Position numbers and translations under genes: made by a program
Source: Microcystis wesenbergii NRERC-220
Lineage (GTDB): Bacteria > Cyanobacteriota > Cyanobacteriia > Cyanobacteriales > Microcystaceae
Length of the DNA stretch: 64,000 nt
NCBI RefSeq assembly: GCF_032027425.1
Contig: NZ_JAVSJA010000001.1
Span: forward strand, 1,054,001 to 1,118,000
Reading direction: 5' to 3'
Shown: one piece after another, positions 1-64,000 of the stretch
How positions within the stretch are numbered: the first letter of the stretch is position 1
How the letters are laid out: every line of letters starts with the position of its first letter
The notes under the pieces: generated by a model
Told to the model about the DNA's origin: nothing
Databases searched by the model: none
The model's input: the letters and a program-made list of their open reading frames with translations, nothing else

Positions 1-330
1 GAAGGTTTCACCTGGGAAACCCAAGATAGGGAAAGAGATATAGAGAAAGCCCAAGAAGCATGGCAAAAAGCCCTAACTTTTCTCGAAAATCCCCAATATA
101 AATTAATTTTACTCGATGAGATCAATATCGCCCTTAAATTCGGTTATCTGGATATTCAGGAAGTTATCGCTGGTTTAGCCCGAAAACCCGCTAATTGTCA
201 CGTTATTCTCACTGGTAGAGGAGCCTTACCCGAATTAATCGAGATAGCGGATTTAGTCACGGAAATGAAGTTAATTAAACATCCCTTTCGTCAACAGGGA
301 GTAAAAGCGCAACCCGGCATCGAATTTTAA
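1..330 (+). CDS. cobO: Cob(I)yrinic acid a,c-diamide adenosyltransferase, C-terminal part (partial)
   Basis: The reading frame is open from base 1 and ends at TAA 328-330, so about 109 C-terminal residues are visible and the start lies outside the window. The P-loop-type corrinoid adenosyltransferase signatures are all present in order: GFTWETQD, then LLDEINIALKFGYL, then HVILTGRGA followed by IADLVTEM, and the family's terminal KHPF..QG..AQ.GIEF. The enzyme transfers the adenosyl group of ATP to cob(I)yrinate diamide in cobalamin synthesis or salvage, in the cytoplasm. The nucleotide-binding N-terminus (Walker A) is not in view. The gene converges on the aldo/keto reductase, whose stop codon begins directly after this one, with no intergenic base. 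Confidence 0.93.
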   Translation, partial: EGFTWETQDRERDIEKAQEAWQKALTFLENPQYKLILLDEINIALKFGYLDIQEVIAGLARKPANCHVILTGRGALPELIEIADLVTEMKLIKHPFRQQGVKAQPGIEF

Positions 331-1476
331 TTAACTACTGCTTAAGCGTTGTACCGTCTCTCCCGACAATAATCGATGAGTTTCGGCGAGAAGATAGGGA
401 ATTTTATCAGCGTGGGGACTAGCGGCTAAACAGGCAGTTAAATCGAGTTTTTCCACCTCTTTTGCTTGTTGACCGGGGAACCAATGACCCCCATTCCCCA
501 AGAGATTGTATCTGGCCCTGGCAAAGTCGATCATATCGTAGGCGATAGCAAGATTGTGTAACCAGAGGATAGAAGGAATATTAATCTGATTGGGTGTATT
601 TTCCCAGCTAGGTAAACCCACAGACCAAGTTTTTACCCAATTATCGCCTAAACAGTTGATCATCTCCCCTTGCAATCTCTCGATAATTGCCGGTAAAATC
701 TCCTCGGCTCGATCGAGTAAGGGTAAAGTTTTCAGGTGTTCATCAAAATCTGTGGGTTGCGCTGCACCGATACTCAGGGTATGAACGGCCGGATGACTGA
801 GACAGAATAGGTCATTAAAAACCATCGGACTGAGAGGAGAACAGAGAGCCACGAGCTTAGGGGGAGGATTGTAGAGATGGCCGCCCTTATCGGAGGGACT
901 AATGATAAAAACGCCCATATCGTGCTGTTTTGCCGCTTCTATGGCCGGCCAGTTATTCTGAAAAATATAGTACCAGTGCAGATTGAGGTAATCGTAACAA
1001 TTTGTTGCAATAGTCTTGACAATTACATCAGTTGGTGCATGGGTGGAGAAACCGATAAAACGAACTTTTCCTTGTTGCTGTAATTTTTTCGCCTCTTGCC
1101 AACAACCGCCCTCGGCCATAGTGTCATCGAGAATTTCGGCCGTGTTGATGCCATGGATGCCCAACAAATCCACATAATCTAACCGTAAAAATTGCAGGGA
1201 TTGCTCAAATTTACGGCGAAATTCCCGCACATCTTGACTAGGAGAAACTTTCGTCTGCACGATAATCTTATCCCTCGGTAGTTGCGGCAAAATTTTGCCC
1301 AATTGCATCTCGGAAGTGCCGTAACCCCTAGCGGTTTCGATGTGATTAATCCCCACTTCCAGAGATTTATTAATGATTGCCTCTAAATTGCCTTGATTCT
1401 CGTCGGGAATTTGCGACATTGGCAAATCCTGCCACTGAAATTGATAGCGCATTCCCCCACAGGAAAACACCGGCAT
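331..1476 (-). pseudogene. Aldo/keto reductase, 5' end cut off by an IS insertion
   Basis: The main fragment is 381 residues from an internal ATG at 1476. Its first residues (MPVFSCGGMRYQ) normally follow an MxYRRFGRTNLQ start in this cyanobacterial family. That missing start lies at 3345-3358 beyond the IS: joining the two flanks through the 9-bp duplication restores an uninterrupted frame from ATG 3358, giving about 393 residues. AKR catalytic residues are visible: Tyr in ETARGYGTSE, Lys in IIVQTKVSPS, His in DLLGIHGIN. The C-terminal 100 residues resemble the part of this family that usually holds a cysteine cluster for an Fe-S centre, but the cysteines are not there. A shortened protein could still be made from ATG 1476. 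It would lack the first beta-strand residues, and activity is doubtful. Confidence 0.85.
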
Positions 1477-1498
1477 TTGTAGATTAGTGCGACCGAAA

Positions 1499-3335
1499 CA
1501 GCAATTCTCATTTTAAAAAGTAACAAGTGATACAGACAGAAACAAAGCTTTAAGCAAGCTACAAAATGCGCTCCCGCGAGTGCGACTGCATCGCAGAGAA
1601 GTGAGTATATAGAGTATTTATACTCAAAATATTTGAAAGATGGGAGAAATCTAGAACAAAAGTTCTCTACATCAGAAAGAGAACCAAATAAAAATTGATG
1701 ATTGTTGTCTGTTGAGGTAAAATTATTAAGTTGGAAATATTAATTAATCAAACTGTTCTGCGATGACGAAAAAGGCTGTGACTTTAGAAATTCCTGAATT
1801 AATACAATTTTTAGTTCAAGAATTACATGACTTACCCGATGACAGAAAACCAGGAAACAATACCAAATATCAGGTAGAAGATGCAGTTAAGGCGGCTTTT
1901 TCGGTTTTTTTTACTCAGTCACCTTCTTTTTTAGAGCATCAACGTTTGATGAAAATTAGTAAGGGAAAAGATAATGCTTCAAGTTTATTTGGTATCAAAA
2001 AAATACCTTGTGATAATCAAATCAGAAACCTGTTAGATCCTATCCCAGCTGCCACAATATTTGGCTCTTTTCAACAAGTCTATCAATGGTTAAAAAAACA
2101 GGGAGTTATTAAAAATTTTTTCTACTTAGATGAGGAAATTTTAATAGCTTTAGATGGTACGGAATATTTTTCTTCAAAGAAAATTAGTTGTCCCCATTGT
2201 AATTGCCGCAATCATCGTAAGGGAACGACAACTTATTTTCATGGTTGCGTCACGCCAATTGTGGTTTCTCCTGAGCAAAAACAAGTGATTAATTTAGAAC
2301 CAGAATTTATTAAAAAACAAGATGGGCAGCAAAAACAAGATTGTGAAAATGCGGCTGTTAAAAGATGGTTAGATAAGAATCATCAAAAGAAGTATGGTTA
2401 TCCTGTAACCCTGTTAGGAGATGACTTATACTCTCGCCAACCTATCTGTGAGTTAGCTCTAAAACAAGGTTATAATTTTATTTTTGTTTGTCTTGAAACT
2501 TCTCATAAAACCTTATATGAATGGCTAGAATTTTTAGAAAAAAGTGGAGAAGTTAAAACCGTAGAAAAGAAACAATGGGATGGACGAAAGAATCTCATTT
2601 ATCGTTATCGTTATGTTTCTAGAGTTCCTCTGAGAGAGGTCGAGTCAAGTCTCGAAGTTAATTGGTGTGAAGTCACGGTCATTAATGAAAAAACACAGAA
2701 AATTATCTATCAAAATAATTGGATTACCAATCATCAAATTACTGAAAATAATGTTGAAAAAATTGTCAAAGCTGGACGCAGCAGATGGAAAGTTGAGAAT
2801 GAAGGAAATAACGTTCTTAAAAATCACGGTTATAATTTAGAACATAATTTTGGTCATGGTCAAAGTCATTTATGCGAGTTCTTGTTGTCTTTAAATTTAC
2901 TAGCTTTTTTATTTCATACCGTTTTAGATTTAGTTAATCATACTTATCAAAAGATTCGTGAGTTATTAGTTACTCGCACCAGTTTTTTTAATGATATTCG
3001 TACTTTATTAAAATATTTTTGTTTTAAGAATTGGTCAGAGTTTTTCTTGTTTATTCTTACCGAATATGTCCCGCTCAAAAAAATAAATTCTAGTTAAAAA
3101 TGTCAATTTTTCGAGAGAAGGAAAGATTATTTTATTCATTGAAAAAACCACAAATTAGGTCAGAATTTCAGCTAAATTTATGAGTTGAGATAAGTTTTTT
3201 ATGGGCAGATATTTTAAAACTGTCTCTTGAAGCTAATTATGATGATTATCTTGAAAAAAAATGATAATTAGACAGAAGTTCTCTTGTTCACATAGAGAAC
3301 TTTATCTTCTTTTGTTTTCAAAATGAGAATTGCTG
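1499..3335 (+). mobile_element. Complete insertion sequence, DDE type, 1837 bp
   Basis: The termini are inverted repeats: the left end reads CAGCAATTCTCATTTT and the right end reads the complement of the same 16 bases. The element is flanked by a perfect 9-bp direct repeat CGACCGAAA (1490-1498 and 3336-3344). It carries a single transposase gene (1763-3097). The intact ends, intact transposase and perfect target duplication indicate a recent insertion. IS4-superfamily elements commonly give duplications of this size, but the exact IS family is not certain from sequence alone. Confidence 0.92.
1763..3097 (+). CDS. DDE transposase of the IS at 1499-3335
   Basis: The product has 444 residues and is intact. 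The probable acidic triad sits in the IALDGTEYFSS segment (first Asp), in LLGDDLYSRQP (second Asp) and in the RWKVENEGNN segment (Glu), the last being the Arg-x3-Glu signature region of IS4-like transposases. A CPHCNC cluster with a nearby histidine follows the first Asp and could bind metal. The C-terminal YNLEHNFGHG stretch is a further recognisable block. The start ATG 1763 was chosen because it is the first in frame after the terminal repeat. The gene fills most of the element, and its transcription would run away from the disrupted reductase gene. Confidence 0.9.
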   Translation: MTKKAVTLEIPELIQFLVQELHDLPDDRKPGNNTKYQVEDAVKAAFSVFFTQSPSFLEHQRLMKISKGKDNASSLFGIKKIPCDNQIRNLLDPIPAATIFGSFQQVYQWLKKQGVIKNFFYLDEEILIALDGTEYFSSKKISCPHCNCRNHRKGTTTYFHGCVTPIVVSPEQKQVINLEPEFIKKQDGQQKQDCENAAVKRWLDKNHQKKYGYPVTLLGDDLYSRQPICELALKQGYNFIFVCLETSHKTLYEWLEFLEKSGEVKTVEKKQWDGRKNLIYRYRYVSRVPLREVESSLEVNWCEVTVINEKTQKIIYQNNWITNHQITENNVEKIVKAGRSRWKVENEGNNVLKNHGYNLEHNFGHGQSHLCEFLLSLNLLAFLFHTVLDLVNHTYQKIRELLVTRTSFFNDIRTLLKYFCFKNWSEFFLFILTEYVPLKKINSS

Positions 3336-3344
3336 CGACCGAAA
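3336..3344. repeat. 9-bp target-site duplication (partner at 1490-1498)
   Basis: CGACCGAAA occurs directly against both ends of the IS. Collapsing the two copies restores the aldo/keto reductase frame. Confidence 0.9.
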
Positions 3345-3358
3345 CGACGATACTGCAT
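3345..3358 (-). pseudogene. Detached first codons of the aldo/keto reductase
   Basis: On the minus strand ATG 3358 reads M-Q-Y-R-R and continues into FGR within the target duplication (3336-3344). It matches the expected N-terminus of the reductase at 331-1476. The IS at 1499-3335 separates the two pieces. Confidence 0.8.
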
Positions 3359-3362
3359 ATAT

Positions 3363-3451
3363 TCAGTTATCAGTTATCAGTGAACAGTTATCAGTTATCA
3401 GTTATCAGTTATCAGTTATCAGTTATCAGTTATCAGTTATCAGTTATCAGT
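3363..3451. repeat. Heptamer tandem array (TTATCAG)n
   Basis: About a dozen head-to-tail TTATCAG units with one GAACAG variant. The same heptamer recurs inverted at 25958-26013, and related heptamers occur at 10208-10276 and 35266-35306. Such short tandem repeats are a known feature of cyanobacterial intergenic DNA. No function is visible. Confidence 0.9.
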
Positions 3452-3557
3452 TAAGTAGTCGTGCAAAATAAATTTCCTAGTGAAGAAAGGCACTCATGCA
3501 AGAGGCAAGAGGCAAGGGGGGGTTAGATATGTGTAATTAATTTTGCTTAGGTACTTA
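3452..3557. repeat. Small dispersed TIR element (family M3), copy 1
   Basis: About 106 bp. The ends are imperfect inverted repeats (TAAGTAGTCGTGCAAAAT against TAAGTACCTAAGCAAAAT). A second full copy lies inverted at 36908-37012 and an end fragment at 40392-40425. The centre contains direct GCAAGAG heptamers whose number differs between copies. The element has no coding capacity. The rest of the gap to 3758 holds C- and G-rich low-complexity sequence (GGGGTTTT and CCCTATTCCC tracts) and no gene. Confidence 0.75.
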
Positions 3558-3758
3558 TAGTCATTTCAATTAAGATTGAGAATATCAATCCCAGAGTTCA
3601 TAAGGTTTTTGTCGGTCTAGAGTGTATCAGACTTATCTGAAATGACTATATCAGTGGGGAGATGGGGTTTTAGGGTTTTGGGGTTTTGGGGTATTAGTTG
3701 ACACTTCTCTATTTCCCCATTCTCCCATTCCCTATCCCCTGTTCCCTGTTCCCTAAAT

Positions 3759-4523
3759 TTAATCGGGTAAAGTGAGAATTTCGACACCGGTTTCGGTGAC
3801 GGCAATGGTGTGTTCAAATTGGGCCGAAAGTTTACCATCTTTAGTAATAGCAGTCCAACCGTCTTTTAAGAGAATATGTTGCCAAGTACCCTCATTAATC
3901 ATTGGTTCAATGGTGAATACCATGCCAGGGCGAATTGTTTTGCCTTTGCCGCGAATGCCGTAGTGGGGAACCTGCGGACCGGTGTGAAAAACATTACTGA
4001 TACCATGACCGACAAAATCTCTAACCACTGAAAATCCCTGTCCTTCGGCATATTCTTGGATAGCTGCGCCGATATCGCCGATTTTACCCCCCGGCTGCAC
4101 CGCATCTATGCCTCTTTGCAGACATTCTCTGGTCACTTCCACTAACTTTTTGGCCAAGGGGGAGGGAGTACCGACAAAGAAAGTCTGCGAAGTATCGCCG
4201 TGATAACCTTCTAAAATCGGGGTGACATCGATGTTAATAATATCGCCGTCTTTGAGGATTTGATTGGCGCTGGGGATGCCGTGACAGATAACCTCGTTAA
4301 TGCTAGTACAGATGGACTGAGGAAAGCCATGGTATCCTAGAGGCGCACTTTTGGCTCCATGGGCGCGAGTCCAACGTTCTGCCTCGTCATTGATTTCTAG
4401 GGTACTTACCCCCGGTTTAACCATATCTGCCAGATGATCTAACAGTTTAGCCGCTAATCGTCCGGCTCGACGCATTTTTTCAATTTCCCGGGAGGAGAGT
4501 AAGGTGATGGTATCGTTGCCCAT
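3759..4523 (-). CDS. map: Methionine aminopeptidase, type I
   Basis: 254 residues, the normal length for a type I enzyme. It removes the initiator methionine from nascent proteins in the cytoplasm using two metal ions. Visible family motifs are LGYHGFPQSICTSINEVICHG, the metal ligands of INIDVTPILEGYHGDTSQTF (two Asp), the GHGIS..FH histidine region, the FTIEPMIN glutamate, and the final Glu in SAQFEHTIAVT. ATG 4523 gives the standard N-terminus (LLSSREIEKMRRAGRLAA). It is monocistronic, flanked by repeat-filled spacers on both sides. Confidence 0.96.
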   Translation of the reverse strand: MGNDTITLLSSREIEKMRRAGRLAAKLLDHLADMVKPGVSTLEINDEAERWTRAHGAKSAPLGYHGFPQSICTSINEVICHGIPSANQILKDGDIINIDVTPILEGYHGDTSQTFFVGTPSPLAKKLVEVTRECLQRGIDAVQPGGKIGDIGAAIQEYAEGQGFSVVRDFVGHGISNVFHTGPQVPHYGIRGKGKTIRPGMVFTIEPMINEGTWQHILLKDGWTAITKDGKLSAQFEHTIAVTETGVEILTLPD

Positions 4524-4781
4524 GAATTATCCGACTGTTGAGAAAGATTCTTGTTACATTTCTTATCCTAGCAAAATCGGGCAGCGTTATGGTTTAGGGG
4601 GGGGAGACTTTTCAGTTATCAGTAAACAGTAAACAGTAATCAGTGAAAAGACAGCACTGTTACTGCCATTTAATACTGCTTACCATTTTTCTTTATTAGT
4701 GGCAGACATCCTACTCCCCTTGCCCCCCCCACCCCCCCCCGACATCGGGGGGGGTGGGGGGGGCAAGGGGGGGCAATTAAC
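4524..4781. other. Intergenic region with heptamer runs and a very long G/C hairpin
   Basis: No gene is seen. Bases 4611-4650 carry variants of the CAGTTATC and CAGTAAA heptamers, followed by a stretch (AGACAGCACTGTTACTGCC) that recurs near 35090. Bases 4717-4770 form an almost perfect inverted repeat of some 24 bp made of C-runs and G-runs around GACATC. A shorter relative occurs at 34016-34056. Confidence 0.7.
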
Positions 4782-5014
4782 TAGGTTTTGCTGAATAATG
4801 GTAAAACCCTTTTAAAATAAGGCTTTTGACCTGTTAAAATCCGATGTTCATGCTGCGAAAATAGGATTAAGACCTTCAAAAACCTGGCATTATCCTTTGT
4901 ATAGTACATAGACTGGTACAAAAAAAGAGGGCAACAAAGCCTGAAACGACCGGCTACTGACGACCGACGCGGAGACTCCTAACCCCACCAATAAACTTTT
5001 TGCCGCAAACCCTA
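4782..5014. repeat. Small TIR element (family M1), copy A
   Basis: The element is bounded by TA and the inverted termini GGTTTTGC and GCAAACCC. The M1 consensus ends are TA-GGGTTTGC and GCAAACCC-TA, suggesting TA duplication as made by IS630/Tc1-like transposases (inference). It has no coding capacity. It ends about 20 bp before the stop codon of the next gene. Confidence 0.65.
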
Positions 5015-5034
5015 CTTATCAATCCCCTGTTTCC

Positions 5035-6042
5035 CTATTCTAAGCGCAGGATTTCTCCACCTCTAGCTAGAGATAATTCTGCTGCCTGGAGGATTTTGAC
5101 TAATTGGGTCCCTACCGATCCCGAAGATACAGGAGAATCGACACCCGTAGCCACCGACTCTAAAAAATGTTCGCATAATGCTTTTAGGGGTTCACCATCG
5201 GCAATAGGGATAGATTCCGTCTCCTGTCCCCGGGGAATAAAATAGGCTTCCTGACGCTCAAAATGGCCCTTTTGTCGGGTTAAAGGCGATCGAGAGTCTA
5301 ATTCATTAAAAATTAAAGTCCCTTCGCTGCCAACTATCCCTAAACGTCGCTGTTTATCGGGATTCAACCAACAAAGGTGAATAGTCGCTTGAAAACCATC
5401 GCCATAGATCAGGGTTAACCAGACTAAATCGGCTAGATGAGGTTGTAGCCAGAAGGTTCCCCTCGCCTGCACTAATACTGGTGTACTATTTAGCCAATGA
5501 TTAAAAATCGAGATATCGTGAATAGCTAGATCCCACAAAGCGGACACATCCTGACGGACGGGACCTAAGTGGGTGCGAGTGGCATAACCATAAAGAGGTT
5601 TACCGATACCCCCGGATTGCAGGACTTTTTGTCCAGTGATAACGGCGGGATGAAAAAGATAGGTATGATCAACTAATAAAATACGCTGTTTTTGCGCCGC
5701 TAATGCCGTTAATTCGGCACATTCTTGGGGATTGAGGGTTAAGGGTTTTTCGGCGAGGACGTGATAACCTAAATTAAGAGCGTCTTTAATCAGGGGATAA
5801 TGGCTGATGGCGGGAGTAACGACGACTACGGCCGAGATTTCGGGGTGAAGACGAATTGATTCCCAGTCATTGGCTAAAATAACTTTATTAGTATCCAGAT
5901 TAAATTGATCCCGACAGAGACGGAGTTTTTCAGGGGAGGGATCAACGATTGCCACCACTTGTGCTGAGGGATGTTGAGAAAAATGACGGACGAAATGCAC
6001 TCCCCAACGTCCTACCCCTAAGATAGCGATTCCTGTGGACAT
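5035..6042 (-). CDS. Gfo/Idh/MocA-family NAD(P)-dependent oxidoreductase
   Basis: 335 residues. The N-terminal Rossmann fold begins at once with AILGVGRWGVHFVRHF (glycine-rich dinucleotide loop) and ends with the family's HVLAEKPLTL strand, whose Lys-Pro is the conserved catalytic/cofactor element. The C-terminal alpha/beta domain contains DHTYLFHPAV and LWDLAIHDISIF, the latter containing the usual histidine-aspartate pair. Members oxidise or reduce sugars, inositols or related alcohols, and the substrate cannot be told from sequence. ATG 6042 is preceded on the minus strand by an A-rich leader and is the natural start of the fold. The gene is divergent from the HyuA-like gene with an 84-bp gap, so the two promoters share that space. 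Confidence 0.85.
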   Translation of the reverse strand: MSTGIAILGVGRWGVHFVRHFSQHPSAQVVAIVDPSPEKLRLCRDQFNLDTNKVILANDWESIRLHPEISAVVVVTPAISHYPLIKDALNLGYHVLAEKPLTLNPQECAELTALAAQKQRILLVDHTYLFHPAVITGQKVLQSGGIGKPLYGYATRTHLGPVRQDVSALWDLAIHDISIFNHWLNSTPVLVQARGTFWLQPHLADLVWLTLIYGDGFQATIHLCWLNPDKQRRLGIVGSEGTLIFNELDSRSPLTRQKGHFERQEAYFIPRGQETESIPIADGEPLKALCEHFLESVATGVDSPVSSGSVGTQLVKILQAAELSLARGGEILRLE

Positions 6043-6126
6043 TTTGCTTACTCAGATAAATCAATCTAGTTTATCTTAAAAGAATTAGGCACAATTGTTA
6101 ATTGATTCTGAGAACTGGAAGGGATT

Positions 6127-8166
6127 ATGTTAAAATTTTTCATCGATCGAGGGGGAACTTTTACCGATATCGTGGCGATAATCGATCAACCAGAAATTAT
6201 TGAACGACTAGCTAGAGATGCCGCTAGATTTCTGATTGTTCCCCTTGCCGATCAACAGTGGATTGTTCTCTATAAACTGCTCTCGGAGAATCCCGAAAAA
6301 TACCCAGATGCAGTCATTCAAGGGATCAAAGATATTAGCGGTTCCCTAGATAACATCGAAGTGATCAAAATGGGAACAACGGTAGCCACCAATGCGCTGT
6401 TAGAAAGAAAAGGAGAGCGCACGGTTTTGTTAATCACCAAAGGTTTTAAAGATGCCTTGAGAATTGGCTATCAAAATCGCCCCGATATTTTTGCCCGTCA
6501 AATTATTCTTCCTTCTTTATTATACGAACAAGTTATCGAAGTGGCGGAACGCTACGATAGTCAAGGACAAGAATTAATCGCCGTTAATCCCGCCCAAGTT
6601 AAAGCCGATTTAATACCAGTTTATCAAGCGGGTATCCGAAGTTGTGCGATTGTTTTTATGCACGGTTATCGTTATCCTGACCACGAAAAACAAGTGGCAG
6701 CTATTGCCGAAGAAATCGGCTTTACTCATCTAGCCATTTCCCACCAAGTCAGTCCTTTAATGAAACTGGTATCCCGGGGAGATACCACGGTAGTTTCTGC
6801 CTATCTATCGCCAATTTTACGCCGCTATGTTGATAGTATTAGCCAGCAATTACCGAAAACTAGCTTACTATTTATGAAATCCGATGGCGGTTTAGTCACC
6901 GCCGATAAATTTCAGGGTAAAGATAGCATTTTATCCGGTCCTGCGGGGGGAATAGTTGGGGCAGTACAAACCAGTTTAAGGGCGGGATTTAGCAAAATTA
7001 TCAGTTTTGATATGGGAGGAACTAGCACCGATGTTTCTCATTTTCAAGGGGAATACGAGCGCCAAACAGATAACGAAATTGCCGGCGTAAGAATGCGAGC
7101 GCCGATGTTAAGTATTCACACCGTGGCCGCTGGTGGGGGTTCGATTTTAGTCTATGATGGTTATCGTTTTCGGGTCGGACCGGAAAGTGCCGGAGCTAAT
7201 CCGGGACCGGCCTGTTATCGACGGGGTGGACCCTTAACAATTACCGATGCTAATGTTTTGTTAGGAAAAATTCAAGCTGCCTATTTTCCCGCTATTTTTG
7301 GAGAAGAGGGAAATTTACACCTAGATAGAGAGATTGTGCTGACAAAGTTTCAAGAATTGGCGGCAACAATGGGGGGTAATAATAGTCCTGAAATGTTGGC
7401 TGCGGGGTTTATTCAAATTGCCGTGGAAAATATGGCTAATGCAATTAAAAAAATCTCTCTACAAAAGGGTTATGATCTCAGTGATTATACTCTTTGTACC
7501 TTTGGCGGTGCCGGGGGTCAAGTGGCCTGTTTAATTGCCGATACTCTGGGAATGAAAAGTATTTTTCTCCATCCCTACGCCGGGGTTTTAAGTGCCTACG
7601 GCATGGGTTTGGCCGATTTGAGGGTAATTAAAGAAAAAGCGATCGAACAGCCGTTAAATGCCGATTTAATCGCGCAGTTACTCACGGAAATGAACGAATT
7701 AGAAGTCTTAGCGGGTCGGGAATTAGAGGGTTATAATCGGGTGCGGCAGCAAGTCAGTTTAAAATATCAGGGCAGTGATGCCACTTTAGCGGTTAATTTT
7801 AGCGATCAAATGCGTCAGGATTTTGAACGGGAACATCAAAGACGTTATGGCTTTAAACAAGAACAAAAAGCTTTAATTGTTGAGTCGATTGCCGTGGAAT
7901 TGATCCAGACTATGGACAGTCCCCAAGAAGCAATTTTAACCCGCACCCGTCCGATGGGAGAATTACCTCATATCCTCGATCGAGTAGCGGTTTTTATGGC
8001 TAATCAATGGCGGGAAACGCCAATTTATCAGCGTTCAGATCTGCAACCTTTTGATTGTCTGGCAGGACCCGCAATTATTATCGAAAAAATTAGCACGATT
8101 GTGATTGAACCGGGTTGGATGGCAAAATTAACGGAGAAAAATCATTTAATTCTCTCCAAAGATTAA
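6127..8166 (+). CDS. hyuA: Hydantoinase/5-oxoprolinase family, HyuA half
   Basis: 679 residues, matching only the N-terminal (HyuA-type, ATP-binding) half of cyanobacterial 5-oxoprolinases, which are normally single proteins of about 1200 residues. Seen: FIDRGGTFTDIVAI at the N-terminus (phosphate-binding loop), KMGTTVATNALLERKGER, SGPAGGIVGA, the second loop FDMGGTSTDVS, and a GGAGGQVACLIAD block near the C-terminus. The family hydrolyses 5-oxoproline or hydantoins with ATP and needs the HyuB partner domain. No HyuB sequence follows: the gene stops at TAA 8164-8166 and small element M1 copy B starts 1 bp later. A GGAAGGGA ribosome site precedes ATG 6127. Function without HyuB is uncertain unless hyuB lies elsewhere. 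Confidence 0.85.
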   Translation: MLKFFIDRGGTFTDIVAIIDQPEIIERLARDAARFLIVPLADQQWIVLYKLLSENPEKYPDAVIQGIKDISGSLDNIEVIKMGTTVATNALLERKGERTVLLITKGFKDALRIGYQNRPDIFARQIILPSLLYEQVIEVAERYDSQGQELIAVNPAQVKADLIPVYQAGIRSCAIVFMHGYRYPDHEKQVAAIAEEIGFTHLAISHQVSPLMKLVSRGDTTVVSAYLSPILRRYVDSISQQLPKTSLLFMKSDGGLVTADKFQGKDSILSGPAGGIVGAVQTSLRAGFSKIISFDMGGTSTDVSHFQGEYERQTDNEIAGVRMRAPMLSIHTVAAGGGSILVYDGYRFRVGPESAGANPGPACYRRGGPLTITDANVLLGKIQAAYFPAIFGEEGNLHLDREIVLTKFQELAATMGGNNSPEMLAAGFIQIAVENMANAIKKISLQKGYDLSDYTLCTFGGAGGQVACLIADTLGMKSIFLHPYAGVLSAYGMGLADLRVIKEKAIEQPLNADLIAQLLTEMNELEVLAGRELEGYNRVRQQVSLKYQGSDATLAVNFSDQMRQDFEREHQRRYGFKQEQKALIVESIAVELIQTMDSPQEAILTRTRPMGELPHILDRVAVFMANQWRETPIYQRSDLQPFDCLAGPAIIIEKISTIVIEPGWMAKLTEKNHLILSKD

Positions 8167-8167
8167 C

Positions 8168-8364
8168 TAGGGTTTGCGGCAAAAAGTTTTTCGTGGGGGT
8201 AGGGTGTGGGGTGTGGGGTGTGGGGTGTGGGGTTTTACCAGTTTTGAGGTGGCCAATTACCTAATTTTCAGGGAAAAAGTGCCTAAATTTCCCCCACTTT
8301 TTGATTTCAAAAAAGCCTAAAGATATTATCCAACAAGGTTTTTAGCTTTATTCAGTAAACCCTA
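8168..8364. repeat. Small TIR element (family M1), copy B
   Basis: 197 bp with ends TA-GGGTTTGC and TAAACCC-TA. The interior matches copy C (21835-22171) in inverted orientation: shared blocks include the GGGAAAAAGTGCC segment, the CCAACAAGGTTTTTAG segment and the ATTACCTAATTTTC segment. In copy C the last block is interrupted by another element, so this copy shows the empty site. It also contains a GGTGTGGGGTGTGG low-complexity run. Confidence 0.8.
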
Positions 8365-8384
8365 CATAGAAATATCTACAGCAG

Positions 8385-9005
8385 TTATCCTAATTGATCA
8401 ATTCTCATTTCGCCGAGGTATTTACGGAGATAGGGAGAAAAAACCTCGTAAATCAGGGTAAGGGGTTGGCGAGCGTGCCAAAATAGGTAATGACGACCCC
8501 AAAATGCTCCTTTTTCCCCAAAAGCTATTTCTAATTCCGGGGAATGACCGTAATAAAGTCCCTGCACATCGCGATATAATTCCGTGTGCAGCCGCGAGAG
8601 ACTTTCCCAAATCGGTAGGGAACGATTTTCTAGATATTCGTCCACTTGATTGGCAGACCACCAAGAAGCGGCATAGGCTAACCTTTGACCACTAGCTGTG
8701 CGTAACCAAACTTGACGACGCAATCTCGGCCCCGGAATCAGGCTAATTTTCATCGGTGCGCCATCCTCATCGTCGCCGATGGGGGACATATCGATCACAT
8801 CCACTTCCGTTTTTTCACCGGTTAAAAGTTGTAAATGACGGGTGGGAGAACCATCGCCGAGAATTAAAATCTGCCAAGGAGGCGCGAGTTGGCTATGGGG
8901 TAAACCTTGTTTAACATCGGTTTCGTCTCCTTGCCAGAGAGGGGACAGGGAGTACCAAGGACGATTAAGCAGGGGCTTTTCTTGGGGGCGGAGGATAGCA
9001 GTCAA
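8385..9005 (-). CDS. Chorismate lyase, cyanobacterial (DUF98) type
   Basis: 206 residues. The protein matches the cyanobacterial chorismate pyruvate-lyase family, which converts chorismate to 4-hydroxybenzoate plus pyruvate, the first step to plastoquinone. Family features visible are the WQILILGDGSPTRHLQLLTG block, RRQVWLRTASGQRLAYAASWW, the LPIWESLSRLHTELYRDVQ helix, and the GRHYLFWHARQPLTLIYEVF segment near the C-terminus. The start is TTG 9005: no in-frame ATG precedes it, and the first internal ATG (M86) would remove the conserved N-terminal block. The gene stands alone, with the next gene on the same strand about 150 bp upstream. Confidence 0.82.
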   Translation of the reverse strand: MTAILRPQEKPLLNRPWYSLSPLWQGDETDVKQGLPHSQLAPPWQILILGDGSPTRHLQLLTGEKTEVDVIDMSPIGDDEDGAPMKISLIPGPRLRRQVWLRTASGQRLAYAASWWSANQVDEYLENRSLPIWESLSRLHTELYRDVQGLYYGHSPELEIAFGEKGAFWGRHYLFWHARQPLTLIYEVFSPYLRKYLGEMRIDQLG

Positions 9006-9153
9006 GGTTTGTTACAAAACTTTATGATTTTTTCATTAATCATAACACGGGATTTTTGTCTGCTGGTGATAAAAGCGATCGCCTTGCTCTAATCCTCTCT
9101 AACTTTTCGGTTAGCAGATGCACTCTTGCCAAAGGAGATCGACTATTTTGATT

Positions 9154-9450
9154 TTAACGATAGAAAGGTATGAATATCTGGAGGAGTTTTTGTAATCTTC
9201 TCAGGGCAATTAATTGTCGAATCTTGGGATTAATTTGGGGGGGATAAATGCTGGTGGCTAATTGTTCTTCTAGTAAAGCATATTCTGCCGCAGTTAGGGG
9301 TTGATTATCAAGGGGCGAGCGAGCCGAAGTGATAATTTCTGCTCGTAAAATTTCTTCGGGAATATCTTCGGGAGAGGGCAAAGCAAGGGTTTTGAGGGGC
9401 GATAAGAAACCGATCGAGATAAGGATGATAATTTTGGTTGTTCGCTGCAT
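9154..9450 (-). CDS. Small exported protein of unknown function
   Basis: 98 residues. The N-terminus is a signal peptide: two basic residues, a hydrophobic run (IIILISIGFLSPLKTLA) and a probable cleavage site around ALALP. The mature part is about 75 residues, polar, with a conserved-looking LTAAEYALLEEQLA segment followed by QLIALRRLQKLLQIFIPFY. I do not recognise a named family, but a cyanobacterial conserved hypothetical is likely. ATG 9450 directly abuts the stop codon of the GST gene upstream on the same strand, so the two are probably co-transcribed and translationally coupled. Confidence 0.65.
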   Translation of the reverse strand: MQRTTKIIILISIGFLSPLKTLALPSPEDIPEEILRAEIITSARSPLDNQPLTAAEYALLEEQLATSIYPPQINPKIRQLIALRRLQKLLQIFIPFYR

Positions 9451-10110
9451 TTAATTTAAACCGGGGGGCAATTTTTCTCGACACTGTTGATGAATTTCCC
9501 CGATTCTAGCAAACAACCAGGGATATTTTTGACGATAACTGGGAATTAGAGCCAGAGGACTGAGTAGAGCAGTGGCGGCAATATCGGCTACACTTAATTT
9601 ATCTGCCACTAAATAGGGCTGATCTTGCCAATATTCTAGAATCTTGAGGGCATTTTCTAGGCGCTCCTCCGCTAGTTTTACCCTGGCTGGGGTGATTTTA
9701 TATTGTTGTCGCACGATCTTAATAATTATTTGACTACTCAGGGAAGGATCGATCGCTTTTCCCTCTCCGGCGCGATAATCATAATAGACAAATCTCGTCG
9801 CTACTCCAATACTTTCATCTAACCAATCCTCTAGTAACCAAGCTTGATTTTTCTCCTTTTCCCCAGCGGGAACAAAAGAGGGGAAAGGAACTACTTTTTC
9901 TAAATATTTTAAAATGGCAGTAGAATCGGCAATAATCTCATCTGCTGCCATTAAAACGGGGACAGTGGTTAACCCTTTAGTTAGGGGACTGAGTTTGAGA
10001 ATATGTAGTCCGGGAGTGAGATTTTCTACTTGGTAATCAATCCCCTTATAACCTAGGGCTAAACGAGCTTTGCGACAGTAATGAGATGTGCTAAATTGAA
10101 GTAAAAGCAT
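9451..10110 (-). CDS. Glutathione S-transferase family protein
   Basis: 219 residues. The N-terminal thioredoxin-like domain reads LLLQFSTSHYCRKARLALGYKGIDY, with the Ser/Cys position of the GST active site, then LTTVPVLMAADEIIADSTAILKYLE, which contains the cis-proline (TVPVL) and the Glu/Asp-Ser glutathione contact. The C-terminal helical domain has the conserved LVADKLSVADIAATALLSPL motif with its N-capping Ser-x-x-Asp. A cytosolic thiol transferase or peroxidase role is probable, with substrate unknown. It is upstream of, and abutting, the small exported protein gene. Upstream lies the heptamer-rich spacer shared with the divergent signal peptidase gene. Confidence 0.87.
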   Translation of the reverse strand: MLLLQFSTSHYCRKARLALGYKGIDYQVENLTPGLHILKLSPLTKGLTTVPVLMAADEIIADSTAILKYLEKVVPFPSFVPAGEKEKNQAWLLEDWLDESIGVATRFVYYDYRAGEGKAIDPSLSSQIIIKIVRQQYKITPARVKLAEERLENALKILEYWQDQPYLVADKLSVADIAATALLSPLALIPSYRQKYPWLFARIGEIHQQCREKLPPGLN

Positions 10111-10207
10111 TAAGTTTTGTTGGTTGCTATAATAGTTATCAGTTATCAGATTTGAGTTTTAAGTGAGCAGTATGTATTAAGCGAGCAGTATTATTCCTAC
10201 TGTGTTT

Positions 10208-10276
10208 TCACTGATTACTGTTTACTGTTTACTGTTTACTGTTTACTGTTTACTGATCACTGATTACTGTTTACTG
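10208..10276. repeat. Heptamer tandem array (TTTACTG)n
   Basis: Head-to-tail TGTTTAC units with interspersed TGATTAC and TGATCAC variants lie between the divergent GST and signal peptidase genes. The array ends about 20 bp before the signal peptidase start codon, so it occupies the promoter-to-leader region. Confidence 0.88.
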
Positions 10277-10297
10277 AATTGGCAATAGGTCTATACT

Positions 10298-11395
10298 ATG
10301 AGCAACCCCCCCCTTTTTTCGGCTGTTTCTCCTCCTGATGCGACTAATTCACAAACAAAAGATCCCTGGTTAGCGGTCAATCTCTCGATGTTTTTCCCCG
10401 GTTTGGGACAATGGTATGCTAACAAAAACCAGAAAGCAACCATTTGGGCGATCGCTCAAATAATATTAATAATTGTGACAATTTGGTCAATTTTTAGCCC
10501 CAATGGCCCTGTAAGCTGGGGATTAGGGGGAATAGTTGCTCTGGTTATCCTTTACATTAGCAATATTTTTGACGCTCACTGGAGTGTTTATTATTCCGAA
10601 CAGAATAACAGCTTAGAGAAAATTCCCCGCCAACAAAAAAACCCATGGTTTGCCGTCTTCGCTAACCGGATTATACCGGGGTTAGGGCAATTGTACGCCG
10701 ATAAGGTGATCTTAGGGATAATTTTTCTGACTATATCCCTGATTACCCTGAAAATGGATCATTTTTTTGCCAATATCCTCTTTCTTACCCCTTTAATTAC
10801 AGCGATCGCTATTTATCATGTTTATCACACTTTCCCCCATCAATTCCATCCCCATCGTCACACCTATCGTTCCATTTTGGCGCTGATGGTGGCAGCAATT
10901 TTTACTTGGGGAATTATCTGTAATTATTTTCCCGATTGGTTACATCAAAGAATAGAATTTTTCGAGATTCCTAGCGAATCCATGCTGCCTACCCTCGCAG
11001 TAGGTGATCGCATTTTCGTCAGTCAATCTGGTAATTATCAAGCAAAAAGAGGCGATATAATTGTTTTTAGAACTCCCGAAAAAATTAAGCAACTAGATCC
11101 TAAGTCTGGAGATTTTTTTATTAAACGAGTCATCGCTATTGCTGGGGATACCATTGAAATCCGGGGGGGCAAAGTTTATCTCAACCAGCAAGTTATCGAG
11201 GAACCCTACACCGCCGAGTTAGCCAATTATGAAATAGAATTTATGACTATACCCCCAAAAACCCTGTTTGTTTTGGGAGATAATCGTAACCATAGTTTTG
11301 ATTCCCGTGATTGGGGTTTTTTGCCCAAAATTTATATCGTTGGTCAAGCCTATAAAGTTTACTGGCCTCTCGATCGTGTTCAGTCTTTGCTATGA
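10298..11395 (+). CDS. lepB: Signal peptidase I with a multi-spanning N-terminal membrane domain
   Basis: 365 residues, much longer than the roughly 200-residue cyanobacterial LepB. The catalytic part starts near residue 220: EIPSESMLPTL carries the serine nucleophile (about S228), GDIIVF is box C, FFIKRVIAIAGD holds the general-base lysine (about K276), and LGDNRNHSFDSRDWG is box E. It cleaves signal peptides on the outer face of the cytoplasmic or thylakoid membrane. The first 210 residues contain about five or six hydrophobic segments and two copies of a PW.AV....PGLGQ.YA.K motif (residues 23-43 and 116-136), as in small PGLGQxYA membrane proteins. Start ATG 10298. The heptamer array upstream leaves only a weak ribosome site (AATAGGT). 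Confidence 0.92.
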   Translation: MSNPPLFSAVSPPDATNSQTKDPWLAVNLSMFFPGLGQWYANKNQKATIWAIAQIILIIVTIWSIFSPNGPVSWGLGGIVALVILYISNIFDAHWSVYYSEQNNSLEKIPRQQKNPWFAVFANRIIPGLGQLYADKVILGIIFLTISLITLKMDHFFANILFLTPLITAIAIYHVYHTFPHQFHPHRHTYRSILALMVAAIFTWGIICNYFPDWLHQRIEFFEIPSESMLPTLAVGDRIFVSQSGNYQAKRGDIIVFRTPEKIKQLDPKSGDFFIKRVIAIAGDTIEIRGGKVYLNQQVIEEPYTAELANYEIEFMTIPPKTLFVLGDNRNHSFDSRDWGFLPKIYIVGQAYKVYWPLDRVQSLL

Positions 11396-11546
11396 TGTAG
11401 ATGACTGGGGTAACTTTGAGCCTAGGTGTTACAGTTAGATGAGTTTGGGTATTGTTAGATGATTATAACATTCCCAACCTATGGAAATGTTCCTGAAAAA
11501 TTACCACTGGTGCTAGATAATTAACTTCAATCTTTTCTTGATTAAT

Positions 11547-12122
11547 ATGCTGTTAAAATTCCCTCAAAAGCTGAAAATTAAGCAAATAATATTATTAGTA
11601 TTCTGGCTAGGAATAGGGATATTTTTCTGGTGGTTATCGTGGCAATCCACCGGGATTAGCCAAATTCAACGCCCCGAAACAGTTGCTCAACAAATTTACC
11701 AAGCAATGCCAGATTTACCGAAAGAAAACAACTATACCCGTCGAGATACAGGGGCGATCGATCCGAATAATACTTTAATAAGTCGCTTTCTTCGTTATCA
11801 TCAAGATACAAAAAAAAGGTTTACTCTCATCCGTTTTGATTGGCAATTAACCCTAGGAGATTATCTAGGAGTGAACGAGAAAATCAGCGAAGAAAACTAT
11901 CCCGGACAAGCAACCCTTACCGTTAATCCCATGGCTGCCGATATCAAAGCGATTAACAGTCTTAATCGTCGTCAACGGCAGCAGTTAGTCACCCTTCTAG
12001 TCGAAATTTATAACCCCGCCATTCTCCCCCAAGAAACCCCCAATCCTAGTCCTTCTCCTAGTCCTTCTCCCCGTCGTCCATCTTTATCAAAACCAGGAGA
12101 TGCCGACCTATTAAAATTCTAG
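11547..12122 (+). CDS. Conserved membrane-anchored protein of unknown function
   Basis: About 191 residues from ATG 11547 (TTG 11538 would add three). There is one N-terminal membrane helix (ILLVFWLGIGIFFWWLSW), then a soluble domain outside the cytoplasm or in the lumen with no recognised motif. A low-complexity PSPSPSPS linker comes from a TAGTCCTTC-type repeat near 12050-12070. The gene ends 6 bp before the DUF1818 gene on the same strand, so the two form an operon. No family can be named with confidence. Its position next to a cyanobacteria-specific DUF1818 gene suggests a cyanobacterial conserved hypothetical. Confidence 0.7.
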   Translation: MLLKFPQKLKIKQIILLVFWLGIGIFFWWLSWQSTGISQIQRPETVAQQIYQAMPDLPKENNYTRRDTGAIDPNNTLISRFLRYHQDTKKRFTLIRFDWQLTLGDYLGVNEKISEENYPGQATLTVNPMAADIKAINSLNRRQRQQLVTLLVEIYNPAILPQETPNPSPSPSPSPRRPSLSKPGDADLLKF

Positions 12123-12128
12123 AAAATT

Positions 12129-12497
12129 ATGGAAAAAATTCTCAAATATGGTTCGGGTTGGCGACTCGGTTGGGATTCTAAGGCGGCCATTTATAAAGGA
12201 TTAATTGGTGGCGATGATTGGGCGATCGAATTGACCGAGGCCGAGTGGCAAGATTTGCGTCGGTTACTATCACAATTGACCGCAACTATGGCGGCCATGG
12301 CCACAGAATTAATGGATGAAGAAAGTATTGCTTGTGAAGCGGAAAGCGAGCTTTTATGGTTAGAAGCGGCAGGATTTCCCGATCATTATTCCCTGCGATT
12401 TATTCTCTATCAAGGTCGCGGTTGTGAGGGCAATTGGTCGGCCACTGCCCTGCCAGAGTTGCTCGCCGCTTGGGACAATTTGCTTTACAATTTTTAA
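12129..12497 (+). CDS. DUF1818 family protein
   Basis: 122 residues, full length for the family. It begins with the characteristic KYGSGWRLGWDS segment, continues through YKGLIGGDDWAIELTEAEWQDL, and ends with the LRFILYQGRGCEGNWSATALPELL block and a terminal aromatic helix. The family is confined to cyanobacteria and plastid-bearing organisms, and its role is unknown. It has no signal peptide or membrane segment, so it is probably soluble. It follows the membrane-anchored gene by 6 bp, and an operon is likely. Confidence 0.85.
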   Translation: MEKILKYGSGWRLGWDSKAAIYKGLIGGDDWAIELTEAEWQDLRRLLSQLTATMAAMATELMDEESIACEAESELLWLEAAGFPDHYSLRFILYQGRGCEGNWSATALPELLAAWDNLLYNF

Positions 12498-12562
12498 GAA
12501 AGCGGTGGGCATAAGTTAATTTTTGTCTCCCTCTCTTGACTTTTTTACTCCCCTGTGCTGCT

Positions 12563-13633
12563 ATGCTTGCCCATCCTAAAACGAAGACCGATAATCTCAC
12601 CTACACCCCGCCCCCATTGCTGAAAAACGGTTTTGCCATGACCCTCTATGTGGCCCTGAAAGCGCGAGAAACCTGGCAAAATACGATCGCTATTCCCGAA
12701 CCAGTCTATCAAGAAACCATTTTCACCGGGGCCGATGCCGTCCCCATCTACGGGATTGTTTCCATTCCCCCGCAAGCGAAGGGAACAATTATCGGCACCT
12801 ACGGCATCACGGGAGACTTAGATAATCAATGGTTTTTAAGAATTTTAGGCAGAAAAGCCGTAGCGAGAAACTACGCGGTCGTCCTCTTCGATTGGCGCGC
12901 CCACGGTAAGACAGCCGAATTATCCCCGACTCTCACCTCCGATGGCATCTATGAAGGGCTAGATTTCGTTCATATTGCCGCCCAAGCCCAAAAAATGGGC
13001 TGTCCTGCTCCTTTTTGGTTCACGGGTTACTCTCTGGGGGGACAATTAGCCCTCTGGGGAATTAAATCGGCAGAGAATAGGGAAGATAGGGGGATTGATC
13101 CCGTCGATATCGGTGGTGGTGCGGTAATTTGTCCTAATTTAGACTCTAATCGTTCTTTATCCTATCTCGTCCGGGATCCCTGGGGGAAACATTTGGAAAA
13201 AGCGATCGCCAGGGAATTACGCAAGTTAGCCAAACGCATCCATAAGGCTCATCCCGATCATATCGATCCTCAAGCAATTACTCGCGCCACCACGATTGCC
13301 GGATTCGATCGAGAATTAGTGATTAAAAAGCTAGGATTTGAGACAGTTTTTGACTATTATGCCGCTAGTAGTCCCTTGCCCTTTCAACCCTATTTAGCTA
13401 AACCCACTTTTATCCTCTACGCGGCCGATGATCCCCTCTTTTCCCCCGCAGTTATTCCCGATCTGCAAGCAGCGATCGCTGATAATCCCCACGTGGATCT
13501 ACTCTTAACCAACCATGGCGGTCATGTGGGTTATATCAGCAGTTTATCCTGTCAGCGTCAGTGGGGCGATAGCGATCGCTGGTGGGCATGGAATCGGGTT
13601 TTAGACTGGTTTGACCAAAAAACTGGCAAATAA
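12563..13633 (+). CDS. Alpha/beta-hydrolase (YheT-like)
   Basis: 356 residues from ATG 12563 (a TTG at 12536 would add nine). The hydrolase fold is complete: the nucleophile elbow FTGYSLGGQLALWG supplies the serine, YAADDPLFSP the aspartate, and LTNHGGHVGY the histidine. The oxyanion-hole region is TYGITGDLDNQW, and FDWRAHGKTA corresponds to the usual D.RG.G strand. It belongs to the UPF0017/YheT-type esterases, with substrate unknown. Its stop TAA 13631-13633 sits exactly against a truncated copy of small element M2. Downstream lies the ISKra4-type element. Confidence 0.85.
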   Translation: MLAHPKTKTDNLTYTPPPLLKNGFAMTLYVALKARETWQNTIAIPEPVYQETIFTGADAVPIYGIVSIPPQAKGTIIGTYGITGDLDNQWFLRILGRKAVARNYAVVLFDWRAHGKTAELSPTLTSDGIYEGLDFVHIAAQAQKMGCPAPFWFTGYSLGGQLALWGIKSAENREDRGIDPVDIGGGAVICPNLDSNRSLSYLVRDPWGKHLEKAIARELRKLAKRIHKAHPDHIDPQAITRATTIAGFDRELVIKKLGFETVFDYYAASSPLPFQPYLAKPTFILYAADDPLFSPAVIPDLQAAIADNPHVDLLLTNHGGHVGYISSLSCQRQWGDSDRWWAWNRVLDWFDQKTGK

Positions 13634-13668
13634 TACTAAATCCGTTGAGTATAGGTTAAATATCACTT
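13634..13668. repeat. Truncated left end of small element M2
   Basis: This begins TACTAAATCCGTTGAGTA like the full copies at 21964, 28349 and 32811, but stops after 35 bp where the ISKra4-type element starts. The right end of M2 is not found on the other side of the IS. Confidence 0.8.
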
Positions 13669-14864
13669 GGGAGCAAGTCAGTTTTGTCAGAACATAAATA
13701 CTATTCAATAGCTAAAGACTGTTATTTAGGTAAGCACAGCGGTGTTTAAGCACTTGAGGGATATTTTCTTCATTCCACTGGGCTCCAGAAATTTTCAGTC
13801 GTCGGTCAATCTGTTTAACCGTGGATTCAACGGCTCCCGAAGCAATAGAGCAAATCTCTTCTTGTTGATAGTAATTATAATTAACAATTCGATGACGATG
13901 AATCTCTAAATAACGACAGAAATTTTCAGCTCGTTCGTTTTTTAAAGGAGAGATTAATGCTATTGTTTCCTCAATTTTGCCCTGCCATAATAAACTTTCT
14001 GCTTTTTTCAATCTCTTCACTGAACCGCCGACTTTATGAAGATTTTCTACCAAATGAAACCAGTCAAGTATTTCTCTTTTTTCTCCTGGACAATCCCAGT
14101 TTTTCACAATTTTCCCAATACCGGGATGTCCGTCTCCCAAACAGGTAAGGGGGTCAGATAAAGGTTGTTGATTAACCCAATATATTAACGATTCATTTTC
14201 TCCAAACCAAGCTTTTCTTAGGAAAGTATCAACACAGATTGCTTTATAATCTTTCCAGATACAAGCCTCTCCCTTAGTTTCGGTTCTTAAGCGCACTTTT
14301 CCTCCATCTAGACTAATTTCTTGAACGGGGTTTCCTGATTCTTCTTCGGCAAATTGGTGGCGATGGACTAATCGTTGTTGAGTCCTAGCCGAGACCTTCA
14401 TCCCTATATAAAATTGAAGATCTCTGGCGGCATTTTCATAAGAAACATTGGCACTAGCTCTTAAACAACAGCGTTCTAAGTAAGGACTAATTTGGTTATT
14501 ACGAGGAATATTTAAACGGATTGCTTGTTTTTCTGTCAGGCATAATTCTCCGATGATGCTTTTTATTTTTCTCGGTCTCCCGGCTTGAGTTCCTGTCGTT
14601 TTTGTGACAAAAAAAAATCCTAGTTTCGGAGTTATATATTTTAAGGTCTGTTCTCTTATTGTCGTCTCTATTCCCTCTAAAGTTTGGATTTTTTCAGCCT
14701 CAGCTTCCTGATGAAGAATCTTGGCTATCGCTTGAATATGTTGGTTAAGTTCTTGTTGTTGCTTTGGAGTCATTTTTGTCTTTTCCCCACTCTTTTCTCT
14801 ATCCCATACCCAATTGATGCTTTTGTCAAGTAGTTTATTTGTTCTTCAGCTTTGACTTGCTCCC
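13669..14864 (-). mobile_element. ISKra4-type insertion sequence, 1196 bp
   Basis: The terminal inverted repeats are GGGAGCAAGTCA at the left and its complement TGACTTGCTCCC at the right. One transposase gene (13712-14773) lies on the minus strand. No direct repeat is seen at the flanks. The left flank is a cut M2 element and the right flank is the middle of a coding region, which suggests that a deletion or recombination involving the IS removed the sequence between. Confidence 0.87.
13712..14773 (-). CDS. ISKra4-family transposase
   Basis: 353 residues, apparently intact. Family blocks visible: a central ISLDGGKVRLRTE segment with the first catalytic Asp, LTCLGDGHPGIGKIV with the second, DWFHLVENLHKVGGS, and the C-terminal IASGAVESTVKQIDRR block with the catalytic Glu, followed by LKISGAQWN. 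A short N-terminal region holds a GRPRK basic patch. The length fits the short (single-frame) subgroup of ISKra4 elements. Start ATG 14773. Confidence 0.88.
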   Translation of the reverse strand: MTPKQQQELNQHIQAIAKILHQEAEAEKIQTLEGIETTIREQTLKYITPKLGFFFVTKTTGTQAGRPRKIKSIIGELCLTEKQAIRLNIPRNNQISPYLERCCLRASANVSYENAARDLQFYIGMKVSARTQQRLVHRHQFAEEESGNPVQEISLDGGKVRLRTETKGEACIWKDYKAICVDTFLRKAWFGENESLIYWVNQQPLSDPLTCLGDGHPGIGKIVKNWDCPGEKREILDWFHLVENLHKVGGSVKRLKKAESLLWQGKIEETIALISPLKNERAENFCRYLEIHRHRIVNYNYYQQEEICSIASGAVESTVKQIDRRLKISGAQWNEENIPQVLKHRCAYLNNSL

Positions 14865-15156
14865 AGTGGAAATCCCCGATGAGGAAATCGAACTCGAAAC
14901 CGCCATTCAACGCATCAACGACCATGTAATCGAGAGAGTCGGGAATTTTATTATCACCTCTACCGAAAACCTACCCAATGGAGTAACACTGAAGATGGTG
15001 AGCTTACCAGCAGGTAAATTTCTCATGGGATCTCCTGACAGTGATCTCGATGCTGAAAGTTATGAAAAGCCTCAACACCTAGTTCAAGTAAACAGTTTTG
15101 CGATTGGGAAATATCCAGTTACTCAGGCACAATATCAAGCAGTAATGGGAACAAAT

Positions 15157-15210
15157 GCAACATCTCAAAAATCGCTGAGAGGTAAGAGGAGAGCAACGGC
15201 AGCGTCGCTG
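15157..15210 (+). repeat. 54-bp in-frame palindromic insertion inside the FGE-domain gene
   Basis: In relatives the fold reads MG.NPS.FQNNPQNP. Here 18 extra residues rich in Arg, Ser and Ala (ATSQKSLRGKRRATAASL) split GTN from PSYFQ. The inserted DNA and its edge contain the inverted repeat GGCAGC-GTC-GCTGCC within an outer AAGAG/CTCTT pair, so it can fold as a hairpin and keeps the frame. Confidence 0.55.
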
Positions 15211-15598
15211 CCCTCTTATTTTCAAAACAATCCGCAAAATCCGGTAGAACAAGTTAGCTGGAATGACGCTCAAGCTTTTTGTCAGAAATTGAGTCAAATA
15301 ACAGGGAAAACCTATCGCCTACCGACGGAAGCGGAATGGGAATATGCCTGTCGTGCGGGAACAACTACTCGCTATTATTTTGGTGATGATGCTAATCAGT
15401 TAGGAGATTATGCTTGGTATGGCGGAAATTCTCAAAATACAACTCATCCTGTGGGTCAGAAAAAGCCCAATGCTTGGGGACTCTATGACATGATTGGCAA
15501 TGTTGGGGAGTGGTGCGAGGACAATTGGCATGATAGCTATATCGGAGCGCCGACGGATGGCAGTGCTTGGATAAAAAATGGTAATGATTATCAAATAT

Positions 15599-15713
15599 TG
15601 CGGGGCGGTTCCTGGGGCGACGTTCCTCTTCGCTGCCGTTCCGCGGTTCGCGTCAACGGCCTCCGCCGCGACGACCGCGACGACGATCTCGGTTTTCGGG
15701 TGGTGTGCGGTGC
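15599..15713 (+). other. Probable DGR variable region (VR)
   Basis: This covers the codons for LRGGSWGDVPLRCRSA through DLGFRVV. Almost all variable positions are NNC codons (GAC, GTC, GGC, CTC, CGC and one AAC), as expected when the adenines of AAC codons in a template repeat are randomised. The central 84 bases hold only about eight A residues, although the gene around it is A-rich. No reverse transcriptase or template repeat lies in this window. Confidence 0.72.
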
Positions 15714-15791
15714 TGGGAGGACTCTGTAACCCTTTTTCCCTTTTTTCCCTTTTTACCCTCATTCCCTATTTTTCAATTTTTCTCTTTCTTT

Positions 15792-15820
15792 CCCGCCGCT
15801 AGGCGGGTCGATTTTTTTTT
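15792..15820 (+). terminator. GC hairpin plus T-run downstream of the FGE-domain gene
   Basis: CCCGCC, loop GCTA, GGCGGG, then TCGA and about ten T residues. It fits a Rho-independent terminator. DGR targets also often carry a hairpin just after the variable region that assists retrohoming, so it may have had that role instead or as well. Confidence 0.7.
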
Positions 15821-15830
15821 AAGATTTTTA

Positions 15831-15878
15831 ATGGCTTCCATTACTGTTAATATCTCAGATGAACAGTTGAAGACTTAA
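15831..15878 (+). pseudogene. N-terminal remnant of a small antitoxin-like gene
   Basis: ATG 15831 encodes only MASITVNISDEQLKT before TAA 15876-15878. The sequence looks like the start of a cyanobacterial antitoxin-type or ribbon-helix-helix-type small protein. The match stops where an M1 element end (TAGGGTTTGC, from 15880) begins, so the gene was probably cut by that element. The stretch to 15960 contains a further possible coding remnant in a plus frame (WRLEQGVKACVRCHQIITD, ending at TAG near 16009) which I cannot assign. Confidence 0.45.
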
Positions 15879-16046
15879 TTAGGGTTTGCATAGAAGATTC
15901 GATTTTCAATTTCTGTCGATGGCGTTTGGAACAAGGGGTTAAGGCTTGTGTTCGATGCCATCAAATCATTACAGATATGCCAATAATCCCAGATGATAGA
16001 GAATAGATATTTCCGAAAATTAAATATGCGTAACCTGAAACCCTTG

Positions 16047-16381
16047 GTAGGGACAATTCATGAATTGTCCCTACGTTTTCGGAGTAAAATTCATGAATTG
16101 TCCCTACGTTTTCGGAGTAAAATTCATGAATTAGTCCTACGTTTTCGGAGTAAAATTCATGAATTGTCCCTACGTTTTCGGAGTAAAATTCATGAATTGT
16201 CCCTACGTTTTCGGAGTAAAATTCATAAATTAGTCCTACGTTTTCGGAGTAAAATTCATGAATTGTCCCTACGTTTTCGGAGTAAAATTCATGAATTGTC
16301 CCTACGTTTTCGGAGTACAATTCATGAATTGTCCCTACGTTTTCGGAGTACAATTCATGAATTGTCCCTACGTTTTCGGAG
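16047..16381. repeat. 33-bp tandem array, 10 units, built on a TTCATGAA palindrome
   Basis: Ten head-to-tail 33-bp units (GGAGTAAAATTCATGAATTG then TCCCTACGTTTTC), with a few base changes (ATAAATTAGT in one unit). The first unit is a perfect 28-bp palindrome beginning GTAGGGACAATTC at 16047-16074. Because 33 is a multiple of three, both strands stay open, giving 11-residue repeats that I do not regard as genes. The units are contiguous without unique spacers, so this is not a CRISPR array. Confidence 0.9.
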
Positions 16382-16478
16382 ATGTCTAATGATGACACAG
16401 CTAGTCTCTCTGCTATAGTACAAAAGTCGTTTAGCATGATACGCTATCTAACCTTATTGCGATCGCATTGAACTTTTC

Positions 16479-17057
16479 CTATTCCCTTTGATTTGCTTGT
16501 CTAACCTGTTCGATCTCTAATTCTAAAGCTTGTGCTATCTGTTCAAAGTTTAATCCTAAGGCCAATAAACGAGGAATAGAGGCTAATTTTGCCGCTAATT
16601 CGCCTTCTTGTCGGCCTTCCTCTCTACCTTCCTCTCTACCTTCCTCTCTACCTTCCTCTCTACCTTCCTCTAAAGCTTCCTGATACACTTTAGTTTGTTT
16701 TAAATCGCTTAAACTAAACATCGCTTCTATCTCCTTTCTACTGACTTGGGGTAACTTATAAACCAAGATTGTCTCTATCAATTCTAAAAGTTCTTGCTGT
16801 TGTTTGAGCTTAGGTAATTCTTGTCTAATCTAACGGGAATAAAACCTATTATCTTTCTGAAATTGTACTTCTAGGAAATAAATAGGCTGATTGGGTGTAT
16901 CAGGCAAAAAGACTCCATCGAGACGAAAGGACAATTGTTTAACTTCCACCGAGGAGAATTGATAAGAATTGGCGGTTTCAGGAGGAAGGTTCAACAAATC
17001 AAAGAAACAAGCGGGAAATCTTTGTAAGAGTTGATAAAAAATACTGTCAGTTTTCAC
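16479..17057 (-). pseudogene. Rpn/PD-(D/E)XK nuclease-like protein, internally deleted
   Basis: The N-terminal piece (17057-16830) reads MKTDSIFYQLLQRFPACFF, then FRLDGVFLPDTPNQPIYFLEVQFQKDNRFYSR and a stop. This is the start of the cyanobacterial DUF2887/Rpn-type nuclease family, with the D...E.Q catalytic pattern. The C-terminal piece follows at once in another frame: RQELPKLKQQQELLELIETI, then the tail with four or five EEGR repeats (a 12-bp repeat at 16615-16670) and the LASIPRLLALGLNFEQIAQAL helix. About 100 central residues are absent, so a deletion joined the two parts with a frame change. The gene is not expected to be functional. Confidence 0.75.
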
Positions 17058-17325
17058 GCAATTAAACTCAAAAAGAGGCCTCTAGTTTAGCAAAAGTTTT
17101 TTATTGTATTCTTCAGGAAGCTCCTGTTTTTGAGCAATTGGGATGACGACTGTTACCCAACACCATCGGAACCAAGATTAAATAGGGTATGATGGGGGTT
17201 GGATAGATTTTCTCCTATACTTTTTCCTCAAGTATGACAACCGGGGAAAGCTGGAAGGGTGGCACACCATAAATCATCTTCTTGCCAAAGAATAACTTTA
17301 ATATTCATCTTTAACTTTTTTGTCC

Positions 17326-17838
17326 TTATATGTCGAAGTAATGATCGATATCAATCGGGAACCACTCCCCATCTAATACCTGTTCGAGGGAGAAAGGAGG
17401 CTCCACAGGAATCGCGTCGCCAGTGACGGTTTTCGCTTGTATTGAGGTTTTTCGAGCGTTCGAGTAGGCTTTTTGAAAATAATCCCGCGCGTGGTTGCTG
17501 AGAGTAGTAGTTTCTAGCCACTCTCCTAGTTGAGTTCGGAAACTGGCGATTTCTCCTACCCAGTGACAGACGTTGCGTTCTCGCTCCCGTTCCGATTTGT
17601 GATAAGCTAACTTAAACAGGTGTTCGATCAGCTGGGTTAATAAACTCTCTACAGCCCGTCTGTCACTTTTCCCCATGCACTCCACTTCCTCGATCAGATT
17701 TTCCCAGTCCACCTCATCAAACTTTTTTAGCTTTAAAAGTTCGGCGGTTTTTGAAGCCCAGAGAACAAAATCCTGATCATATAAGGCTTTCATTGATAAA
17801 GCTGTTTCTACTGCCATAGTTTCGTTCCAACTGATCAT
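17326..17838 (-). CDS. DUF29 family protein
   Basis: 170 residues from ATG 17838. The family's usual start corresponds to the internal MKALYDQDFVLWASKTAELL (ATG 17793), so the shorter form of about 155 residues is also possible. The DUF29 hallmarks are present: the LYDQDF..W....A.LL opening, VDWENLIEEVECMGKSDRRAVESLL, and the LFKLAYHKSERE helix followed by W...I..FR..L. Function is unknown. These proteins are abundant in bloom-forming cyanobacteria and often occur in mobile neighbourhoods. It stands alone beside the Rpn-like pseudogene. The 268-bp gap to 17057 holds no gene that I can see. Confidence 0.85.
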   Translation of the reverse strand: MISWNETMAVETALSMKALYDQDFVLWASKTAELLKLKKFDEVDWENLIEEVECMGKSDRRAVESLLTQLIEHLFKLAYHKSERERERNVCHWVGEIASFRTQLGEWLETTTLSNHARDYFQKAYSNARKTSIQAKTVTGDAIPVEPPFSLEQVLDGEWFPIDIDHYFDI

Positions 17839-17965
17839 AAAACTATGTCTTTAGCTTAACTTTACTAGCGCAAACCCTTTTAACTTTTTTGTCCTTTACT
17901 AAGCAGTGTAACTCGATCTCATCAGACGTTATACAATAAATCTTGTCCCTCGATCGCATTGTCCC

Positions 17966-20236
17966 ATGACTACCCCCTTCACTGCCGCAGAAATTGCCTC
18001 AGAAGGCATCAAACCCGAAGAATACGAAGAAATAGTCAAAAGACTGGGAAGACACCCCAACAAAGCCGAATTAGGAATGTTTGGCGTGATGTGGTCGGAA
18101 CACTGCTGTTATAAAAACTCCCGGCCGCTGCTCAAACAATTCCCCACCACCGGCGAAAAAATTCTCGTCGGACCGGGGGAAAATGCCGGAGTAGTGGATT
18201 TAGGCGATGGATTGCGATTAGCCTTCAAAATCGAGTCCCATAATCATCCTTCTGCGGTGGAACCCTTCCAAGGTGCCGCTACCGGAGTCGGAGGCATCCT
18301 GCGGGATATTTTTACCATGGGGGCCCGGCCCATTGCTATCCTCAACTCCCTCCGTTTTGGTAACTTGCAAGATGCCCGCAATCGTCGCATTTTTGCCGGA
18401 GTCGTGGAAGGAATAAGTCATTATGGCAATAGTGTCGGCGTTCCCACGGTGGGCGGTGAGATATACTTCGATAATGCCTACAATGGCAATCCCCTCGTTA
18501 ATGCCATGGCTTTAGGGCTAATGGAAACCGAGGAAATCGTTAAATCTGGGGCAAAAGGACTGGGAAATCCGGTTTTATACGTTGGTTCTACCACCGGCCG
18601 CGACGGTATGGGAGGGGCGAGTTTTGCCAGTGCCGAATTAACCGATAAATCTATGGATGACCGGCCCGCGGTGCAAGTGGGCGACCCTTTTCTGGAAAAA
18701 TCCCTGATAGAAGCTTGTTTAGAGGCATTTAAGACCGGCGCGGTGGTGGCGGCCCAGGATATGGGGGCCGCTGGGATCACCTGTTCTACTTCCGAGATGG
18801 CAGCCAAGGGAGGGGTGGGAATTGAATTAGACCTCGATAAAATCCCCGTCCGGGAAACTGGGATGGTCCCCTACGAATATCTGCTATCGGAATCCCAAGA
18901 AAGAATGTTATTTGTGGCAGCATCGGGACGAGAAGGCGAATTAATCGAGATTTTCCATCGTTGGGGACTTCAGGCTGTGGTCGCTGGCCAGGTAATTGCA
19001 GAACCGATCGTCCGTATATTATTTAAAGGGGAAATTGCCGCCGAAATTCCTGCCACGGCCCTGGCGGATAATACTCCTATCTATCATCGGGAATTACTAA
19101 CAGAACCGCCAGAATACGCCCAAAAAGCTCAATTATGGCAAGATGCCACTATTCCTATTCCCGAATCCTATAACGAGATTTTATTAAAACTGCTGGATAG
19201 TCCCTCGATTGCCTCAAAACGCTGGGTTTATCGTCAATATGATCATCAAGTCCAGAATAACACCGTTATTCTCCCCGGGGGGGCCGATGCGGCCGTGATT
19301 CGCGTGCGTCCTCTGGGTGCTAATCCCGCAAATTCTCGGCGAGGTGTAGCGGCGACTACAGATTGTAATCCGCGATACGTTTATCTTGATCCCTATAACG
19401 GAGCTAAGTTGGCCGTGGCGGAAGCGGCCAGAAACCTTAGCTGTGTTGGTGCTGACCCCATTGCTGTCACGGATAATCTCAATTTCGGAAGTCCAGAGAA
19501 TTCAATCGGTTATTGGCAATTAGCCACTGCTTGTCAGGGTATTGCCGAAGCTTGTCGGGAAATGAATACACCAGTAACTGGGGGTAATGTCTCTTTGTAC
19601 AACGAAACCGTTGATGCAGCTGGCAGCCCCCAGTCTATTTATCCGACTCCCGTGATTGGGATGGTGGGATTAGTGCCGGATATCGGGCAAATTTGCGGCC
19701 AAGGTTGGCAAAAAGCGGGGGATTTAATCTATATTTTGGGTTTCTCTTTGCCAACTATCGGCGCATCGGAATATTTAGCCGTTATTCACGGTTTGGTGAC
19801 GGGAAAACCGCCGGTAATTGATTTTGAATTAGAAAGAAAGGTACAAGCGGCCTGTCGTCGGGGAATTCGCGCCGGTTGGGTGAAATCTGCCCACGATTGC
19901 GCGGAGGGAGGTTTAGTCACTGCTCTGGCAGAATGCTGTATTAGTGGGCAGTTAGGGGCGGAAATTGACCTTTCTTGGCAGCATCAGGGCCGTTTTGATG
20001 CGGTGTTATTCGGGGAGTTAGCTAGTTGCATTATTGTCTCCGTTTCCTCCGAAAATCGGCAAGATTGGGAAGAATACCTAAAGACACAATTAGGAGACTA
20101 TTGGCAAATAACCGGCAAAGTTAGCGAAAAAAGCGATAATCTTCGGATTTTTGACCGGGATAAACAACCAGCGATCGATGTTAGTCTAGAAACTATACAG
20201 CAAGTTTGGTCAAAAGCGATCGAAAGAAGGCTGTAA
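17966..20236 (+). CDS. purL: Phosphoribosylformylglycinamidine synthase II
   Basis: 756 residues, typical of the small PurL that works with PurS and PurQ. It catalyses ATP-dependent amination of FGAR to FGAM in purine synthesis. Visible: the catalytic histidine region [17 protein letters not shown], the ATP/phosphate segment [38 protein letters not shown], and the second half [12 protein letters not shown] and [15 protein letters not shown], with the terminal [16 protein letters not shown] glycine-rich loop. ATG 17966 gives the normal N-terminus. purF follows 137 bp downstream on the same strand, an arrangement common in cyanobacteria. Confidence 0.97.
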
Positions 20237-20373
20237 TCTTGAGGCCGTCAGCTAGATAAGATGGCCGATTATATCGGTAAATAAAGGCTGATAGCTGATC
20301 AATAAATCGTTAAAAGAAGATTAAGATCGGTTAAGATTTTGTTACCAAAGTATTCTGCAGCCCCAACCCTCCC

Positions 20374-21837
20374 ATGTCTAGCCATCCCGACTCATCCCTA
20401 TCCCTGAACCGCGTCGATAAGCCTGAAGAAGCCTGTGGAGTTTTTGGACTCTATGCCCCCGAGGAAGAAGTAGCAAAACTGACCTATTTCGGACTCTATG
20501 CCCTGCAACACCGAGGACAGGAATCGGCAGGTATTGCCACCTACGACGGGGAAACGGTGCATTGTTACAAGGAAATGGGCTTAGTTTCCCAAGTTTTTAA
20601 CGAAACTGTCCTTAAAACCTTGCCGGGTACTCACGCCGTCGGTCATACTCGTTACTCTACCACCGGTTCTAGCCGTCGCGCCAATGCCCAACCTGCTGTG
20701 ATCGAAACCCGTTTGGGTAAACTTTCCCTAGCACATAACGGCAATTTAGTCAATACTTTTGAGTTAAGAAATGTATTAGAACAGCGCGGTTGTGATCTCG
20801 TCACCACCACCGACTCGGAAATGATCGCCGTCGCTATCGGTCAGGAAGTGGATAGTGGCAAGGATTGGATACAAGCGGCGATCGATGCCTTTAGTTATTG
20901 TAGCGGGGCTTACAGCCTTGTTATCGGCACACCGACGGGAATTATCGGGGCGCGGGATCCCAATGGTGTCAGACCCTTAGTAATTGGGGTTTTGCAAGAA
21001 GAAGGCAATCCCCCTCGTTATGTTTTAGCTTCGGAAACCTGCGGATTAGATATTATTGGGGCCGATTATCTGCGGGATGTGCAGCCGGGGGAATTAGTTT
21101 GGATTAGTGAAGATGGCTTATCTTCGGTGGATTGGGCCATGAAACCGGAGAAAAAATTATGCGTTTTCGAGATGATTTATTTTGCTCGTCCCGATAGCAT
21201 TGTTCACGAGGAATCTTTATATACTTATCGGGTACGTTTGGGGGAACAATTAGCCAAAGAGTCGCCGGTAGAAGCAGATATGGTGATGGGAGTTCCCGAT
21301 TCGGGTATTCCGGCTGCGATCGGATTTTCGCGCATTTCTGATATTCCCTACGCGGAAGGATTGATTAAAAATCGTTATGTGGGACGGACTTTTATTCAAC
21401 CAACCCAACACATGAGAGAGTCGGGGATTAAGATGAAATTGAATCCTTTAAAGGATGTTTTACAGGGAAAAAGAGTTATTATTGTTGATGATTCGATCGT
21501 GCGGGGAACCACTAGCCGGAAATTAGTTAAAGCTTTACGCGATGCTGGAGCAAGAGAAGTTCACATGAGAATATCTTCTCCTCCGGTGACTCATCCTTGT
21601 TTTTATGGCATTGATACGGATAACCAAGAGCAATTAATTGCGGCAACTAAATCGGTGGCGGAAATTCAGGCACAAATCGGGGTGGATAGTTTAGCTTATC
21701 TCAGTCACGATGGAATGTTAACAGCAACAAAAGAAGATCCGAAAACCTTCTGTACTGCCTGTTTTAATGGCGATTATCCGATTCCTGTACCTGATAATGT
21801 TAAGCGATCGAAGTTGATTTTAGAAACAGTTAAATAG
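20374..21837 (+). CDS. purF: Amidophosphoribosyltransferase
   Basis: 487 residues. It makes phosphoribosylamine from PRPP and glutamine, the first committed step of purine synthesis. An N-terminal propeptide of about 20 residues precedes the catalytic Cys of ACGVFGLYAP (class II glutamine amidotransferase). QHRGQESAGIA and GHTRYSTTG follow. The PRPP-binding motif is KRVIIVDDSIVRGTTS. Cysteines in THPCFYGID and FCTACFNGDYP fit the Fe-S-containing Bacillus-type enzyme. The stop TAG (21835-21837) is formed by the first three bases of small element M1 copy C, so the original C-terminus may have been slightly longer. Confidence 0.97.
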   Translation: MSSHPDSSLSLNRVDKPEEACGVFGLYAPEEEVAKLTYFGLYALQHRGQESAGIATYDGETVHCYKEMGLVSQVFNETVLKTLPGTHAVGHTRYSTTGSSRRANAQPAVIETRLGKLSLAHNGNLVNTFELRNVLEQRGCDLVTTTDSEMIAVAIGQEVDSGKDWIQAAIDAFSYCSGAYSLVIGTPTGIIGARDPNGVRPLVIGVLQEEGNPPRYVLASETCGLDIIGADYLRDVQPGELVWISEDGLSSVDWAMKPEKKLCVFEMIYFARPDSIVHEESLYTYRVRLGEQLAKESPVEADMVMGVPDSGIPAAIGFSRISDIPYAEGLIKNRYVGRTFIQPTQHMRESGIKMKLNPLKDVLQGKRVIIVDDSIVRGTTSRKLVKALRDAGAREVHMRISSPPVTHPCFYGIDTDNQEQLIAATKSVAEIQAQIGVDSLAYLSHDGMLTATKEDPKTFCTACFNGDYPIPVPDNVKRSKLILETVK

Positions 21838-21853
21838 GGTTTGCTGAATAAAT

Positions 21854-21892
21854 CTAAAAACCTTGTTGGATAAGGTTTTTAGACTTTTTTTC
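21854..21892 (+). terminator. Hairpin with T-run after purF
   Basis: An 11-bp perfect stem (CTAAAAACCTT and AAGGTTTTTAG, loop GTTGGAT) followed by ACTTTTTTT. It lies within element M1 copy C, so the element itself appears to bring terminator function to purF. Confidence 0.65.
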
Positions 21893-21963
21893 CCTCAAAA
21901 AGTGCCGACCATTGGAGTGATTGGGGGGAAAATTCAGGTACTTTTTCCCTGAAAATTAGGTAA

Positions 21964-22079
21964 TACTAAATCCGTTGAGTAACGCACAGAAAACGGGTTT
22001 CTCCGAGAAACCCGTTTTCTGCTCATGCAAGAGGCAAAAGGGGTCATAAATAATCAGTTTTTAATAACTGGATTTAGTA
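21964..22079. repeat. Small TIR element M2, nested in M1 copy C
   Basis: 116 bp, ends TACTAAATCC and GGATTTAGTA (perfect 10-bp inverted repeats), flanked by TAA at 21961-21963 and 22080-22082. Copy B of M1 has the uninterrupted site. The interior includes a strong palindrome (GAAAACGGGTTTC and GAAACCCGTTTTC arms). The TNA 3-bp duplication resembles that of IS1031-type IS5 elements (inference). Confidence 0.88.
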
Positions 22080-22184
22080 TAATTGACCACCTGAAAATGG
22101 GTAAAACCCCACACCCCACACCCCACACCCCACACCCTGCCACCAGGAAAAACTTTTTGCCGCAAACCCTAGATAGCCTCAAGG

Positions 22185-23900
22185 CTAAATCCTCTGAAAA
22201 CAATCGGCAATTTCCTGGGGAGTTAAAAGAGAATTAGGATAACCGGAAAGTTGTCCTAATTTTTGTGCTAATAAAACTGCTTGGGGTGGAGTTAGATAGG
22301 TTTTGGCTAAGAGATCGGTTTGATGATAAGCTTGCCGGATTGGGGCATCTAAAAGGATGGTTCCTTGACCCATAATAATTACTCTTTCGGCGTATTCTGG
22401 CATTAAATAGAGGTGATGGGTGATAACAATCACCGTTTTGCCCATCTGGTGTAATTGACGACTCACCTCTAAAATTGCCTTAGCTCCTTGGTAATCTTGG
22501 CCGGTGGTGGGTTCATCGAAAACAACTATGCGCGGTTCCATGGCTAAAATTGCCGCAATCACTACCCGCGCTCGATCGCCTTTCGGTAAGGAGAGAGGAT
22601 GATAGGAGCGATATTCTAGCAATCCCATGGCTTCTAGACTTGCTTCCGTGCGTTGGATGACGATTTCTGGGGAATAACCGAGATTAGTCAGGGCAAATGA
22701 TACCTCTTTCTCGACAGTGGTGTTAAAAATCTGATTATCGGGATTTTGGGCTACATAACCGATCGATCGGGCTAAATCACTGACAGAAAAGCTATTGATC
22801 GAACGTCCATCAATCATAACTTGACCGGTGGTTGCCGAGAGAAGATTGAGAAAATGCTTGACTAAAGTGCTTTTTCCTGCGCCATTTTGACCGATAATCA
22901 GCAGATATTCCCCTTCGGCAATATCGAGGGACACATCCCGCAAGGCGGTAGTACCATCGGGATAGGTATGGCAGAGATTTTTTACCCTCAGTATGGGGTT
23001 TAAGGGGTCAGAAACCGACGATAAGGGAGGGGTTGGGGTTCTATGATGGTAAAAGGATTTAAGCTCGTTTAAACGGGCAAAACTGCGGTCTAGGGTGACA
23101 GGAATAGAATTTATCGCCCCGATTTTTTGATCGATCAAAGCAAAAGTAGTGGCCACTTGCGGGGGACGCAGGGCATTTTCCTGTAAAAGTTGTACTTGGG
23201 AGTAGATCTCTGCTGGGGTTCCCATGGCTTCGATCGCACCTTCCCTTAATAGTACGAGGCGATCGGCATATTCGGCCATTTCCTCGGCCGCGTGGGAGAC
23301 CATCACAATGGTGACACCGAGATGGCGATTTAATTCCTTAATGGTGGCGAAAACTTCTTGGGATCCCACCGGATCCAGTTGGGAGGTGGGTTCATCGAGA
23401 ATTAACAAAGCGGGCTGAACTGCGAGAGCGGCGGCGATCGCTAATCGTTGTTTTTGTCCTCCCGATAGTTCCCCCGGGGATTTTTTTTCCATTCCCTCTA
23501 ACCGGACTGCCGCTAAAACTTTGGGAATACGCGCTTTAATTTCCTCTCGCGGTAGCCGTAAATTTTCTAAGGTAAAAGCGATTTCATTTTCTATAGAAGT
23601 GGCTAAAAGTTGCGTTTCCGGATCTTCAAATACTGCCCCCACATAGCGGGCCAAGGTGCTAACGGGATGGGTTAAAGTGTCTAAACCGGCTACTGTTGCA
23701 TAACCAAAAAAACGCCCTCCGTAAAATTGGGGGACAATACCGTTAAGAGTTAAACAGAGAGTAGTTTTTCCCGCACCTGTGGGCCCGATAATACCTAAAA
23801 ATTCTCCTCGATGAATTGCTAAAGAGATATTTTTAAGCACTAGATTGGAGGATTCGGGATAAATATAGGAAACTTTCTCTAATTGGGCGATGATTTCCAT
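22185..23900 (-). CDS. Energy-coupling-factor-type ABC ATPase, two fused ATPase domains
   Basis: 571 residues with two ABC domains, as in YkoD/EcfA-fusion proteins that energise vitamin, cobalt or nickel uptake. Domain 1 (about 1-240): Walker A GPTGAGKTTL, signature LSGGQKQRLAIAAALA, Walker B LLILDEPTSQLDP. Domain 2 (about 305-555): Walker A GQNGAGKSTL, Walker B IVVFDEPTTGQD. Its signature motif is degenerate (LPKGDRARV instead of LSGGQ). No membrane T or S component gene is adjacent, so it must pair with subunits encoded elsewhere, and the substrate cannot be told. Start ATG 23900. It converges on purF across the nested M1/M2 elements. Confidence 0.87.
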   Translation of the reverse strand: MEIIAQLEKVSYIYPESSNLVLKNISLAIHRGEFLGIIGPTGAGKTTLCLTLNGIVPQFYGGRFFGYATVAGLDTLTHPVSTLARYVGAVFEDPETQLLATSIENEIAFTLENLRLPREEIKARIPKVLAAVRLEGMEKKSPGELSGGQKQRLAIAAALAVQPALLILDEPTSQLDPVGSQEVFATIKELNRHLGVTIVMVSHAAEEMAEYADRLVLLREGAIEAMGTPAEIYSQVQLLQENALRPPQVATTFALIDQKIGAINSIPVTLDRSFARLNELKSFYHHRTPTPPLSSVSDPLNPILRVKNLCHTYPDGTTALRDVSLDIAEGEYLLIIGQNGAGKSTLVKHFLNLLSATTGQVMIDGRSINSFSVSDLARSIGYVAQNPDNQIFNTTVEKEVSFALTNLGYSPEIVIQRTEASLEAMGLLEYRSYHPLSLPKGDRARVVIAAILAMEPRIVVFDEPTTGQDYQGAKAILEVSRQLHQMGKTVIVITHHLYLMPEYAERVIIMGQGTILLDAPIRQAYHQTDLLAKTYLTPPQAVLLAQKLGQLSGYPNSLLTPQEIADCFQRI

Positions 23901-24083
23901 TATCGGTGGGGAATAGAAGACGGGGGTGGAGTAGATAGGGAGATATTTTTCAGGGAAATTTGAATGAGGGACGCTTCTATTTTCCGCTATTTCGATCGAT
24001 GAACTCGATTATCACACAGGTAGCCCACTACTCTGTCAATTTTAAAACGATGGCAAGATTTAAGCTAAGACGTATTTAAAGGC

Positions 24084-24366
24084 TGCATCTCATTTTTGTA
24101 AATCTACTTAGTTGGGATTTTTAAAGGGAAACTATCTTCTAAAATTGGTCATTGCTTCCGATTTTACCACTCAATCCAAGCCTTTGGGGGGTTCTACCCC
24201 CCAAACCCCCCGTTGGGGGCGTGGCGCGGTCACTGAGCGTGTCGAAGTGCCGCCCCCAAACCCCCCGCGCATTAGTTTTTCGGTGGGATGCTTACACGCA
24301 GCTGTTGATACATTTGTCATCATTTAAGAGTCACTGATAATTGCTGATTTTCAGAAATACTGAAAA
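24084..24366. repeat. Dispersed element E, copy 1
   Basis: About 283 bp. It shares its outer parts with the inverted copy at 28440-28804: TGCATCTCATTTTTGTAAAT at one end and TTAAGAGTCACTGATAATTG towards the other, plus AAGGGAAACTATCT and a GGGGGGTTCTACCCCCC hairpin. Its centre carries a CACTGAGCGTGTCGAAGTGC segment that the other copy lacks. Short open frames inside it are not credible genes. The remaining spacer (23901-24083) holds only the upstream region of the ABC gene. Confidence 0.8.
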
Positions 24367-24410
24367 TGTACCAGTTACCCCTCGCCCGTTCGCATAAAAA
24401 CTTAATATTT

Positions 24411-25751
24411 TCACTCTTGACAAATTTGCTGTAAGGTGCTAACAAAATCGGGGTAGGAAATGCCGGCCGCTTCAGCGCGATGGATAGTGGTGGGTTGACG
24501 GCAATTGAGGGCAGCGATCGCTAGACTCATGGCAATGCGATGATCGGTAAAACTGTCCACTTCCGTGCCGAATAGGCCTGTACCGCCGGTAATCTCTAAA
24601 CCATCGGGTAATTCCCTTACTTTTGCCCCTAGGCGATCGAGTTGGGTGGCCATCACCGTCAGGCGATCGCTTTCCTTCACCCGTAATTCCTCGGCATCCT
24701 TGATAATTGTCGTTCCTTGGGCAAAAACCGCCGCTACTGCCAAAATCGGAATTTCATCGATCAGACGGGGTATAATCTCACCGGCGATCGTGGTTGCCTG
24801 TAGTGGACTGGATTTCACCCGCAGATCCGCCACCGGTTCCCCCGTCACTACCCGTTGATTTTCGAGGGTGATATCTGCTCCCATTGCCTGTAAAACCTGT
24901 AAAACTCCGGTTCTAGTCGGGTTTATTCCCACATTTTCGATTAATAACTCAGAATTAGGCACGATTGCCCCCGCTACCAACCAAAAAGCCGCCGAACTGA
25001 TATCCCCCGGTACGATCACCGTTTGTCCAGTTAAAGTGGGATAACCCGTCACCGTGACGCTATTAGTCTCCCCATCCACCTCAATATTTGCCCCAAAAGC
25101 GCGCAGCATCCGTTCACTGTGATCGCGAGATAAAGCGGGTTCCGTGATCGTAGTTTTCCCCTCGGTTAACAGTCCTGCGAGGAGAAGACAGGATTTCACC
25201 TGTGCAGAAGCAACGGGAGAATAGTAGTGGATCGGTTGCAGAGATTCCCCAGAAACGGCCAAAGGAGCCAAAGAATTGGCTTTTCTGCCCCAAATTTGCG
25301 CCCCCATTTCCTTGAGGGGTTTCACCACCCTGGACATGGGACGCGATCGCAGGGAAGCATCACCGGTGACGACAAAAAAACGGTCTTGATGACCAGCCAA
25401 TAATCCTAACATTAAGCGGATCGTCGTGCCGGAATTGCCCGCGTCGAGGATTTCTAAGGGTTCCTCAAGATTGCCTAAACCCCTACCTTTGACGATCACT
25501 TTCTCGCTGTTGAGTTGGGAAATTTCCACACCCATGGCACGAAAACAACTAGCGGTACTGCGGGGATCTTCGCCCAATAATAACCCATGAATAACGGTTT
25601 CTCCTTCGGCGATCGCTCCTAACATCAGGGAACGATGGGATATGGATTTATCGCCTGGGATGGTGATTTTTCCCCGTAATCCCGTGATTTTGGCTGGATC
25701 GATGACTAAATCTTGATGGGATTGAAGGGGGTTAAGGGTGACAATAGACAT
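24411..25751 (-). CDS. aroA: 3-phosphoshikimate 1-carboxyvinyltransferase (EPSP synthase)
   Basis: 446 residues. It joins shikimate-3-phosphate and PEP in the aromatic amino acid pathway. Seen: the N-terminal [18 protein letters not shown] phosphate-binding loop, [47 protein letters not shown], and the late block [17 protein letters not shown], then [10 protein letters not shown] and [13 protein letters not shown]. The DAGNSGTT pattern with Ala at the position next to Gly is to be compared with class II glyphosate-tolerant enzymes, but class cannot be settled by eye. Start ATG 25751. Divergent from the peroxiredoxin gene. Confidence 0.96.
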
Positions 25752-25957
25752 GATCTTTAGGCAGATGAAGACAAGCTCGATCTATTTTCCCCCTTTACCT
25801 CGCCCTTTCCTTGTCAAGTTATGTAAAGAATATTAAGCTAGGGTGACAGTTGATTGTTCTGGTGTGACAGGAACAAGTGAATGGAACGAACCACAGAGAC
25901 ACAAAGGACACAGAGATCGATCGCTCCCGTATTAGGTTAAACTTATCACACCAAGAA

Positions 25958-26013
25958 ACTGATAACTGATAACTGATAACTGATAACTGATAACTGATAA
26001 CTGATAACTGATT
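25958..26013. repeat. Heptamer tandem array (TAACTGA)n touching a start codon
   Basis: About seven units of the same heptamer as at 3363-3451, on the other strand. The array runs to within one to three bases of ATG 26014, so it occupies the ribosome-binding region of the peroxiredoxin gene. No Shine-Dalgarno-like sequence is left. Confidence 0.9.
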
Positions 26014-26556
26014 ATGTCTCGTCGTCAACTGTTGAGTTTTTTAAGCGTAGTAATTCTGGCATTTTTTGCCCTTATTCCCGATGCTAACGCTTTAGGTGGT
26101 TCCCAACCCCCTTTAAATCAACCGGCACCCGATTTTAGCCTACCGACTAACACGGGAGAAGGGAATATTTCCCTATCGGACTATCGGGGTAAGTGGGTAG
26201 TTTTGTATTTTTATCCCAAGGATTTTACCCCCGGCTGTACCCTAGAAGCGCGGCGTTTTCAGCAGGATTTGCCGAAATATAGGGCTAAAAATACGCAAGT
26301 TTTAGGGGTAAGTGCCGATGATGTCGATTCTCATGCGGAATTTTGTGACTCGGAGGGGTTAAAATTTCCCTTGTTGGCAGATACTACCGGAGATGTTAGT
26401 AAAGCTTATGGTTCTTGGATGGGTTATGTTTCCCTGCGTCATACCTATCTTATCGATCCCGATGGGATTTTAAAAGAGATTTATTTAGGGGTAAATCCTG
26501 CCATTCACAGCGCCGAAGTTTTAGCACGTTTAGAGGAATTACAGGCGAGTTCTTGA
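26014..26556 (+). CDS. Exported peroxiredoxin, PrxQ/BCP type
   Basis: 180 residues. A signal peptide or membrane anchor occupies residues 1-27 (RRQLL, then LSVVILAFFALIPDANA), so the enzyme acts in the periplasm or thylakoid lumen. The mature domain starts PAPDFSLPTNTG. The peroxidatic cysteine is C75 in KDFTPGCTLEARRF. The position five residues later, which is the resolving Cys in classical PrxQ, is Arg, and the only other cysteine is C111 (EFCDSEGLKFP). It therefore acts as a 1-Cys enzyme or uses C111. It reduces peroxides with a thiol donor. Start ATG 26014, directly after the heptamer array. Confidence 0.9.
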   Translation: MSRRQLLSFLSVVILAFFALIPDANALGGSQPPLNQPAPDFSLPTNTGEGNISLSDYRGKWVVLYFYPKDFTPGCTLEARRFQQDLPKYRAKNTQVLGVSADDVDSHAEFCDSEGLKFPLLADTTGDVSKAYGSWMGYVSLRHTYLIDPDGILKEIYLGVNPAIHSAEVLARLEELQASS

Positions 26557-26688
26557 GATAATTGGTCTTGAATCTAGAAATTATCTTGATAAAAGCTACC
26601 CGCAGCCGATGGGATAAAAAAAATCCCGACCACGATTTTGTTATCGGTGGGGGATATAGATTAACAACCTTAACCGAGATAATCAGGA

Positions 26689-26853
26689 CTAATTACAATC
26701 ATCGTCCTTATCACCCTTACAGTCACGGTTTTGTAAAATTAGCGGCGAAGAGGAACGGTCAAAATGGTTATCTTGACTATTAACCGCTAAAGTGTGAGGA
26801 AGAGAACCTAACAGCAAGGAGACCACAACAAACAAGGTTAACGAGATTTTCAT
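26689..26853 (-). CDS. Small exported peptide, 54 residues
   Basis: The frame ATG 26853 to TAG 26689 encodes a clear signal peptide (MKISLTLFVVVSLLLG, then SLPHTLA with a probable cleavage after ALA-type residues). A short mature part of about 30 residues follows, ending in an acidic, two-cysteine tail (DCKGDKDDDCN). A good ribosome site AAGGGAG lies 7 bp before the ATG. The opposite-strand frame at 26562-26783 has neither. I do not recognise a family. The gene sits alone between the peroxiredoxin and the AAA-like gene, and the rest of the 26557-26997 gap shows nothing else. Confidence 0.6.
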   Translation of the reverse strand: MKISLTLFVVVSLLLGSLPHTLAVNSQDNHFDRSSSPLILQNRDCKGDKDDDCN

Positions 26854-26997
26854 GGTTTTACTCCCTTAGACACCATCAGGTAATTGACCTATTTTTACCA
26901 TAGGGTTTTTCCGCTCGGATGTCAGTCCCATTGCCAAGAGGGAAAAAGGGGTTAACATGGAAAAAAAGGGAATATAAGTAGAATAAAGTAGAACGGG

Positions 26998-28338
26998 ATG
27001 AAACCACAGGGATGGGACGAGTTTCTCAAACATCTAGCTAGAGAATACGGTGTTCAAGGCAAATTAAAGGAGATTTTTTTAGTTCGTTTTGCCTACGAAA
27101 ATTGGCGTAAACCGGATGAGGAAATTTGGGAAATGGCCGAGGCTGCCAGCCATGAAACCTATAAAAAACAAATGACTAAAATCTATAGCTATTTCTCGGC
27201 AGATAAAGATAATGGCTGTCCCGAACTAGAATTAGGTAGTAAAGGGCCGGGTAAGTTCCAAATCCTCCGGGAATGGTTCAAAGATCTCAAATATCCTCAA
27301 TGGAAAAATCACCCCACCCCGATACTAGCAGAAAAATCAGTTATAGATACTTATATTAGCCGCCCTCCCGTCGAAAGCGACTGTTATCAAGAAATTAATC
27401 GTCCAGGGTCACTTATTCGCATTAAATCCCCCGAAAAGACTGGTAAAACTTCTCTGCTTAAACACCTGCTCGCTCAGGCAGATAGTTGGGGACATAGCAC
27501 AGTTTATATTAATTGTCAAGTGGCAGAAAAGGCGATGTTTGCCAGTTTAGACCGATTTTGTCGCTGGTTTTCGGCCAATGTTAGCCGAGAATTGGGTTTA
27601 AAGCCGCAATTAGATGAATATTGGGATGAGGAACTATTTGGCAGTTTAATCAGTTGTCAAACCTATTTTCAGTCCTATCTTTTGGAACAGATTAACGGGC
27701 CGCTCTTTTTGGCCCTAGATAATTTAGACAGAATTTTCGAGTATCCCGACATCGCTAGGGATTTTCTGCCGCTGTTGCGCTGTTGGCACGAAGAAGCTAA
27801 TAATTTAGAAATCTGGCAGAATTTGCGGTTAGCGATTGCTAATTCCACGGAAATCTATATTCAATTGGACGCTAATCAATCTCCCTTTAATGTCGGCCGT
27901 GCGATTAAATTACCCGGTTTTAGCCTCGAACAACTGGAAAACTTGGCTAGTAGCTACGGATTGCCTAAAAATGAAGATAATCAGCGTTTTCTTAGCGATT
28001 TAATTGCTCTAGTCGCTGGTCATCCCTATCTTAGCCGTTTGGCCCTGGAAGCGCGGGTGCGCGGGGAAAAAAATATTCTCCCTAATGCTGCTACCCAAGG
28101 GGGAATTTATGCGGCACACCTGCGTCATCACTGGGATAGTCTGCAAAAACAGCCGGAATTATTGACAGCGATGGGGGAAGTGGTTAATTCTTCCGATAAG
28201 GGAGCGCGATTAGAACCGATTACTGCCTATAAACTGGAAAGTATGGGTTTAATTCAGTTAAAAGGCGATCTAGCCCAGCCTAGCTGTCAATTATATCAGC
28301 TTTACTTCCGAGAGGAACAGACCGGCAGCGATCTCTAG
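26998..28338 (+). CDS. AAA-like ATPase (AAA_35 type) with an N-terminal vMAP-like domain
   Basis: 446 residues. Residues 1-100 form a helical domain (GWDEFLKHLAREYGVQGKLKE) of the kind found in front of cyanobacterial AAA_35 and WD40 signalling proteins. Residues about 115-420 are the AAA-like NTPase: Walker A region IKSPEKTGKTSLLKHLL (Lys-Thr present, first Gly replaced by Ser) and Walker B PLFLALDNLDRIFE. A later FSLEQLENLASSYGL and AGHPYLSRLALEA region is typical of this family. Such proteins are thought to be signal-transduction or conflict-system ATPases. The actual role is unknown. It converges on the WD40 gene, with repeats M2 and E between. Start ATG 26998. Confidence 0.8.
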   Translation: MKPQGWDEFLKHLAREYGVQGKLKEIFLVRFAYENWRKPDEEIWEMAEAASHETYKKQMTKIYSYFSADKDNGCPELELGSKGPGKFQILREWFKDLKYPQWKNHPTPILAEKSVIDTYISRPPVESDCYQEINRPGSLIRIKSPEKTGKTSLLKHLLAQADSWGHSTVYINCQVAEKAMFASLDRFCRWFSANVSRELGLKPQLDEYWDEELFGSLISCQTYFQSYLLEQINGPLFLALDNLDRIFEYPDIARDFLPLLRCWHEEANNLEIWQNLRLAIANSTEIYIQLDANQSPFNVGRAIKLPGFSLEQLENLASSYGLPKNEDNQRFLSDLIALVAGHPYLSRLALEARVRGEKNILPNAATQGGIYAAHLRHHWDSLQKQPELLTAMGEVVNSSDKGARLEPITAYKLESMGLIQLKGDLAQPSCQLYQLYFREEQTGSDL

Positions 28339-28348
28339 TAGATAATTA

Positions 28349-28438
28349 TACTAAATCCGTTGAGTACAGGCTACATATCAGGACAGGCACTCATGCAAAG
28401 GGGAATAAATAATCAGTTTTTAATAACCGGATTTAGTA
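28349..28438. repeat. Small TIR element M2, shorter copy
   Basis: 90 bp with the ends TACTAAATCC and GGATTTAGTA. Compared with the 116-bp copies the internal CGGGTTTC palindrome is missing. Flanking triplets are TTA and TCA, a possibly mutated TNA duplication. Confidence 0.8.
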
Positions 28439-28439
28439 T

Positions 28440-28804
28440 CACATTTGCAGAAATATCGACAATCAGCAATTATCAGTGACTCTTAAATTATTACAAATAT
28501 ATCAGCAGCCGCGTGTAAGCATCCCACCGAAAAGCTCATGCGCTCCGGGGTTTGGGTAGGGTTGATTCATGAATCAACCCTACCATGAATCAACCCTACC
28601 ATGAATCAACCCTACCATGAATCAACCCTACTATGAATCAACCCTACCATGAATCAACCCTACTATGAATCAACCCTAGGGGTTTGGGGGGTTCTACCCC
28701 CCAAAAGCTTGGATTGAGCAATAAAATCGGAAGTAACGATAAATTTTGCCAGATAGTTTCCCTTTAAAAATCCCAACTTAGTAGATTTACAAAAATGAGA
28801 TGCA
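28440..28804. repeat. Dispersed element E, copy 2, with a 16-bp palindrome array inside
   Basis: This is the inverted partner of 24084-24366. Its centre holds 28555-28679: a 30-bp palindrome around TTCATGAA followed by six further direct 16-bp units (ATGAATCAACCCTACC, some with a T). The GGGGGGTTCTACCCCCC hairpin is shared with copy 1. No gene is present in this 480-bp gap. Confidence 0.82.
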
Positions 28805-28820
28805 CCCGCTCAAAGATTGT

Positions 28821-29915
28821 TCAACTTGCTAAAGATTGTAGTTCGGAAGTGCCATAAACTCTCACGATTTTGTCTTGGCAGGCCGTGGCGATATAATTAC
28901 CGTCGGGACTAAAACAAACCGAATAGATTTTCTGGGGATGGGGAATAGAAATAATCGCTTTTCCTGCTTTTAAATCCCATAATTTTAAGCTTTTATCATC
29001 ACCACCACTGGCTAATAGTTGATTATTAGGACTAACACTAACTGAATTGATATGATCACTATGTTCGCTGAGAGTTTTTACCTCTGTACCTCTTTTAATA
29101 TCCCAGATTTTAATAGTTTTGTCTTTGCTGCCACTGGCTAAAAATTTGTTATTACTGCCGAAATCTACCGATAAAATACCTCCAAACCAATCGGAATGAC
29201 CTTTTAAGGTAATACTGCTTCTTTCTCCCAGATTCCAAATAATTACCGTTTTGTCATTTTCGCCGCCACCACTGGCTAAAAGTTGACCATTTTGACTAAA
29301 TTTAACTGTTAGGACTTTATCGCTATGACCTTGTAATGTGGACAGAATTTCTCCAGTTTTTACTGACCATATTTTCACCGTTTTATCTTCACTGCCACTA
29401 GCAATAATTTCCCCATCGGGATGAACAGCTACTGCTGTAACTTTGTCTTGGTGTCCCGTTAAGGTAGAGATTAATTTTTTAGTTTCTAGTGACCAAATTC
29501 TTACGGTTTGATCATCTCCTCCACTAATCAAAAATCCTTGACAGGGACTAAAAGCAACAGAATTGATTCTTTTATGTCTATGTCTTGAAAATATATCATC
29601 AATCTCCGAAACCTTTACTTGAGGAGGTTTTGAGAATATATCATTAATTTTAGGTATAGCGATTCCACCCTTATTTCCAAATATATTGCCAATCCCCTCC
29701 TCTAGATCTCCAAACATTTTATTGATATCATCTTCAAAAACTTGATCAATTTTTTTAGTTAAAGAAAACTTCTGATTTTTTCTCCATTCCCAGATTAGAA
29801 TATTACTATCATCTCCAGCACTAGCCAAAAATTTACCATCTTGGGAAAAAGTTAGACATTTAACCTCACCTTCATGGCCTTCTAGGGATTTAAAAGATAC
29901 TAAGCGATTAAACAT
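28821..29915 (-). CDS. WD40-repeat protein
   Basis: 364 residues forming seven WD40 blades. The repeat signature (GH.. about 24-28 residues, ...IW) is visible in LEGHEGEVKCLTFSQDG..LIWEW, LTGHQDKVTAVAVHPDG..VKIWS, LQGHSDKVLTVKFSQNG..VIIWN, LSEHSDHINSVSVSPNN..LKLWD and further blades. An unusual insertion of about 65 residues lies between blades 1 and 2 (roughly residues 48-115), with three spaced related motifs (DDINKMFGDLEEG, PKINDIFSKPP, SEIDDIFSRHR). It is probably a cytoplasmic scaffold. The AAA-like gene converges on it, and in other cyanobacteria the two domain types are often fused. Start ATG 29915. Confidence 0.88.
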   Translation of the reverse strand: MFNRLVSFKSLEGHEGEVKCLTFSQDGKFLASAGDDSNILIWEWRKNQKFSLTKKIDQVFEDDINKMFGDLEEGIGNIFGNKGGIAIPKINDIFSKPPQVKVSEIDDIFSRHRHKRINSVAFSPCQGFLISGGDDQTVRIWSLETKKLISTLTGHQDKVTAVAVHPDGEIIASGSEDKTVKIWSVKTGEILSTLQGHSDKVLTVKFSQNGQLLASGGGENDKTVIIWNLGERSSITLKGHSDWFGGILSVDFGSNNKFLASGSKDKTIKIWDIKRGTEVKTLSEHSDHINSVSVSPNNQLLASGGDDKSLKLWDLKAGKAIISIPHPQKIYSVCFSPDGNYIATACQDKIVRVYGTSELQSLAS

Positions 29916-30345
29916 AGTGAAAACATTAGTTAGTTAATCAAGATTTTTCGGCATTACCCGATGTTGGTTGTTCTGTAGGAGACTAAGCCATCCCTGAGAT
30001 AACTTTTGAGAAATCTCCGCTCACCACAAGTACGGGGAAGCCATTCTTCCCTAATTATAACTAATTACAGCGTTTCTCGTCAAGGAGATTCATAGCTTAT
30101 AAGTACCCGTTGACAATCATAGTAATAGGATGGGTGAGGGGACAATAATTGAAAAAATTGCCCGATAAATTAAGTATTCGCCGTAACCTAGCCCAAAAAG
30201 GCTGCTATTTAGGGACGTTATAGGGTAAGATTAACTATTAGGGTGGAGTTTATTGCCGATTTTAATCTTGTCCTAAGCGAGCAAAATTGACAATTGAATC
30301 TGTAATTTTAAAAATATCTATCCCGTCAATCTCATCTAACCACAA
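29916..30345. other. Intergenic region, divergent promoters
   Basis: 430 bp between the divergent WD40 and glycosyltransferase genes. No credible gene is seen. A segment near 30064 (CAGCGTTTCTCGTCAAGGAG) recurs in similar inverted form near 35200. The rest is AT-rich sequence that must contain both promoters, but I cannot place them. Confidence 0.5.
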
Positions 30346-31476
30346 ATGCTTAAAATTTTAGTTGATGGTACACCGATAAGACAAAATCCTAGTGGAATTG
30401 GATTATATGCTTATCACCTGATTGCCGAATTAGCTAAATTACAAAACCAAGAAAACTTTTCCCTGTCCCTCTGTTTTCAACCATCGGTAAAAAACTGGCT
30501 GCGGGGTAATCTTTCTATCCCCGAAACACTGCAATCCTATCCAGAGGTTAAATGTTTACCAATTCCCGTCAGTCTTAGCAATATCTTAACCAGATTTCCT
30601 AATCCTCTAATTCCCTATCTAGAAAACTTTCTTGATTCTCCCGATATTCTCCACGGATTGGATCATGTGGTGTATCCTTGTCGTCAGAGTCGCAAAGTTA
30701 TGACTATTCATGATGTTACTTTTATTAAATATCCTGAGTTTGTCACGGGGATTGTCAAAACCTACACCCAACGGATTAAACAATCTCTACAATGGACAGA
30801 TTTAGTTATTGCTAACTCCGCAAGTACCAAACGAGATATTATTGAATATTTAGATGTAACCCCAGAGAAAATTTTTGTTACTCCCCTCGCAAGTCGTTAT
30901 TCTTCCCTCCCCAATTCTCCCTCATCTCTAACCATCACTAAACCCTATTTACTCTTTGTTAGTACCCTAGAACCACGAAAAAATATTATTAATCTTATCA
31001 CCGCTTTTAACTATCTCAAGGACAGGTATAAATTAGACCATAATCTGATTCTGATTGGCAAAAAAGGATGGAAGTATCAACCAATTTTCGATAAAATATC
31101 TCAGTCTCCCTTTCGAGATAGTATCCAACATCTTGATTATCTTGCTGATGACTTAGTTGCGGATTATTATCAAAAAGCCGATGTTTTTGTCTATCCTTCT
31201 TTTTACGAAGGTTTTGGATTACCAGTTTTAGAAGCGATGACTTTAGGTTGTCCTGTCGTAACTGCTAATACTGCATCCTTACCCGAAGTCACGGGAGACT
31301 CGGCAATATTAATTAATCCCGATAATCCCCTAGAAATTGCCGCAGCAATCTATCAAGTTATTAGTGATACCTCTCTCCGTCAAGAATTAATCACGAAAGG
31401 AAAAAAACAAGCAGTAAAATTCTCTTGGCAAAAAACCGCACAAGCTACTATAAAAGCTTATCGTTTTCTTTTATAA
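30346..31476 (+). CDS. Glycosyltransferase family 4 protein
   Basis: 376 residues, GT-B fold. The N-terminal acceptor domain starts ILVDGTPIRQNPSGIGLYAYHLI (glycine-rich loop). HGLDHVVYP and MTIHDVTFIKYPEF follow, then VIANSASTKRDI. The nucleotide-sugar domain has YLLFVSTLEPRKNIINLI and the EX7E motif in [20 protein letters not shown], ending with ASLPEVTGDSAILINPDNP. It transfers a sugar in cell-surface polysaccharide or lipid glycosylation, with substrate unknown. The next gene is a paralogue 146 bp downstream on the same strand, so they probably act in the same pathway. Confidence 0.9.
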   Translation: MLKILVDGTPIRQNPSGIGLYAYHLIAELAKLQNQENFSLSLCFQPSVKNWLRGNLSIPETLQSYPEVKCLPIPVSLSNILTRFPNPLIPYLENFLDSPDILHGLDHVVYPCRQSRKVMTIHDVTFIKYPEFVTGIVKTYTQRIKQSLQWTDLVIANSASTKRDIIEYLDVTPEKIFVTPLASRYSSLPNSPSSLTITKPYLLFVSTLEPRKNIINLITAFNYLKDRYKLDHNLILIGKKGWKYQPIFDKISQSPFRDSIQHLDYLADDLVADYYQKADVFVYPSFYEGFGLPVLEAMTLGCPVVTANTASLPEVTGDSAILINPDNPLEIAAAIYQVISDTSLRQELITKGKKQAVKFSWQKTAQATIKAYRFLL

Positions 31477-31507
31477 TAAGTAAGTAGTTATAATTAAATT
31501 GAAGATG

Positions 31508-31615
31508 GATACCCCCTTAATCCCCCCTTGATAAGGGGGGTGCGGATCCCCCCTTAATCCCCCCTTGATAAGGGGGGTATCTGACAACTTTTAACACCTA
31601 CCTGCTTAACTAGCT
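31508..31615. repeat. Duplicated GATAAGGGGGG palindromes (family M4)
   Basis: Two direct copies of CCCCTTAATCCCCCCTTGAT-AAGGGGGG, each able to fold as a hairpin, sit between the two glycosyltransferase genes. They are followed by TATCTGACAACTTTTAACAC-CTACCT. The latter tail recurs at 50791-50845 and inverted at 54152-54197. Confidence 0.75.
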
Positions 31616-31622
31616 AATATCT

Positions 31623-32693
31623 ATGAATAGGAATAATCAATTATTAATCAATCTCGCTTTTCTCGGTACTAAATATACTGGATTGACTACCTATACTAAA
31701 AATCTAATTCCCCAATTAGCTAACTTAAATCCTACCCTAATCACTTCTAATAGTTACCCAGATTTTAACACCTATCCTGTCTCGGCAAACCTCACCCAAG
31801 AGCAGGGAACCAAAGGCAATATTAGGCGCTTAATTTGGACAGAAACCCAACTCTATCAAACCTATCAACAATTGCAGTCTTCCCTACTATTTACCCCCAT
31901 TCCCGAAGCACCTATTTATGAAAATTGTCGCTATATTGTCACAGTCCATGATTTAATTCCCCTGCGATTTCCGAAATTTTCTCCCCTAACTTTTTATAAT
32001 AAATACTATTTACCCCAAGTCCTGAAAAAAGCCACACATATTATCGCTGTTTCCCAAGCAACTGCCTCCGATATTCATAAGTTTTTTAACATACCTCTTG
32101 ACAAAATAAACGTGATTCTTTCTGGATATGATTCTGATAATTTTCGTCCTCTAAATCTGGCGACTCGTCCCTATTTTATCTATCTTGGTCGTTATGATCC
32201 TCATAAAAATATCGCTCGTTTAATTACTGCTTTTTCCCAAATCGATCCCGAATATCAATTATTAATTGTCGGTCAATTTGACCCCCGTTTTACCCCTACT
32301 CTACAGCAACAGGTAGAAGCATTATCAATCTCTCAACGAGTGCAATTTTTAAACTATGTTTCCTATGAAGAATTGCCGCAACTTTTAAACCAAGCAACTG
32401 CTTTAGTTTATCCCTCCCTTTGGGAAGGTTTCGGATTACCTGTACTAGAAGCGATCGCCTGTGGAACTCCTGTGATTACTTCTAATCTTTCCTCTCTCCC
32501 GGAAGTCACAGGAGAGGCGGCAATTTTAATTAATCCCTATAGTATCGATGAGATGAGAGAGGCAATGCAGCAAATCGCCACCGATGAACAATTACGCCTA
32601 AAATTAAAGTCCCTCAGTCGTCAACGCGCCGAGCTTTTTAGTTGGGAAAAAACGGGACAAGAAACCGCCACAATTCTGCAAAGTTTTCTCTAA
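31623..32693 (+). CDS. Glycosyltransferase family 4 protein
   Basis: 356 residues, same fold and order of motifs as the preceding gene: [20 protein letters not shown] at the N-terminus, [33 protein letters not shown], then [18 protein letters not shown], the EX7E block [20 protein letters not shown] and [18 protein letters not shown]. About a third of the residues appear shared with the upstream paralogue, suggesting an old tandem duplication. Acceptor unknown. Start ATG 31623. The gene is followed by a repeat-filled spacer. Confidence 0.9.
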
Positions 32694-32810
32694 AAATGGT
32701 GATAAAAAAATTTATCAATCATTGCAGGATGGGTTAGACGGCACTAAGCATTAAGTAGTTGGACAAAAGTAAAGTTAACTGTGGGGTAAGGAGTCAGGAG
32801 TCAGGAGTCA

Positions 32811-32926
32811 TACTAAATCCGTTGAGTAACGCACAGAAAACGGGTTTCTCGGAGAAACCAGTTTTCTACTCATGCAAAAGGCAACAGGGGGAATAAATAA
32901 TCAGTTTTTAATAACCAGATTTAGCA
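32811..32926. repeat. Small TIR element M2, full copy with TCA duplication
   Basis: 116 bp from TACTAAATCC to GATTTAGCA, flanked by TCA on both sides (32808-32810 and 32927-32929). It has the same interior palindrome as the copy at 21964. A TTCATGAA-centred palindrome (arms TAGATGGA and TCCACCTA) follows directly at 32936-32964. Confidence 0.87.
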
Positions 32927-32988
32927 TCAACTCATAGTAGATGGATTCATGAATCCACCTACCTGGGGGGGAGATTTAGTATGACTTC

Positions 32989-33942
32989 CTATATATTATT
33001 GTGCCATTCTTCGGGAATTTGAGCGACTTTTTCTTGGCCAGTAGGCTGATGAATAGGTTTTCCTAAAGGACGAATTTTGAGATTTCCTTGCCAATAAGCG
33101 GCGATTCTTTCCTTGGCAATTTTCACATATTCTGCTTCTTTTTCACTCCCCATCACTCGACGATTGTGCATAATACTAGCAATCAGAGAAGTTCCAACCC
33201 CAGCAAAGGGATCAAAAACCCAATCCCCCTCATTTGTCAAGGCTAAAACACATCTTTCTACTAATTCGATTGGATATTGACAAGGATGAATAGTTTTCTC
33301 TGGATGATTAGATTTAACGTTAGGAATATCCCATAGTAACTCATCCCATTCTTGTGCTAAAAACTCCCAAACATCGCTGGGATTTTTTCCTAAAGGATTA
33401 CCAGAGGGTTTACCGATATTTTTACCTTTAAAATGGCGCTTACCAGGGTATTTAGCGGGGATTCTCACCGGATCAAGATTAAAGATATATTTATCGGTTT
33501 TTGTCAACCACAAAATAGTTTCATACCTGCCAGAAAATCTTTTAGAGGTATGTAGTCCATGGCCAAAATGCCAGACAATTCTATTTCTTAAAAAGAAACC
33601 CATTTGTTTAAATAGCTGATAATAAAAAATATCTAAAGGATAAACTTCTCCCTCTTGAACGAAATTTCCCACCTGCCAGCAAATACTGCCATTATCTTGC
33701 AAGATTCTAGAGAATTCTCCCAGACTTTTGGTTTGGGTTTCCAGATAAGTATCCAAAGAGATTTTTTTTTCGTAGTCTTTTCCTAAATTGTAGGGAGGAG
33801 AAGTAATAATCAAGCTCACAGAATTATCTGGTATAGTCTTGATAAAATTATTGGTATCTCCTTGATAAAGAATTATTTCGGCATCAGGTTGATAAAAGTC
33901 TCGCACTGATTTTGACTGAGAAAATAAGGGCAACTGATTCAT
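32989..33942 (-). CDS. DNA methyltransferase (adenine-N6 or cytosine-N4), beta class
   Basis: 317 residues from ATG 33942 (a TTG at 33948 would add two). The catalytic motif IV LIITSPPYNLGKDY comes before the target-recognition stretch, and the SAM-binding motif I VFDPFAGVGTSLIAS comes near the C-terminus. This permuted order is that of beta-class amino-methyltransferases. HPCQYPIELVERCVLAL is motif X-like. It modifies a specific DNA sequence, and the site is not predictable by eye. No restriction endonuclease gene is adjacent, so it appears solitary. Flanked by small TIR elements on both sides. Confidence 0.9.
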   Translation of the reverse strand: MNQLPLFSQSKSVRDFYQPDAEIILYQGDTNNFIKTIPDNSVSLIITSPPYNLGKDYEKKISLDTYLETQTKSLGEFSRILQDNGSICWQVGNFVQEGEVYPLDIFYYQLFKQMGFFLRNRIVWHFGHGLHTSKRFSGRYETILWLTKTDKYIFNLDPVRIPAKYPGKRHFKGKNIGKPSGNPLGKNPSDVWEFLAQEWDELLWDIPNVKSNHPEKTIHPCQYPIELVERCVLALTNEGDWVFDPFAGVGTSLIASIMHNRRVMGSEKEAEYVKIAKERIAAYWQGNLKIRPLGKPIHQPTGQEKVAQIPEEWHNNI

Positions 33943-33974
33943 AGACAATTTAGCAGAGAAGAGCCACTTTTAAT

Positions 33975-34075
33975 TAGGGTTTGCGGCAAAAAGTTTTTCC
34001 TGGGGGCAGGGTGTAGCCCCCCCAACCCCCCCGACATCGGGGGGGCAGGGGGGGTGTGGGGTTTTACCCATTTTA
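33975..34075. repeat. M1-type element end with G/C hairpin
   Basis: This begins TA-GGGTTTGCGGCAAAAAG like M1, followed by a hairpin of C- and G-runs around CGACATCG (34016-34056) and GTGTGGGGTTTTACCCATTT. The second M1 terminus is not evident, so it is probably a partial copy. The same GACATC hairpin occurs next to M1 copy A. Confidence 0.6.
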
Positions 34076-34215
34076 CATCCAATATTCAAGAGAGCCAGTT
34101 TTTTCAAATAATTAATGTCATCTGTAGCCAGCAAAGATATAACAAAAATTCTACTTTTTTAGATAAAAATCGGGAAGAAAGTTTTAACTTTTTTCTATTC
34201 TTCCCTCAATTGAGA

Positions 34216-34998
34216 TTAGCTCAAACCAGGGACGCACTCGCCTAATTCCACCGTAAAAGGCTGCCAGGGACGAGGATCAATTACTTTTGTCGGCAAAGCA
34301 TGGGATGTTAATAATTCTTGAAAAGATTCGGGACTACCCCCAGCACTTAACACCGCCATCAATAAACCTTTAAACTCAATATCACCACCGGCAGCCGTAG
34401 AAATAATATATTGGGGCTGCAAGCGTTGACAGACTGCTAAGGCGCTTTCTTGTCCTTTGATTACCGGTCCGAGGAAAGGTATTTTTAAGTCAATCAAAGG
34501 GGTGATAATCACGGAGATTTTCCCGAGAGAATCGAGGCTAGGAGAATGATAACCGTGGGGTTCGTAGTAGATACTCTGATTTGTCGCTAATTCCTTGATA
34601 ACATAACCATTTTCCACCAGAGTCGGCCCGACTGGAGAACCGGGGACAGCAGTAATTTTGATCGCATTGTCAAAGATATAACTAGCACCGTGGGTTAAAG
34701 GGATGCGATGGGTATAATTGAGCGCTCGAACGACTTTTTCGGCATTAGGAGAAGCTACCACGGGAATTTGGCGATCGAGTACCTGTAAAGTAGGAGGATG
34801 GGCGTGATCTTCTAAACCTTGGGAGAGAAGAATCAGATCGATATGTTCGGGAATGGCATGATTAGCGGTTTTTTTGCCCTCAAATAGCCAAGTTAAATTA
34901 CCAAAAGTCAGGGAACCTACCAACCAAGGATCGAGAAGCAGGCGTTTTCCCCCGATTTCGATTAACCAAGAATTACTATCAAGCCAAGTTAACTGCAT
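34216..34998 (-). CDS. MBL-fold metallo-hydrolase
   Basis: 260 residues. The N-terminus LTWLDSNSWLIEIGGKRLLLDPWLVG is the typical first strand pair of an UlaG/RomA-like metallo-beta-lactamase fold. The metal motif is modified: LILLSQGLEDHAHPPTL has the DH but Gln/Glu in place of the first two histidines. Later the ITAVPGSPVGP segment and YEPHGYHSPS follow. Homologues occur in cyanobacteria and plastids, with function unestablished. A cytoplasmic hydrolase with altered metal ligation is a fair reading (inference). Start ATG 34998; no operon partner. Confidence 0.8.
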   Translation of the reverse strand: MQLTWLDSNSWLIEIGGKRLLLDPWLVGSLTFGNLTWLFEGKKTANHAIPEHIDLILLSQGLEDHAHPPTLQVLDRQIPVVASPNAEKVVRALNYTHRIPLTHGASYIFDNAIKITAVPGSPVGPTLVENGYVIKELATNQSIYYEPHGYHSPSLDSLGKISVIITPLIDLKIPFLGPVIKGQESALAVCQRLQPQYIISTAAGGDIEFKGLLMAVLSAGGSPESFQELLTSHALPTKVIDPRPWQPFTVELGECVPGLS

Positions 34999-35400
34999 AT
35001 AACAAGAATGAGGATTTTCTTAATTTAATTTAACATTAGCATTAACTTTTCTGCGCTTGGGGGTTTTTCAGTCATCAGTGAAAACACAGCACTGTTAATG
35101 CCATTTATAGCAGTTATCTTAATGGTGAGGCAGGAAGTCTCTGGTTTTAGGGAACGGGCAACAGTAGCCAGTCGTCAGGGGGTGATACCAAATTAGGTTA
35201 CACTTCATCTTGAGGAGAAACGCTGTCACACTCCTCACTCAATGCCGGTCACTGAAAACCCAAATCTGATCACTGATTACTGATTACTGATCACTGATCA
35301 CTGATTAGTCAAGGCTTAAGAAATAGGGAAAGTTTAGCTATCTTAGGGAAAGTAGGCGCTAAAAGGGGAGGAAGAACGCATCAGCCGAGACTGAATTTCT
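34999..35400. other. Intergenic region between metallo-hydrolase and gnd
   Basis: No gene. It holds a dispersed repeat segment (CAGTGAAAACACAGCACTGT, also near 4647), a segment shared inverted with 30064 (GAGGAGAAACGCTGT), and a heptamer array of CTGATTA and CTGATCA units at 35266-35306. The gnd promoter must lie within the last 90 bp. Confidence 0.6.
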
Positions 35401-36828
35401 ATGACTAAACGTACCTTCGGTGTTATCGGACTAGCTGTCATGGGAGAAAATCTCGCTCTCAATGTGGAGAGTCGGGGTTTTCCTATAGCTGTTTACAATC
35501 GCACCGCCAGCAAAACTAAAGAATTTATGGAAACTCGCGCCGTCGGCAAAGATGTCAAGGCGGCCTATAGTTTAGAAGAATTCGTCCAAATTTTAGAGCG
35601 TCCCCGCAAAATCCTGGTCATGGTAAAAGCTGGCCCGCCGGTGGATGCCGTGATTGAACAATTAAAACCCCTTCTCGAAGAAGGAGATATGATTATCGAT
35701 GGCGGTAACTCCCTCTACGAGGACACGGAAAGACGCACCCGGGACCTAGAATCGACCACTAAACTCGGTTTTGTCGGCATGGGAGTCAGTGGTGGCGAAG
35801 AAGGCGCTCTGCACGGTCCTTCCCTGATGCCGGGGGGTACAGAGTTCGCCTATCGGGAATTAGAGCCGATTTTAACCAAAATTGCCGCCCAAGTCGATGA
35901 TGGTCCCTGTGTCACCTATGTGGGATCCGGGGGGGCGGGCCATTATGTGAAAATGGTTCACAATGGCATCGAGTACGGCGATATGCAGTTAATTGCGGAA
36001 GCCTACGATGTGCTGAAAAATGGTCTAGGACTAAGCAATCAGCAGTTACAGGAAACTTTCGCCGAGTGGAACCGCACCGATGAGCTTAATTCTTATTTAA
36101 TTGAAATTACCGCCGATATCTTTAAGTATGTTGACCCAGAAACCGGTCATCATTTGGTAGATTTAATCTTGGATTCGGCGGGACAAAAGGGAACAGGACG
36201 CTGGACCGTGTTAAGTTCCTTGGAGTTGGGGGTGCCAATTCCGACCATTTATGCTGCGGTTAATGCTCGCGTTATGTCCGCTTATAAGGATGAACGGGTG
36301 GCAGCCTCAAAAGAGTTACCCGGACCTGGGGAAACCTATCCGGGGGATGCGGCACTATTTGTGGATAAGGTGCGTGATGCTCTTTACTGCTCGAAAATGT
36401 GTTCCTATGCCCAGGGTATGGCCTTAATCGCTAAAGCTTCTCAGGAGTTTAACTATAATATCAGTCTGCCGGAATCGGCCCGCATCTGGAAGGGCGGCTG
36501 TATTATTCGCGCCGGTTTCTTGGATAAAATTCGCAAAGCTTTTGCGGAAAATCCGGGGCTGCCGAATTTGTTGTTAGCACCGGAATTTAAGCAAAGTATC
36601 CTCGATCGCCAAGAAGCCTGGCGTGAGGTGTTAGTCTTGGCTAATAAGTTGGGAATTCCCGTCCCGGCTTTTAGTTCTTCTTTGGACTATTTTGATAGTT
36701 ATCGTCGGGCTAATTTACCGCAAAATCTCACCCAAGCACAACGGGATTATTTTGGCGCTCATACCTATGAACGTACCGATAAACCCAGAGGTGAGTTTTT
36801 CCATACGGAATGGATGACTGAATTGTAA
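35401..36828 (+). CDS. gnd: 6-phosphogluconate dehydrogenase, decarboxylating
   Basis: 475 residues, standard length. It oxidises 6-phosphogluconate to ribulose 5-phosphate with NADP, the main oxidative pentose phosphate route in the dark. Seen: the Rossmann loop FGVIGLAVMGENLALNVE, KAGPPVDAVIEQL, the substrate-binding MGVSGGEEGALHGPSLMPGG, the catalytic lysine in GHYVKMVHNGIEYGDMQ, and DSAGQKGTGRWT. The C-terminal tail contains YFGAHTYERTDKPRGEFFHT. ATG 35401. A hairpin terminator follows the stop by about 20 bp. Confidence 0.97.
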   Translation: MTKRTFGVIGLAVMGENLALNVESRGFPIAVYNRTASKTKEFMETRAVGKDVKAAYSLEEFVQILERPRKILVMVKAGPPVDAVIEQLKPLLEEGDMIIDGGNSLYEDTERRTRDLESTTKLGFVGMGVSGGEEGALHGPSLMPGGTEFAYRELEPILTKIAAQVDDGPCVTYVGSGGAGHYVKMVHNGIEYGDMQLIAEAYDVLKNGLGLSNQQLQETFAEWNRTDELNSYLIEITADIFKYVDPETGHHLVDLILDSAGQKGTGRWTVLSSLELGVPIPTIYAAVNARVMSAYKDERVAASKELPGPGETYPGDAALFVDKVRDALYCSKMCSYAQGMALIAKASQEFNYNISLPESARIWKGGCIIRAGFLDKIRKAFAENPGLPNLLLAPEFKQSILDRQEAWREVLVLANKLGIPVPAFSSSLDYFDSYRRANLPQNLTQAQRDYFGAHTYERTDKPRGEFFHTEWMTEL

Positions 36829-36846
36829 AGCCATCTGATATCTTCT

Positions 36847-36880
36847 CCCCTTTTTATTTACGTTAAAAAGGGGAATTTTT
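36847..36880 (+). terminator. Rho-independent terminator of gnd
   Basis: The stem CCCCTTTTT and AAAAAGGGG, with loop ATTTACGTT, is followed by AATTTTT. Confidence 0.75.
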
Positions 36881-36907
36881 GGCGATATTTTTCTGATTAA
36901 GAGTTAA

Positions 36908-37012
36908 TAAGTACCTAAGCAAAATTAATTACACATATCTAACCACCTCTTGCCTCTTGCCTCTTGCCTCTTGCCTATCTTCACTAGGAAATTAATTTTG
37001 CACGACTACTTA
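36908..37012. repeat. Small TIR element M3, copy 2 (inverted)
   Basis: This matches 3452-3557 on the opposite strand, with four CTCTTGC heptamers in the middle against two or three in copy 1. The ends are the same imperfect inverted repeats. An M1-like end with a CCCCACACCCCACACC run follows at 37063-37120, just before the rnhB stop. Confidence 0.75.
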
Positions 37013-37128
37013 CCAAATCCGTTTTTAATAGTGTGATTAACTCTCAAGTTATGAATTGTTTCTCCCCACACCCCACACCCCACACCCTGCCACCAGGAAA
37101 AACTTTTTCAGCATACCCTAACTATCGG

Positions 37129-37755
37129 TTAAGAAATTTCGATAACCCTTGGGCAAATTGTTCGGCAGTCATGCTCCAACCTCGGTTGACAGGGACTAAA
37201 AGAGAGCCGGTGCTGAGAAGTAACTCCATAGTTGCCAATCGCTTCTAGGTGTTGAGCAGTGCCATAACCCTTGTGACGAGCGAGTCCATAATCGGGATAG
37301 CGTCGGTGCCAACGAGTAATTAAGTCATCGCGCCAGACTTTGGCCACGATACTGGCCGCCGCAATTACCGGGGATTGTTGATCTCCCTGAATTACCGCCT
37401 TTTGGGGGATTGACAAATCTTTAATAATGTGCTTGCCATCGACCCAGCAGAGACTGGGGGAAAGGGGTAATTTCCCGATAGCTCTGCTCATCGCCAGTAG
37501 GGAGGCATGAAAAATATTCAAGCGATCGATCTCTTTCACCGTAGCATAACCGATGCGACAAACAAAATCCCGTTGTATTTGCCGGCTCAACTTTTGCCGT
37601 TTTTGGGGGCTAAGTTGCTTACTATCCTTCACCCCCAACTCCCACAGCCGTGCAAAACCAGAGGGGACAGTGACCACTACCGCCGCCACCACGGGGCCAA
37701 ATAAAGCCCCGCGCCCCACCTCATCGACACCGGCAATTAAGGGTTCTGCGCTCAT
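37129..37755 (-). CDS. rnhB: Ribonuclease HII
   Basis: 208 residues. It cuts the RNA strand of RNA-DNA hybrids and removes single ribonucleotides. The catalytic acids are in AGVDEVGRGALFGPVVA (Asp-Glu) and LCWVDGKHI (Asp). SPVIAAASIVAKVWRD and YGLARHKGYGTAQHLEAI are the other conserved blocks. The start ATG (37755) overlaps the rne stop codon as ATGA, a four-base overlap, so the two are translationally coupled. The rne-rnhB order is conserved in cyanobacteria. Confidence 0.96.
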   Translation of the reverse strand: MSAEPLIAGVDEVGRGALFGPVVAAVVVTVPSGFARLWELGVKDSKQLSPQKRQKLSRQIQRDFVCRIGYATVKEIDRLNIFHASLLAMSRAIGKLPLSPSLCWVDGKHIIKDLSIPQKAVIQGDQQSPVIAAASIVAKVWRDDLITRWHRRYPDYGLARHKGYGTAQHLEAIGNYGVTSQHRLSFSPCQPRLEHDCRTICPRVIEIS

Positions 37756-39911
37756 GACTCATCGACAGTGGCGGAGGAACGACGACGACGACGACGCAGC
37801 ACCGCGGTTTCAGGCTCTAGTTGTGGCTCCTCTGTCACCTCGGCGCTCACCGGGGTCTCGAAAGGAATGACTTCACCCAGAAAAACTGGAGTTTCGGACG
37901 CAATCGGTTGGGGCGTAAAAGTCACTGGCGCACTAGCTTCTTGGCCGATTTCCTGACTAACTTCGCTAGTGGTGGAACGACGACGACGGCGCACCAAGGA
38001 GCGATTTTCGGCTTCCTCGGCGGTTTCCGTCGCTTCTACCGGGGTGTCCTCGACTTCTAGGGTAGGAGTCAAGGATATTTCAGGAGTAACAGGCATTTCT
38101 GGGTTTTCCGCTTCTCTTTCCCCTGGCAGTTTCACGGAAACAATCACCGATTTCGGGTCTTTAAACTCCTTATCCACCAGAATCAGGGGAGAAATGCCCA
38201 TTAAAGAATAAACTTCCTGTTCTACGGGGGTCATTTCCACGGAAACCCGCTCCCGTTCGCTGACGGGGATATTTTTGCCCGCGCTGGCATCTTCTCCCCG
38301 TTTCGAGAGACGGGCGGGGCGTTCTCGTTTTTCCTCAAAGCGTTGTGGTTCTGATTCTGGCTCGATTTCGTTGTTAACACCGTTAGTAGAGGCTTTTTCG
38401 CCCCGTTCCTCTTTTAGCAACAGTTCCGAGGGACGACGACGACGACGACGGCGAGAATTATTAACCTGTTCTTGATAGTTGGGGTGGAAGGAAAGATCCA
38501 TCCCTTGGGCGGTTTCTTCGGCCTCAAATTCGGAGAAAACTTCTAGATAGGGTTCGGCCGCCGCAACGCTAGGAGCGCTCTTATCAGGTAGAACTTTTGT
38601 ATTAGTCGGAGCAATGACAAAGGTTTCTTTTTCGGTGCGGCTAAGGGTGGGGGTTTCTAGGGCGATGGCGTTGCCTTCTCCGGGTAGATGGGCTAAATGG
38701 CCCAGTCCGCCGCAATGGTCACAGGTTTTGCCGAATAATTCATAAATGTTTTTCCCCTGACGCTTACGAGTTAATTCCACTAACCCCAATTCCGATAATT
38801 GGGCAATCTGGGGCCGGGCCTTATCGCTTTTCAGGGCCTTATTAAACAATTCCAACAGTTTCAACTGGTCGCGACGGGAATCCATATCGATGAAGTCCAC
38901 CACCACCACGCCGCCGATATTTCTCAAGCGCAGTTGTCGGGCGATTTCTGTGGCGGCCTCGCTATTAGTCCAGAGTACGGTTTCTCGGGCCGTGGCCGAA
39001 CGGGTAAAGGAACCGGAGTTAACATCAATTACCGTTAAAGCTTCCGTCGGTTCGATGATAATGTAGCCGCCGGAGGGTAAATCAACCCGGGGTTTCAGGG
39101 CCTCGCGAATGGCAGCGTTAACCCGGAAATAGTCGAGAATTGGCTGGGTTTCCCGATGGGAGTCGATATAAACCCCTTCGAGAGCTTTGCCGCCGCCCCA
39201 GTTCGTCAATTGCTGTTTAACTCGTTTTACCGCCATCGGGTTATCAACAACAATGCGATTGACATCGGCACTGTACATATCCCGCAAAACCCTTTGAATA
39301 AAGTCATCATCGCGGTTAAGCAGGGCCGGGGCCCTGGTGCTGACGGCCATCTGTTGGATGCTCTCCCACTGTTTTTGCAGAAATTCCAAATCCTCGATAA
39401 TCGCCTCTTCCGCTTTGCCTTCGGCCTCGGTGCGTACCAGCAACCCCATCCCCGCCGGTTTGACCAAAATCGCTAAAGCTCGTAAACGGGAGCGCTCGTC
39501 TTCACTGCGGATGCGACGGGAAAGATTCACCCCGCGACCATTGGGCATCAATACCAGATAACGACCGGGAAGAGTGACATTTCCCGTTAGCCGCGGTCCC
39601 TTGTTACCGGTTGGTTCCTTCATTACCTGTACCAGCACTTTTTGCTGGGGGGCCAGTAATTCGGTGATAGCACCGGCGGTTTTTTTCAGTCTTAAGGGGC
39701 CTAGGTCGGTGACATGAATAAAGCCATTGCGTTCCGCATCGCCAATATTGACAAAGGCCGCATCTATCCCGGGGATGACATTTTCTACTAATCCTAGATA
39801 GATGTCGGCCACCTGCTGATTACCTGTGGCTACAACTAATTCCTGAATTTGATCTTCCCAAAAAACAGCCGCTATATGGTGTTGTTCGGCTATGATTATT
39901 TGTTTTGGCAT
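37752..39911 (-). CDS. rne: Ribonuclease E/G
   Basis: 719 residues: an N-terminal catalytic core of about 410 and a low-complexity C-terminal region. The S1 RNA-binding domain spans about 35-120 (DIYLGLVENVIPGIDAAFVN). Catalytic aspartates are in LTVIDVNSG (about D296) and VVVVDFIDMDS (about D339). The Zn-link is CDHC (397-400). The acidic C-terminal half contains three arginine-rich patches, the last being RRRRRRSSA ten to fifteen residues from the end. This nonapeptide is the known PNPase-recruiting site of cyanobacterial RNase E. The enzyme starts mRNA decay and processes rRNA. Start ATG 39911. A long upstream region fits an autoregulatory leader. Confidence 0.96.
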   Translation of the reverse strand: MPKQIIIAEQHHIAAVFWEDQIQELVVATGNQQVADIYLGLVENVIPGIDAAFVNIGDAERNGFIHVTDLGPLRLKKTAGAITELLAPQQKVLVQVMKEPTGNKGPRLTGNVTLPGRYLVLMPNGRGVNLSRRIRSEDERSRLRALAILVKPAGMGLLVRTEAEGKAEEAIIEDLEFLQKQWESIQQMAVSTRAPALLNRDDDFIQRVLRDMYSADVNRIVVDNPMAVKRVKQQLTNWGGGKALEGVYIDSHRETQPILDYFRVNAAIREALKPRVDLPSGGYIIIEPTEALTVIDVNSGSFTRSATARETVLWTNSEAATEIARQLRLRNIGGVVVVDFIDMDSRRDQLKLLELFNKALKSDKARPQIAQLSELGLVELTRKRQGKNIYELFGKTCDHCGGLGHLAHLPGEGNAIALETPTLSRTEKETFVIAPTNTKVLPDKSAPSVAAAEPYLEVFSEFEAEETAQGMDLSFHPNYQEQVNNSRRRRRRRPSELLLKEERGEKASTNGVNNEIEPESEPQRFEEKRERPARLSKRGEDASAGKNIPVSERERVSVEMTPVEQEVYSLMGISPLILVDKEFKDPKSVIVSVKLPGEREAENPEMPVTPEISLTPTLEVEDTPVEATETAEEAENRSLVRRRRRSTTSEVSQEIGQEASAPVTFTPQPIASETPVFLGEVIPFETPVSAEVTEEPQLEPETAVLRRRRRRSSATVDES

Positions 39912-40620
39912 TCAATTTCCTCAATCTTTCGGTTTCAAAAGCGACGGACCATGGGCTATTTGTCTATGCTTTGAGGCTACTTCTGGAAATCTGGTCTTGT
40001 TAAGAAAGTTCTAAGAAGATGAGTCCGCATCGTTAAAGCCTCATCTTGATGTTCATCTGCCCCCCAGACGTGGGAACTGAGTCTTGGTTTCAGTTGTTAA
40101 GTCTGTTTGGCAAGTGCCGGCTTGACCCACAATTAGGTAAGCACAGCCAGGAGACGAGATTTTCAATTAATCCCTGAGTCTTGCTCGATAACAGCATTTT
40201 TTATCCGTTTCCGCCGGTTCTGTCTATCAGAATCTAGGAAAAAAGGAGTTTTTGAGTTACTCCCCTCGGCAACAGGTTTCTGTGGAAGGGAAAATAGCGC
40301 ACTTTTCGATTTTCCAAAAACCACGATTCTTTTAAGAAATGCTTTAATCGAGTCTTATAGACGACTATAACTCACTCGGTCACTCTCTGACAAGATGATA
40401 AGTAGTCGTGCAAAATTAATTTCCTAGTCGAGACTCCGAGACAGGAGACTCCGAGACAGGAGACAGGAGCAATGATAGGCAATAAAACAGCTATAAAAAG
40501 CTATATAGCCGACTTTTCAGGCTAAAATTCCCTTTTTATCTCCTTTTGGCTTTCTCAAGAATTAATCAACCCGCCGGTCTAGTTAGGATTATTCATGAGA
40601 TGACCGCATTGACGGTTTCC
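39912..40620 (-). promoter_or_regulatory. Long upstream region of rne, possible 5' leader
   Basis: About 700 bp without a gene on either strand. Cyanobacterial and proteobacterial rne mRNAs carry long leaders through which RNase E limits its own synthesis. I infer a leader here from length and position only. Bases 40392-40425 carry an M3 element end, followed by direct GAGACTCCGAGACAG repeats (40434-40466), so the true leader probably lies within 39912-40390. No promoter is assigned. Confidence 0.4.
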
Positions 40621-42138
40621 TTAATCCCTTAATTCCCGTTCAGGCAAGGCGATAACGTTCAAAATTCCCTGTAAATCGGCTTCTGACTCGATTTCTAGCA
40701 ATTCTTGCAGGTAGGGACGATAACGGTATAGTCGATAACCTTTCCCCTCTAACCATCGGGCCACAGCTAAATTACTGCCTTGATTACCGGCAATATTTTC
40801 GTAGAGAATAATCGGGGCAAAACGCTCAATTAAAAGTTGACTACCTTCTAAAACCAGTACTTCGTGGCCTTCCGCATCAATTTTGAGTAAATCCACCCTT
40901 TCTAACTGATAGGTATCAATTAAACTATCGAGGGTAAAACAGGGAACTGCTTCGTAATTGTCTGACTTTAATTGGGCTGCATCGGTAACGACTTCATTTA
41001 ATTCACTAGCTTGATTAAGGGATAAATAAACATTTCCCCCTTGATTACTGGCCGCTCCTCCACAGGGATAAACCCAAGAAAATTGATTAACCCGACAGGT
41101 TTCTTCTAGCAACTGGATACATTGGGAAAAAGGTTCGATAGCGATAACTTTTCCCGTCTTACCGACTCGATGAGCGGCACTGAAAGTATAAACTCCAGCA
41201 TTTGCCCCCACATCAATAACCGTCATTCCTTCCCTAATACTATGGCGCCAAAATTCCATTTCTGCTTCAAACCAATCCCCTTGGGCGAGTAAAACTCCCG
41301 TGACAAAACTGCGAAAACTTGCTTCTACAGCTAGGGTAATATCCCGATCAAAATCGAGATAGGTAAAGGGCTGATTTATATCTAAATTTGTCCAACTTTT
41401 CCCCGTTACTTTCGCTGTTTCTAACCAAAAATTAGCTAATTGTTGTTGTCCTAATCCCCGATAGGCTAAATAAAGAGCTTGCAAATTGTCGGCATCTTCC
41501 GGATCGAGATTAACGGCGCGATGGAGATGAAATAAACCTTCTAGCTGTTGATTAATTAATTTGGCGATACCTAATTGACGATTGAGATGACAGGAATTGG
41601 GGTTAACATGATTAGCTAATTCCAAAAATCTTACCCCATTTTGATTATAAAAAGCTAGGGATGAACGATATAATATTTCTGTAGATAAGAACAAGGTCTG
41701 CTCGCTATAATTAGCGGTCTCCAATAAATCCCTTAATAACTCCCGTTGGTTATGGGCAGGAAAATAATAAATTAACCCCGGGGGATAATTAGCATTCACC
41801 GATGATAGCACTTGGACTAAAGCATTAAAAGCATTTTGTGCCGCTAAATCTCGATCGCCTACTAGATAATAAACTAGAGCTAAATGGGCAGTAGCAAGGG
41901 GATAAACCGCCATTTCTAGGACTCTTTGCAGAGATTGAAAAGCCATCTCCACATACATCGATCGCATTGGGGAATTTTCCGCTTCAATTAAAGCCATCAC
42001 CGCACAGTTATGAAAATCTAAAGCTGTTTCTGGTTCATCCCAATTAGTAGATAGATTTTCTGCGATTAAAAACTCTCCATCCATTGCCGGATTAATTGAC
42101 TGGAGATACTGACGATAAAGCGCTAAATAATCACTCAT
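40621..42138 (-). CDS. FkbM-family methyltransferase with N-terminal TPR-like helices
   Basis: 505 residues. About 1-270 is all-helical with TPR-like spacing (FQSLQRVLEMAVYPLATAHL, LQALYLAYRGLGQQQLANF). From about 300 a class I methyltransferase follows: MTVIDVGANAGVYTFSAAHRVG (SAM loop) and GKVIAIEPFSQCIQLLEET. The FkbM signature VDLLKIDAEGHEVLVLEGSQ follows, then APIILYENI. FkbM enzymes O-methylate sugars or lipids, with substrate unknown. The start ATG 42138 overlaps the upstream DUF2232 gene by 8 bp, so the pair is coupled. The gene follows the conserved cyanobacterial pattern of long solitary FkbM proteins. Confidence 0.87.
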   Translation of the reverse strand: MSDYLALYRQYLQSINPAMDGEFLIAENLSTNWDEPETALDFHNCAVMALIEAENSPMRSMYVEMAFQSLQRVLEMAVYPLATAHLALVYYLVGDRDLAAQNAFNALVQVLSSVNANYPPGLIYYFPAHNQRELLRDLLETANYSEQTLFLSTEILYRSSLAFYNQNGVRFLELANHVNPNSCHLNRQLGIAKLINQQLEGLFHLHRAVNLDPEDADNLQALYLAYRGLGQQQLANFWLETAKVTGKSWTNLDINQPFTYLDFDRDITLAVEASFRSFVTGVLLAQGDWFEAEMEFWRHSIREGMTVIDVGANAGVYTFSAAHRVGKTGKVIAIEPFSQCIQLLEETCRVNQFSWVYPCGGAASNQGGNVYLSLNQASELNEVVTDAAQLKSDNYEAVPCFTLDSLIDTYQLERVDLLKIDAEGHEVLVLEGSQLLIERFAPIILYENIAGNQGSNLAVARWLEGKGYRLYRYRPYLQELLEIESEADLQGILNVIALPERELRD

Positions 42139-42886
42139 AATCTAGTATGGCCTGCACCCATTTGGGCGGACGAGAAATCGGATTACCAAGGCGATCGAGA
42201 ACTAATAACGCCACTAAATGCACGGCAAATAAGTATAATAAACTATTGACAAATATGCCCACAACTGCCACCGATTGCACTTGCAGCAGCGTCGGTTTAG
42301 CGAGAATCCCTAACCAGGTGAAAATCCAATCGATAAAATTAGTCGCTTGGGTAATCACATATAACCAGAGATTTTCGCCTAAAAGAATTGAAAACAGCCA
42401 AAAACGAAAGAATAAACCAAAAGCCCCTAACAGTCCCCCAGTCAAGATAGAAAATTCCCAGCGCGCACCCCGGCGCCAGCATAGCCCCAATTGTAACCCC
42501 ATCAAGCCGTGGGGAATCAAAAAGACGATACTGCGAGTCGGTCCCATTAACACCGACAAAAGTAAACTAGAAACTAATGCTGTCATGGAAGCACAACGAG
42601 CGCCCCAACGTAAATAGGCTAAAGCGATAGGAATCGGGAAGAAAACCCTTAATAACGGTCCGAGGGGAAAATAATAGTCAATTAACCAGATTAAACTGGT
42701 AGCACTGGCCAAAAAAGCCGTCTCCACCGTGATCAGGGTAGCGATAGACTTGAGAGGAGATGGTTGGATAGGTTTGGCAGTGGGTTTATCTAGGGGTTTC
42801 CCTTCTTCCCCGAGATCTACCCAATTGGTTTCATCTATTGTCTCTTCTGAGGATTGAGCGGGAGAATTAGCGTTAGAATCATTCAT
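42131..42886 (-). CDS. DUF2232 family membrane protein
   Basis: 251 residues. An acidic, proline-containing N-terminal tail of about 45 residues precedes five to six membrane helices (LITVETAFLASATSLIWLI, VFFPIPIALAYLRWG, ALVSSLLLSVLMG and others). Two Arg/Trp loops, LRWGARCASM and CWRRGARWEF, contain the conserved GAR. DUF2232 proteins are distantly like S components of ECF transporters, and their role in cyanobacteria is not known. It overlaps the FkbM gene by 8 bp. Start ATG 42886. The upstream spacer contains the right-hand end of an M2 element (to 43010). Confidence 0.82.
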   Translation of the reverse strand: MNDSNANSPAQSSEETIDETNWVDLGEEGKPLDKPTAKPIQPSPLKSIATLITVETAFLASATSLIWLIDYYFPLGPLLRVFFPIPIALAYLRWGARCASMTALVSSLLLSVLMGPTRSIVFLIPHGLMGLQLGLCWRRGARWEFSILTGGLLGAFGLFFRFWLFSILLGENLWLYVITQATNFIDWIFTWLGILAKPTLLQVQSVAVVGIFVNSLLYLFAVHLVALLVLDRLGNPISRPPKWVQAILDYE

Positions 42887-42951
42887 TCTATCAGTTATCC
42901 GGTGGTCGGGACGGGTTGGCCAGCTATTCTTAGCTTAGACTTGTGACTCCC

Positions 42952-43010
42952 AGTCAGGCAAGAGGCAAAAGGGGGAATAAATAATCAGTCTTTAATAACT
43001 GGATTTAGTA
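42952..43010. repeat. Right-hand fragment of small element M2
   Basis: GGGAATAAATAATCAGTC through GGATTTAGTA matches the right half of the full copies. The left TACTAAATCC end is missing. Confidence 0.7.
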
Positions 43011-43085
43011 TGAGGTGTTAGGGGTGGGGGAATTTACGGAAAATTTCCCTGTTTTCACTGAAAAAAAACGGCTCTAAATACCTTC

Positions 43086-43778
43086 TCAATCGGCTCCTAA
43101 CTCGCGTAAACGAGATTTTAGTTGTTCTATTTGTTGTAAAGCTAAAACCTTCTCTTGACGTTCCTGTTTAGCCACTTCTGCGGGGGTAGGAATTAATTCC
43201 CCCTCCCTATTGAAATAGCGTAATTGTTGTTGATAAATACCTAGAAATAAGCCTAAGCGATCGCTCCATAACCAACCCCGGTCCGTCGGTTCAATTGCTT
43301 GATATTGCCCTTCCATTAGCCGAAATCCTGGTAATTCTAAGGTTTCAGGATCGAACCAAAAATAATCGGGAGTGCGAAAAATATCTTGATAAATTTGTTT
43401 TTTCTGGCCGCGATCTACCTTGGCGGTACTAGGAGATAGAATTTCCACGATAACATCGGGATATTTGCCCCCTTCTCCCCAAACTACCCAACTTTTTCGA
43501 TCTAAGCGTCTTTCTGTTCCCAAAACGACAAAAAAATCTGGCCCGCGAAAATCCTCAGATTTTTTCTGATTAGGACTATAATAAATGCTCAAATTAGCGG
43601 CGGCAAAATAATCATTGCGATCTTGCCATAACCATTCTAAACATTGAAGTAAAATCAGAATTTGTTGTAAATGAGCGTAGCTTGCCAAGGGGGGTTCCTC
43701 ACTCCAGATATCCCTGGGGGGAAATTTTACCTCATCCGCACAAAACCCGTTATTGTCGATGATGGGAAAAGTGGTCAT
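43086..43778 (-). CDS. Uma2-family (DUF820) putative endonuclease
   Basis: 230 residues. The PD-(D/E)XK-like core is PDVIVEILSPSTAKVDRGQKK, with the catalytic Asp, Glu and the downstream Lys, preceded by RGPDFFVVLG. The C-terminal FRLMEGQYQAIEP and RLGLFLG segments are typical of the family, as is the terminal coiled-coil-like EVAKQERQEKVLALQQIEQL. The family is much expanded in bloom-forming cyanobacteria, and its real function is unproven. It lies directly downstream of the CO2-uptake operon, but a terminator hairpin separates the two. Confidence 0.85.
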   Translation of the reverse strand: MTTFPIIDNNGFCADEVKFPPRDIWSEEPPLASYAHLQQILILLQCLEWLWQDRNDYFAAANLSIYYSPNQKKSEDFRGPDFFVVLGTERRLDRKSWVVWGEGGKYPDVIVEILSPSTAKVDRGQKKQIYQDIFRTPDYFWFDPETLELPGFRLMEGQYQAIEPTDRGWLWSDRLGLFLGIYQQQLRYFNREGELIPTPAEVAKQERQEKVLALQQIEQLKSRLRELGAD

Positions 43779-43814
43779 CTTTTTTGAGGTTGGGTGTCGG
43801 TCATCTCATTATAT

Positions 43815-43840
43815 CAAAAAAGGTGGGCTATAAACCCACC
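43815..43840 (-). terminator. Rho-independent terminator of the CO2-uptake operon
   Basis: On the minus strand GGTGGG, loop TTTATAG, CCCACC is followed by six T residues. It lies about 20 bp after the cupA stop codon. Confidence 0.8.
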
Positions 43841-43860
43841 AGAAAAATAATCAAAAAACC

Positions 43861-45156
43861 TTAACGATAATTAGGACTTTGGATATCTCTAAGACGCGCT
43901 TCGGGGCGTTTAAATCTGTCCATTTGTGCCTCAAAGAATTGACGATTTTTAAGTAAATGTTTGGGATTAGGATCGTCGAGGGGATAGAGTAAAGCAGTGC
44001 GTAGAGCTTGAATAACTGCCGAAGTCACATTATACATCGATCGCTGGAAACTAATACCCAATTGAATCAAAATATCGTCTTCCCCCCGGCAGTGTTGCTG
44101 ATAGTAATCGATCAGATATTGGGGTAAAAAATGATACATATCATCCATTAACAAAGTGGGAGGAATTCCCGCAGTACCCACGGGGAAAACATCCGCGTAA
44201 AGAATGCCATAGTGAAAGTCTTTTTGTTCGTAGGGAACCTGTTTGGCTTGGGCATTATAGGACTTTGTACCCCGGAAGGGAGCAGTACGATAAAAGACCG
44301 CTTCTACATAGGGTAAAGCCGCTTCATAAAGCCAAGTAAAAGCCTTTGATTTGGGGATAATTTCGTAGCATTGACCATCAATATAAACGTGATGGTAAAT
44401 TGGACGGCCGGCGATGGCAAAAATACCATTAACGAGGAAATTCATGGCATCAGGAACACCTTTAAAGCCGCCTTCATCGTAGATATCGGACATCTCGAAA
44501 AATACCGGGGCCATCACTTCCCAGAATAGTCCTAAATTAGAGTAGTAGGACATCATCCGCACCTGTTCCAAGAACATATCGGGGAACAGGTCATAAAGTT
44601 TCATCATCACGGGGTTTTTCTTGAAATAGGCCTTAATAGCGCGGTCGGCATTTTGGCGATATTCTTCTGAATCAAGATAGGCATCAAATAAACCCCAACC
44701 CATATCGCGGCCATGCCACAACATGGCTTGCATACAAGCTTCGGCAAATTCCATATTAACGCGGTCATGCCAGAGGTGATGGATTAATCTGGGCATTTTT
44801 CTGGTTTTACCTTTATCCATGAATTCTAACAATTCAGGGTGAGCGGAACCCGTACCGCGCCAGATGCGTAAATCGGCATTATCGCCAGCGTAATGATTTT
44901 GTAGGTCTAGGTATTCTTGGGGCAGAAAATATTTAAAAAAGGGCAAAGGATCGAGGAAAACTCGTTCGGCAATATAGAGCAGATCTCGCCAATAAAAATC
45001 CATCGGCACGGCATAAGCTTTATAAATGCCGATAATTTGCATCAGGTTTTCGGGAGTATCCGGCAACATGGAGCCACCGGCTTCTAAACGGTGGATAATG
45101 TTGGCAAATTCGTGAGTAGAAGGGGGAATTTTGGCTTTGATTAATGTCCCAGTCAT
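43861..45156 (-). CDS. cupA: CO2 hydration protein of the inducible NDH-1 complex
   Basis: 431 residues, full length for the ChpY/CupA family. Conserved features include STHEFANIIHRLEAGGSMLPDTPEN at the N-terminus, PMDFYWRDLLYIAERVFLDP, PRLIHHLWHDRVNMEFAEAC, the EMSDIYDEGGFKGVPDAMNF segment and DDMYHFLPQYLIDYY. The protein sits on the NdhD3/NdhF3 arm of NDH-1MS and converts CO2 to bicarbonate in the cytosol, driven by electron flow. It is the last gene of the ccmR-ndhF3-CA-ndhD3-cupA series, 57 bp after ndhD3. Assignment to the inducible (CupA) rather than constitutive (CupB) form rests on the neighbours. No cupS gene follows. Confidence 0.93.
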   Translation of the reverse strand: MTGTLIKAKIPPSTHEFANIIHRLEAGGSMLPDTPENLMQIIGIYKAYAVPMDFYWRDLLYIAERVFLDPLPFFKYFLPQEYLDLQNHYAGDNADLRIWRGTGSAHPELLEFMDKGKTRKMPRLIHHLWHDRVNMEFAEACMQAMLWHGRDMGWGLFDAYLDSEEYRQNADRAIKAYFKKNPVMMKLYDLFPDMFLEQVRMMSYYSNLGLFWEVMAPVFFEMSDIYDEGGFKGVPDAMNFLVNGIFAIAGRPIYHHVYIDGQCYEIIPKSKAFTWLYEAALPYVEAVFYRTAPFRGTKSYNAQAKQVPYEQKDFHYGILYADVFPVGTAGIPPTLLMDDMYHFLPQYLIDYYQQHCRGEDDILIQLGISFQRSMYNVTSAVIQALRTALLYPLDDPNPKHLLKNRQFFEAQMDRFKRPEARLRDIQSPNYR

Positions 45157-45213
45157 AGTTTTAGGTAAAGTAATTAGCAGCGGTTACAATAATTCGGAAA
45201 CAGCAAGGGATAA

Positions 45214-46764
45214 CTAACTATTACTCAAATATTTACCCCGATTCAACCAGTTGGTTTTTGAGGACTTTTGCGAAGATTTTTTGAAGACAAAACTAGGTTT
45301 TGCTTCCCCCGATAAGCTGGCAACCATCGAGTTAGTGGTGGGTTCAATCCAACGGACTAAATAATTGGGTTGAATACCTAAAAAGACGATTAATACCATT
45401 AGGACAAAAGCGGGGATAGTTTCCGATTTCAAGACTTTGGGATAGTAGGCAAGTTTATTATCCAATTTACCAAAACAGGTGCGATTAAGCAGGATAACAA
45501 AGTAAACCGCCGTTAAACCGGAAGCGATGATACAGAGAACCGTCTGCACGGGAAAACGGGAAAAACTACCCTGAAAAACGATAAATTCCGCCACAAATCC
45601 CACTAATCCGGGGATCCCAGCACTGGCCATACCGGCGAGAATTAATAGGGCGCTAACCAGGGGTAAACCGCGAATTGGGTTCATTAAACCGTTTAAAACG
45701 TCTAAATCTCTAGTTCCGGCTTTGCGTTCGACGATGCCCACCAGATAGAATAAGAGGGCGAGAATGAGACCGTGGCTAATCATCTGCGCGACGGCACCAA
45801 GGACGCTTAAACCCGTGCCGGCCGCGGCTGCTACCAGTATATAGCCCATGTGACCGATCGAACTGTAGGCCACCATGCGTTTAATGTCTTTTTGGGCAAT
45901 AGCGCTCAAGGCCCCGTAAATAACGCTAATAACGCCGATAATTGCCAGTCCGGGGGCGATTAAAGACCAAGTTTCTGGGAATAATTGCAGACCAAAGCGA
46001 ACTAAGCCATAAGTACCGAGTTTAGCGAGGATACCACCTAATAAAATTGCTGTAGCGGGGGAAGCTTCCGTATAGGCATCCGGTAGCCAAGTATGGAGAG
46101 GTACGAGGGGAATTTTGATGCCAAATCCCACTAACAGCAGAGTTAAGAGCAGTAACTGGGTTTTTTGGGAGAAATCGGCGGTGGAGAGGGAGGAATAGTC
46201 AAAAGTACCACCGTTGAGGAAACCTATGCCTAAAAATGCCGCTAGGACTAATAACCCGGAGACAGCAGTGTAGAGAAGAAATTTAATCGAAGCATAGCCG
46301 CGTTTTTCGCCTCCCCAGATAGCAATCATCAGATAAAAGGGGATTAATTCTAGTTCATAGAAAACGATGAACAGCAGCAGGTTTTTAGCCATTAATGCCC
46401 CAGAAACCCCGGCGTTAATCAGGAGGATTAGGATGTAATAAAGTCGGGGACGCTCTATTTTTTCTTCGCTACTATAGATAGCTATTCCTGTCAAGAAACA
46501 GTTTAAAATAATTAACGGTAAGGACAAACCATCGACTCCGAGGTTATAACTTAAACCGATTGGTTTTGCCCATTCGCGGTATTCAGAAAATTGAAAGCCA
46601 TTACTGGTTAAGTTATATTGGGTCAGCAGATATAAAGACCACAAGAAGACGGCAGCAACAAAAAAGAGGGTAATTTGACGTAATTTTGCTGGGGCGAATT
46701 TATCGGGGAAAAGACCGACGATAATTGCTCCAATTATTGGCAACCAAAGCAGGGTACTGAGCAT
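45214..46764 (-). CDS. ndhD3: NDH-1 subunit NdhD3
   Basis: About 516 residues from ATG 46764. A TTG at 46815 would add 17 residues but overlaps the spacer, and the ATG gives the usual MLSTLLWLPIIGAIIVG start. It is a proton-pumping antiporter-like subunit with about 14 membrane helices. Characteristic are LGVDGLSLPLIILNCF, YELELIPFYLMIAIWGG (the key Glu), KIPLVPLHTWLPDAYTEASPA and DIKRMVAYSSIGHMGYI, with GMASAGIPGLVGFVAEF further on. It belongs to the thylakoid NDH-1MS complex of inducible CO2 uptake. The D3 type is inferred from its place between ndhF3 and cupA. Confidence 0.94.
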   Translation of the reverse strand: MLSTLLWLPIIGAIIVGLFPDKFAPAKLRQITLFFVAAVFLWSLYLLTQYNLTSNGFQFSEYREWAKPIGLSYNLGVDGLSLPLIILNCFLTGIAIYSSEEKIERPRLYYILILLINAGVSGALMAKNLLLFIVFYELELIPFYLMIAIWGGEKRGYASIKFLLYTAVSGLLVLAAFLGIGFLNGGTFDYSSLSTADFSQKTQLLLLTLLLVGFGIKIPLVPLHTWLPDAYTEASPATAILLGGILAKLGTYGLVRFGLQLFPETWSLIAPGLAIIGVISVIYGALSAIAQKDIKRMVAYSSIGHMGYILVAAAAGTGLSVLGAVAQMISHGLILALLFYLVGIVERKAGTRDLDVLNGLMNPIRGLPLVSALLILAGMASAGIPGLVGFVAEFIVFQGSFSRFPVQTVLCIIASGLTAVYFVILLNRTCFGKLDNKLAYYPKVLKSETIPAFVLMVLIVFLGIQPNYLVRWIEPTTNSMVASLSGEAKPSFVFKKSSQKSSKTNWLNRGKYLSNS

Positions 46765-46842
46765 ATTGGTATCGATCGAATTTATAATGACTGGGATGAG
46801 AAAAGGATTAGCCAAACGACACGATGGCTAATCTAGAATTGA

Positions 46843-47568
46843 CTAAATTAAACTCACTTTGCCGGTATCGAGATCGTAGTAGGCTCCAACAATTTTTAAT
46901 TGTTTTTTATCTACTAAATCACCCATGACCGGGGACTTGCCCAATTTCTCTACTTGATAGACAACATTGGATTTAATTGCTCGCTCAAGTTTGTCGGAAC
47001 CGGGTTGTTTTTCAGACCGATCAACTCCCACCTGTAGGCCATCGATTAAACGACCGATTTGTCCGGGAAAACGACCGCCTTCAATGGTGGCTTTTACCGC
47101 TCCACAACGAGAATGGCCGAGGACAACAATTACCTTAGCTCCTAACACCAACGTGCCGAATTCGAGGCTACCAATTTCTTCGGAAGTGGCTAAATTTCCC
47201 GCTACCCGACAAACAAATAGATCTCCTAATCCTTGATCAAAAACAATTTCTGCCGGCACGCGAGAATCGGCACAGCCCAAAATTGCCGCAAAAGGGGCTT
47301 GACTTTCGGCCACTTCTGTGAGTCGAGCTTGATCGCGGTTAGGACTTTTTTTTCTTCGTTCCCAGAAACGTTGATTGCCTTCCATGAGCATAGTTAAGGC
47401 CTGGTCTGGGTTCAATCCTTGATTTTGAGCCGTTAGCCATGGCTGGGAATTAACGGCGGTTTGGGCGTTAGTTTTGGACAACTGAGAACCCAAAACAGTG
47501 GCGGCTAGACTGGTTCCCAAAAAACCACCCCCATAACGGATTAATTGGCGACGAGAGGTATTGAACAT
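46843..47568 (-). CDS. Exported beta-carbonic anhydrase (EcaB-like)
   Basis: 241 residues. The N-terminus has a twin-arginine-type signal (SRRQLIRYGGGFLGTSLAATVLG), so export to the thylakoid lumen or periplasm is expected. The beta-carbonic anhydrase zinc site is complete: CADSR (C99, D101, R103) and HSRCG (H152, C155), with VFCRVAGNLA-like FVCRVAGN between. It interconverts CO2 and bicarbonate. The gene is placed between ndhF3 (80 bp) and ndhD3, which in the model cyanobacterial operon are adjacent. In Synechocystis a similar exported enzyme, EcaB, has been linked to NDH-1MS CO2 uptake. Start ATG 47568. Confidence 0.9.
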   Translation of the reverse strand: MFNTSRRQLIRYGGGFLGTSLAATVLGSQLSKTNAQTAVNSQPWLTAQNQGLNPDQALTMLMEGNQRFWERRKKSPNRDQARLTEVAESQAPFAAILGCADSRVPAEIVFDQGLGDLFVCRVAGNLATSEEIGSLEFGTLVLGAKVIVVLGHSRCGAVKATIEGGRFPGQIGRLIDGLQVGVDRSEKQPGSDKLERAIKSNVVYQVEKLGKSPVMGDLVDKKQLKIVGAYYDLDTGKVSLI

Positions 47569-47648
47569 AGGTAATTGTTTCCATTAATCAGGACAAATCC
47601 TATTGTCAGGGCCGGGGATGCTAAAGAAAAGCCTAAGTTATCAAATCT

Positions 47649-49502
47649 TTAACTGAAAACTAGAGAAATTTGTGCTAGTAGGGGCCAGCAGATGATAATA
47701 CCAATCAAAGCCACCCCCAAAATAATCGACAGAAAGTAAAATTGGGTCTGGCCCGAGACGTTATATTTCAAACTCTGACCACCAAAAACCGTGGCTAATC
47801 CCACCAGATTAACGATGCCATCCACCAGAAAGGTATCGATCCAGTTAATAATTTGCGAGATTAATCCGACGACAAAAACGATGGTGACTTTATACAATTT
47901 GGCTGTATAAAGGTCGTTGGCAAAGAAATCTTGAAGGGCTTTCGGTTGAAAAACGATCGGTTTGGAGATATTTTCATTCAGATAAATATAGGCTGCCGGA
48001 ATTACGCCCGCAGCAGTGGAAAGTACCAAGAGAAAAGCCACTCCCAGATTTAAGTTACTTGGTAATAAATGCCATTGCGCCAATAAAATCGGCAGATGAA
48101 GGGCGAAACCCATGGTCACAGTCATGGGGATAACTAAGGGCCAAAGAGCTTCCGGAGAGCGCAGGGTCATCGGTTTGATTTTACCGCCAAAGAAAACGCA
48201 AAATTCTCTAGTGACACTAAAGGCAGTTAAAGCATTGACCAACAATAGCACTAATAACAGTAAACCACTGATTTCCGAGAGGCGATCGCCCATGCGCGCT
48301 AATGCCCAAAAACCACCAAAGGGAGGCAGTGCAACTAAACTAGCGGCACCGACGAGATAACAAATACCGGAAACGGGACGACGGGACCATAAACCGCCGT
48401 ATTGGCTTAAATCTTGGCTGATATTATTCCAAATGATGTTACCCACCACCATGACTAACAGGGACATAGCGATCGCGTAGGTAAAGAGTAACACTAAAGC
48501 GGTTTCCGTTTGTCCGGTGGCCACAGCGATAAAAATCAGTCCCATGTAGGCACTGACGGAATAGGAAAGGGAACGCTTAACATCGATCTGGGCGATCGCA
48601 ATTAAACCAGCACCGATAGCAGTAACAGAGCCAACAACGATCATTACTTGCAAGGTTAAGGGCGATAATTGTAGCACCGGCTCTAATTTGACCAATAACC
48701 AAGCGCCAGTGGAAACGACGACGGTATTCCGCAGAATTGTCGCTGGCATCGGTCCTTCCATGGCCTCATCTAGCCATAAATGCAGGGGAAATTGAGCGCA
48801 TTTGCCCATCGGACCGGCAATCAGGGCTAAACAGAGTAAATTAGCCACATTGGGGTTTAAATTGGCTGTAGCCGCCCATTCTGCCAATTGGTCAAAGTTC
48901 CAGGTTCCCGCCAGGGGTAAAAGGGCCACCACTCCCATCAACAGGATTAAATCGCCAATCCGTTTGGTTAGAAAAGCATCCCGCGCCCCCGTTACCACCA
49001 GAGATTGATTGAACCAGAAACCAATTAGCAGATAAGTGCCGAGGGTGAGAACTTCTAGCACACAATAGCTGAAAAATAGCGAATTACAGATAACGAGGGC
49101 GCACATACCCCCTTCAAAGAGGGCGACGAGAGAATAAAACCTTGCCCAACCCCAATCCATTTCTAGATAGGCGATCGCATATACCTGAGCGGCGAGGTTT
49201 AAGCCGGTAATTAGCAGTAACGCCCCGATATTAACGGCCGAAATCTGCACATCTAAAGATATGCTTAAATCTGCGGCATTTAGCCAATTAAATGCTATAG
49301 ATTGCGGCGGACGACCCCAAACGGCGAGCAAAGCAAAAAGGCTATGCAAAAAAGCCCAGCAGGTCATGATCAAATTCAGATAACCGGCCGGTCGCGGGCC
49401 GGTTTGCCGGATAATACCGGGAGACCAGGGTAGGGCGAGAAGTGCGCCCGCAAAGGCGTAAAGAGGTACCAACCAGATGGTCTGGCTGAAGGACTCGAAC
49501 AT
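47649..49502 (-). CDS. ndhF3: NDH-1 subunit NdhF3
   Basis: 617 residues with about 16 membrane helices. The NdhF3-type N-terminus is WLVPLYAFAGALLALPWSPG. Further blocks are FEGGMCALVICNSLFFSYCVLEVLTLGTYLLIG, KRIGDLILLMGV, FPLHLWLDEAMEGPMPATILRN, DVKRSLSYSVSAYMGLIF and LPPFGGFW. It forms the distal proton channel of NDH-1MS with NdhD3 and carries CupA. It starts at ATG 49502, 46 bp after the LysR regulator gene, and is probably in one transcript with it. Two antisense frames in it are shadows. Confidence 0.94.
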   Translation of the reverse strand: MFESFSQTIWLVPLYAFAGALLALPWSPGIIRQTGPRPAGYLNLIMTCWAFLHSLFALLAVWGRPPQSIAFNWLNAADLSISLDVQISAVNIGALLLITGLNLAAQVYAIAYLEMDWGWARFYSLVALFEGGMCALVICNSLFFSYCVLEVLTLGTYLLIGFWFNQSLVVTGARDAFLTKRIGDLILLMGVVALLPLAGTWNFDQLAEWAATANLNPNVANLLCLALIAGPMGKCAQFPLHLWLDEAMEGPMPATILRNTVVVSTGAWLLVKLEPVLQLSPLTLQVMIVVGSVTAIGAGLIAIAQIDVKRSLSYSVSAYMGLIFIAVATGQTETALVLLFTYAIAMSLLVMVVGNIIWNNISQDLSQYGGLWSRRPVSGICYLVGAASLVALPPFGGFWALARMGDRLSEISGLLLLVLLLVNALTAFSVTREFCVFFGGKIKPMTLRSPEALWPLVIPMTVTMGFALHLPILLAQWHLLPSNLNLGVAFLLVLSTAAGVIPAAYIYLNENISKPIVFQPKALQDFFANDLYTAKLYKVTIVFVVGLISQIINWIDTFLVDGIVNLVGLATVFGGQSLKYNVSGQTQFYFLSIILGVALIGIIICWPLLAQISLVFS

Positions 49503-49548
49503 ATAACCACCTCAAGAAGAAAAATGATCCTGAATTAAAGTTTAAGGT

Positions 49549-50493
49549 TTAATGGCTCATTAATAAGCTGTGACCATTTTTTAACGGGGCATGAATGGGG
49601 ATGGTTTGACTAGCTTCCAGCAGGTATTTTAAAAAAGCATCGGCAATCACGGAAAGTTGTTTTCCGGCCAGGTAACAAACGTACCAATCGCGCTGAATCG
49701 GAAAATGTTCCAAGTCGAGGATGGCTAATTCGCCGTTTTCCCCTTCCGAGATGAGAGTGTGCTTAGATAGTACCGATAGCCCTAAACCGCCGGAAATAGC
49801 CTGTTTAATCGCTTCGTTACTGCCTAATTCCAAGCGCACCTTAACTTTAATATCGTGGAGATTAAATAATTTTTGTACCGCTTGGCGGGTTCCAGATCCC
49901 GATTCGCGCATAATAAAAGGTTGCTGGTTGAGGCACTCAAGGGGGAGATTTTTCTGGCCTACCAAAGGATGATCTCGTCGCGCCACCACCACTAGGGGAT
50001 TTTCCAGAAAAGACTGAGAACAAAGTTCCACTTCTTCCGGGGGTTGACTGAGAATATAGAGGTCATCCTCGTTATTTAACATTCGCTCTTGCAGTTTCTG
50101 ATGATTAGTCACTTGCAGGGCAATGTCAATACCGGGATACTGTTGACAGAATGCCCCCAGTAATCGCGGCACAAAGTATTTAGCGGTAGTAATTACGCCT
50201 AAAGTCAGCTTTCCCTGTCTAGTTCCCTTAATATCGGCCACTTTCATTTGAAAGTTGTCCAATTTATTAAAAATCTCTTGACAGGTGAACAGTAATTCCT
50301 GACCCGCTTCGGTTAAAAATAAACGTTTGCCAATTTGCTCGAATAGCGGTAAACCCACGGCTTTTGTGAGTTGTTTGACTTGGGTTGAGACGGTAGGTTG
50401 AGTGATAAATAACTCCTCGGCCGCCTTGGTAAAGCTACTGTGTCGAGCGGTAGCCTCAAAAACCCTTAACTGGTGCAGGGTTGCCTGTATCAA
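49549..50493 (-). CDS. ccmR: LysR-family regulator of inorganic carbon uptake (CcmR/NdhR)
   Basis: 314 residues. The N-terminal winged helix MIQATLHQLRVFEATARHSS, then FTKAAEELFITQPTVSTQVKQL, matches cyanobacterial NdhR/CcmR closely. The C-terminal LysR effector domain has GKLTLGVITTAKYFVPRLLG and LPLECLNQQPFIMRESGSGTRQ. In Synechocystis this repressor controls ndhF3-ndhD3-cupA and bicarbonate transporters, sensing 2-oxoglutarate and NADP. The start is TTG 50493, with a GAGGAGG ribosome site 10 bp upstream; no ATG gives the conserved N-terminus. Position directly in front of ndhF3 on the same strand points to autoregulated control of the whole cluster. Confidence 0.92.
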   Translation of the reverse strand: MIQATLHQLRVFEATARHSSFTKAAEELFITQPTVSTQVKQLTKAVGLPLFEQIGKRLFLTEAGQELLFTCQEIFNKLDNFQMKVADIKGTRQGKLTLGVITTAKYFVPRLLGAFCQQYPGIDIALQVTNHQKLQERMLNNEDDLYILSQPPEEVELCSQSFLENPLVVVARRDHPLVGQKNLPLECLNQQPFIMRESGSGTRQAVQKLFNLHDIKVKVRLELGSNEAIKQAISGGLGLSVLSKHTLISEGENGELAILDLEHFPIQRDWYVCYLAGKQLSVIADAFLKYLLEASQTIPIHAPLKNGHSLLMSH

Positions 50494-50682
50494 GTTCCTA
50501 TGCCCTCCTCAATAACAACTATTTGTCACCATCAATCCTAACCCTTTTATAGATTCTAGTCAATTAACTTTTTGATAAATATAGACTCTGATAGATATAA
50601 CCGCAGCTTAAGACCTTTTGTCAACCATCAGCTTTTTTCTCTCTCCTCCCCCCTCCCCTTCTCCCCACTCCCCCCCTCTCCC
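50494..50682 (-). promoter_or_regulatory. Upstream region of the ccmR-ndhF3 operon
   Basis: About 190 bp before the TTG start. It contains AT-rich segments with repeated ATCTAT, TCTATAT and TCTATAAAAG words (50550-50605), as might serve for LysR binding and a -10 box, and the GAGGAGG ribosome site at 50504-50510. I cannot define a specific operator. Beyond it lies a pyrimidine-rich CTCCCC run. Confidence 0.45.
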
Positions 50683-50790
50683 TAGGGTTGATTCAAGGTA
50701 GGGTTGATTCAAGGTAGGGTTGATTCAAGGTAGGGTTGATTCAAGGTAGGGTTGATTCAAGGTAGGGTTGATTCATGAATCAACCCTACC
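50683..50790. repeat. 16-bp tandem array ending in a TTCATGAA palindrome
   Basis: Five to six direct units of AGGGTTGATTCAAGGT, followed by a perfect 30-bp palindrome centred on TTCATGAA (50761-50790) and a M4 tail (TTGATAAGGGGGGTGTCTGA) to 50845. The units are the same 16-mer as at 28555-28679 with one base changed (CAT to CAA). Confidence 0.88.
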
Positions 50791-50884
50791 CTTGATAAGG
50801 GGGGTGTCTGATAATTTTTAACGCCTACCTACTTAATTATCTTGCTACAATCAGAAAACAACCATCTATTAAAATTAAAAGACA

Positions 50885-51616
50885 ATGGTTAGTTATCTTG
50901 ATATTGACGACGATCTTCTTTTCCCGGATAGCGATGGTCAACCGATGGCAGATAATACCGAACAATATGAGTGGATTGTCAAAATTAAGGAGAATTTAGA
51001 GATTATCTTTGCCGATGACCCTAAGGTGTTTATTGCCGGAGATTTACTCTGGTATCCTCTGCGTTCTACTTTGGTTTCACCGGTTGCTCCCGATGTGATG
51101 GTAGCTTTTGGCCGTCCCAAAGGACGAAGGGGTTCCTATCGTCAATGGCAGGAAGAAAATATCGCTCCTCAAGTGGTTTTTGAAATTCTATCACCGAAGA
51201 ATACAAAAGCAGAAATGAGTCGAAAATTAGAGTTTTATGACACATATAATGTAGAAGAATACTATTTATATAACCCGATGCGCTGTCGTTTACAAGGTTG
51301 GCAAAGACAGGGAGAAAATTTAAGAGAAATTATCCCCATCAATGACTGGATAAGTCCCCGTTTAGGTATGCGTTTTATCTGGGATAAATCTAGTTTAGAA
51401 TTGTATCGTCCCGATGGAGAGAAATTTTTAACAACTGTTGAGTTAGAGTCTCAAATGCGTCAAGAAAAGAAACGTGCCGATCAAGAAAAGAAACGTGCTG
51501 ATAAAGAACAGAAACGCGCTGATAAAGAACAGAAACGCGCTGATAAAGAAAAACAACGTGCAGACCGACTAGCGGAACGCTTACAGGCGTTAGGATTAAG
51601 TTTAGAAGAAGAATAA
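50885..51616 (+). CDS. Uma2-family (DUF820) putative endonuclease with coiled-coil tail
   Basis: 243 residues. The N-terminus SYLDIDDDLLFPDSDGQPMADNT resembles the subgroup with a D.E.Y.W start. The PD-(D/E)XK-like core is SPVAPDVMVAFGRPKGRRGSYRQW and PQVVFEILSPKNTKAEMSRK. Residues about 195-232 form a charged coiled coil made by a 21-bp DNA repeat (EKKRADQ, EQKRADK units), a place where slippage could change length. Start ATG 50885. It is separated from the ccmR promoter by repeats. Confidence 0.87.
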   Translation: MVSYLDIDDDLLFPDSDGQPMADNTEQYEWIVKIKENLEIIFADDPKVFIAGDLLWYPLRSTLVSPVAPDVMVAFGRPKGRRGSYRQWQEENIAPQVVFEILSPKNTKAEMSRKLEFYDTYNVEEYYLYNPMRCRLQGWQRQGENLREIIPINDWISPRLGMRFIWDKSSLELYRPDGEKFLTTVELESQMRQEKKRADQEKKRADKEQKRADKEQKRADKEKQRADRLAERLQALGLSLEEE

Positions 51617-51760
51617 TACCATTTTTCTTTATTCGTAGCAGGCATGACCATCTCTGTCGTTACTTTTGAAAAATAGCATTAGAGCAGGTTTTTTTCCTAG
51701 GTTATTAGTAAACAGTTATTAAGTTCACTTATTACCGATAACTGATAGCTAAAAAGATCC

Positions 51761-52921
51761 CTAAACTTCTAATAAATTTTCTAGGCGATCGAGAACGATA
51801 TCGGTGATACACTTAATCCGGTATAAACAGGCTTTAGTATCTGTGGAGTTGAAAGTGCCATTTTCCCAATATTTGTTACTACCGGCACCACCCCCACAAA
51901 CCCCAAAATAATCGCAGTTTTGCCGACATAAATCGACTCCACCGCGCATATCAGCGTAAATTTGTTTAAATTTCTCGGTTTCACAGATAGATTCCAGAGA
52001 ATCGGTCAAAACATTACCAAAGATAAAATCGCCGTAGGGTTGGGTTTTAATCGATAGTAATTCCGGATCAAAGGTGGAAAAATTACCTTGATTATCAAAA
52101 TTGACAATCATAAAAGGTCGATTCATATCGGTATTTTCTAAGCGTTCATCCGTATAAATCAAACTACAGATCGATTCAAATTCTCGCAGCTTAAATTCTC
52201 CTTGTTTGGCCGTGACTAACTCCCAAAATCTGGCAATAAACTGGCGATAACGTTGTTCAATGCCTAATTTATATAAGGAAGATTGTGAATTAATTCCCTC
52301 GGTTTCTTCCATATTAAAAGCCACATCGGTAAGACCATGATCCCAAAAAAAGTTAAAAATTTCGTCGGGATAGTCGAGGGAATCTTCTGTTAAAACAGCG
52401 ATAACACTCACATCAATTTCATGTTTTTGCAAGAAAGAAATCCCCCGCATCGTCGCAGCATGACTGCCAGTTCCCTTGCGGTTTTGCCGGTGGATATCGT
52501 GAATAAAAGCCGGTCCATCAATACTGACTCCCACATAAACATCATGCTTTTTAAATAATTGACACCAAGCATCGTTAATATAAGTGGCGTTAGTTTGTAC
52601 CGAATGACGAAAACAGTAACCCTGCTGATTATATTTCTCGCTAACCTCCGCAATTTTAGCAAAGGCACTTTCATAAAAACTGATGGGAACTGCCAAGGGT
52701 TCGCCGGCGTGCCAGCAAATGGTAAAATTATCTTGGAGAAAACGACTACTAAAAACCCTCTGAAAAATCGGCTCGATTAAATCTAAGGATAGGGTATTTT
52801 TTAAATGGCGATCGGGTAAATAACAGTAATCACAATTGAGATTACAAAAAGAGGTGGGTTGCACGACTACTAAAGTAATTGGACCACAATCCGACCAATC
52901 TATATTTATGGTTTTTTTCAT
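51761..52921 (-). CDS. grrM: Radical SAM/SPASM peptide maturase, GrrM-like
   Basis: 386 residues. The radical SAM cluster is QPTSFCNLNCDYCYLP (C26, C30, C33). The C-terminal SPASM region has CRQNCDYFGVCGGGAGSNKY and a later ACLYRIK cysteine. The segments FTICWHAGEPLAVP, VSIDGPAFIHDIHRQNRKG, FNMEETEGINS and PYGDFIFGNVLTDSLESICE closely fit the cyanobacterial GRRM-system maturase, which forms three-residue cyclophanes in glycine-rich repeat precursors. Start ATG 52921. The usual neighbours (a grrA-type precursor and a grrP-type gene) are not seen: 140 bp downstream and 79 bp upstream leave no room. Confidence 0.88.
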   Translation of the reverse strand: MKKTINIDWSDCGPITLVVVQPTSFCNLNCDYCYLPDRHLKNTLSLDLIEPIFQRVFSSRFLQDNFTICWHAGEPLAVPISFYESAFAKIAEVSEKYNQQGYCFRHSVQTNATYINDAWCQLFKKHDVYVGVSIDGPAFIHDIHRQNRKGTGSHAATMRGISFLQKHEIDVSVIAVLTEDSLDYPDEIFNFFWDHGLTDVAFNMEETEGINSQSSLYKLGIEQRYRQFIARFWELVTAKQGEFKLREFESICSLIYTDERLENTDMNRPFMIVNFDNQGNFSTFDPELLSIKTQPYGDFIFGNVLTDSLESICETEKFKQIYADMRGGVDLCRQNCDYFGVCGGGAGSNKYWENGTFNSTDTKACLYRIKCITDIVLDRLENLLEV

Positions 52922-53000
52922 GATTCTATTGTTTAAGTTCTCACTTAAGTTATGATAACTGATTCTGGGGAGTCTATCTTAATTTTACCTGTACTATTTC

Positions 53001-54122
53001 CTATTCCCTCAATAATAAATAATATAACTGACCGGGAGTATTAATTAAACCGGCTCGCTCGCCAGCATTTTTTCCTGTTCCCATAAAAATATCTACCCTC
53101 CCAGTACCTTTAATCGCGCTGCCAGTATCTTGATCGAGAACATAGCGACTAACTAATTTTTTATTAAGATTTTCCTGGGGAATTTCTGTCTCAATTACTG
53201 CTAAAGCACCGGGGGGAAAAATACTTTTATCTGTAGCGATCGATCTTTCTGGTAAAACCGGAACTCCAATACTACCAGTGGCCGGTGCGCCGTGGGTTTC
53301 TCGAAAGAAAATAAACCGATTATTGCGGGGAATATAATTTTTTAATTGATCGGGATTACTTCTGAGAAAATCTAAAACCATTGGTAAGGTTAAACCCTCG
53401 GCGGAAAAAATACCATCGGCAATCATTTCTTTTCCCAGACTTGTGTAGGGATGCTCGGTATTGCCATCAAAACCGATGCTCATAATTTGACCATTCGGTA
53501 AACGTAATTTTGCCGAACCTTGCACATGAACTAAATAAGCTTCTAAGCGATCTTTTAACCAGACTAATTCGTATCCCGCTAGACGGCTATTTTCCCCCAG
53601 TAAACCATCTTTTCCCTCTAATTCTACCCTAGCTGGATGGGGTTTAGACCAGCGAGAAAAGTTAGAAGGTCGGCGATAGAGAGGATATTTATACTCGGCG
53701 GTTTGTTGCCGACTTGCTTGATAAATTGGCTCAAAATAACCAGTAAATTTAACATTTCCCTGGCTATCATTACCCAAAGAACGATACCAAATAAATTCTT
53801 TTTTAACTGCATTTTGTAGAGCTGCGGGAGTGGGAGAATTCTGCACTAATTGACGAAAACGGACTAAGGAACGCTGCACTCGCTGACGAGTTATTTCAGG
53901 AATAGGATAATTTTGATAGGCGCGGATCGCTGCCGAGCTATTCAGATAACGTAAACTATGATCGATCGCTTGTAGGAGGGTTTTTTTGTCCGTTAGCAGT
54001 CGTTCATCGTATCCCGTAGATGTTCCTAATTGTGAGATTTCAAGGCGTTCTAGGGGCAAATTTGCGGGGGTGAGGGCAATTAATCCCAAGCTGAGGGGGA
54101 TGAGTGTCAAAAGGTGTTTCAT
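53001..54122 (-). CDS. mltA: Membrane-bound lytic murein transglycosylase A
   Basis: 373 residues with a signal peptide (LLTLIPLSLGLIALTPANL). The MltA domain follows: VKFTGYFEPIYQASR with the substrate groove, VHVQGSAKLRLPNGQIMSIGFDGN, and the 3D/catalytic domain RYVLDQDTGSAIKGTGRVDIFMGTG whose aspartates make up the active site. No lipobox cysteine is present, unlike E. coli MltA, so it is probably secreted rather than lipid-anchored. It cleaves peptidoglycan glycan strands to 1,6-anhydro ends in the periplasm. Start ATG 54122. A repeat-filled spacer (54123-54341) precedes it. Confidence 0.92.
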   Translation of the reverse strand: MKHLLTLIPLSLGLIALTPANLPLERLEISQLGTSTGYDERLLTDKKTLLQAIDHSLRYLNSSAAIRAYQNYPIPEITRQRVQRSLVRFRQLVQNSPTPAALQNAVKKEFIWYRSLGNDSQGNVKFTGYFEPIYQASRQQTAEYKYPLYRRPSNFSRWSKPHPARVELEGKDGLLGENSRLAGYELVWLKDRLEAYLVHVQGSAKLRLPNGQIMSIGFDGNTEHPYTSLGKEMIADGIFSAEGLTLPMVLDFLRSNPDQLKNYIPRNNRFIFFRETHGAPATGSIGVPVLPERSIATDKSIFPPGALAVIETEIPQENLNKKLVSRYVLDQDTGSAIKGTGRVDIFMGTGKNAGERAGLINTPGQLYYLLLRE

Positions 54123-54151
54123 GGTGACAGGAGTGGGCAGCTATTGACTAG

Positions 54152-54245
54152 ATTAAGTAGGTAGGCGTTAAAAATTATCAGACACCCCCCTTATCAAGGG
54201 TAGGGTTGATTCATGAATCAACCCTACCTTATCAAGGGAGGCAGG
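54152..54245. repeat. M4 element with a TTCATGAA palindrome inside
   Basis: AGTAGGTAGGCGTTAAAAAT-TATCAGACACCCCCC matches 50791-50845 inverted. A 30-bp palindrome around TTCATGAA (54199-54228) is placed between two CTTATCAAGG arms, so the palindrome looks inserted into the M4 hairpin. Confidence 0.75.
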
Positions 54246-54341
54246 GGGGATCGAACCTAAAATCCATTTTTAATTTAATTATAACCAACTACTTAACAAT
54301 CAAAAAGAATAAATGAGAAAAGTTGTTTCTTGTTTATATCC

Positions 54342-55673
54342 TTAGGATGGTTGTTGACGATAAATCTTAATTTGTTCCAAGCGAGGGCCGACCTTAGAAA
54401 TGATGGTAAATTCTAAATTTTGGTAATATAATTGTTCTCCCACCTTCGGTATTTTTTGCCAATGATGGAGGACAAAACCAGCTAGGGTTTGGTATTCATC
54501 GGCCAAGGGTAAACTTAAATTTAATGCTTTGTTCACGTCCTCTAAATTCATTTGTGCTTGTACGAGAAAAGTCGATTCATCGAGGAGTTGATATTCCACT
54601 GTTCCTGATTGATCCCTAGGGGGAAAAGTTCCTAGAATCTCGCCGATTAAATCTTTCAGGGTTAATAAACCGGCTGTTCTGCCAAATTCATCGACAATGA
54701 TAACCATCTTTAAGGATGATTCCCGCATCACTGTTAGTAATTCATTTAAAGGAGTGGTTTCAGGGAAAAAACGCGCAGGTTTTAACCAAGGTTTAATCGG
54801 GGTCGTTAAATTTAACTGACCTTCGGCAAGGGGTAAAGCTAAATCTTTAAAATCGATCAGACCACGGATATCATCACCGGAATCTCCTGCCACAGGATAA
54901 CAAGAATAGCCGCTGTTAACTACTTGGAGCAGTAATTCCTCAAAAGTTGCGGTCGAGGGAATAGCTATTAAGCGGTTATGGGGAACCATGATTTCTGCGG
55001 CAGTGATTTCGCTAAACTGGAAAACATTATTTAAAATTTTCCTTTCCGCTGCTTCTAATCCCGTTAATTCCCCTTCCATGCTGATAATTAATTGTAATTC
55101 CTCGGAAGTTACCCGATTAGAACGCTGTAGATCCACTTCGGGGATACGGGTTAAAACCAATAAAAAACGAGTTGATTGGTTCAGAATACCGATAAAAGGC
55201 TTAAAAATCCTGGAAATAACCCCAATAGGTGCGGCTAATAATCGCGCCATCGGTTCGGCATAAATTAAAGCTAGGGATTTGGGATAAAGTTCCCCAAAAA
55301 CTATCTGGAGATAGGCAACGATTAAAAAAGCTAGACAAAGAGAGAAACCATGGGAGAGAAGATTTTGCCAGTTTAAAGAAAAGGGTAAAAAACTTAGTAA
55401 TTTCTTCACAAAAACGGTCATGGTACTCTCCCCGATCCAACCTAAAGCTAAACTAGAAAGGGTGATACCTAATTGGGTAGTGGAAAGTAAGCGATCGAGA
55501 CTTCTTTGTAGAGATTGGACCGTCTGCGCTGGCACATCTCCCGCAGCCACTAGCTGACTGACGCGGGTACGACGGACAGACACAAGCGAAAATTCGGCCG
55601 CTACGAAAAAAGCATTGAGCGCGATTAGTAAAAAGACTAAAATTAAACGAGTCAATAAATCCTGATTATCCAT
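54342..55673 (-). CDS. CNNM/HlyC-CorC family membrane protein with CBS domains
   Basis: 443 residues. The N-terminal DUF21 domain has four membrane segments, starting LILVFLLIALNAFFVAAEFSLVSVRRTR, with LGITLSSLALGWIGE and VFGELYPKSLAL. A CBS pair spans about 210-340 (EIMVPHNRLIAI, MVIIVDEFGRTAGLLTLKDLIGEILG). The CorC_HlyC domain at the C-terminus ends LAGFVLHHWQKIPKVGEQL. Members move or regulate magnesium and other cations. The name haemolysin is historical. Start ATG 55673. The small anchored protein gene lies just upstream on the same strand. Confidence 0.88.
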   Translation of the reverse strand: MDNQDLLTRLILVFLLIALNAFFVAAEFSLVSVRRTRVSQLVAAGDVPAQTVQSLQRSLDRLLSTTQLGITLSSLALGWIGESTMTVFVKKLLSFLPFSLNWQNLLSHGFSLCLAFLIVAYLQIVFGELYPKSLALIYAEPMARLLAAPIGVISRIFKPFIGILNQSTRFLLVLTRIPEVDLQRSNRVTSEELQLIISMEGELTGLEAAERKILNNVFQFSEITAAEIMVPHNRLIAIPSTATFEELLLQVVNSGYSCYPVAGDSGDDIRGLIDFKDLALPLAEGQLNLTTPIKPWLKPARFFPETTPLNELLTVMRESSLKMVIIVDEFGRTAGLLTLKDLIGEILGTFPPRDQSGTVEYQLLDESTFLVQAQMNLEDVNKALNLSLPLADEYQTLAGFVLHHWQKIPKVGEQLYYQNLEFTIISKVGPRLEQIKIYRQQPS

Positions 55674-55705
55674 AGCGAAAAGGCAAAATTCGCCTTTTTT
55701 AAAGC

Positions 55706-55999
55706 CTATCCTTTGGTTTCGTCCTTTGATTGCGGTTGGTTTTTCTGTTGTTGCATATAAACTCTCACTCTTTTAATTACTTCTTCTTCTTTCACGGGGA
55801 TAAAAGTTTGATTGCGACCATAACTGGTGCGATCGTTGGTAAACTTTTTAGCGGGGTTGATATCCGGTTGACTGACTCCCTTCAGGGAGGCGATTCCCAA
55901 TTGATAGGCTACCCAACCGCTACCGAAACCGGCGGCTAACATGGCTACCATCAAAAGGAGTCCTAACTGCAAGGAGGTGCTGATTGCAAATTTTTTCAT
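55706..55999 (-). CDS. Small single-helix membrane protein of unknown function
   Basis: 97 residues. One membrane helix (LGLLLMVAMLAAGFGSGWVAYQLG) is followed by a short region with TSYGRNQTFIPVKEEEVIKRV and a charged, Gln-rich tail. The pattern is seen in conserved cyanobacterial hypotheticals, and I cannot name a family. It lies 32 bp upstream of the CNNM gene on the same strand. The spacer contains AAAGGC-AAAATTC-GCCTTT, a weak hairpin that could reduce read-through. Start ATG 55999. Confidence 0.65.
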   Translation of the reverse strand: MKKFAISTSLQLGLLLMVAMLAAGFGSGWVAYQLGIASLKGVSQPDINPAKKFTNDRTSYGRNQTFIPVKEEEVIKRVRVYMQQQKNQPQSKDETKG

Positions 56000-56063
56000 C
56001 TTGGTGGGGCTGAATTTTCACGTTCAGAGTGATTACCGATCTATAATGAGTTATTAGTATAAC

Positions 56064-56136
56064 CCAGGGTTGGCCGAGCGGTTGAGGCAACGAACTCATA
56101 ATTCGTGCTAGGCAGGTTCAACTCCTGCACCCTGGA
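56064..56136 (+). tRNA. tRNA with CAU anticodon (probably tRNA-Ile2, alternatively elongator Met)
   Basis: A complete 73-nt cloverleaf: acceptor CCAGGGT with ACCCTGG plus discriminator A, D stem GCC/GGC, anticodon stem ACGAA/TTCGT with loop CTCATAA (CAU at 56097-56099), T stem GCAGG/CCTGC with loop TTCAACT. The CCA end is not encoded. The D arm and the anticodon arm resemble the plastid tRNA-Ile(CAU) more than plastid elongator tRNA-Met, so a lysidine-modified Ile2 is the more likely identity (inference). Confidence 0.9.
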
Positions 56137-56266
56137 TAGTTTTGACGGCTTCAGGCGATCAGCTTTGACTGCACTAGAGTCAGTTAATCTTGTCCTTGTT
56201 GGTGCACAATACAATCTTTTTAGGCTGCCGCATACTTACCCCAGCCTAGGCCTTTTTCAGCAAACC

Positions 56267-56779
56267 CTAATTAAATCTTGATCTGACCACTAGCAGTGTA
56301 CCAAAAGCAATCAGTCCCAAGCTCAAGTTAGGTTCGGGGACGGTAGTTGGGGGATTTGATGCACCTGTAACAGAACCACTGACGATATCACCATTAAAAT
56401 CACTAACAAAATTATTTAATGTAACTGTCCCTCCTGCTGTAGTTAAAAAGGGAGAGTTAAAAACTAGAGATAGACTATTAGAGCCATTAACCCAATCAAT
56501 AGATTCTATACCACTGCCAATAGGATTGGCTAAACTAATCTTAACTAAGTCAGCTTTCGTGAAATTGAGAGGGCCAATTATAATGTTACTAAAAGTAAGA
56601 CTAGGATTTGCACTATTTTCCTTGTCGATGGTGAAACTACCGGTAATCGGATTAGTTCCCGCCAGAGAACCATTATTCATTGTCCAAGTCAGTGCTTGAA
56701 CTGGTATAGCGGTCGATAAGTTACTAACAAGTAGGGTTGTTGTAGCAGCTAAGAGCAAGTTGGGTCGGTTGATTTTCAT
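56267..56779 (-). CDS. PEP-CTERM domain exported protein
   Basis: 170 residues. A signal peptide comes first (MKINRPNLLLAATTTLLVSN, cleavage near VQA). A beta-rich middle section follows without a known domain. The sorting signal is VPEPNLSLGLIAFGTLLVVRSRFN: the VPEP motif, a hydrophobic helix and a short basic tail. Exosortase normally processes such proteins at the envelope. The stop TAG (56267-56269) is formed by the terminus of an M1 element (TAGGGTTTGC), so the basic tail may have been shortened by the insertion. It lies 40 bp downstream of the giant RTX protein on the same strand. Confidence 0.85.
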   Translation of the reverse strand: MKINRPNLLLAATTTLLVSNLSTAIPVQALTWTMNNGSLAGTNPITGSFTIDKENSANPSLTFSNIIIGPLNFTKADLVKISLANPIGSGIESIDWVNGSNSLSLVFNSPFLTTAGGTVTLNNFVSDFNGDIVSGSVTGASNPPTTVPEPNLSLGLIAFGTLLVVRSRFN

Positions 56780-56819
56780 CTTGTTTATCCGAAGTTAAGT
56801 TTTGGTTATTGGTGAGTCA

Positions 56820-59800
56820 TTAAAGAGAGACAAACCATTCAGGATGATTGTTCAATCCCGTGAGGGAATTACCGAGATTGTCAGTGACATAAGCTAACAC
56901 TTCAGTTCCCCAAATAACTTGATTGCTGTTAAAGCTTAACTGTCCGAAATTGAGTCCACTGAGAGCCAATTTATCGCCTTCAGCAGAGTTGAAATCAAGA
57001 ATGTAGTCGCTACCATTTCCTGACTTGAGAACGAAGCTATCAGCACCCGAACCGCCATAGAGGAAGTCTAAACCTAAACCACCATCAAGTAGATCATCTC
57101 CTTCTTCTCCATAGAGTTTATCTATATTTCCCTCACCATAGAGACTGTCATTACCAATTCCACCTTTGAGAACATCTCGTTGGTTGGAACCGATTAACAA
57201 GTCATCACCAGCACCACCTTCTAGACGGTAAGTACCGGGTTTACCCAAAGCATCGATGCGATCATTTATTGAGGTTCCTTGAATTATACCGCCGCCGGGG
57301 GGAACTAATACTGGGTGGAACACTTGTAGGGTGAAATTTGCACTAATATTTGCTCCCAGCTGATCAGTTGCAGTTACTTTTAGATTCAGATTACCAACAT
57401 CTTTGTAAGCAGGAGTTCCACTGAAAGTTCGGGTTGTTGGGTTAAAGTTTAACCAACTGGGTAAAGCATCACCGTTACTGACGGTAGCTGAATAAGTCAG
57501 GCTATCGTTTAGATCAGGATCAAAAAAGGTATTATCAGAAATTTGGAAGTTGAAGGGGATATCTTCTATGACAGTTTCATCGGTGATCAGATTTTGGACA
57601 CTTGGTGCAGTATTATTTAGGGGAGTAAAGTTAATTCCCTGTTCAATCCAGACCTCAATGGCGGTATCTTTAATGCCATAAATTTGATAAACTGATCCAT
57701 CATAAGCATCAGTTTGTAATTTAGTCCAAGGTACAGTGGAAGGATCAGAGTAATAAGCGCTTGAAGAAGTACCGTTAATCAACAGCTTTTTATTGCCGTC
57801 GAGCATTTGCAGCAAGCTAGACTGATTAAATTGAACGGAATTATTGTAGCCAATATCAACAGCTTCAATATTAAATAGATGACCAGTATTAGCATCTAGA
57901 TAAAGCCTGGTTTGTTGACCTACTGTTTGGGGAACAAAGATCGTGTCAAAACCACCACCTCCATCAATTTTACCGATAGTTTTACTATCAGTTCCGTATT
58001 CACCTCCTAAGCCAATTTGATCATCTCCTTCACCACCAAAAGCATAAATCTGAGAAGTGTTAGCGGTGGGAATTAACATAAAGTCATCGCCATTTTGACC
58101 CCGCAACACAATCTTAGGAGTAGTAGCATTGGAGGGAATGGTAAAAACATCATTACCATTAGTTCCATCAAAAAAGGTAAAGGTTTCAGCGCCACTATTT
58201 TGTTCGTCTGCTGTTAACCAATCTTGACCATAAACTACATAGGTTAAGTCATAATCGCTCGTATCAGTAATGATGATGTCCTGATAACCGTCACCATTGA
58301 CATCCCCACCTGCATTGGTTTGATAAGGTAGGGTTCGATTAGGCAACCCTTGAATGGGAATCTGATTTTGTCCGTTACCGAGAACAATGGTGTTACTATT
58401 CAGGCTGGTATTGGGAGGTGTTGTGGGTGTATAAGGTGTAATTTCGGTTGATCCTAATTGGATGTAACTTGGATTGAAAGGAGTCCCCTGATCAAAAAGA
58501 ATATCATCAAAACCATCAGCGTTTATGTCTCCAACGGCAACAGATGGAGAAGGAAGATTAGTAGGTTCGTATAGATTCCAAGAGTTCGGGGTATAACTGA
58601 TATTTGTTTGAAATTGTCCAAAATTGTTGGTTTTTCCCGTACCATACAAAATAGTAGAACGCATGATAGGATAGGCTTGTTCGCCGTCAATTTCTGACCA
58701 AGATGTTTGGGCAATAGATACTAATACGTCCTCAATACCGTCAGAGTTAAAGTCGCCAGAACTAATGGATGAATTTATAGCCACCGTGTCTGTAACCTCG
58801 AACCCATCCCCATACCAATTACTGTTATCAGTCCAAGGAGAGTTCAGAAAACTCAAGGATAGCTCAGAAAGGGGTAGATGAATGTCATTATTGAATTGGT
58901 AAACACTAACCTGTGTTTGGAGTTCTACCTCGGACTGATAGCCATTAAACGCATATTCAAGGGTGATTATTTCCTTGACTCCATCGGCGTTAATATCCGC
59001 TACTCCAATCCCCGGAGCATAGCCTAATGTACCAAGACTATAACTCTGGAATTGGGAACTCAGCCCACTCGCTGAACCCAAGAAATATTTAATTTGATAA
59101 TCTAACATAAATTCAGTTAAAACGATTAAGTCATCATAACCATCGCCATTAATATCTCCTGCACAGGTTTGAATAATAGGAGTAGTAACAGTATCAGGGA
59201 TATCGAAAGAGTATAAAGTCTGACCTGCAATAATATTGCTCGTGATACTATTACCCATATTCACAAGCAGTTCTGTGGTATTACCATTTGTTTTATTGAT
59301 ACTCGCAGATGCTATATCCTCGTAACCATCGGCATTAAAATCGCCATGAGCAATCAAATTTGTGCTAGGAGAGGTGATTAAATTGGTAGCGGGTAAATTA
59401 CTATCATTGGCGGTGAGAGTATAAGTCCTTTGTCCGCTGACATTTGTTAGGGTGCTTGCTCCAAAAGTCAGTTGATTTTCTGATGGGTTGATAGAAGAGC
59501 TCACATTAACAAAATCATCAAAACCATCCCCATTAACATCTCCCACCGAAACCCCAGGATAGGGATTAACTACAATAAAACCATTATCACTGCGAAGATC
59601 ATTGACATTTAAAGAAAGTCCACCCTGTAACCAAGGATGTCCAATGGCCACATAAGCCTCACTATGACCATTACCATCATTACTACTAGGAGCCCCCAAG
59701 ATAATATCATCTCCCCCCGTATTAGAACCGTAATCGCCATTAATATCGCCAATGCCATTAAGATTCTGTCCCACATTACCTGCATTAGAAGGATTACTAT

Positions 59801-62800
59801 TACTTAATGGGTTAGCTACTCCTTGGTATTGGAAAACACGAGAATCCGTTAGATTGGGATCGAGATAAATTGTGCCACCCGATGAGAAGGCATTTGTACT
59901 GCCAAAGACTATATAGGCACTACCAGCATTACCATAAGCAAAAGGTGCGCCGATGAGTAAATCACTAATTTTGTCATTGTTAATATCACCTCCATTAGCA
60001 ACAGCCCAACCCGCTTGTCCTAAAGCTAAATTCCCTTCAAATGTCACTCCTTTACCCGCACCAATAGAGGCTAAACTCGAAGGTAATGAACCAGAGTTTC
60101 CGAATATTACATAAACTTTGCCGAGATTAGTAGTACCACTAACCGCCGCATTAGGCGCACCGATTACTAAATCTAAATGACCATCTCCATTCAAATCTAG
60201 GGTGGTTATCGCATTACCAACTCCATCATAAAAACCGTAGTTTGTAGCAGGATCACTACTGGGTTTACCTGTACTTGGATTCAGTTTACCGTTAATTTTT
60301 CCACTGGTAAAGCTGGTTATGCCATCAAAAACCCAGTTAGTTGTGCTAGAAGTGCTGGTTAAGTTGATAGATGCGTTGGTATTTGACCAATTAAATTGGG
60401 TTCCTGATAATACATAAATTGCACCGCCATAACCGCGAATATCTTGAGGATTGCTGGGATCACTTACTGGATTAACGACAGGTGCTCCGATGGCTAAATC
60501 AAGTTTACCATCTTCATTCAAATCTAAAACCTGTAAAGCAGACCCTAAACCTTGACCCGGACTGGGAGCGTTAATGGTAGCAATAAGACTGGTGGTAATG
60601 TTGTTACCCGACCCAGATAATTGATAGACTTTCACCTGATTACTTAAAGGAGAACCCACTATTAATTCAGGTGTTCCATCTCCATTTAAATCTGCTAAAA
60701 GGATCGTTTCTCCAAACCCATCGCTACTATTTCCTGTGAGTGGTGATGCGGCTAGAGTATTAAGAGCTACGGTGCTACTGGTGTTGGGAATTACTGTCTT
60801 ATCGAAGATATAAATATTGCTATCGTTCGTTCCCCCGCCGTTAGTTGAATTGGGAGCGGCTATCCCATACCAAGTATTAGAAGAACTAACCCAAGAACTA
60901 AGACTGCTACCACTTTGGGGAGAGGCGGATGTAGAAGGTGTTCCCCCAGTAATTTTAACTACTTTTTGTGTTGATTGAGGATTATCTAAATCAAGTCCTT
61001 GGTCTGAAACTTGCACACTAGCAGACCCAAAAACCAAATATACACTACCGTCACTATTATTAGCTCCTGGTGCTGAAATCCAGAAATCATCAAGGGGTGC
61101 ATTTTTATTATTACTGTTGGTATCACCGTTAACATTTCCCGCACTACCTAAAGCCTGACCTAATTGATCATTGATTGGACCAATCATGGAAAACCCACTA
61201 TCTATAGCCAATAAGTTAATCGTTTGGTTAGTATCCTGTATAGTCGCGTAAGCGGTTAAAGTGGTTTGTTGACCATCTTGGAGGATTAACTTAAATTTCT
61301 CCTTGAGATGTTCTAATAAGTTATCGTCAAAAATCTTCACCTCAATGGTTTTGCTGGTTTCACTGGGAGCAAAGGTGAGGGTTCCAGCTTTATGTTCGTA
61401 ATCGGCTCCGGCGGTGGCGCTAATATCTACTGTGTGATAATTTAGGGTTTTGCTAGTATTAATGTCACCTGTTCGAGTGATGGTAAAAGTCACTTTCCCT
61501 TCATTTTCTTTGACGGTTTTATGACTCACTGAGAAGATACTGTTACTGGTGCTACCGGTGGTGGAATTACTAATGATATTATCAATCTGATCCGGTGGTG
61601 CCGGATTAGAATCTGTTTGGATAGAATTAGCCGTACTCCAGTTATTTCCGTTATAAATACTTTGACCAAGGCTAGAAGTTCCTGTTTGAGAATCAAGAAC
61701 TACCCAATTTAAGGTGACGGCATTGTTAGCGGCATTGTTAACATTGATGCTAGAAAAACTCAAATTAGAGCCGGAAAGTGTAGCAACGCTAGATTGATAG
61801 TTTTTCCAACTTCCTGTTGTTCCACTAGGTACCCAAAAGGCGACAGATAAGCTAGTTTGAGCCGTTTCTTCCGAACCTGTGCTGGTTGTCCATAAAGCTA
61901 GAACACCATAGGGAGTTGAGGTTAAGCTTTGTACAGATTGACCGGGTTGTAACCAAGGGATAGCGGTAGGATTTGAATTATTCGTGTTGAAGTTCCCATT
62001 ATTTACCTGTCCGATGACATAGTTGGAGGTGATGGTTTGTTGTAATTGATTGAGAGCATCACTAGAAACTGTATTCGGTGCTCCTATTAATAAATCAGCT
62101 TTACCATCATTATTTAAGTCTCCTACGGCGCTAACAGAAGACCCACTGAGTTGATTTGCGCCTCCTTGACCGATTATATAACCCTGAACAGTTGTGCCGA
62201 TGTTACTAACATTAATACTAGCAACAGTGCCAATATTGTTACTGCTTCCTCCGTAGATGACGTAACTTACACCGGCTTGATTATTACCACCATTGGGTTC
62301 AGCAATCAGTAAATCTCCTACACCATCACCGTTTAAGTCGCCAGCACCGGTAACTTCGGTTCCAGCACCGATAATAGTAAAGCCATTTGTTCCATTGATT
62401 CCAGAGAAACCGATACTGTTATTTTGGCTTGTAGAAAGACTGGAACTACCAAAAAGAATGTAGCTATTTCCCGCAATATAATTTCCATTAGCATCTTCAG
62501 TGGCGGGATAGCCAACAATGACATCGTTAATACCGTCGTCGTTAACATCACCTGCGCTACTGACTTGTAATGGTGCAGGGTTGTCTAAATCATCAAAAAT
62601 AACGAAGCCTTGACCCGGGTTAATGGTTCCTAAGTCTAGGGTTTGAGTGGATAAATTCGCACCAAATAGTATAACTGCGGCTCCTGTTCCACCAATGAGT
62701 AAATCCGCTTTGCCATCCTGATTAATGTCTGGAATTAGAGCCGTGCTAGTTATATCTAGCAGGGTTTCTCCATTAATTGCTGAGGTACTGTTAGTCAGGG

Positions 62801-64000
62801 TAATTGTCCCGCCTAGATAACTTTGAGTGGTCAAATTAGAATTGGGGTCGTTAGAGACAATACTATCGCCTTGGTTTAAGCGACTAACAACTGAAGTATT
62901 CGGATTTGCGCCATTATGGAGAGTATAAATATTATCTCCTTGCTGATTGCGAATATACAGCCCCCCATCTTCGCCCAAAGCAAGATAAGCCCCCTGATTT
63001 CCCGCTGTATTAGTTGACCAGTAAGGGAGTGGAGCTAAACCCGCCCATTCATAGAGGACAAAGTTGCCGTTTGATTCCATCGCAGCTTGATAGTAACTTG
63101 CGTAGTCAGGTTCTGGGACTTGATTAGCCGTATTGCTATTCCATACCTCAGTATTAGTCGTTTGATTAAATAAGACTAAATTACCGCTATTGTCGAGGCT
63201 CAGAGTAAATAACTCATTGGCAATTTTTTGGGATAGAATTAGCGTAATTTCCCCGGCTTCTTGATTAGCGTTAGGAGCGCTGATAGCATAATCTGCTTGA
63301 CTATCTCCATTAAAGTCGTAACCTCCTGTTACTACTTCACCAAAGCGGTCACCAGCTTGTCCATTGGGGTTAGTAATTTGTTGTCCGTAAGCAGGATTAT
63401 TGCTGAGTAAAGTATCAATATCAGTGAGGCTTTGAGGAGTCTCAAATAAGGTTCCTCCATAGATTAAATAAGCACCTCCTTGATTATTATTTAAACCAGG
63501 CGCACCAATAATCAAATCACTCTTGCCATCGCCATTGACATCTCCTGCATTGGCAATACTATAACCCAATTCACTCAACGCTTGTCCTGTTAACAGCAAG
63601 CCATTACTACCCAAATTATTGAGGTCATTAACTTGGTTATAGTCTTCTGCAAACACCACATAAACTCCGCCTTGTTCATCATCAAGATCTGGTGCAGTCA
63701 TGGCAAAATCAGCTTTACCACCGCTATTAACATCTCCTAAAGCGGTTACGGCTTGTCCAAAACTGGCAAAGTATTCATTGTCTAAAGTCCAATAAAAACC
63801 CGCAGCGTTAGCATTGGCAGGATTTTCTGCGAAAGTCCCTAAATCAACCTGATTATTTTCTGTTTGTCCATATACTACATAAACTTGTCCGGGGGGTGTG
63901 GTGGCAATTTGCTGTACGGTAGGATTATCAATTGATTCATATTGCCAAGTAATGACAACATTACCATTAGTATCTAGGGCAATATTTGGGCTTTGATTTG
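56820..64000 (-). CDS. Giant FG-GAP/RTX surface protein (partial, N-terminus beyond window)
   Basis: At least 2392 residues, open to the window edge. Many integrin-like FG-GAP repeats (DVNGDGKSDLIIGAPG, DLNGDGTPELIVGSP, DINGDYGSNTGGDDIILGAP) follow one another over most of the length and should form beta-propellers that bind calcium. A bulb-lectin-like segment (LSLDNSGNLVLFNQ, MESNGNFVLYEW) lies at about 62930-63240. A Calx-beta domain (VSHKTVKENEGKVTFTITRTGD) lies at about 61240-61540. A putative Ig/cadherin-like domain (FNPTTRTFSGTP) lies at about 57310-57590. RTX nonapeptides (GGAGDDLLIG, GGIGNDSLYGEG, GEEGDDLLDGG) lie at about 57010-57235, near the C-terminus. These point to type I secretion and a surface or adhesive role. 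Confidence 0.92.
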   Translation of the reverse strand, partial: NQSPNIALDTNGNVVITWQYESIDNPTVQQIATTPPGQVYVVYGQTENNQVDLGTFAENPANANAAGFYWTLDNEYFASFGQAVTALGDVNSGGKADFAMTAPDLDDEQGGVYVVFAEDYNQVNDLNNLGSNGLLLTGQALSELGYSIANAGDVNGDGKSDLIIGAPGLNNNQGGAYLIYGGTLFETPQSLTDIDTLLSNNPAYGQQITNPNGQAGDRFGEVVTGGYDFNGDSQADYAISAPNANQEAGEITLILSQKIANELFTLSLDNSGNLVLFNQTTNTEVWNSNTANQVPEPDYASYYQAAMESNGNFVLYEWAGLAPLPYWSTNTAGNQGAYLALGEDGGLYIRNQQGDNIYTLHNGANPNTSVVSRLNQGDSIVSNDPNSNLTTQSYLGGTITLTNSTSAINGETLLDITSTALIPDINQDGKADLLIGGTGAAVILFGANLSTQTLDLGTINPGQGFVIFDDLDNPAPLQVSSAGDVNDDGINDVIVGYPATEDANGNYIAGNSYILFGSSSLSTSQNNSIGFSGINGTNGFTIIGAGTEVTGAGDLNGDGVGDLLIAEPNGGNNQAGVSYVIYGGSSNNIGTVASINVSNIGTTVQGYIIGQGGANQLSGSSVSAVGDLNNDGKADLLIGAPNTVSSDALNQLQQTITSNYVIGQVNNGNFNTNNSNPTAIPWLQPGQSVQSLTSTPYGVLALWTTSTGSEETAQTSLSVAFWVPSGTTGSWKNYQSSVATLSGSNLSFSSINVNNAANNAVTLNWVVLDSQTGTSSLGQSIYNGNNWSTANSIQTDSNPAPPDQIDNIISNSTTGSTSNSIFSVSHKTVKENEGKVTFTITRTGDINTSKTLNYHTVDISATAGADYEHKAGTLTFAPSETSKTIEVKIFDDNLLEHLKEKFKLILQDGQQTTLTAYATIQDTNQTINLLAIDSGFSMIGPINDQLGQALGSAGNVNGDTNSNNKNAPLDDFWISAPGANNSDGSVYLVFGSASVQVSDQGLDLDNPQSTQKVVKITGGTPSTSASPQSGSSLSSWVSSSNTWYGIAAPNSTNGGGTNDSNIYIFDKTVIPNTSSTVALNTLAASPLTGNSSDGFGETILLADLNGDGTPELIVGSPLSNQVKVYQLSGSGNNITTSLIATINAPSPGQGLGSALQVLDLNEDGKLDLAIGAPVVNPVSDPSNPQDIRGYGGAIYVLSGTQFNWSNTNASINLTSTSSTTNWVFDGITSFTSGKINGKLNPSTGKPSSDPATNYGFYDGVGNAITTLDLNGDGHLDLVIGAPNAAVSGTTNLGKVYVIFGNSGSLPSSLASIGAGKGVTFEGNLALGQAGWAVANGGDINNDKISDLLIGAPFAYGNAGSAYIVFGSTNAFSSGGTIYLDPNLTDSRVFQYQGVANPLSNSNPSNAGNVGQNLNGIGDINGDYGSNTGGDDIILGAPSSNDGNGHSEAYVAIGHPWLQGGLSLNVNDLRSDNGFIVVNPYPGVSVGDVNGDGFDDFVNVSSSINPSENQLTFGASTLTNVSGQRTYTLTANDSNLPATNLITSPSTNLIAHGDFNADGYEDIASASINKTNGNTTELLVNMGNSITSNIIAGQTLYSFDIPDTVTTPIIQTCAGDINGDGYDDLIVLTEFMLDYQIKYFLGSASGLSSQFQSYSLGTLGYAPGIGVADINADGVKEIITLEYAFNGYQSEVELQTQVSVYQFNNDIHLPLSELSLSFLNSPWTDNSNWYGDGFEVTDTVAINSSISSGDFNSDGIEDVLVSIAQTSWSEIDGEQAYPIMRSTILYGTGKTNNFGQFQTNISYTPNSWNLYEPTNLPSPSVAVGDINADGFDDILFDQGTPFNPSYIQLGSTEITPYTPTTPPNTSLNSNTIVLGNGQNQIPIQGLPNRTLPYQTNAGGDVNGDGYQDIIITDTSDYDLTYVVYGQDWLTADEQNSGAETFTFFDGTNGNDVFTIPSNATTPKIVLRGQNGDDFMLIPTANTSQIYAFGGEGDDQIGLGGEYGTDSKTIGKIDGGGGFDTIFVPQTVGQQTRLYLDANTGHLFNIEAVDIGYNNSVQFNQSSLLQMLDGNKKLLINGTSSSAYYSDPSTVPWTKLQTDAYDGSVYQIYGIKDTAIEVWIEQGINFTPLNNTAPSVQNLITDETVIEDIPFNFQISDNTFFDPDLNDSLTYSATVSNGDALPSWLNFNPTTRTFSGTPAYKDVGNLNLKVTATDQLGANISANFTLQVFHPVLVPPGGGIIQGTSINDRIDALGKPGTYRLEGGAGDDLLIGSNQRDVLKGGIGNDSLYGEGNIDKLYGEEGDDLLDGGLGLDFLYGGSGADSFVLKSGNGSDYILDFNSAEGDKLALSGLNFGQLSFNSNQVIWGTEVLAYVTDNLGNSLTGLNNHPEWFVSL

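Follow-up and report, generated by a model that had tools for sequence, protein, structure and literature searches.

Results

In Microcystis wesenbergii NRERC-220, the 3' end of a truncated gene carries what is, judging by its sequence, a variable region (VR) of a diversity-generating retroelement (DGR). We favour the reading that this target is stranded: it would work like a DGR VR, but the element that wrote it was not found in the genome. The analysis covered a window of 64,000 nucleotides (contig NZ_JAVSJA010000001.1, positions 1,054,001 to 1,118,000) and extended to the whole genome, here called G000, and to its relatives. In a DGR, the reverse transcriptase (RT) and the accessory protein Avd copy the RNA of the template repeat (TR) into adenine-mutated cDNA, which replaces the VR. 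The DGR of Bordetella phage BPP-1 rewrites, in an adenine-directed manner, the 3' VR of a C-lectin-fold gene with an IMH and a downstream hairpin. The BPP-1 system is complete and acts in cis, whereas the window keeps the target alone. The features of the locus are collected in Table 1.

Table 1. Features of the target locus in the window, and related phage genes
Feature	Position	Strand	Basis
ISKra4-family transposase, adjoining the 5' side of the truncated gene	13712..14773	-	NF033572, 4.2e-94
5'-truncated DGR target gene, FGE/C-lectin-fold domain, 296 aa	14839..15729	+	ORF, PF03781, G011 copy, breakpoints
Variable region (VR), 101 nt	15601..15701	+	ungapped alignment to p1FD4 TR
3' end of CDS after the VR, in place of the IMH	15702..15726	+	comparison with TR ends
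GC hairpin CCCGCC-GCTA-GGCGGG	15792..15807	+	91 nt after the VR
Segment in place of avd, RT and TR of G002	15821..16393		locus comparison
33-bp tandem array, 9.9 copies, 96% match, within 15821-16393	16055..16381		repeat analysis
First block of resumed similarity to the G002 locus, 95%	16394..16815		locus comparison
Second similarity block to G002, 97%, leading into purL at 17966	17258..18500		locus comparison
Phage FGE-like VR genes	L223:4289-5119 (Ma-LMM01 gp062); L225, L226:4318-5118; L224, L227 ~4464-6125		

We aligned the VR with the TR of plasmid p1FD4 of Microcystis aeruginosa FD4 over 101 nt, without gaps and with 20 mismatches. It turned out that all 20 mismatches are at TR adenines (20 of 28 changed) and none at the 73 other TR sites (hypergeometric p = 4.7e-15, where sites are treated as independent and p1FD4 is the best of five TRs, the length-matched ones being compared). 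This ungapped comparison is independent of the A-favouring alignment used for the survey of VRs described below. The changed adenines are replaced by G (11), T (5) or C (4), eight adenines remain, and the mismatches fall at the first (13) and second (7) codon positions and never at the third (0). The first-pass annotation had recognized a DGR VR here, and the adenine-only mismatches support it. The near-identical sequence of about 100 bp with adenine-only mismatches beside a DGR-type RT, which it proposed to look for, exists in a related strain and was not found in the genome itself. The TRs of genomes G003 and G004 leave 5 and 6 non-A mismatches to the window VR. The TR of genome G002 (type B) needs gaps to align with the stretch and, with the flanks counted, leaves 25 non-A mismatches over 139 columns. 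This poor fit indicates that the cassette type at the G002 locus was not the last writer of the window VR.

The target protein matches PF03781 (FGE-sulfatase) in a profile search (E = 3e-63). By sequence match, its residues 153-290 correspond to the solved Treponema denticola variable protein 1 (PDB 2y3c, E = 6.5e-32), which is likewise a C-lectin-fold DGR variable protein, from another phylum; the VR of that protein is served by a DGR. The VR is at the 3' end of the C-lectin-fold gene, as DGR targets require. In 15599-15713 there are 8 A in 115 nt (7.0%) versus 28% A gene-wide, and equal A-poverty is reached by 0.0094% of the 115-nt segments of the 64-kb window. NNC codons make up 20 of 33 codons in the VR versus 23% over the whole gene, and they coincide with the AAC/AAT codons of the p1FD4 TR. 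Thus, the signs from which the VR had been recognized were found again: an FGE/C-lectin-fold gene end, depletion of A in an A-rich gene, NNC codons at the Asn positions of the template, the flanks LRGGSW, CRSA and GFRVV, and a GC hairpin past the stop. A GC hairpin of the CCCGCC type is located 59-91 nt past the VR in many members of the VR family.

The coding stretch after the VR occupies the place of what we take to be the element named IMH. Compared by eye, its 25 nt share 22 letters with the end of the G004 TR and 16 with the end of the p1FD4 TR. By these similarities, the VR and the 3' end of the gene form a mosaic segment. Apparently, the most recent writing of the VR used a template of the p1FD4 type, and the gene that received it has a 3' end of another type. 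Such a mosaic would be best explained by writing in trans. Since the fitting template is of the p1FD4 type and not of the type at the syntenic G002 locus, the window VR was probably written in the past by a DGR acting in trans.

The locus in the window is syntenic with a complete cassette in G002 (C1:2,930,000-2,942,000), which holds a 621-aa target, avd, RT and TR. The right-hand neighbours are the same in both: a 96-aa ORF, a 170-aa ORF and two genes that, from their sequences, we take to be purL and purF. Similarity to G002 extends up to 15560, resumes at 15777-15820 and continues with the two blocks given in Table 1; the avd, RT and TR of G002 fall between. The unit of the tandem array in the segment that replaces them ends in CCCTACGTTTTCGGAGTAA. 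Comparison of the window with the G002 pieces left no piece of avd, RT or TR. The term "remote", which had been given to this VR, is therefore half right: there is no avd-RT-TR here, yet the target is syntenic with the complete G002 cassette by purL. We also compared ten loci with the G002 pieces; several of them are cut by contig ends, and the loci of G008 and of the G011 purL contig were left out as too short. The target gene or a part of it is found there in the window, G001, G010, G005 and G007. Neither avd nor RT is at this place in any of the ten compared loci, and matches to the TR piece occur at VR ends only.

It is conceivable that the window gene is a dispersed remote target which is here by chance rather than what is left of a local cassette, the G002 cassette being a later arrival. 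The absence of an avd, RT or TR remnant from the window agrees with this, as do the difference between the G002 TR type and the type that wrote the window VR and the lack of avd and RT at the other compared loci. However, on either side of the avd-RT-TR of G002, the order of gene, hairpin and right-hand neighbours is the same as in the window, and the gene or part of it is at the same place in four further genomes as well (G001, G010, G005 and G007). We regard a chance position as the less likely reading. The preferred reading, loss of a local cassette, would follow from this synteny.

The target gene has also been cut. Its first ~172 codons together with upstream DNA are located at G000:C1:2,289,676-2,290,781, 1.2 Mb away, and ~400 bp between the two gene parts are matched at neither G000 site. 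The copy in the conspecific genome G011 is whole and encodes 591 aa. The N-terminal half is missing from the window copy, which is unlikely to function as the complete protein does.

The source genome is closed (2 contigs, 100% complete). With the PF00078/RVT_1 profile and the DGR RT of G004 as queries, no DGR-type RT was found in the window or in the whole of G000. There are four RVT_1 matches in G000, the same ones that the G004 DGR RT retrieves. We rejected them as a possible writer, because their size, their context and, in three of them, the QGG..SP motif mark them as group II; the fourth gave no motif. A profile search for avd gave no match in G000 above the family cut-off (80 bits); two weak Avd-like matches reached 27.9 and 24 bits (E 8.1e-6 and 1.4e-4). 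A DNA search of G000 with the TR of p1FD4 revealed no TR. Of its matches, 11 have E < 0.01, and these are the VRs of the genome; the other 11 matches are 14-23 bases long, one of them lies inside a truncated remnant, and none is a TR. The earlier statement that RT, accessory gene and TR are missing from the window thus holds and extends to the rest of the genome (for Avd, none above the cut-off).

Copies of the window segment occur in other genes of G000 too, five in one cluster; after filtering, the content of G000 is 11 VRs and one truncated remnant. At G000:C1 ~2634800-2639800 (L091:2294-7288, minus strand), a 1664-aa ORF combines a kinase-like N-terminus with FGE-like modules, five in tandem as counted by eye and each with its own VR. 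A second ORF (L014) combines a kinase with two FGE modules.

An intact full-length DGR-type RT (352 aa) is present in 4 of 12 Microcystis genomes (G002, G003, G004 and G010), and targets are present in all 12. The four RTs carry the (I/M)GNLTSQ motif and not QGG..SP. The BPP-1 RT record was among the matches of the RT search, with 34% identity. The four RT-positive genomes are also the ones with an Avd above the cut-off, encoded no more than ~2 kb from the RT, and they have the TR downstream of the RT. In G010 (M. aeruginosa FD4), the cassette is on C2, the 43,611-bp plasmid p1FD4 (NZ_CP046974.1, L222). This DGR has two avd genes, with an IS5-type insertion between one of them and the RT, and is adjoined by MoxR-family ATPase and GUN4/FGE genes. 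The fifth TR is on plasmid p1 of NIES-2481, where the neighbouring RT (L221 ~6001-6905) has one in-frame stop. In this TR, CGCCGCGAC is followed by six AAC codons, and 80 of the 109 surveyed VRs have it as their best template. RT fragments adjoin VR-bearing genes at G007:C84:108748-108963, G003:C15:17233-17544 and G010:C1:4485055-4485714; these are DGR cassettes in decay. Some Microcystis proteins join C-lectin-fold domains with TIR, protein kinase and GUN4 domains. The C-lectin-fold domains presumably bind ligands. The fusions and the MoxR neighbour on p1FD4 would fit the antigen-sensor proposal made in passages of PMC10907252.

We surveyed VRs across the genus. The first pattern found 68 VR-like places and a relaxed one 144; the motif filter left 115 (111 VRs and 4 TRs), and removal of 2 chance matches gave 109. 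Eight of 116 DNA hits escaped the pattern; judged by eye, these eight are truncated remnants. Compared with the best of five TRs, the 109 VRs of 12 genomes differ at 1772 of 3342 A sites (53%) versus 174 of 7466 other sites (2.3%), in an alignment that favours A mismatches and so leans to the DGR hypothesis. We used a favoured-letter control with 111 rows. When A is favoured, 53% of A sites differ versus 2.7% of the others. When C, G or T is favoured, the pattern vanishes, with differences at 4.6-7.2% of the favoured sites and 21-24% of the rest.

In 65 of the 109 VRs, length differs from that of the best TR by a multiple of 3 nt (33 by -3 and 19 by +3), mostly in AAC runs. Such whole-codon shifts may come from AAC-repeat slippage or, alternatively, from unsampled TRs. 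Two sets of 5'-truncated VR remnants were also observed, each with one shared junction: G004:C121, G006:C97, G008:C74 and G010:C1:1456979 in the first, and G000:C1:767945, G001:C1:1785140, G005:C4 and G007:C65 in the second. A junction common to four genomes indicates that each truncation is old and inherited.

To follow VRs between genomes, we took cross-genome pairs in which the upstream DNA (350-700 nt) is at least 95% identical; they are chosen by similarity and are not proven orthologues. Pairs with 2 or fewer differences and no gap were called frozen, and those with 12 or more differences were called rewritten. Among 72 such pairs, 33 were frozen, 39 were rewritten, and none was in between. 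The rewritten pairs differ at 758 of 1227 A-derived sites (62%) versus 98 of 2634 other sites (3.7%). In 14 of them, both genomes are without an intact RT. An assembly may thus lack the writer even though its VRs were written fairly recently.

Most frozen pairs (28 of 33) belong to one gene of 8 genomes; four join G000 with G011, and one joins G004 with G009. The VR of the shared gene, at G000:C1:45022-45125, is the same (0-1 differences) in G000, G001, G002, G004, G007, G008, G009 and G011. It stays frozen even in RT-positive G002 and G004, whose other VRs are rewritten. Loss of the hairpin as a cause of this freezing was rejected: a GC hairpin is located downstream in all 8 members, in 6 of the CCCGCC type.

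Exact sharing of a VR by 8 genomes and the mosaic 3' end of the window gene indicate that recombination does act. They would also be expected if no DGR were involved, that is, if these were ordinary FGE paralogues with ends diverging by selection or shuffled by gene conversion. However, neither process would readily leave mismatches only at the adenines of a TR beside a DGR-type RT, or an excess at A sites over 109 VRs that disappears when another letter is favoured. An origin without a DGR is thus hardly credible, and writing by a DGR is the reading that we follow.

Between G000 and G011, all 5 comparable VRs are frozen, with 3 differences in total, 1 of them A-derived. G011 is the only conspecific genome compared; it is a draft of 250 contigs, and the contig of its target copy shows no link to purL. 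The window VR has 0 differences to G011, while the upstream DNA is 99.1% identical. Thus, strains of the genus show an excess of A-site variation in the VR family as a whole, and the window VR compared with G011 does not show it. Apparently, writing went on in the genus at low divergence, the machinery is often lost or missed, and it has been silent in the G000-G011 species pair.

An active remote target would require that an RT and a TR on a plasmid of this strain, missing from the assembly, rewrite the VR in trans. Plasmid carriage of a DGR in M. aeruginosa FD4 (43.6 kb) and the rewritten pairs between genomes that both lack an intact RT make this thinkable. But the assembly is closed and without a DGR RT, the comparable VRs are frozen relative to G011, and the target gene is truncated, so that an active target is quite improbable. 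The identity of the VR and the freezing of all five comparable VRs make the window VR look stranded here. Of the two options offered at first, service in trans or a stranded target, the second is favoured for this genome, since searches of it revealed neither RT nor TR and G011 has an identical VR.

FGE-like genes bearing a VR are also present in five complete Microcystis phage genomes: Ma-LMM01, MaMV-DC, MaMV-CH01, MaMV-DL01 and MaMV-DH01 (Table 1). Compared with the p1FD4 TR, gp062 of Ma-LMM01 differs at 18 of 28 A sites and 3 of 73 others, and the VR of MaMV-DC differs at 16 of 28 and 7 of 73. RVT_1 (PF00078) gave no match at E up to 0.01 in the five phage genomes, and two plasmid controls were positive. 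In IMG/VR, whose own classification defines the contigs as viral, 73 of 78 loci fetched (L236-L313; the best 80 of 181 relatives were kept) contain VR-like segments. The 80 distinct segments differ at 60% of A sites and 13% of others, the distant ones fitting the TRs poorly; three fit the p1FD4 TR without any non-A mismatch. The VRs of loci L260 and L263 differ at 26 positions, with upstream DNA that is 99.3% identical. At L280:5612-5850, two VR-like segments ~130 bp apart stand back to back at a gene end. In 30 IMG/VR contigs, mostly fragments, RVT_1 gave four weak matches (E 0.002-0.005, ~11 bits, below the cut-off), which we took as chance. One exact degenerate TR pattern had 0 matches in IMG/VR. 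A short-peptide search, which can miss relatives, found only 2 loci with similarity to the Microcystis RT, at 34-36% identity. The phage genes may be rewritten by the DGR of the host.

Discussion

Taken jointly, the data make it very probable that a p1FD4-type DGR wrote the VR in an ancestor, that the local avd-RT-TR was lost, that the gene was truncated, and that the variant is now ordinary sequence. The course of events would be as follows. A DGR of the p1FD4 type would have rewritten the window VR in an ancestor, and the local avd-RT-TR would have been lost later. A rearrangement beside the ISKra4 element could have cut off the N-terminal half of the target gene. The last written variant of the VR would now be passed on as ordinary sequence. 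In the genus as a whole, targets would persist, and the writing machinery would come and go, partly on plasmids.

DGRs that act in trans and remote targets have already been described. For cyanobacterial DGRs, PMC7517822 counts 76 remote targets spread over 21 genomes, describes a remnant in Anabaena sp. 90 that consists of the RT only, and suggests that once a good variant has been selected, the machinery may be discarded. The closest case in that paper is all3226 of Nostoc sp. PCC 7120. As in the window, there are dispersed C-lectin-fold paralogues, a VR at the 3' end and transposases nearby. In all3226, there is remnant TR-VR homology and no RT gene or pseudogene nearby. The cyanobacterial remote targets described there were assigned to a DGR of their own genome, whereas the TR for the window VR is in another strain, on a plasmid. 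In Thiohalocapsa PB-PSB1, according to passages of PMC10907252, there are incomplete DGR loci served in trans, broken loci with older diversity, and transposons. There, one genome or population holds both TR and RT; for the window, they are in other genomes of the genus. In the main text of PMC7517822, Microcystis is named twice, for orthocaspases and in a reference. Excerpts of PMC8934634 list seven RTs in M. aeruginosa NIES-843, all of group II intron type, and from what excerpts of PMC8144416 say of its survey approach, remote targets would not be detected by it. Among the matches listed in our literature searches, we recognized no paper on DGRs in Microcystis or its phages.

We tentatively propose, as a possibility that we hold with some doubt, that the DGR of Microcystis is split between genomes. 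Standing targets in strains and phages would be rewritten in trans, phage targets included, by an intermittent and partly plasmid-borne writer, which is then lost, and the variants would become fixed. A genome such as that of NRERC-220 would be overlooked in surveys that begin with the RT. Since targets outlast the writer across the genus, the rate of DGR gain and loss, the supply by plasmids and the rewriting of phage genes become testable in a culturable bloom-former.
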